A stretch of 22,583 bases of DNA from positions 1 through 22,583 of the IMG/VR virus record IMGVR_UViG_3300009168_000125. One strand, 5' to 3'. The notes beneath the pieces were generated by a model that ran no database searches, had not been told where the DNA came from, and saw nothing but the letters and a program-made list of their open reading frames with translations. Below are positions 1 through 22,583 of this stretch, piece by piece (within the stretch, counting starts at the first letter, position 1; each line of letters opens with the position of its first letter). This DNA is from a virus. The position numbers and the translations under genes were made by a program.

Positions 1-1229
1 CACAGCAACACGGGGACATCGCTTCCAGCCATCCGTGCCGCATCTTTTTCAAAGTCGGCAACCGCATTCTTGGCTGGCGCTGGAACCAGATACTGGGCTC
101 GTTCCATCCTCCGTATACCTGGCGCATAACAATTATGGCACAATAATCCATTTGCGGTAAAGGTTTTTGATGATGTTTGTAAATCTATCATTTCAATTTT
201 TTTGTGCAAATTTTTTATAGATTTTATTTTAACAGCATTGGGAATGCGTTTAAAATATTTATATAACTTTTCTTTTTTTCTACTAATGGCAGGATTAAAA
301 ATATTAAAAAATCTAATACTTTCTTCTTGACCTCCTTTTAATATTATTATTATAACTTTTTTATTAGTACCGAGTTCAGAACTTTCTGAATATTTGAAAT
401 TGAAAACATCTAATGCTTTTTTAATAAAACCAAGGATTCTTTTGTCTGAATTATAAATTTTTATACTTCCCTCAAAAGAACCTTCGGCATCAAAAATACC
501 TGAAATAAAACCGCGATAATATTCTAAGTCATATTTATAAGAAATAATATCTTGTATTTTTAAGATATCATTTCTTTTGTTTGTCCTAATTGCATACATT
601 TTTTTTGTAAACATAAATTCATTAACAATTATATTATTTAATTTTAAATAATATATTGTTCTTTCAATCCCCTGCTTATCGATTAAAGCAAGTCTAAAAG
701 AATTTATAGAATTACCGCCAGATTTTCTTTTGGCATATTTATAGAATCCAATAGTTCCATCTCCTCTTATAATTCCGGACAAATATCCTAATATAAAATT
801 GGGTGTTTTTTCATAATTTTTAAGAATCCCATAACTATTTATTTTATTTTTTGTAGTCAAATATGGCCGTCGGCCCTTGCCAGACATTTCGCCAATTGTA
901 TATTTCCATCTTCTATCAGTTATCCATTTATGATTTTTTGAGCAGATAACAGAATTGCCATCTATCATTTTTATTTCATAGGCATCTTGATAACTTTTAA
1001 TGATATTTTCAACAGTAGCTATTTTTATTTTTTTATTACTTCCTGTTTCATCAAAACCTAAAACAGTATCACCTATTTTTAAGTTTTTTATTTTTTTTAA
1101 TGTTAGGTCTGCCATTAAAATATTAGTATCAGGATGGAGGCAGTACAAACAGCCGTGGTCGCATCCGCTGTACAGATTCGCGGCAAGCGGCGAATACTCG
1201 CGCGCCTTTCCTGATGGTTCATAAATCAT
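1..1229 (-). CDS. Radical-SAM protein (SplB/COG1533-like) interrupted by an intein; partial
   Basis: The frame is open from the ATG at 1229 to the window edge (409 codons, no stop), so the C-terminus is missing. A ribosome site AAAGGAG (1239-1245) lies 9 bases upstream. Residues 1-29 read like the N-terminus of spore-photoproduct-lyase-like radical-SAM proteins (YEPSGKAREYSPLAANLY, then C23, C27). The host sequence resumes at residue 367 with CYAPGIRRMERAQY and later DVPVLL. Removing residues 30-366 rebuilds GCDHGCLYCYAP, the CxxxCxxC motif that binds the 4Fe-4S cluster and SAM. Known relatives cleave SAM to make a 5'-deoxyadenosyl radical; the substrate of phage members is not something I can read here. 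The host part is GC-rich (35 of 60 bases at 1141-1200), the insert extremely AT-rich. It lies downstream of the 71-residue gene on the same strand. Confidence 0.9.
   Translation of the reverse strand, partial: MIYEPSGKAREYSPLAANLYSGCDHGCLYCLHPDTNILMADLTLKKIKNLKIGDTVLGFDETGSNKKIKIATVENIIKSYQDAYEIKMIDGNSVICSKNHKWITDRRWKYTIGEMSGKGRRPYLTTKNKINSYGILKNYEKTPNFILGYLSGIIRGDGTIGFYKYAKRKSGGNSINSFRLALIDKQGIERTIYYLKLNNIIVNEFMFTKKMYAIRTNKRNDILKIQDIISYKYDLEYYRGFISGIFDAEGSFEGSIKIYNSDKRILGFIKKALDVFNFKYSESSELGTNKKVIIIILKGGQEESIRFFNIFNPAISRKKEKLYKYFKRIPNAVKIKSIKNLHKKIEMIDLQTSSKTFTANGLLCHNCYAPGIRRMERAQYLVPAPAKNAVADFEKDAARMAGSDVPVLL
132..1142 (-). mobile_element. Class 1 intein with LAGLIDADG homing endonuclease (337 aa)
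   Basis: Intein of 337 residues (host residues 30-366). Block A begins with Cys1 in CLHPDTNIL. Block B is SKNH, with S97 and H100 of the precursor. The C-terminal blocks read MIDLQ...FTANGLLCHN, giving the penultimate His and terminal Asn, followed by the +1 extein Cys367. All residues needed for Cys-type splicing are present. Two LAGLIDADG motifs lie between the splicing blocks: LGYLSGIIRGDG (precursor 147-158) and RGFISGIFDAEG (239-250), each keeping its acidic catalytic residue (D157, E249), so the endonuclease looks intact. Length matches a splicing domain plus a two-motif endonuclease. Composition is sharply AT-rich (10 of 60 bases are G or C at 301-360), unlike its host gene, which fits recent horizontal arrival. 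Boundaries are set by the host motif. Confidence 0.95.
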
Positions 1230-1265
1230 ATTGCTGCTCTCCTTTCGCCGTAAGCCTAATCTATT

Positions 1266-1281
1266 TTAACACGTGTGTCAA
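1266..1281 (-). promoter_or_regulatory. Dyad TTGACAC-AC-GTGTTAA upstream of the radical-SAM gene
   Basis: Read on the minus strand the 16 bases are TTGACACACGTGTTAA, an inverted repeat with a perfect ACACGTGT core. It sits between the 71-residue gene and the radical-SAM gene and contains a consensus -35 hexamer (TTGACA, 1281-1276), but no convincing -10 box follows at 16-18 bases. It resembles the larger dyad at 2427-2450, sharing TTGACAC and GTGT. It could be an operator for the same regulator. Function is inferred. Confidence 0.4.
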
Positions 1282-1288
1282 TGTGTTT

Positions 1289-1504
1289 TTAATAAATAAG
1301 TTTTGTTAGCCGATCAAAATCTTTATCCCGAACTTCGACGGTATCATAATGCATAGTGATCCTTTTTTCGAGGCCCGGGTGGAAAAACTCGATAATAATG
1401 ACATATGGGTATTCGCTATATGTTTCAACCCTGGCTATAGAAATGCCGACATCATCGGGAATTCTTACAAACAGATTCAACTTGTCATTCGCCTGAAAAA
1501 CCAT
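1289..1504 (-). CDS. Small protein of unknown function (71 aa)
   Basis: I chose the ATG at 1504 because AAGGAGG (1510-1516) sits 5 bases upstream; an in-frame ATG at 1543 has no such site. The product begins MVFQANDKLNLFVRIPDDVG and ends with DRLTKLIY. It is short, acidic, without membrane segment or cysteine, and appears mostly beta-stranded with a helical end. I do not recognise the family. It lies between the structured RNA and the radical-SAM gene on the same strand, with 59 bases before the next start, so co-transcription with the intein-bearing gene is likely. Confidence 0.75.
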   Translation of the reverse strand: MVFQANDKLNLFVRIPDDVGISIARVETYSEYPYVIIIEFFHPGLEKRITMHYDTVEVRDKDFDRLTKLIY

Positions 1505-1617
1505 ATTTTCCTCCTTATTTAAAAGAGCCCTCAAAGCATCCAAAGTCCGTTTTCTCGGATCTCCGGGGTGGCAGTAGCAGACCCGGCTAAGGATGCACCA
1601 CTATTTGTCTGGGCTAT

Positions 1618-1679
1618 AAAAAAACGCCCCAGGCATCGGACCGCAGTCGGGAGCTGGCTCCGATGTTTATCCAGGGGCG
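1618..1679 (-). terminator. Rho-independent terminator (minus strand)
   Basis: Two stacked stems, CGCCCCTGG/CCTGGGGCG and CATCGGA/TCCGATG, with a small internal bulge (ATAAA, 1670-1666) on one side and an 18-base loop, are followed by TTTTTTT on the minus strand. It would end transcripts coming from the ribbon-helix-helix gene or from the promoter at 1717-1746. The long loop is unusual for a plain terminator, and is explained if it also pairs with 1699-1708. Confidence 0.7.
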
Positions 1680-1710
1680 CTTATCTGTTATGCTGTTTTC
1701 CCGACTGCAT
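1618..1710 (-). ncRNA. Candidate structured small RNA ending in a Rho-independent terminator
   Basis: Three sets of complementary arms lie within 93 bases. In minus-strand order: arm a GCAGTCGGGA (1708-1699), b CGCCCCTGG (1679-1671), c CATCGGA (1665-1659), a' TCCCGACTGC (1652-1643), c' TCCGATG (1640-1634), b' CCTGGGGCG (1633-1625), then seven Ts (1624-1618). Arms c/c' (7 bp) and a/a' (10 bp) are perfect; b/b' has one T-T mismatch. b-c-c'-b' form a hairpin and U-tract, a terminator. Arm a' is in the hairpin loop and pairs with arm a upstream, giving either a pseudoknot or a competing antiterminator. A promoter-like sequence ends just before arm a. No ORF of note lies inside. It may be a free-standing RNA or an attenuator between the ribbon-helix-helix gene and the 71-residue gene. 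I do not recognise the class. Confidence 0.6.
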
Positions 1711-1716
1711 GCACAT

Positions 1717-1746
1717 AGTTTACGCCTGCCGCTCGCCCGTTGTCAA
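1717..1746 (-). promoter_or_regulatory. Sigma70-type promoter for the structured RNA
   Basis: On the minus strand: perfect -35 TTGACA (1746-1741), 18-base spacer, -10 TAAACT (1722-1717, 4 of 6 matches). The predicted start near 1710 falls just before the first pairing arm of the RNA. The -35 box overlaps the stop codon of the ribbon-helix-helix gene (1745-1743), so promoter and coding end share bases. Predicted only. Confidence 0.5.
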
Positions 1747-1892
1747 GTCTTTTTCTTCGCGTGCCTGGCCACGAAATCTTCAATGAGTTCGAGGAAAACC
1801 TGCGTCATAGGCTTATCAACGTCTAAGCAGACCCGCTTAAATGCCCGGTGTAAATCCACGCTGACTTTAAAATTAAAATTCGCCATTTCCAT
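1743..1892 (-). CDS. Ribbon-helix-helix DNA-binding microprotein (49 aa)
   Basis: A 49-codon gene. Start is the ATG at 1892, 6 bases after GGAGG (1903-1899); a second in-frame ATG at 1886 is 12 bases away. The sequence begins MEMANFNFKVSVDLHRAFKR and continues VCLDVDKPMTQVFLELIEDF with a basic tail. This fits the ribbon-helix-helix fold: short strand (NFKVSV), helix (LHRAFKRVCLDV), turn at KPM, second helix (TQVFLELIEDFVARH). Such dimers repress their own promoters by inserting the paired strands into the major groove of short repeated boxes. Immediately upstream lies an array of TTCTACA-type boxes overlapping its promoter, the expected arrangement for autoregulation. Target sites and role (repressor or partition-like) are inferred. 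Confidence 0.8.
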   Translation of the reverse strand: MEMANFNFKVSVDLHRAFKRVCLDVDKPMTQVFLELIEDFVARHAKKKT

Positions 1893-1909
1893 AAATATCC
1901 TCCAAAACC

Positions 1910-1938
1910 ACAATAAACATTTCTACAAATAAAGTCAA
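1910..1938 (-). promoter_or_regulatory. Promoter of the ribbon-helix-helix gene, overlapped by TTCTACA boxes
   Basis: On the minus strand: -35 TTGACT (1938-1933), 17-base spacer, -10 TATTGT (1915-1910). The box TTCTACAAA lies in the spacer and ACTACAAAT covers the -35 edge, so a protein bound there would block RNA polymerase. The predicted start falls at about 1903, giving a very short leader that begins close to the ribosome site. Confidence 0.5.
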
Positions 1939-2079
1939 CTACAAATGTTGCAAAAAGGCAAATGTGGTACATTTACACTTTTTTTGGGAAAAATACTTTA
2001 TTTGTAGTTCCTATAAAAAATATCTATTTCGTTAAATACATCCAGTATTTTTTCTTCTATTATATAGCGCCGGATACTC

Positions 2080-2134
2080 TTATTATTATTATTTATTTAT
2101 ATATTTTATTTATTTATTTATTTATTTATTTATA
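2080..2134. repeat. AT-rich low-complexity tract, mainly TTTA repeats
   Basis: A TTA-rich run passes into near-perfect ATTT tetranucleotide repeats (about 2104-2133), with almost no G or C for 50 bases. It lies amid operator-like boxes and upstream of the 32-bp direct repeats. Such tracts can be DNA-unwinding elements beside iterons, or bent DNA, but nothing here proves a role. Confidence 0.7.
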
Positions 2135-2185
2135 GTACTTTTCTACATTTACCCCATTTACTTTTTCCATTCTACACATGCCTCC

Positions 2186-2206
2186 GGATTTACGGATTTA
2201 CGGATT
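2186..2206. repeat. GGATTTAC tandem repeat (two full copies and a partial)
   Basis: GGATTTAC at 2186-2193 and 2194-2201, then GGATT at 2202-2206. It lies between the AT-rich tract and the 32-bp repeats and shares the short TTAC element with them. Role unknown. Confidence 0.6.
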
Positions 2207-2272
2207 CCAGCCCATACACGGAAAATGACGCGAGTGGTGGGAAGCGATTTCCGAGGGGTGAATGTAGAACAT

Positions 2273-2304
2273 TTGCGTAAATCGTTACACCATAAGGAAT
2301 TACG
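2273..2304. repeat. 32-bp direct repeat, copy 1
   Basis: Starts TTGCGTAAATCGTTACACC and is repeated without a mismatch at 2348-2379. Each copy contains an inner dyad GTAA-ATCG-TTAC and ends with a further TTACG, so it holds several half-sites in fixed spacing. The array is about 100-200 bases upstream of the small terminase gene, a position where packaging (pac/cos) or replication iterons may lie. Confidence 0.85.
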
Positions 2305-2347
2305 AGCAAAATGTTCACTTTTAATTCACCCCAATCTTCCCCAAAAA

Positions 2348-2379
2348 TTGCGTAAATCGTTACACCATAAGGAATTACG
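2348..2379. repeat. 32-bp direct repeat, copy 2
   Basis: Identical to 2273-2304, starting 75 bases further on (about seven helical turns). It runs directly into the ATGTAGAA/TTCTACAT dyad at 2382-2400. There is no third copy in the window, so this is not a CRISPR array. Confidence 0.85.
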
Positions 2380-2426
2380 CCATGTAGAAAAGTTCTACAT
2401 TACCACATTTATATAAAACAAGTCCG

Positions 2427-2458
2427 GTATTGACACGAGTGTGACAATACGCGAAAAT
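2427..2458 (+). promoter_or_regulatory. Rightward promoter under a 24-bp dyad, ahead of the packaging genes
   Basis: The dyad GTATTG-A-CAC-GAGT-GTG-A-CAATAC (2427-2450) has matching outer arms and inner CAC/GTG. It contains a consensus -35 TTGACA (2430-2435); GAAAAT at 2453-2458, 17 bases on, is a fair -10 (4 of 6). Initiation would be near 2465, only about 10 bases before the small terminase ATG. A repressor on the dyad would shut the packaging operon. Promoter strength and regulator are not established. Confidence 0.45.
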
Positions 2459-2474
2459 CGATTTAGAAACGAAT

Positions 2475-2987
2475 ATGGGAAACCCAGATATAGGACAAGT
2501 CGGCAAACATTTCTCCTCGACATACCAGCCCAAATACCGTGGCCGCAGAAAATCCAAAATAGTCGCCGCGCTGAAAGAGATGAAACTATCTGCCCAAGAT
2601 GTCCGTGCGGCCTTCTCTATTATTCTGGATATGGGCGAGGAAGAATTAAAGGCCACCATTGCGGATAAAAAAAAGCCATGGATGTTCCGAGTGCTTGCGA
2701 AGAGCTATCTACAAGACTGGTTCAACGGAAACCTTGGTAACACCGCCACGATGCTTGAGCGCGCATTGGGTAAACCAGTTCAGCCCATAGAGCACTCCGG
2801 GGCTGTTGCTGCGCTGCAATATTCACCCGAGGAAAGGAAGGCCATACTCGATGAGTACTACAAAAATAATCCGAATCTGCTGCCAGGGGGCAGCGACGGT
2901 TCCACTGGCCCGGCTGAAGGAATTACAGGGGCCGCTGAAAAAACTGAGCAAGAAGAACCTGGACCGCCTGAAGACGCGAATCCTTGA
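2475..2987 (+). CDS. terS: Probable terminase small subunit
   Basis: 170 residues. A basic N-terminal stretch (YRGRRKSKI, about 20-28) precedes a helical region and then ERALGKPVQPIEH, a phrase common before the C-terminus of phage small terminases, followed by SPEERKAILDEYYKNN. The small subunit recognises the packaging site and hands DNA to the large subunit. The call rests on these features and on its place at the head of a terminase-portal-capsid series. The ribosome site is weak (no clear GGAGG before ATG 2475). The last 45 or so residues are Gly/Pro/Glu-rich and look disordered; that part is also read in another frame by the ParB-like gene. The repeats at 2273-2379 are candidates for its binding sites. 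Confidence 0.7.
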   Translation: MGNPDIGQVGKHFSSTYQPKYRGRRKSKIVAALKEMKLSAQDVRAAFSIILDMGEEELKATIADKKKPWMFRVLAKSYLQDWFNGNLGNTATMLERALGKPVQPIEHSGAVAALQYSPEERKAILDEYYKNNPNLLPGGSDGSTGPAEGITGAAEKTEQEEPGPPEDANP

Positions 2988-3453
2988 AGACGGAATAAAG
3001 TTCCCGTTTTTTGTGTGGGACGACGGCACTGGCACGCTCTGGACCATCGATGGGCACCAGCGCATGAAGGTGCTTGCTGCTCTTGCAGCAGAGGGCTGGG
3101 AGATCCCGCCCGTGCCTGTGGATTACATCTATGCCAAGGACCAGGCCGAGGCAAAGCGGCTGATCCTGTCAGCGTCGTCGCAGTACGGTGAATGGGACGC
3201 GGAAATACTTGCCAAATGGATGGCCGGGATAGGGCAGGGAATCGCGGATACGCTGCGGCTGACGGACAGAGAACTTGAAATAATCCTGATTGGTGATAAA
3301 GATAAAATAGATTTAAAACACGAAAATCTTGAACCATATAAAAAAATACACGTGTTGCTATCCATGTCCCCGGAAAAGTTTTTTGAAATACAGGAATATC
3401 TGAAACAAATAAAAGACATAGAAGGGGTGGAGTACGAGCAGTCAAAAAACTAA
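2851..3453 (+). CDS. ParB/Srx-fold domain protein
   Basis: About 200 residues from ATG 2851, preceded by a purine-rich GGAAAGGAAG (2831-2840); no other standard start lies between it and the conserved part. The domain runs from VPLARLKELQGPLKKLS through LDRLKTRILEDGIKFPFFVW to WTIDGHQRMKVL, with the DGHQR signature of ParB N-terminal domains, then an AEAKRLILSASSQYGEW segment. Phage relatives often sit beside or are fused to methyltransferases and may act as CTP-dependent DNA clamps, nucleases or modification partners; which applies cannot be told. It overlaps the small terminase by 137 bases in a different frame. The last 50 codons become AT-rich like the next gene. The stop TAA at 3451 follows a run of six As. 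Confidence 0.8.
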   Translation: MSTTKIIRICCQGAATVPLARLKELQGPLKKLSKKNLDRLKTRILEDGIKFPFFVWDDGTGTLWTIDGHQRMKVLAALAAEGWEIPPVPVDYIYAKDQAEAKRLILSASSQYGEWDAEILAKWMAGIGQGIADTLRLTDRELEIILIGDKDKIDLKHENLEPYKKIHVLLSMSPEKFFEIQEYLKQIKDIEGVEYEQSKN

Positions 3454-3520
3454 TAATAGTTTTCTCAGGGACAAAATATTATTACGATTAAAGCATCTGC
3501 CTGTCAAAAAAGAAATAAGA

Positions 3521-3982
3521 GTGCTTGATTGCTTCCATGGGGATGGAACAATATGGGCAAATGTAAAAAGAAATTCAGATAAACAAATTGTGGTTAACGG
3601 AATAGATATACAAGAATATGATGCTTTTGGGATGATCGGCGACAACTTGAAATTATTACAGACGATTGATTTGTCTAAATATGATGTTATTGACCTTGAC
3701 GCATACGGCGTTCCGTGTGACCAGCTTGAAATAATATTCTCACGAGGCTATAAAGGCATAATATTTTTCACATTTATTCAGACCATGTATGGCGGCCTGT
3801 CCCTGTCCCTGTCCCTGTCCCTGTACCTGTCCATAGGTATTGATGCCATGATAAAAAAATGTCCTTCTGTTTTCAATAAAAAAGGACTGTTTTTATTTTT
3901 TGAATATTTAAACAAGCATGGCGTGAAATGCGTTGCCTATATACGTCACGGTAAAAAAGTATATGGCATCTTCCAAGCTTGA
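3521..3982 (+). CDS. Trm1-like SAM-dependent methyltransferase; start uncertain
   Basis: From GTG 3521 the protein is 153 residues: SAM-binding VLDCFHGDGTIW, then DVIDLDAYGVP (like the DxxYGxP motif of Trm1-type RNA methyltransferases), then a C-terminal AYIRHGKKVYGIF. The same frame is open 33 codons further upstream to 3422, with plausible coding sequence (NNSFLRDKILLRLKHLPVKK) leading into the fold, but contains no ATG, GTG or TTG. GTG 3521 would begin inside the first beta strand and has a poor ribosome site. The true N-terminus may start at a rare codon (ACG 3434) or be joined to the ParB-like gene by a frameshift at AAAAAA (3444-3449). An in-frame hexamer repeat encodes LSLSLSLSLYLS. 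AT-rich (20 of 60 G+C at 3541-3600) versus the next gene (40 of 60 at 4021-4080), suggesting transfer. RNA or DNA target unknown. Confidence 0.65.
   Translation: MLDCFHGDGTIWANVKRNSDKQIVVNGIDIQEYDAFGMIGDNLKLLQTIDLSKYDVIDLDAYGVPCDQLEIIFSRGYKGIIFFTFIQTMYGGLSLSLSLSLYLSIGIDAMIKKCPSVFNKKGLFLFFEYLNKHGVKCVAYIRHGKKVYGIFQA
3796..3831 (+). repeat. CCTGTC hexamer microsatellite, six units
   Basis: CCTGTC four times, CCTGTA, then CCTGTC, inside the methyltransferase gene. Units are in frame and encode alternating Leu-Ser. Gain or loss of units changes the protein by two residues without shifting the frame. Confidence 0.9.
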
Positions 3983-5324
3983 CCCAAATACAGCGCTATT
4001 TCTCATGGATCAGCACAACCGCGAGCGGGTGTCCCAGAAGCTGGAACAGTTCCGCGATGTGCGCCTGGGTGGAGCATGCCCTGACAACGTAATAATAAAG
4101 GGCGTGCGAGGAGGCCGTGGCGCAGGGGCGAAGAGCTGGAGCGTTATCGCGCTCAATGTAATCGAGGCGAACTATTACAAAGAGCGCTACGCCTGCTTTC
4201 GCGAAATACAGAACACACTGAATGAATCCGTTTACCACTTGATAGAGACCACCGTGGAGCGCTTGCGCTATCCCGGCTGGCAGTTCCTGAATGACAGCAT
4301 CGTGTCGCCCAAGGGTTCTATTTTTGTCTTCCGGGGGCTCAAGGACATGACGGCGACACAAAACGTGAAGGGCATGGAGGGATTCACGCGGTTCATAGTG
4401 GAAGAAGCGGCCCCGCTGTCCGGCGAATCCATCGACATAATGCTGCCGACGCTGTTCCGGACAGAAGGCGCAAAGCTCTGGTTTGTCTATAACCAGATTC
4501 TTGAAACCGATCCTATCAGCATAAAGGTTTGGAACCCGTTCCGCGACGAGCCCTACGCTCGCATGATCGAGTGCGCACCCGGCCGCATCGATAACCCGTG
4601 GTGGAACGCACAGATGGAGGCGCTCTCGCTAAAACTGAAGAGCATCGACCCGGACCTGTGGGACCACGTATACGGCGGAAATCCGATGACGCAGTTATTC
4701 AACGCGGCGATTTCTCGCGTGCTCGTGCGCCAGGCCATGGACCGCGTGATCGATAATCCAGAGGGTGGCGTATCTGTTGGCGTAGACCCTGCGGACATGG
4801 GCGACGACAAGACGCAGATTTACGTGCGCAAGGGTTGTAAAATAATAGACCACCGAGAACTCCGGAAAATGGACGGGGAATATATCGCGAACGAAGTCTG
4901 GCACATGATACATAGGAATCCGTCGATACCGATAAAGCTGGACACGACCGGGATCGGGACCAGCGCCCGTGACAATCTCAAACGCCTTGGTGCGAAAGTA
5001 ATTCCGATAAACTTCGGCGAGGCAAGCACGAAACCGGACGAGTATCCAGACATCATCTCCGAGATGTGGTTTAGCTTCAACGATATTCTGCCCATGCTGG
5101 ATATTCCGGATGACGCCGAGCTGATGAGCGATCTATCATCTCGACTGTATAAATATGAAACCTCAAAGAACCGGCGCTGCATCGAATCAAAAAAAGAATT
5201 CAAGAAGCGGTTCCTGCGGTCTCCGGATAAAGGCGACGCGATCCTATTGTGTTTTTACGAGGGAAAAAATATAATAATCTCCGATGAGCGGAAAGCTCAG
5301 CTTCGCGACCGCTGGAGGCGTTGA
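3963..5324 (+). CDS. terL: Terminase large subunit
   Basis: 453 residues from ATG 3963 (an upstream in-frame TTG at 3933 is inside the preceding gene and less likely). N-terminal ATPase: Walker A GVRGGRGAGAKS (about 47-58) and Walker B FIVEEA with adjacent E147/E148. C-terminal RNase H-like nuclease: D275 in VGVDPAD, D327 in IKLDTTG, D425 in KGDAILL. All key acids are present, so both the motor and the headful/cos-cutting nuclease should be active. It pumps DNA into the prohead through the portal. It overlaps the methyltransferase gene by 20 bases, and its stop overlaps the portal start by one. Length is normal for the family. Confidence 0.95.
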   Translation: MASSKLDPNTALFLMDQHNRERVSQKLEQFRDVRLGGACPDNVIIKGVRGGRGAGAKSWSVIALNVIEANYYKERYACFREIQNTLNESVYHLIETTVERLRYPGWQFLNDSIVSPKGSIFVFRGLKDMTATQNVKGMEGFTRFIVEEAAPLSGESIDIMLPTLFRTEGAKLWFVYNQILETDPISIKVWNPFRDEPYARMIECAPGRIDNPWWNAQMEALSLKLKSIDPDLWDHVYGGNPMTQLFNAAISRVLVRQAMDRVIDNPEGGVSVGVDPADMGDDKTQIYVRKGCKIIDHRELRKMDGEYIANEVWHMIHRNPSIPIKLDTTGIGTSARDNLKRLGAKVIPINFGEASTKPDEYPDIISEMWFSFNDILPMLDIPDDAELMSDLSSRLYKYETSKNRRCIESKKEFKKRFLRSPDKGDAILLCFYEGKNIIISDERKAQLRDRWRR

Positions 5325-6775
5325 TGAGTATATTTGATTGGTTCAAAACAAAAGAAGAAACGACGAATCCCACGAAGCAGTCCCCGAGGCGACCGAAGCC
5401 ACTGGATATAACCGAGCAGCCACAAGTGAATAAGACTCTGACATACGGGCTGTATCACAACAGCTACCCCGGGATGAAACTGGCCGGGGCCATGGCTTTC
5501 ACGCCGATTGCTGTTCCGCTCTGGTTTATGGGCATTCCGACTCCGACCGCTGGCGACGATGCAGTAGACAAAGAACTTGCCGAGATTTCTGAGATGATGG
5601 CCCGGCACATGAAGCAGATCCACTTGCAGTGTCACCGAGAGGGTACCATCTGGATCATGCCGAAGATTGATGCACGCACGCGGGCGCTTGTATGGGAGTT
5701 TATAAGCGATGACGCTGTGGTAGATATAATCAAGGACCTGAATACGGGAGAGCCCGTGCAGATAATAACAGACGAGGAGATCACGCTGTCAATCGGCGAG
5801 GAAAAACAGGTCACAGTTCGGCGCAAGCGGTACTACAGCAGGGAGCGTATCGACGTGCGCTGGGTTTCAGGCGCCGGGCAGGTCCCAGGCGTCCTGCGCG
5901 ATCAGAGCATGAGGAACCCGCTGGGGATTCTGCCGATACCGTTCTCCAATAACTCGGACGGAGATGAAATTCGAGGGCATTCTGATTACGAACGAATTAT
6001 CAGCGACTTGAAGAATTACCACGACATAGACCTGAAGCAGTCAACGTTTCTGGCAAAGTTTGAGCCCAAGCTCGGGCTGCATGTAACAAACGTTGACGAC
6101 TGGCTGGTAAACAACGGGGAGGAGAAGGGGAGCCTGTCCACGCTGGACGTATTCGAGCGGGATATTCTGTTTTTTGTAAAGGACGAGACCGGCGAATATC
6201 TCTTCCCGGAAAACGCCATGGAGGCATACGACAAGAAACTGCAACAGATATTCCGGAAGCTGGTTGAGGGATCGGGTATGCCCGAGATCATCTGGGGAAC
6301 GAAGGTAGAAGGGAACCACGCCAGCGCGCAGGAGAACATGAATAACCTGGTGAAATTCGTCGAGGACAAACGCGAACAGAAGGCAGACTCATACAAGGCG
6401 CTGTTTTCCGCATCCTTGCGGCTGCTTCGGCTTGCAACTATGACGGCAGACTCACTGCCTGCTATTAAAATCAAGTGGAATAACCTCGACTCACTGAGCG
6501 ACGAGACGAAGGCGAAGATATTCCGCGACTTTGCGCAGGGGCTGGCGTTCGTTCAGTCCGCGGCCTCCGGGACCAAGGAAATGATGTGGAATATGTGGAA
6601 GCGTATGTTCCCAGGCGTTGCTCCGGAAAAACTGAACGAGTTTATCCTGGGTATATCCGACATGGCGAAGCACAAGCAGTTCGCGGCCACGGATTACGCT
6701 ATCATCGCGGACATGACCGGGCTCGATACAGAAGGCCAGCAGCAGGAGCCGGGAGCCGCCGGTGACGAAGGCTGA
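5324..6775 (+). CDS. Portal protein
   Basis: 483 residues from ATG 5324, with GGAGG (5314-5318) upstream and a one-base overlap with the terminase stop (TGATG). The portal is the dodecameric ring at the prohead vertex through which DNA passes. Sequence supports an SPP1 gp6-like portal: N-terminal MSIFDWFKTK, a central wing with alternating strands, then GHSDYERIISDLKNYHDIDL and later GSGMPEIIWGTK, positions where portals have stem and clip helices. The acidic, low-complexity C-terminus (EGQQQEPGAAGDEG) is commonly flexible. The call is supported strongly by place between large terminase and MuF-like gene, and moderately by sequence. Confidence 0.88.
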   Translation: MSIFDWFKTKEETTNPTKQSPRRPKPLDITEQPQVNKTLTYGLYHNSYPGMKLAGAMAFTPIAVPLWFMGIPTPTAGDDAVDKELAEISEMMARHMKQIHLQCHREGTIWIMPKIDARTRALVWEFISDDAVVDIIKDLNTGEPVQIITDEEITLSIGEEKQVTVRRKRYYSRERIDVRWVSGAGQVPGVLRDQSMRNPLGILPIPFSNNSDGDEIRGHSDYERIISDLKNYHDIDLKQSTFLAKFEPKLGLHVTNVDDWLVNNGEEKGSLSTLDVFERDILFFVKDETGEYLFPENAMEAYDKKLQQIFRKLVEGSGMPEIIWGTKVEGNHASAQENMNNLVKFVEDKREQKADSYKALFSASLRLLRLATMTADSLPAIKIKWNNLDSLSDETKAKIFRDFAQGLAFVQSAASGTKEMMWNMWKRMFPGVAPEKLNEFILGISDMAKHKQFAATDYAIIADMTGLDTEGQQQEPGAAGDEG

Positions 6776-7733
6776 ATACGAGGCGCTCTATCGCGCCGCG
6801 AAGAATACGTTCCCGCAGCTTACAACGCAAGCGCTGGTGAAGCTTAAGAATATCTACCAGCAGGCTGGGCGCGACCTGGCCGAACGCATACTTGCCGCTG
6901 AGATGAAAAACCTGTCTGAGCTGACTACGAACTCGTGGCGGGCCATCGAGACACAGCTCGATCTGAGCCGACTTGAAATACAAAACGCGCTTGATGCCCA
7001 GATACAGGCAAACGTTACCAAGGGTACGCGCACGTTTTCGCGCATAAACCATGATTATTTCACGGATGTGCTCGATGACTCCGGGGAGCGAATTACCGAG
7101 TCCGGGCTGTCGAATATGTTTTCCGTGCTGGACAAGCGCGTGATCGCATCGGTAATAAACCGGATATTCCAGGACGGCTATGTCTATTCGGACCGGATCT
7201 GGCGTGCTGCAGCGCAGTATGGCGACGACATGAAGAACATCATCAGCGCAGGGCTGGCACAGGGGCGGGATATCGTGAAGATTGCAAAAGATATCCAGGT
7301 CTACATCAAGGATGACAAGGTTGCGCTGGTGGGACGCTACGGGGAGCTGAAGCGCGGGTCTCGTGAGTTTATCAGACGCATAGGGAACCGAGTTGATTAC
7401 AGGGCGCTGCGGTTATTGCGCTCTGAACTGTATGCGTCGATGCAGGATGCGGCGAAGCTTGCGGCGCGATTTAATCCGGCATGCACCGGGATGGTGAACT
7501 GGGTCCGGGGAGGATCGCAGGACTGGGGCTGTTCGTGTCCCGAGTACGCGGAGCAGTCACCGTGGGAGCTGGAGAAAGTGCCGGGGTTCCCGCACCCGAA
7601 TTGTTTGTGTCGATTGGTTCCCGTCTTGCGGCCGCTTCGTGAATTTATTGGAGACCTCAAGGAATGGGCTCGCGGTGGATCGGTGGATTATATTGACGAC
7701 TGGTACAAGACAACATATCTTGCATCCGCATAA
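6762..7733 (+). CDS. MuF-like minor head protein
   Basis: 323 residues from GTG 6762, with GGGAG (6751-6755) six bases upstream and a 14-base overlap with the portal gene. Long helices fill the N-terminal two thirds. The C-terminus carries a metal-binding pattern typical of Mu gpF/SPP1 gp7-like domains: C257 and C259 (GCSCPEYAEQ), then PHPNCLCRL with H278, C281 and C283. Members sit inside the prohead next to the portal and help DNA packaging or ejection. No toxin domain is fused. The next gene starts after a 39-base gap that holds a promoter-like sequence. Confidence 0.85.
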   Translation: MTKAEYEALYRAAKNTFPQLTTQALVKLKNIYQQAGRDLAERILAAEMKNLSELTTNSWRAIETQLDLSRLEIQNALDAQIQANVTKGTRTFSRINHDYFTDVLDDSGERITESGLSNMFSVLDKRVIASVINRIFQDGYVYSDRIWRAAAQYGDDMKNIISAGLAQGRDIVKIAKDIQVYIKDDKVALVGRYGELKRGSREFIRRIGNRVDYRALRLLRSELYASMQDAAKLAARFNPACTGMVNWVRGGSQDWGCSCPEYAEQSPWELEKVPGFPHPNCLCRLVPVLRPLREFIGDLKEWARGGSVDYIDDWYKTTYLASA

Positions 7734-7737
7734 GAGA

Positions 7738-7765
7738 TTGACAAAAAAACTGGATGTGAGATAAT
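7738..7765 (+). promoter_or_regulatory. Sigma70-like promoter before the head protease gene
   Basis: Consensus TTGACA (7738-7743), 16-base spacer, GATAAT (7760-7765, 5 of 6). The expected start at about 7772 coincides with the ATG at 7773, so the transcript would be leaderless or nearly so. The annotated gene indeed lacks a usable ribosome site. Confidence 0.5.
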
Positions 7766-7772
7766 AAACGGA

Positions 7773-8933
7773 ATGAAGACTCTTAGCCTTACCGGAATAA
7801 TCGGATCAGATGTCAGACCTCAGAACATTATTGATTTCCTCAGCGATGCCAATGGCGATGGAATCACGGTGAATGTTGCATCCGTCGGTGGATATATTTA
7901 CGACGGGTTCCACATCTTTAATCTGCTTAAGGATTACAAGGGCAAAAAGAATCTCGTTATGACCGGAACAGCGATGTCGATTGCTGCTTATATTGCGATG
8001 GCGTTCGACAACGTTCAGGTTTACGAAAACAGCATCTTCATGATTCACAACGCGCTCGTATGCGCGTGTGGGGATTATCGCGCCATGGCTAAGGAAGCGC
8101 GCGAACTTCAGCGCCTGAACGATGTGATCGCCCTGGCCTATGCTCAGAAATCAGGCAAGCCGACGAAAGAAATTCTTGACCTCATGGATGCAGAAACATA
8201 TCTGTACGGCAAGGAAATAATCGAGGCCGGTTTCGCCGATTCACTGATTGTTCAGCCCGCTTCGGGGTCTGAGACAGAGGACAAATCTATCGCCGTCGCC
8301 AAGGCCAAGAAAAATATTATAGACTTTTCGCAGAACATGCGGCCGGAGGATTTCGAGAAGGTCGCAATGCTTATACCGCAGGAAATCCCCGGCGTCGCCG
8401 GGAAAGAAAACAATACAAGGGGGAATTCAATGCCAACAAAAGCTGAGGTTTTCCAGACGTTGAAGGTCCTTAAGACGAACGCCGAAGTAACGCTCCCCGA
8501 GGTTGCAGAGGCGCTCGGTCTGAAACATCTCATCGTCACGGACAGCCAGGTCGCGGCAGAGAAGGCCGTGAATACGCTGCGCGAGAAACTGGGAGGGGAC
8601 GATATCGTCGGCCTCGTTGATGCCATGCTAAAGGTCAACAAGGAAGGCCGGGAGACCGTCCGCAACGCGCGGCTTGATTCGCTGTTCGGCGTCTATGACG
8701 ACAAGGCCGAAAAGAAAAACGAACTCCGGTTCTACATGGGCAAGGAAACCGCTGGTTGCTTCGGTGACGCTCTCGAAGAGAAAATCGAGACCGTCAAGAA
8801 AAACGACGCAATCGCTATCCGGCTCATGGCTGAAAGAGCCGACGCCACATCCGACTATAATCAGATCGGTGCGGTGGATCACAAGGGCGCGACGAACACT
8901 GCACAGAAGTCTCGTCACGTCACGGAACTGTAG
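7773..8933 (+). CDS. ClpP-type head maturation protease fused to scaffold
   Basis: 386 residues. Residues 1-160 are an S14/ClpP-like serine protease with catalytic S69 in GTAMSIAAY, H92 in FMIHNALV and probably D139 in LMDAETYLYGKEIIEAGFAD. After a linker (about 160-219) comes a helical, charged domain of the scaffold kind. In such phages the protease domain processes scaffold and capsid proteins during prohead maturation, and the scaffold domain directs capsid assembly. An internal ATG at residue 220 has its own strong ribosome site (separate entry). The start has no clear GGAGG; GGA touches the ATG. It lies directly upstream of the decoration and major capsid genes. Confidence 0.9.
   Translation: MKTLSLTGIIGSDVRPQNIIDFLSDANGDGITVNVASVGGYIYDGFHIFNLLKDYKGKKNLVMTGTAMSIAAYIAMAFDNVQVYENSIFMIHNALVCACGDYRAMAKEARELQRLNDVIALAYAQKSGKPTKEILDLMDAETYLYGKEIIEAGFADSLIVQPASGSETEDKSIAVAKAKKNIIDFSQNMRPEDFEKVAMLIPQEIPGVAGKENNTRGNSMPTKAEVFQTLKVLKTNAEVTLPEVAEALGLKHLIVTDSQVAAEKAVNTLREKLGGDDIVGLVDAMLKVNKEGRETVRNARLDSLFGVYDDKAEKKNELRFYMGKETAGCFGDALEEKIETVKKNDAIAIRLMAERADATSDYNQIGAVDHKGATNTAQKSRHVTEL
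8430..8933 (+). CDS. Nested scaffold protein (internal in-frame start)
   Basis: ATG 8430 is in frame with the protease gene and preceded by AAGGGGGAA (about 8416-8424) at good spacing. The product would be 167 residues, starting MPTKAEVFQTLKVLKTNAEV, consisting of the scaffold domain alone. This copies the lambda C/Nu3 plan, where a shorter scaffold is made in excess from an internal start. The ribosome site is far better than that of the full-length gene. Expression is inferred. Confidence 0.65.
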   Translation: MPTKAEVFQTLKVLKTNAEVTLPEVAEALGLKHLIVTDSQVAAEKAVNTLREKLGGDDIVGLVDAMLKVNKEGRETVRNARLDSLFGVYDDKAEKKNELRFYMGKETAGCFGDALEEKIETVKKNDAIAIRLMAERADATSDYNQIGAVDHKGATNTAQKSRHVTEL

Positions 8934-8942
8934 GAGGTGCAC

Positions 8943-9380
8943 ATGTTCGATCTTCTGAAACTGCTTCTGTTCGCCATCCTGCCCGCGACCGAAGATACCA
9001 CGGCGAACGAGGATTATCACGAGATCATATCGACGAACAATGATGTGATCGAGGTTCCGACCGCGCTGCCCAGGACGCATGCCACCATAGTGATATGGGG
9101 ACCGTATGTCGGCCTGGTTCGTGGTAACGCCGCCGCGCTGGCCGAGATGAGCCTGAATATCAAGGACGGCGTGTCCGTGCAGACGGCACAGATTGCCGCA
9201 GGCGCCCTGTTCGCCACTTCAGAAGCCGAGGTCTGGTATAACCCGACCACTGGCGAGGTAACAGACACAGAGGCTGCCGGGCTTTATGGCATCGGGCCAG
9301 TCGTGACGCCGCTGAATGCAAACGGCGTGATGGTATTCAACAAGCGCCGCTATTGGATCGCCAATAGCTTCGACACCTAA
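8943..9380 (+). CDS. Probable head decoration protein
   Basis: 145 residues from ATG 8943, with GGAGGTG (8933-8939) just before. After an N-terminal hydrophobic stretch (LLKLLLFAILPA) comes an Ala/Gly/Thr-rich, beta-type sequence including ATIVIWGPYVGLVRGN and GVMVFNKRRYWIAN. Small beta proteins between protease/scaffold and major capsid genes are usually capsid-stabilising decoration proteins; that position is the main support. The hydrophobic start could be mistaken for a signal peptide, but lacks the normal basic residues in front. I do not recognise the exact family. Confidence 0.55.
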   Translation: MFDLLKLLLFAILPATEDTTANEDYHEIISTNNDVIEVPTALPRTHATIVIWGPYVGLVRGNAAALAEMSLNIKDGVSVQTAQIAAGALFATSEAEVWYNPTTGEVTDTEAAGLYGIGPVVTPLNANGVMVFNKRRYWIANSFDT

Positions 9381-9396
9381 AAGGACGGAGGGAAAA

Positions 9397-10674
9397 ATGC
9401 TGAATAGAATCTTGACAAAAGAACTGATTGCCGAGCGCAGGAAAAAGAACCGCGCTGGCATCCTGTCCGGCCTTTACAACGGTCGCATCGGAACCGATGG
9501 TTCGGAGCTTTTCGCGGACAAAGACGGCGGTGTCGTAAAAAACACCAAGGGCGAACGCATGGAATCGCTTGTTGTCGCGAAAGATACCGGGCCGTGGATC
9601 AACAGCGAGGGATACGGAAACCTCTGGGACCGCATCGAGACGGAGTGGAAAAAGATTCGGGCCAAGGGACCCCAGAACGTTTCGCAGTTCCCTGACGATT
9701 ACTACACCCTCCGGGACATGATCCGGCAGGACCTGACACGGAGACGCATCGAAGAGGCCGATTTCACCGATATGATCGCGCAGGAGATTACGAACCTTGC
9801 ATTCGGTCGCTCGGTTCGCCTTGATGAGTTTATTCCGTTTACCGGGGCCTTCCTTGAGATCGCCGGGCGCGGAGAATCCGTGCCGATGATCCAGCAGAAG
9901 ACCGGGGCGACGGACACAACGCTCATGCATATCTACGGCTTGGGACACGAGCGGTCGCTTGAGGACGAGCTGTATAATCTGGATATTTTTACGCTGCAGA
10001 AGGTCAACGAGGCCGTCACCCGCGCTTTTACCGGCGTGAGGAACGGGCTCACCATCGGCCAGCTTGTTGCGTACAATATCGCGGGTACATGGGCCGCGAA
10101 TCAGCGGGTGGCCGCGGTGAATACCGGCAACTACGAGTTGGACCTGTACAACACGATTCATAGGGCGCTCAGACGGCTTTATGGATTGCTGGATCCGCAG
10201 ACCTTGCAGGAAATCAGCGCAAGCAGAATCGCGCTTATCGTTGGCAACAACGTAATCGCGTGGGACTTGAACCGCGTTCTGAATGGCCAGCTTTCAATTG
10301 CCAGAGAGGGAACCGCGGGAGCTGGGAGCGCATCGATCCAGAGCGTTGCCGCGCTGCCCATCGACGAGATATGGCAGTACAAGGGCGACACGCTGTACCT
10401 CGGCCCGGACAAGGTCGTGTATCCAGGCGTGCCGGACGGACATGCGTATCTCGTGGTTACCGCCGCCAGTGACAACGCGAACTTTGTCCTGACGAAGCGT
10501 GGGTTGACCTCCGAGATCGGCCGCGGCGATGTCCTTACCTTCGCGCGCGAGAAACGGGCATGGTATTTCGTGCAGAGCGAATACAACAAGGAATTCTTCG
10601 GTGAGACCGGCGGGTGCACCGCTGGCAGCGGGTTCTGCGTTGAAATTACTCTCCCGACTTACGACGAGACCTAA
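9397..10674 (+). CDS. Major capsid protein
   Basis: 425 residues with an ideal ribosome site (ACGGAGGG, 9384-9391). It follows protease/scaffold and decoration genes and ends at a strong terminator, as capsid genes that need high expression often do. The first ~60 residues are basic and charged (ELIAERRKKNRAGILSGLYN), suiting a scaffold-binding or delta-like arm; the rest has mixed strands and helices, with IGQLVAYNIAGTWA and SRIALIVGNNVIAWDLN. It ends with TGGCTAGSGFCVEITLP, holding two cysteines. The HK97 fold is expected from context; I cannot prove it from sequence. Confidence 0.8.
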   Translation: MLNRILTKELIAERRKKNRAGILSGLYNGRIGTDGSELFADKDGGVVKNTKGERMESLVVAKDTGPWINSEGYGNLWDRIETEWKKIRAKGPQNVSQFPDDYYTLRDMIRQDLTRRRIEEADFTDMIAQEITNLAFGRSVRLDEFIPFTGAFLEIAGRGESVPMIQQKTGATDTTLMHIYGLGHERSLEDELYNLDIFTLQKVNEAVTRAFTGVRNGLTIGQLVAYNIAGTWAANQRVAAVNTGNYELDLYNTIHRALRRLYGLLDPQTLQEISASRIALIVGNNVIAWDLNRVLNGQLSIAREGTAGAGSASIQSVAALPIDEIWQYKGDTLYLGPDKVVYPGVPDGHAYLVVTAASDNANFVLTKRGLTSEIGRGDVLTFAREKRAWYFVQSEYNKEFFGETGGCTAGSGFCVEITLPTYDET

Positions 10675-10694
10675 GAAATAAAGAACTGGAATCC

Positions 10695-10724
10695 AACGGC
10701 TCCCACTCGGGAGCCGTTTTTTTT
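10695..10724 (+). terminator. Rho-independent terminator after the major capsid gene
   Basis: Perfect 10-base arms AACGGCTCCC and GGGAGCCGTT around a four-base loop (ACTC), with eight Ts in a row at the 3' side. It should sharply reduce transcription from head genes into the accessory cassette. The next gene begins at the base after the last T. Confidence 0.93.
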
Positions 10725-11381
10725 ATGGACAAACAAATAATAAAAAGATATTATGACGGCATGGACAAACTACTTGAACTTGCAGGACAAATCCCGAGCC
10801 AAAATGAGGCCGGGGTAAAACAGTTGCTATATCAATACGGCCAGACACTCGCACACGGAGCAGTTGTAGAGCTTGGCCCATGGCTTGGCAGCATTACAGC
10901 GCATGTGGCCACGGGGATGGCACGTGCTGGGCATGAGAACCCTATCTATGTCTATGATCGATTTTATGCGAACGACCGCGAGGTTGAGAAAGCAGAGCGA
11001 GCAGGCCTCAAGCTTGCGCTGGCGCAGGACACCATAGAGGTGTTCAAGCAGTACATGGAGCCGTTCGGAGCAAAGATATTCGCAAAGAAGGGGAACCTTC
11101 TTGATGCGAAATGGGTGCACGGGCCAATCGCGCTTTATATTGACGATGCGGCCAAGCAGGAAGAAATATTTAAGTTCTGCCTGAAGACGTTTTCACCGTC
11201 ATTTATTCCAGGGATCACTATCGTGGCGCTTCTGGATTTCTTTTATTACCAGAAGACAAAGAAGGATTCCCACAAATGTCAGAAACGATTCATGGATAAA
11301 CACAAAGCTGACTATGAATTTGTCTGCAGGGTTGAGGGATCGAGCACTGGAATCTTTCGATACCCTGGCGGCTCAAGATGA
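10725..11381 (+). CDS. Class I SAM methyltransferase-like protein (Methyltransf_24 type)
   Basis: 218 residues if started at ATG 10725, immediately after the terminator's T-run; the only GGGAG upstream is inside the terminator stem. ATG 10761 (residue 13) is an alternative start, also with a weak site. Motif I is VVELGPWLGSIT (47-58), followed by IYVYDRF with D78 and IALYIDDA with D140/D141, the arrangement of methyltransferases acting on sugars or small molecules in glycan pathways. Its stop overlaps the next start as ATGA. It is the first of four accessory genes between the capsid and connector genes. Target unknown. Confidence 0.65.
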   Translation: MDKQIIKRYYDGMDKLLELAGQIPSQNEAGVKQLLYQYGQTLAHGAVVELGPWLGSITAHVATGMARAGHENPIYVYDRFYANDREVEKAERAGLKLALAQDTIEVFKQYMEPFGAKIFAKKGNLLDAKWVHGPIALYIDDAAKQEEIFKFCLKTFSPSFIPGITIVALLDFFYYQKTKKDSHKCQKRFMDKHKADYEFVCRVEGSSTGIFRYPGGSR

Positions 11382-11959
11382 AGCTGCACAAATATGCCGA
11401 CTATAACGAGTACGTACGCGAGCAGAACAAGGGTAACAAATCATCGCTCGGACGCGTATGGGCGCTTGAAAAAAATATCGCTATCATATGCGCGGCCCTG
11501 CATGGCGCGAAGTTTGGGATCTGCCACGGAACCAGGACAGGCGAGGAGCAGCGGTATTTCAAAAAATATCTTCCTGGGTGCGGTATCATAGGCACAGAAA
11601 TAGCTGACAACGCGGAACGGTATCCGAACACGATCAAGCATGATTTTACAAAGCCTCACCCGCTTCTATGCGACGCAGATTTTGTTTATTCCAACGCCAT
11701 CGACCACGCCTATGATCCGGCTACTACTATAAAAACCTGGGCGGCACAGTTGAAGCGAGGTGGTCGCCTGGTTGTAGAGCATTCGTCGCAGCATGCCAGG
11801 GTTTCAACCGCGCGCGATCCATTTGCGGCATCGCTTGAAGAGTTTATTGGGCTTGTGACGCAGTGGGCTCCGGGATTGTTGCATATCAATACAATACAAA
11901 TCGAAAAAACGAAGGACACACTTCTTTATTCAGCCATGATTATTTTCAGAAAGGATTAA
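11378..11959 (+). CDS. Methyltransferase-like protein, divergent
   Basis: 193 residues, beginning in a four-base ATGA overlap with the previous gene. The region FGICHGTRTGEEQRYF (about 46-61) stands where motif I of class I methyltransferases would be, but is poor in the usual GxGxG. It is followed by GCGIIGTEIADNA (acidic end of strand 2), DADFVYSNAIDHAYDP and LKRGGRLVVEHS, all typical of the fold. It is likely a Rossmann methyltransferase with an altered SAM loop; it may be weakly active or use a partner. Translational coupling to its neighbour suggests they work together. Confidence 0.55.
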   Translation: MKLHKYADYNEYVREQNKGNKSSLGRVWALEKNIAIICAALHGAKFGICHGTRTGEEQRYFKKYLPGCGIIGTEIADNAERYPNTIKHDFTKPHPLLCDADFVYSNAIDHAYDPATTIKTWAAQLKRGGRLVVEHSSQHARVSTARDPFAASLEEFIGLVTQWAPGLLHINTIQIEKTKDTLLYSAMIIFRKD

Positions 11960-11960
11960 C

Positions 11961-12809
11961 ATGAAACTTATTTCTGTTACATTCGACTACGACGGATCGA
12001 AAAGGTATGAAAAGCTTGCAAAGGTCCTGGCCCACAGCGCGGAGAAGAATTGTCCCGGTGCATCGTTTGAGCTGATCAGTATCCCGGCGCCAAAAGTAAA
12101 ATCTACAAAGCGGGCCTTCGAATCAAACACGGTGAAGCTGGATTTATGGCTGCAGAAGTTGCGGGAGACGACCGAGGATGTCGTGTTTATGGACTGCGAT
12201 ATGATAATCCTGCGGGATCTGCAGCATGTGTTCGACGAGGACAAGTCGTTCGATATCGGTTACACAATCCGGGATGGGAAATTCTCTACGCGCATGCCCA
12301 TGAATGGCGGGATTGTTTTCGTCAGAAATACACCTGCGGCTATTGATTTTATTGAGAAATGGAACGAAGCGAACAAGCTGATGTATAAGGATATCATCGA
12401 AAACCGGGGGACGAAGCTGCACGCATACTGGCGGCAACGGTTCGCTGGGATGAACCAGGCGGCATTTGGATACCTCACGACCGGAGGTGTGATTAAATAC
12501 GAAGCAAAGCTGAAGAAACTGCTCTGCTCGGAGTATAATTCCTGCATAGAGCACTGGCCCACGGTTGGGCCGCACACGCACGTGCTGCATATTAAGGGAA
12601 ACTTGAGGTCTGCGGTCATGTGTAGCACTCCGACGCAGGTATTCGCGGCGGATATTCGCGAGTGCGTCAGGCTGTGGCGGGAGCTGGCCTCAGAGATCGC
12701 ACTATATCCCAAAGAGACGAATATAATTCTTGGCGTGACGGCACAGATACCTGCTACGAGGAAGGTACAGCAGATGCGAATATCCAGGCACATGAGGAGG
12801 TTTATGTAA
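11961..12809 (+). CDS. Glycosyltransferase, GT-A fold
   Basis: 282 residues with AAAGGA five bases before ATG 11961. The N-terminus (MKLISVTFDYDGSKRYEKLA) and the FMDCDMIIL motif, with D78 and D80 as the DxD that binds the metal and nucleotide-sugar, identify a GT-A enzyme, probably nucleotide-diphospho-sugar transferase-like. NGGIVFVRNT and HVLHIKG further on suit acceptor and C-terminal metal-site regions. It is probably a cytoplasmic, soluble enzyme, since no membrane segment is seen. With the methyltransferases around it and the dehydrogenase at 14359, it may build or decorate a sugar on the virion or host surface. Donor and acceptor unknown. Confidence 0.7.
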   Translation: MKLISVTFDYDGSKRYEKLAKVLAHSAEKNCPGASFELISIPAPKVKSTKRAFESNTVKLDLWLQKLRETTEDVVFMDCDMIILRDLQHVFDEDKSFDIGYTIRDGKFSTRMPMNGGIVFVRNTPAAIDFIEKWNEANKLMYKDIIENRGTKLHAYWRQRFAGMNQAAFGYLTTGGVIKYEAKLKKLLCSEYNSCIEHWPTVGPHTHVLHIKGNLRSAVMCSTPTQVFAADIRECVRLWRELASEIALYPKETNIILGVTAQIPATRKVQQMRISRHMRRFM

Positions 12810-13357
12810 TGGCCCAGGAATTAAAACGTTGGGACGAATTGCTTATCAGGCTTGATCCTGTCGCGAGGACAACCGTGGTCGAGGTCGGGGTTTGGCGTGG
12901 AAAAATGTCCAAGGTGCTGTTAAGTCGGACGAAGTTTATGGTTCTGCACATGGTGGATCGCTGGGAAGCACCACCAGATGGCGACAGTTATGCTTCGAGC
13001 GGCTCAGAGATCGCAGCCGGGCTGAAGGGGTCCTTCGACCAGGCGTTCCACGAGAGCGTGAACATCGCGCAGGCGTACCCCAAGCGAGCGCACGTGATCA
13101 AGGAGGATTCGGTCGCTGCGGCAGCGAGATTCGAGGACGGATCGGTAGACATCGTTTTTATCGACGGGGATCACTCATATAATGGCTGCCACCGGGACGT
13201 AGTCGCATGGCTGCCGAAAGTGCGTAAGGGGGGCTGGATAGGTGGGCATGATTACGCGCACCCGAAGCAGGGCGAAGTCAAGCGAGCGGTAGACGAATTA
13301 TTCGCAGGGAAGAAGATAGTTCTCGGCGGGAACCGTAGCTGGTGGGTTAAAATATAA
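12809..13357 (+). CDS. Class I SAM methyltransferase (Methyltransf_24 type)
   Basis: 182 residues. The ATG at 12809 is preceded by GAGGAGG (12794-12800) and shares one base with the glycosyltransferase stop (TAATG), so an earlier in-frame ATG at 12662 is rejected. Motif I is VVEVGVWRGKMS (23-34). The segment VDIVFIDGDHSYNG with D119 and H122, then GGWIGGHDY, is a classic Methyltransf_24 signature, seen in sugar- and antibiotic-modifying O-methyltransferases and metal-linked relatives. It is the best preserved methyltransferase of the cassette. Confidence 0.8.
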   Translation: MAQELKRWDELLIRLDPVARTTVVEVGVWRGKMSKVLLSRTKFMVLHMVDRWEAPPDGDSYASSGSEIAAGLKGSFDQAFHESVNIAQAYPKRAHVIKEDSVAAAARFEDGSVDIVFIDGDHSYNGCHRDVVAWLPKVRKGGWIGGHDYAHPKQGEVKRAVDELFAGKKIVLGGNRSWWVKI

Positions 13358-13392
13358 AAAAAGCGCCGGTGAAAGGAGTAAGACCGGCGCTT
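13356..13392 (-). terminator. Hairpin with T-run on the minus strand
   Basis: Exact 10-base arms AAGCGCCGGT (13361-13370) and ACCGGCGCTT (13383-13392) surround a 12-base loop. The seven As at 13356-13362 become a T-run on the minus strand, so this is a good terminator for leftward transcripts, though no leftward gene is nearby. On the + strand it lacks a T-run, but may still pause polymerase or protect the 3' end of the cassette mRNA. Confidence 0.65.
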
Positions 13393-13466
13393 AAGGCAAT
13401 TGGGATGAAGAAGCAGCTGACATAAAGATACTTGAACAAAAAGGAATTGTCAAGTAGGATTTATCT

Positions 13467-13958
13467 ATGGCAACACGAGCACAGATAATTGAACTACGAA
13501 TCAGAATAGCAGACCCGGCCGGGGTTATCGGAATTATCGACGTGGCAGATCCGTCGACGCTTCCGGCAGTCCCTGCGCAACAGACAGCGTACTACGTAAC
13601 GTCAACAGGGTTTTATATGACGTGCGAACTTTTATCCGGCGCGACGCCGGGGGATTACGTTCAGGCACCGCTGCGGATATCTGATACCTACCTTGCTGCT
13701 ATGATTGATTCTGTTGGGCTCGCCCGTGCGATATGTAACTCGTTTGCCATGATTAAAACTCAGCTCGGGAATCAGCTCGTACTGGTTAAAAATACATCTG
13801 GGGCAGAATCGGCAGAATATACCAAGTTGCTGGAAATGTACTCGTATTATAAACAGCTTGAACGCGACTGCAAGGATTCCAACGACGAAACGAATTTGAA
13901 TTCAACCGGGCGCATGTATAAAAGTCAGCAACCGGAGATAGCCGGAGGGAATCTGTGA
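13467..13958 (+). CDS. Putative head-tail connector (adaptor-like) protein
   Basis: 163 residues, with AGGA (13456-13459) seven bases before the ATG. A beta-rich N-terminal half (IIELRIRIADPAG... AYYVTSTGFYMTCEL) is followed by a helical part (LRISDTYLAAMIDSVGLARA, then YTKLLEMYSYYKQLERDC). Helices of this layout, at the first place after the head genes and before a probable closure protein, fit adaptor proteins that bind under the portal. The extra beta region is not typical. A four-base overlap (GTGA) couples it to the next gene. Sequence family not recognised; the call is by position. Confidence 0.45.
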   Translation: MATRAQIIELRIRIADPAGVIGIIDVADPSTLPAVPAQQTAYYVTSTGFYMTCELLSGATPGDYVQAPLRISDTYLAAMIDSVGLARAICNSFAMIKTQLGNQLVLVKNTSGAESAEYTKLLEMYSYYKQLERDCKDSNDETNLNSTGRMYKSQQPEIAGGNL

Positions 13959-14362
13959 TAAATACGCTGGCACTGCGCCAGGCTCGCGACATGATCCAGG
14001 GGATAATCGACGAATCCCCCGTCAGTGTGATTGTTTACAGGGATGTATTTATCGACAACGGATTCGACCGGCTTGTGGCCGATCCGTTCCACGTGGGAGC
14101 GCCTCAGAACCTGCGCGGTAGAATAAGTCACGAGAAAAAAGCTGTTGAGGCCGTGGCGACGACATCTGCTGGTCTGTCGACTGCACTATCCAGATATTTT
14201 TTAACCAACCATAAAACCGAAATACGCGAGGGTGAGGTTTTCGAGGCCATAGGCAAGCGCTGGCGCATCGGGCCAGTTGACGTGTTGCGGAAGTTCGGTG
14301 GTATAGTTGGATATCAGGCCCCGCTCGTGGAAGCGGCAGAAGTTCCGGAGGTGGCTACATGA
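13955..14362 (+). CDS. Putative head closure / head-tail joining protein
   Basis: 135 residues from GTG 13955 inside GTGA, with GGAGGG (13943-13948) upstream. It is a small mixed protein, LRQARDMIQGIIDESPVSVI at the start, then strand-rich FEAIGKRWRIGPVDVLRKFG, as in stopper proteins that hold DNA in the filled head. Order (connector, closure, then tail completion and terminator) supports this. Its stop overlaps the dehydrogenase start by four bases, which separates it from the other neck genes. Confidence 0.45.
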   Translation: MINTLALRQARDMIQGIIDESPVSVIVYRDVFIDNGFDRLVADPFHVGAPQNLRGRISHEKKAVEAVATTSAGLSTALSRYFLTNHKTEIREGEVFEAIGKRWRIGPVDVLRKFGGIVGYQAPLVEAAEVPEVAT

Positions 14363-15117
14363 ATATTTTGATCATAGGTTATGGCGTCGTTGGCAAGAAC
14401 ATGCAGAAACTTTTTCCGGATGCTGATATCTATGATTGCCACATGAAGGAGCATGCGACCAAGAAAGACAAAAAATATGACCTTGCCTTTGTCTGCGTCC
14501 CAACAGAAAAAAAGCCCGACGGTTCCTGCGATATCTCCATAGTAGAGAAAGTAGTGATGGCATTCGATAACGTGAAAATATTTTGCATCAAATCAACGGT
14601 CCCGCCTGGCACCACTCACAACTTGAACAAAGCCGGATATGACTGCGTGTTTTCTCCGGAATACTTCGGAGGTACGCAGCACGCGAACGGGTCGGACTAC
14701 AACTTTGTAATCCTTGGTGGGAACCGGAACCACTCCGCTGTGGTCGCAGAAGCCTATAAGGAAATAATGACAGGTGAATTCAGGATCATTCAGACAACTG
14801 CAACGACCGCGGAGCTGTGCAAGTATATGGAAAATGCATGGTTGGCCCTCAAGGTTTCGTTCTGTTGTGAGTTTTCCAGGATCGCGGAGATGTTTGGGAT
14901 CGACAACAACGAGCTTCGAGAGCTTTGGCTGATGGACCCGCGTGTGGGTCGGAGCCACACATTCGTCTATGAAGACCACCCGTTTTATGACTCGCACTGC
15001 CTGAATAAGGACGTGCCTGGAATAATAAGGGCATCCGAGGAAAAAGGGTATACACCGGGCTTGCTAAAAGCCATGATGGAAATAAATGACTTCTATAAAA
15101 AGAGGTTAAAAAAATGA
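14359..15117 (+). CDS. Short nucleotide-sugar (UDP-glucose/GDP-mannose type) dehydrogenase
   Basis: 252 residues, starting in an ATGA overlap with GGAGGTGG upstream. An NAD-binding IGYGVVGKN (G7, G9, G12) opens a Rossmann domain; AFVCVPTEKKPDG, KSTVPPGTT and SPEYFGG (catalytic-type E101) follow. A central helix includes NAWLALKVSFCCEFSRIAEM, and DSHCLNKDVPG carries the catalytic cysteine C214 with K217-D218. Family members oxidise a sugar 6-OH to a carboxylate in two steps and are normally about 390-450 residues; this one lacks the C-terminal nucleotide-sugar-binding domain. Key residues are kept, so it may act on another substrate or as part of a complex. It lies among neck and virion genes, probably an insertion related to the 10725-13357 cassette. 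Confidence 0.8.
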   Translation: MNILIIGYGVVGKNMQKLFPDADIYDCHMKEHATKKDKKYDLAFVCVPTEKKPDGSCDISIVEKVVMAFDNVKIFCIKSTVPPGTTHNLNKAGYDCVFSPEYFGGTQHANGSDYNFVILGGNRNHSAVVAEAYKEIMTGEFRIIQTTATTAELCKYMENAWLALKVSFCCEFSRIAEMFGIDNNELRELWLMDPRVGRSHTFVYEDHPFYDSHCLNKDVPGIIRASEEKGYTPGLLKAMMEINDFYKKRLKK

Positions 15118-15392
15118 TTAAACGTTACATTGTTACATCAACCAGGTGGACGGCTATTTCCACCGCAGGGCAATCCGGCAGCGCGTGGATTGAGCGGAAC
15201 GTAAAGGGAGACGGCCAGGTACTAATAAGCCATGCCTCGTCGGGTACGCCGAAGAGCTTTGGCTATCGCCTGCATGTCCAATCTGGAAATAATCAGCACA
15301 TAGAGTTTGTTGCAGACAACTCGAATGACATTTTATATGCGCGGGTCCTCGTACCTGGAAACGAGGTAAATATTGTGGTGGATGCGATATGA
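15114..15392 (+). CDS. Small probable virion protein (92 aa)
   Basis: Starts in an ATGA overlap with the dehydrogenase. The product is polar and strand-rich: SGSAWIERNVKGDGQVLISH, then FGYRLHVQSG, NQHIEFVADNSNDILY and VPGNEVNIVVDAI. No catalytic motif or membrane segment. The alternation of short strands suggests a beta-sandwich such as a decoration or tail-associated protein. Not recognised; translationally coupled to the next gene. Confidence 0.5.
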   Translation: MIKRYIVTSTRWTAISTAGQSGSAWIERNVKGDGQVLISHASSGTPKSFGYRLHVQSGNNQHIEFVADNSNDILYARVLVPGNEVNIVVDAI

Positions 15393-15895
15393 TAGGATCA
15401 GTTGGATTTATCAGGAAGACGCTGGGCTGGCTATCGGATCACGTGGCGATTCCGTTTGTCTCCGGCGTGAATTCAGTCATGGCTTATCTCGTGACAGGTT
15501 ATTATCACATTCACGGCGAGGCGTTTCTATATCCAGACCTTGCCGCTCCGGTCACGCTTACGTCTGGCGCAGGCGTATGGGGAATCGGCGGCGCGATTAC
15601 GGAGATCATCCCAGCAAACGCACTGCCAAAAGCATTCGATCTGCACTGGATAGCGATTTCAGAAATATCCGCGAATCTCAGCGGTGTTATACACATTTAC
15701 GCGGGCGCTGTAGGGGCCGAAGTGGTAATCGGCAAGGTGGAGTGCTTCCGGAATAACGTTAATTCGTTCGAAGGGAATAAGCCCGTGCAGATCCCGCAAC
15801 AACCGGCAAATACCAGGATATCCGCGAAATTCCATGATGACACGGCCTTGGCCAGAACGTGCACCGTAAAATTATACGGGCATTTTTACGGGTGA
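15389..15895 (+). CDS. Putative virion structural protein (168 aa)
   Basis: ATG 15389 lies in an ATGA overlap. After about 35 residues with a hydrophobic face come GYYHIHGEAFLYPD, GAGVWGIGGAITEIIPAN, FDLHWIAISEIS and PQQPANTRISAKFHDD, ending CTVKLYGHFYG. The pattern is a jelly-roll-like beta protein. I have an impression of similar uncharacterised phage virion proteins with the YHxHG...YP start, but cannot name a characterised one. It may decorate the capsid or neck. Located between the dehydrogenase and tail completion genes. Confidence 0.5.
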   Translation: MIGSVGFIRKTLGWLSDHVAIPFVSGVNSVMAYLVTGYYHIHGEAFLYPDLAAPVTLTSGAGVWGIGGAITEIIPANALPKAFDLHWIAISEISANLSGVIHIYAGAVGAEVVIGKVECFRNNVNSFEGNKPVQIPQQPANTRISAKFHDDTALARTCTVKLYGHFYG

Positions 15896-15899
15896 TAAT

Positions 15900-16109
15900 A
15901 TGAAAATACCGGGTGCGGCTGATCAGCCGATGATAAGTATTCCGGACGACAGAACGGCGTTCATCCTGAATCCATATCCAGACAAAAAGGTTCTGACAAT
16001 AGAGGAAGCGCTGAATGCGATAGCCAGGCTGGCGTTTATGCTGCGGGTGGATTACGGTGGTCGCAAGGCCGAGGCTGATCAGGAGATGAAGTGTCCGACG
16101 ACGGAATAG
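15900..16109 (+). CDS. Small protein of unknown function (69 aa)
   Basis: ATG 15900 four bases after the previous stop, with GGGTGA (15889-15894) as ribosome site. Sequence begins MKIPGAADQPMISIPDDRTA and has one helix (TIEEALNAIARLAFMLRV). Overlaps the following gene by 19 bases. No motif recognised. Tight packing and matching composition suggest it is real. Confidence 0.5.
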   Translation: MKIPGAADQPMISIPDDRTAFILNPYPDKKVLTIEEALNAIARLAFMLRVDYGGRKAEADQEMKCPTTE

Positions 16110-16459
16110 ACGAGGTAAAAAAAAATATCGCGGCTATTTACGAGAGGCGCCGGGCCGCGTGTTATGCGTTGTCGCTGGCCTATGCCGCCGATGCTCTTGA
16201 CTGGTTTTACGATTTACAGCCAGCTAGGCCGAATAGCCAGGGGGCTTTCTGGTTTAACAGGACTGCACAGGCCGCGCTCCGGATGGTAGCTGACGCCTTC
16301 AAGCGAGGTGAAAACGTGGGCTGGTTATTTGGACATGGCGTTGACTACGGTGTTTACCTGGAGCTCGCCAACGACAGACAGAACGAGGCCATCGCGCCCC
16401 TGATCAGGCATTTTGCCGGTCAATTTTTTATTGATGCAAGGGAGCTTTTCATAGACTGA
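16091..16459 (+). CDS. HK97 gp10-like tail completion protein
   Basis: 122 residues from GTG 16091, preceded by AGGAGATGA (16080-16088). Two features match the gp10 family: a helical start with ERRRAACYALSLAYAADALD and a central phrase GHGVDYGVYLELANDRQNEA, in the place of the familiar 'YAxYLE' signature, followed by a C-terminal helix. Such proteins help join the assembled tail to the head. It sits directly before the probable tail terminator, the usual order. Confidence 0.65.
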   Translation: MSDDGIDEVKKNIAAIYERRRAACYALSLAYAADALDWFYDLQPARPNSQGAFWFNRTAQAALRMVADAFKRGENVGWLFGHGVDYGVYLELANDRQNEAIAPLIRHFAGQFFIDARELFID

Positions 16460-16818
16460 TGGATACAAAAATAGTCGCGAGACTTAAAACCGGATCAATA
16501 AAAAATGTCGTGGCCTTCGGAGAATTTCCGCAAAGGCCCGAGCCGCCATATGTGGTGGTAAAAAAAGAACGCGACGTAGGAGGCCGTGGCTGGGCCTTCA
16601 GGATCATCGGACATATGCGCCCCGGGCAGAACATTTTTCTTGAGGATTACATGCAAGGAGAATTGTCTACCTTGCTGGATGATTTTTTCACCACGACTCG
16701 CCACGGTAATCACAATATATTGTTGAGCGAGAATGAAATATCTGGTATAATAGCCAACAACGATGATGGTACAATTTCAATGGAACGATTGTTTTTGATG
16801 CCATCACGGGTGTTTTAA
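16459..16818 (+). CDS. Putative tail terminator protein
   Basis: 119 residues; ATG 16459 shares its A with the previous stop (TGATG). The sequence includes RPEPPYVVVKKERDVGG and GWAFRIIGHMRPGQNIFLED, then MQGELSTLLDDFF, a strand-helix layout seen in lambda gpU-like proteins that cap the tail tube at final length. Position between the gp10-like and tube genes is the main support. Confidence 0.5.
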   Translation: MDTKIVARLKTGSIKNVVAFGEFPQRPEPPYVVVKKERDVGGRGWAFRIIGHMRPGQNIFLEDYMQGELSTLLDDFFTTTRHGNHNILLSENEISGIIANNDDGTISMERLFLMPSRVF

Positions 16819-16833
16819 ACTGGGAGGTTCAAA

Positions 16834-17763
16834 ATGGCTGTACGAACAAATGGCGCTCGATATGTGGCGCTGATTCTCTGGGTCCGATTCATGGCGTTGA
16901 ATGATGACCTTACCATACCGACGCCGGATCGGGTCGCGGGCGGAGTTGGCCCGTTTGATTTTTCTGGATTCGCTACTCCGGCTGCGGTTCCGTTTTCGGT
17001 GAAATTGGATAACGCCGTGGTTCAGACGCTGAGTTTGAACCTGACGGGGTTGCCGGTCGCAGATATCACCGCTGTTACTGTGGCTGAAATAGTCGCTGCT
17101 ATCGCGGCCGCGGGCGGGTTTACCGATGTGACCGTCAGCGTCGAGGCTGTCACGGGTCGCTTGCTGGTTGAATATTCCGGGACCGAGGCAATCACTGTTA
17201 TGCAGGTCTATGGAGCTGGCGCGCTGCTATCGAGAATCGGCCAGGGCCGAGGCTGCCAGTTCATCAAGTCGAACACGATCCAGTCGATTAACGTTGTTCC
17301 TGTCCGCAAGGACGAGGAGCGCATCCCGATCACTGACGCGCTCGGGAAAGACACCGAGCTGGTCACCGACGGATACCGCAAGGGATTCACGGCGACAATC
17401 GTGGACACCGCCGAGGACATCAACCTTATTTCGCTCACCGAGGGCGGCATAATCGATGCAAACGGAGAATACACTGACCCGACAAGCGAGAGCGAGAAAA
17501 TCTACTTCTACATCGAGGCTTTCTACGGCTTGTACTCTGAGGGCGAAAACAAAGAAGCCGACATGGTCGCGGTTCGCCGGGAACTGTATCAGTCCTGCAA
17601 AGGCGCAGAGGGCGACGCGAACCACGCGCGGGAATGGAAAACGACCACGTACAACATCACCGGGACATCGTATCGTGATGAAAACGATGTGATTTCCGGT
17701 GCAAGCAAGCGCAAAGAACTGACGATAGTCCAGTGGGAGACGCTTGATGTCGTCAACGTTTAA
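16834..17763 (+). CDS. Major tail (tube) protein with inserted domain
   Basis: 309 residues, with GGGAGG (16822-16827) seven bases before the ATG. The second half, from about SINVVPVRKDEERIPITDAL to the C-terminus, contains the strand and loop pattern of tube proteins, and the gene precedes chaperone and tape measure, as expected. Residues about 35-145 look like an added module: LDNAVVQTLSLNLTGLPVAD, TVAEIVAAIAAAGGF and VTGRLLVEYSG recall a small sugar- or surface-domain found inserted in other phage tail proteins. The last 17 bases overlap the chaperone gene. Confidence 0.75.
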   Translation: MAVRTNGARYVALILWVRFMALNDDLTIPTPDRVAGGVGPFDFSGFATPAAVPFSVKLDNAVVQTLSLNLTGLPVADITAVTVAEIVAAIAAAGGFTDVTVSVEAVTGRLLVEYSGTEAITVMQVYGAGALLSRIGQGRGCQFIKSNTIQSINVVPVRKDEERIPITDALGKDTELVTDGYRKGFTATIVDTAEDINLISLTEGGIIDANGEYTDPTSESEKIYFYIEAFYGLYSEGENKEADMVAVRRELYQSCKGAEGDANHAREWKTTTYNITGTSYRDENDVISGASKRKELTIVQWETLDVVNV

Positions 17764-18406
17764 TCAAGAAGAATCTCTCGCGATTCTTGAACAAGCACGT
17801 ATTCAGGTTATCATGGCCCCGTTTTACGGGGCCATGGTTCCTGTCAAAGTACGCAAACTAACATCCGCCCAGATCGCATCGTGCGGCAATATGTCCTTGA
17901 TCGAAACCTTCGAGGATAAAATCAGACAGAAAAACGCTAAGCATAGCTTACCAGAGATTATTGCGTACTGTGACAGGATGCACAATCTTGTGCGGAAGTC
18001 ACTTGTGGCCCCGACGTACCAACAGATTATGGAACAATTCGGGCATGATCGTAGCGTAGTGGATGCGCGCGAAAAGCTTGACGCTATGAAGCTCAAGCTG
18101 AAAGACGTTCCCATATCTCCGGAGCGATCAGTGCTTGAGGAAGAAATAGATTCCATGAAAATTTGGACGGATCTGCTTTTGCCTGCCGAATTCATGGGAA
18201 CAATTATTTCATGGGCCTTAGACATCGATGCATCGGACATAAAAGAGATCACTGATAAAATGCTTCTTGAAGCTGCTATTCTGGCTGAGCGGTGTCATAA
18301 TTCCCCGGCGGATCAAATCCCTGGCAGATTTACTCCGTTCATGCTCACGGACATAAACAGAAGAGCATTGCAGTTGTTGGATAATGAACGCAAAAAGGCT
18401 GGTTAA
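17747..18406 (+). CDS. Putative tail assembly chaperone
   Basis: 219 residues from ATG 17747, inside the end of the tube gene (an adjacent TTG at 17744 is less likely). It is largely helical and charged: IMAPFYGAMVPVKVRKLTS, then coiled segments VVDAREKLDAMKLKLKDVPI and PERSVLEEEIDSM, and LLLEAAILAERCHN-type C-terminal helices. The gene between tube and tape measure is normally the assembly chaperone that coats the tape measure. No second frameshifted part is evident. It shares the frame of the tape measure gene, separated from it only by TAA. Confidence 0.6.
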   Translation: MSSTFNQEESLAILEQARIQVIMAPFYGAMVPVKVRKLTSAQIASCGNMSLIETFEDKIRQKNAKHSLPEIIAYCDRMHNLVRKSLVAPTYQQIMEQFGHDRSVVDAREKLDAMKLKLKDVPISPERSVLEEEIDSMKIWTDLLLPAEFMGTIISWALDIDASDIKEITDKMLLEAAILAERCHNSPADQIPGRFTPFMLTDINRRALQLLDNERKKAG

Positions 18407-21400
18407 ATGGCTGTTGATGCTGGCACTATTTTTTCAGAAGTACGAATCCATCTCGATAAACTCAAGGGCGATATCGCTGCCGTAGAGGCGACACTCGATA
18501 AGTTTGGTAAAACGAATCAAGCAGAAGCAGCAAAGACGCAAAAATCATGGAAAGATTCTTTTGGCGAAATAAATCTTGCAGGCGTCGCTGCTTTTGCCGG
18601 GCTTGCGCTTGCGGTGAAAGCTTCGGTTGATACCTTCGCGCAGTTTGAGCAGAGTCTGGCGAATGTTCGATCTGTGGCTCGGGCGACTCCCGAGGAATTC
18701 AAGCGCATAGAGGAAGCGGCGCTCGCCGCCGGTGAAACAACGAGATTCACGGCATCGCAGGCCGCCGAGGCTATGTATTCGCTGGCTTCTGCTGGATTTG
18801 ATGCCGCGCAAACTGTTGACGGATTAAACGGCGTCCTATTACTTGCTGGTTCAACTCAGTCTGATCTTGCGTTCACCTCAGAGACGTTGGCATCGGCTAT
18901 TTCGCAGTTCAACCTTGAGGCGTCAGACGCCGAGCGCGTGGCCAACGTTTTCACTGCTGCTATAAACGCATCTCAGGCGACGATGGGTAAACTCGCCGTA
19001 TCCATGCGATACGTGGGTCCTGTCGCTGCTGTTATGAATAAAAGCCTTGAGGAAACCACTGGAGTTCTTTCAATTCTATTTAACAAAGGCTTTGAAGCAT
19101 CGCAGGCAGGAACTGCGCTCAGGAGTACTCTGGCTGATTTATCAAATGCATCAAGCCCTGCCGTCGCTAAGCTCCGGGAGCTTGGAGTAAGTTTTGACGA
19201 AGTAAATCCTCAAACAAATAGCTTTGCTGATATTGTCGATGTTTTAAACAAAAAAGTAGACATTGCCACCTTTGGGATGCAAATATTCGGAGAACGAGCG
19301 GGTCCTGCCATGGTCGCTCTGGTTGGGGAGGGGCGTGCAGAAATTGAAAAATACACCGCAGCAGTGACCGGAACAAATGCTGCGGCAGAAGCATACGCCA
19401 CGCAGAACGACACGTTGTCAGGAAGCATTGATTTGCTGAAAAGCGCGGTTGAATCAGCACAGATAAAATTTGTTAAAGAATTCACCCCGGCCATGCGCGG
19501 CGTAATAGACGCGGTTGCGGGAGTTGTAGCGTGGATAGCGAATCTGCCGGGGCCGCTCAAGATTCTATTTGGCGTTATCCTGGCCGGTATTCCGGCAGTG
19601 ATTGGCCTGGTGACTGCATGGAATTTGCTTAGCAAAGTTCTGGCGGGGGCTGGCGGGCCGATTGCTATTGTTGTAACGGCAATCGCGCTTGTTATTGCCG
19701 GGATAGCCGCGCTTGTAGATGCGTTTGATACGCTTGGCAACAGCCGGGAAAACCTTGAGAAATCAACGGCCACTCTGCGCGATACCGTGAAGGAGATGAG
19801 AGAAGTCGATGACCAGTTAACGTCCTCGACAATAAAACTCACAGCCGCTGAAAAATCATTACTGGAACAGCGCGCAGATTTACTGAAGCAAAACATGGCG
19901 TTCCAGATCCAGACTCAGACCAAGGCAATCAACCAGGCCGCTGACGCTATGGTTGATTTAAATATAAAAATCAGGGCACAGGAAGATTTATATAATTCGC
20001 TGGCCACAACTGGAACCGCGACAAGGGACATGTATCAGGCTGCCTTTGGGGCAGCGGCGACATTCGGGGGGGCGCTTCAGGACCAGGGAACAAGGATACT
20101 TCCTAAGCTCGAAGAAGAACTGCTCGCGAATAAACAAGCCATGGTCGAACAGAATGCTGTGGTGAACGATGGGACCGTTGCGATTGCCGAGGCTATAGAA
20201 CAGGGCTATTTACAGATAGCGCAAGTAAAAGCTGCTGATCCTATTCTTGCCGGGCGAGTTGAGCGATTAATACAGGAAAGAAAAGAGACATCGGCGCTTA
20301 CCGCTGAGCAGAAAAAAGCAGCTGATGAAGCTGAGGCGAAGCGGCTGAGCGACGAAGCCGATCTTGCGGCTGCACAAAAGCGGTATAATCTCGCGATTGA
20401 ACGCGCGCGCACGCTTGTCGAGAATGAAAAATCAGAGCTTGCAAAGCTTCGCGAGGCCGAGGCAGAGCTGAGCAGCTTCAGGGGAAACAACGCCGTAGAT
20501 GAGGCGACTCGCAGAGAGGCGTTGCTGATTCTCAATGAAAAAATAACTGATGCAATAAATAAACAGAATAAAGTCGCTGTAGAGGCAACCGAGGAATATA
20601 ACCAGAAGCTTGCAGAACTTGAGGGGCGCACGCGCGACAAGATTGCTCTGGAACAGGAAGCGGCAAGGCGTGCTATAGAGGCATCCACCGCGGACATAGC
20701 TTCCAAGGAAAAAGCTCTTGCGTCGGTTGATGCTTATTACGACAAGCTCCGGGAAACGACGGCTCAGGATGAATTCAAGGCTAACATGGATTCCATGTGG
20801 AAGTCCGCTGTGGATGGCGGAATATCCACACTTGGAGCGTTGCAGGGGCTATTCTCAGCCATGACAGAGGCACGCGTTGCCGAGCTGGATCGCCAGTTGC
20901 TTGCTGAGCTTGAGGCCGCGGGCGTGGCCGAGGATACGGCAGTCGAGAAGGCGCAGAAAGAGCTTGATACTGCGATAACATCCGGAGACGCCGAGGTGAT
21001 TGCTGACAAGCAGAAGCTTTTGAAAAAAGCGCAGATCGAGCAGGATTATGAGCGTAAAAAAGCGCAGGTTGCATATCAGGGCCAGTCTGTCATATGGGGC
21101 CTCACGCTGGCGCAGGCAATAGCAGAGGGTGCGCGCGCGATAGTACAGGCAACCGCCTCAGCTCCGTGGCCGTTCAATATTCCCGCGATTGCGTTTGCGA
21201 CTGCGATTACGGGGATACAGCTCGCGACAATAGCGGCTTCCAAGCCACAGAAGCCAGCGTTCCAGACCGGAGGTATTGTAATAGGGCCTCCGGGAGTGGA
21301 TGCGGTGGATGCTAAGCTTACGGCTGGCGAAATCGTGATGAACAAGGATCAGCAGGCGCGTCTCATGGCGCTGCTGAACGGAACGGCCCAGCTTCAGGCG

Positions 21401-21517
21401 CCAGCGACACAGGGGGGCTCTGGCCGGTTGTCGTTGACGATTAATGTTGACGGACAGAAGCTTGCCGAAGCGATTGCTCCGTATTATAATAATGGTGTCA
21501 CGGAGATAAACATTTGA
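18407..21517 (+). CDS. Tail tape measure protein
   Basis: 1,036 residues, starting the base after the chaperone stop. Residues about 80-300 match the TP901-type tape measure core: RFTASQAAEAMYSLASAGFD, TLASAISQFNLEASD, RYVGPVAAVMNKSLEETTGV and a GERAGPAMVAL end. Two or three hydrophobic segments lie at about 384-440, followed by long coiled coil (about 445-880), rich in Ala, Glu, Lys. The end has another hydrophobic zone (about 900-955) and FQTGGIVIGPPGVDAVDAKL, a C-terminal motif common in tape measures. It sets tail length and is ejected with DNA; by the usual rule of about 0.15 nm per residue, a tail near 155 nm. No lysozyme or peptidase domain seen. Confidence 0.93.
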   Translation: MAVDAGTIFSEVRIHLDKLKGDIAAVEATLDKFGKTNQAEAAKTQKSWKDSFGEINLAGVAAFAGLALAVKASVDTFAQFEQSLANVRSVARATPEEFKRIEEAALAAGETTRFTASQAAEAMYSLASAGFDAAQTVDGLNGVLLLAGSTQSDLAFTSETLASAISQFNLEASDAERVANVFTAAINASQATMGKLAVSMRYVGPVAAVMNKSLEETTGVLSILFNKGFEASQAGTALRSTLADLSNASSPAVAKLRELGVSFDEVNPQTNSFADIVDVLNKKVDIATFGMQIFGERAGPAMVALVGEGRAEIEKYTAAVTGTNAAAEAYATQNDTLSGSIDLLKSAVESAQIKFVKEFTPAMRGVIDAVAGVVAWIANLPGPLKILFGVILAGIPAVIGLVTAWNLLSKVLAGAGGPIAIVVTAIALVIAGIAALVDAFDTLGNSRENLEKSTATLRDTVKEMREVDDQLTSSTIKLTAAEKSLLEQRADLLKQNMAFQIQTQTKAINQAADAMVDLNIKIRAQEDLYNSLATTGTATRDMYQAAFGAAATFGGALQDQGTRILPKLEEELLANKQAMVEQNAVVNDGTVAIAEAIEQGYLQIAQVKAADPILAGRVERLIQERKETSALTAEQKKAADEAEAKRLSDEADLAAAQKRYNLAIERARTLVENEKSELAKLREAEAELSSFRGNNAVDEATRREALLILNEKITDAINKQNKVAVEATEEYNQKLAELEGRTRDKIALEQEAARRAIEASTADIASKEKALASVDAYYDKLRETTAQDEFKANMDSMWKSAVDGGISTLGALQGLFSAMTEARVAELDRQLLAELEAAGVAEDTAVEKAQKELDTAITSGDAEVIADKQKLLKKAQIEQDYERKKAQVAYQGQSVIWGLTLAQAIAEGARAIVQATASAPWPFNIPAIAFATAITGIQLATIAASKPQKPAFQTGGIVIGPPGVDAVDAKLTAGEIVMNKDQQARLMALLNGTAQLQAPATQGGSGRLSLTINVDGQKLAEAIAPYYNNGVTEINI

Positions 21518-22230
21518 AACTTTTATTTGATGGCTTGATTGGTGATTCGATTTTATCGTCCTCGTTCCCATCGCCATCATATCCGGTCGCGAATCTAAGA
21601 CATAGTTTTTTAAAAAAACGGTACCAGTCATCGCGAGATGTGGATGCGGTTCTGATTGAATTTGCAGCAATATCAACGGTGGATTGTTTTTTCTTTGGGA
21701 TAACTAATGCGTCGGAGATACAGCTTGATTTGTATTCCGACGCTGACGCCTTGCTGCATACTGAGATAATCGAGTATCCAGAATCTGACAGAGTCGATTC
21801 GGTGCACTTCACGGCAGTGGCAGGAGTAGCATATGCGACGGTGACGCTGACAGGAGATTCAGTCGGCGTTTATCTTGGGGGATGCGACCTGGGCGAGGCC
21901 TACACGTTCCCGGATCCGGTGGCGATCTGGCCGGAGGGCTGGGTGGATAATACTGTGACAGTTAAAAGCCCTGCGGGGCAGGCGTCGTTTGATCGAGTGT
22001 CGCCGTTCAGGACTTACGAGTGGGACTTCGTGAATTTATCGCGGGCGCTTGCTAATGAGCTGCGAGGGAAATATGAAGCATATGGCCGAGGACGTCCGCT
22101 ATTTATTGATCCGTTCGAGCGGAACCATACATTCATGCGCCCGTATTGGGGCACACTGCAAGAACCGATCAGCACGCAGAAGGATGAGAATATTTATTCA
22201 GTTAAATTACCGACAGAGGAGTGTTTCTAA
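21514..22230 (+). CDS. Putative distal tail / baseplate protein
   Basis: 238 residues from TTG 21514, which overlaps the tape measure stop as TTGA; no ATG gives a better start. It begins MKLLFDGLIGDSILSSSFPS and has strand-rich sequence with GVAYATVTLTGDSVGVYLGG, then YEWDFVNLSRALANELRGKY and RPLFIDPFERNHTFMRPYWG. The first gene after the tape measure is typically the distal tail protein that starts the tail tip. A family match could not be made from sequence alone. Confidence 0.55.
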   Translation: MKLLFDGLIGDSILSSSFPSPSYPVANLRHSFLKKRYQSSRDVDAVLIEFAAISTVDCFFFGITNASEIQLDLYSDADALLHTEIIEYPESDRVDSVHFTAVAGVAYATVTLTGDSVGVYLGGCDLGEAYTFPDPVAIWPEGWVDNTVTVKSPAGQASFDRVSPFRTYEWDFVNLSRALANELRGKYEAYGRGRPLFIDPFERNHTFMRPYWGTLQEPISTQKDENIYSVKLPTEECF

Positions 22231-22583
22231 TGGCCATAGAAAGAGTACCGTTTCCGAATCCGCTTCCGACAGAGCAAGACGACTTTGTTAAACAGAACAA
22301 CTTGCTTTCTGCCGGGTTTTTGAAAGAGAATGGCAGCGTTGTGCCTGTAGTAGGCACGGATGTAGTGAAGGGTGCTACGTTTAACGTCGGCGGCACTTTC
22401 TACAAGTGTACCGCCGATGAAGCTATCACCGGCGGAGCGTCTCCATACGTGAAGCTGTCTCCCTCGGTGGATGGAGCGACCTGCTCAGCGTCCTATGTCG
22501 CGAATTTACTCGGGGTAGCGTGGAACTCTGTTTTCAACGGCTACTACGACGGTGACGGAAACTTGTATGTTTTCAATGAGGCG
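22230..22583 (+). CDS. Putative tail tip/fibre protein, N-terminal part
   Basis: Starts at ATG 22230, sharing a base with the previous stop (TAATG), with GAGGAG (22216-22221) upstream. The frame is open to the window edge, 118 codons. It begins MAIERVPFPNPLPTEQDDFV and has beta-type repeats of the virion surface kind (GATFNVGGTFYKCTADEAIT, NGYYDGDGNLYVFNEA). Following the distal tail gene, it is likely part of the tip or a receptor-binding fibre. Partial; the C-terminus that would decide this is absent. Confidence 0.6.
   Translation, partial: MAIERVPFPNPLPTEQDDFVKQNNLLSAGFLKENGSVVPVVGTDVVKGATFNVGGTFYKCTADEAITGGASPYVKLSPSVDGATCSASYVANLLGVAWNSVFNGYYDGDGNLYVFNEA

Follow-up and report, generated by a model that had tools for sequence, protein, structure and literature searches.

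A predicted phage RNA with complementarity between its 5′ end and its terminator loop, and the recurrence of this layout in other virus records

Short RNAs with a promoter and a terminator of their own are encoded by the phages lambda and P22 (OOP) and P22 (sar); these RNAs are antisense to a gene, and sar adjoins an Arc-like gene. Attenuators of the pT181 type rely on an antisense RNA that acts in trans and triggers the terminator through alternative helices. In a C. difficile prophage, the AbiF-associated RNA RCd22 (Rfam RF03085) accumulates as a small RNA, with the terminator stopping most of the transcription (PMC12373285). The immunity RNA of phage P4 (CI RNA, seqA/seqC) is a processed RNA that pairs with flanking sites (PMC4825925), and RydC is a short sRNA whose pseudoknot is needed for stability (PMC4337610).

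In this study, an RNA element found in a window of 22,583 nucleotides (the whole stretch of DNA analyzed) was compared with these systems. By analogy, the nearest described counterparts would be RCd22 and the P4 immunity RNA in layout and RydC in fold, a resemblance that shows membership in none of them. With RCd22 the element shares the order of promoter, structured RNA (~100-130 nt in RCd22), intrinsic terminator, ribosome-binding site and gene. RCd22, however, carries a pair of conserved abiF motifs and lies ahead of an Abi gene, whereas the window's RNA has no Rfam match and a different downstream gene, its special feature in this comparison being the pairing between leader and terminator loop. 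Like the P4 immunity RNA, it is a phage leader with internal complementarity in which pairing governs premature termination, a control that is known for P4 and predicted for the window. Unlike in P4, the complementary partner sits in the terminator loop itself, and a scan of the P4 genome did not find the leader/terminator-loop layout. RydC is likewise a short RNA with a pseudoknot (a predicted one in the case of the window's RNA), but it is Hfq-dependent and enterobacterial and has another sequence and topology. The likeness to OOP and sar is that of a phage-encoded short RNA with its own promoter and terminator, and an RHH/Arc-like ORF lies next to the element. OOP and sar overlap a gene on the other strand, and opposite the element lie only unsupported short ORFs. 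The promoter-linked oop terminators of lambda and P22 show no complementarity between terminator loop and leader. In attenuators of the pT181 type, RNA-RNA loop contacts decide over an intrinsic terminator in a leader, as is predicted for the window's RNA. They differ in their use of an antisense RNA, and no antisense promoter was seen across the window's locus in the promoter-site listing.

Genomic position and predicted promoter

The 22.6 kb virus record represents a tailed phage, with genes for terminase, portal, head protease, further head proteins and a long tail protein. Direct reading and recomputation place the whole element on the minus strand, which had been left unstated in the preceding sequence-only reading. 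The gene order on this strand, from right to left, is a 47-aa RHH-like ORF, the element, a 71-aa ORF and an intein-split radical-SAM gene. The element had been placed between a DNA-binding microprotein and a radical-SAM operon. The neighbors agree with this: upstream, the 47-aa RHH/Arc-like ORF (P0002, 1743..1886, minus strand) has weak PHROG matches to Arc-like repressors (E 0.018-0.042), and downstream a radical-SAM gene lies beyond the 71-aa ORF. A lone-sequence model of the 47-aa ORF gives a helix-helix arrangement (pLDDT 72); the structure models of both small ORFs are too weak for use.

The first gene past the terminator is the 71-aa ORF (P0001, 1289..1504, minus strand), which is preceded by an AAGGAGG ribosome-binding site at ~1516-1510, has no Pfam or PHROG match and is unassigned in function. 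Between terminator and this ORF lies a gap of 113 nt. Since no promoter-like site is listed between 1617 and 1504 on the minus strand, the 71-aa ORF, and perhaps also the radical-SAM gene, should depend on readthrough for expression. The radical-SAM gene (3..1229, minus strand) runs off the window and consists of a PA0069-like extein with a LAGLIDADG intein inside. Its CxxxCxxC motif is split by the intein with its LAGLIDADG endonuclease (GCDHGCLY / CLHPDT ... HN / CYAPG), and the insertion point is apparently located just before the third motif cysteine.

The sequence-only reading had also proposed a promoter belonging to the element itself, and such a promoter-like site was confirmed on the minus strand. 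A -35 box TTGACA (1741..1746), which overlaps the stop codon region of the RHH-like ORF, is separated by an 18-nt spacer from a -10 box TAAACT (1717..1722), and the two together score 10/12 against the sigma70-like consensus. With a start placed 7 nt past the -10 box, the predicted RNA comprises ~90-94 nt (1617..1710, minus strand), and the strong intrinsic terminator (hairpin -32.3) lies no more than 110 nt past this sigma70-like promoter. Both promoters and terminators were called by consensus match, and the whole analysis is sequence-based. A 9-codon ORF, ATG CAG TCG GGA AAA CAG CAT AAC AGA TAA (1681-1710, minus strand), covers the 5′ arm and has its stop directly ahead of the terminator stem. 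No ribosome-binding site is visible for it, and with a transcription start at 1710 it would be a leaderless ORF.

Some further features of the window were noted. TTGCGTAAATCGTTACACCATAAGGAATTACG occurs twice (2272-2310 and 2347-2380), ~75 bp apart, in a divergent intergenic region, and an inverted repeat ACAAATAAAGT...ACTTTATTTGT is located at ~1925-2010; these copies and the repeat are possible operators or a possible origin. A CCCTGT tandem repeat at 3797-3833, within an ORF at 3521-3982, encodes an SLSLSLSL run and is a possible slippage site.

Arms, chance expectation and folding of the window's RNA

All arms described previously are present where they had been placed, and the 10-bp pairing of the 5′ end with the terminator loop was reproduced by recomputation. 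In the minimum free energy (MFE) structure, the RNA begins with a leader hairpin, AUGC-A-GU[CGGGAAA]AC-A-GCAU (1690..1710; this and all following features on the minus strand), whose 7-nt loop contains part of arm a, GCAGUCGGGA (1699..1708). Arm b, AAGCGCCCC (1674..1682), is the 5′ side of the outer terminator stem and arm c, CAUCGGA (1659..1665), that of the inner 7-bp stem. Arm a′, UCCCGACUGC (1643..1652), lies within the 18-nt loop enclosed by c:c′ and is followed by c′, UCCGAUG (1634..1640), by b′, GGGGCGUUU (1622..1630), on the 3′ side of the outer stem, and by a U7 tract (1618..1624). Pairing is perfect over 10 bp for a:a′ (11 with one G-U) and over 7 bp for c:c′, and b:b′ consists of 8 Watson-Crick pairs and one G-U. 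The six arms are disjoint, with no base in common, and the linker between a′ and c′ is indeed only 2 nt (GG) long.

That the complementarity between 5′ end and loop exceeds chance was found with the terminator hairpin fixed and the preceding 81 nt shuffled: a match of at least 10 to the 18-nt loop arose in 11 of 20,000 shuffles (5.5e-4). The MFE of -34.1 lies below that of 200/200 dinucleotide shuffles (-25.4 +/- 3.2, z -2.7), and among 101 terminators with an interior of at least 12 nt in 0.9 Mb of viral DNA the longest match is the 10 nt of the window. Chance alone would give 0.15 hairpins of 7 bp with a crossing 10-bp arm per whole window, and a second such structure, AT-rich, is in fact present at ~1949-2004; the evidence from the window's copy alone is therefore good, not overwhelming.

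Searches for relatives of the element gave no second copy. Neither the 71-aa ORF (in viral, genome and phage collections) nor the RHH-like ORF yielded a usable homologue, the DNA of the locus had no copy of the element in phages and plasmids, and no copy of the region was found in the capsid, terminase and ParB-like relatives of the window's phage. The 18 matches of the two-arm pattern across all viral contigs include no copy of the element and correspond to chance background only. Rfam covariance models gave no match to the window at gathering score, and for 1480-1800 there was none even at E<=10, which speaks against a known Rfam family. A type III toxin-antitoxin RNA, which would consist of tandem pseudoknot repeats accompanied by a ToxN/CptN/TenpN-like gene, does not fit either, as the element is a single unit and the 71-aa ORF lacks a Pfam match.

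These results bear on one alternative, namely that the RHH-like gene simply ends in a usual intrinsic terminator, the 10-nt match having arisen by chance and the promoter-like hexamers being fortuitous. The terminator does lie ~125 nt 3′ of the stop codon of this ORF on the same strand, which, together with the 0.15 crossing arms expected per window and the lack of homologues, fits such an explanation. The conditional chance of 5.5e-4, the perfect TTGACA with its 18-nt spacer just upstream, and the fact that the layout recurs and covaries in other phages (see below) argue against it, and we consider it unlikely.

The sequence-only reading had left open whether the arms form a compact pseudoknot or a switch between terminated and antiterminated states, and had regarded complete simultaneous pairing as strained. 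Stack sums amount to ~-24 kcal/mol for a:a′, ~-19 for b:b′ and ~-14 for c:c′. In equilibrium folding without pseudoknots, b:b′ and c:c′ take nearly all of the weight, with a probability of ~0.999 for b:b′ and of 2e-5 for nested a:a′. Judged by geometry, a:a′ and b:b′ should be able to coexist as an H-type pseudoknot with relaxed connecting loops of ~17, 21 and 12 nt, in which case termination could proceed with a and a′ paired. The strained part would be c:c′, and the 2-nt linker would matter only once this helix is added, which argues that c:c′ is partly lost (or a:a′ in one section), and not the terminator. A switch between mutually exclusive folds was not supported, as the three helices are disjoint, the terminator fold dominates at equilibrium, and a:a′ and b:b′ are compatible. 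A classical two-state attenuator or riboswitch, in which terminator and antiterminator share nucleotides, was rejected because of the disjoint arms.

The kinetic form of such a switch deserves separate mention. Here, an early a:a′ helix, strong or aided by a factor, would delay b:b′ until the polymerase has cleared the U tract. When 64-82 nt have been transcribed, a:a′ is the best nested fold (-22 kcal/mol), and the terminator takes over only at 85 nt, so a kinetic effect is possible. However, b:b′ can close over an intact a:a′, with which it shares no base, and the equilibrium strongly favors the terminator; antitermination of this kind therefore seems very unlikely to us.

From the sequence we infer that the RNA is transcribed and terminated, in which order it folds in the cell, and that it has a regulatory role. 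The reading that we prefer, with modest confidence, is a promoter-proximal conditional terminator in which the loop clasps the 5′ end, which releases a stable ~90-nt RNA and which limits readthrough into the operon of the 71-aa ORF and the radical-SAM gene. RNA polymerase would start near 1710 and make the 5′ arm and then the terminator hairpin, whose loop is complementary to this arm. In the emerging RNA, a:a′ would pair first and b:b′ would then close the stem next to the U tract, with release of a pseudoknotted or kissing RNA at ~1617. Because the 5′ hairpin has the loop CGGGAAA and the nested MFE structure has a weak stem at the terminator apex, around UCCC (part of CUCCCGA), the contact might begin between the two loops. 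Most transcripts would end as a compact, stable RNA of ~90 nt, and the two genes downstream would be reached by readthrough alone. The clasp would probably speed or stabilize folding of the terminator and protect the 5′ end, and a partner RNA or protein binding to either loop could alter readthrough.

Alternatively, the element might be a free-standing phage sRNA that acts in trans, with a seed in its 5′ arm that the terminator loop keeps closed up to the encounter with a target; the downstream genes would then be incidental. It has the full anatomy of an sRNA with own promoter and terminator, the gap to the next gene measures 113 nt, and pseudoknots stabilize known sRNAs such as RydC (PMC4337610). 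Among the gene starts of the phage itself, though, no convincing target emerged (best z -2.8 in 58 tests), and look-alikes in other phages mostly directly precede genes, which makes a purely trans-acting RNA improbable. No complement of the RNA longer than 11 nt is present elsewhere in the window.

Leader and terminator loops in other virus records

Two sets of virus records were scanned for the same layout. The first was fetched via capsid and ParB-like genes with no selection for RNA features, and the second (1.54 Mb) comprised the whole records of first-set and related loci, examined by the same rule with first-set repeats removed. The records are host-unassigned fragments, with relatives reached through one or two gene families. 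Strong terminators were defined by a dG of <= -18 and an unpaired stretch of at least 5 nt. In the first set, complementarity to the upstream leader stood out at terminators followed by a ribosome-binding site. Pooled over both sets, a loop-loop match of at least 6 nt was present at 10/20 terminators located between a sigma70-like promoter and a ribosome-binding site, compared with 28/601 terminators with neither (Fisher 3e-8; 5/14 and 5e-4 after related leaders had been collapsed by hand). With swapped leaders, 2.2% showed such a match. A cross-pairing matrix is partly circular, its entries having been picked for matching, and the proof rests on the count of 10/20 and on the covariation count of 39/42 given below.

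The layout was seen in L037/L046, L051, L108/L067/L117/L194 (family C), L119 and L050/L123/L145/L148/L176/L183 (family A), and loop pairs were also found in L172/L185/L147 (family B). In the alignment of the six family A leaders, which was built from sequence alone, leader-loop columns 24-30 pair with terminator columns 122-128 in 39/42 cells (93%), 9 of which changed on both sides, whereas slid partners pair in 21-43%. A covariance model whose structure did not contain the loop-loop contact retrieved two new members that keep the match, L174 (E 4e-10; 7 nt, GTGGTAA/TTACCAC) and L155 (E 3e-7; 6 nt, TTATCA/TGATAA); in a third, weak match (L162, E 0.007), the contact is not clearly seen. In family B, TTGGTCTGTT/AACAGACCAA in L172/L185 is replaced by TTGGTGTGTT/AACACACCAA in L147, a change from C-G to G-C within a 10-nt match. 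Direct reading of family C gave the loop pairs CCCTTAC/GTAAGGG, CCCAA/TTGGG, CCATAA/TTATGG and CCTATA/TATAGG. These contacts misalign column by column and yield no counted covariation, which was counted for family A only. The family C leader L194 belongs to G003. This is also the record of L007, which has a capsid protein 43% identical to that of the window.

Recurrence and covariation elsewhere lend more weight to a pseudoknot or kissing contact than the window's sequence could on its own, and the compact pseudoknot-type RNA, one of the two outcomes originally considered, is thus the likely product. The window's RNA is probably a single-contact example of the layout. In common with the layout it has a promoter, a short leader, a strong terminator and a long complement (10 nt, where at least 6-7 nt of perfect match between leader and terminator interior define the layout), and it lacks a ribosome-binding site immediately 3′ of the U tract (the Shine-Dalgarno sequence follows ~100 nt downstream) and the second contact that families A and C appear to have. 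The automatic loop-loop test did not flag it because part of a′ is weakly paired in the nested MFE structure.

At slightly looser limits, none of the 13 promoter-linked cases in eight annotated phages (P4, N15, part of HK022, lambda, P22, TP901-1, Dulem virus 36 and A118) had a match. No Rfam match was found in the records scanned for leader RNAs at the thresholds used, and no description of the leader-loop/terminator-loop layout was found in the openly readable literature; large motif collections such as PMC8040213 could include such RNAs. Where recognizable from sequence, the downstream genes look early or regulatory, namely Rha/KilAC-like (L051), KilAC-like (L067) and a VapE-like replication protein (L037).

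Taken as sequence evidence, the pairings and the changes on both sides in other phages point to a little-known early stop switch for phage genes. A broader proposal, which we put forward tentatively and regard as rather doubtful, would be a widespread and undescribed class of operon leaders in uncultivated phages, in which one or two leader loops kiss terminator loops and the loop sequences drift freely as addresses, serving RNA immunity or coordination by way of termination; among these leaders, the window's RNA would count as a compact one with a single contact. Since both halves of the contact are present in a released leader, other leaders that have these loops could be its targets. Intrinsic terminators are usually taken as self-contained hairpins. 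If leader loops routinely clasp the terminators of early phage operons, termination would hang on a tertiary contact that can be reprogrammed in sequence, which would create a natural point of control open to testing and a supply of orthogonal RNA parts. A further gain would be a concrete rule for finding phage regulatory RNAs that escape profile libraries owing to the drift of their contact sequences.

Several observations on individual leaders may be added. The family A RNA (150 positions in model R1) has a long terminator stem, two inner hairpins and one or two leader contacts, and is found at L050:5945-6096, L123:14534-14676 (minus strand) and L155:7187-7332 as well as in L145, L148, L174, L176 and L183; with no Rfam match in the records scanned, it is a candidate for a new structured RNA family. 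G051 contains two family C leaders, L117:12341-12479 (minus strand) and L108:1784-1920, with different kissing loops (CCCTTAC, CCATAA), and G029 also has two leaders, L067 and L119. Two leaders of G017 have a common loop pair, GTAACGA with TCGTTAC or TCGTTAT. In L037:1375-1584 (minus strand) and L046, a 7-nt bulge in a long leader terminator, GGGTCAA, is exactly complementary to the loop of the preceding hairpin, TTGACCC, and a VapE-like gene lies downstream. In L036:949-1060, finally, the apical loop of the terminator, CGCTGTCC, is complementary to the ribosome-binding-site region GGACAGCG just downstream, which by its sequence might represent a variant acting on translation.
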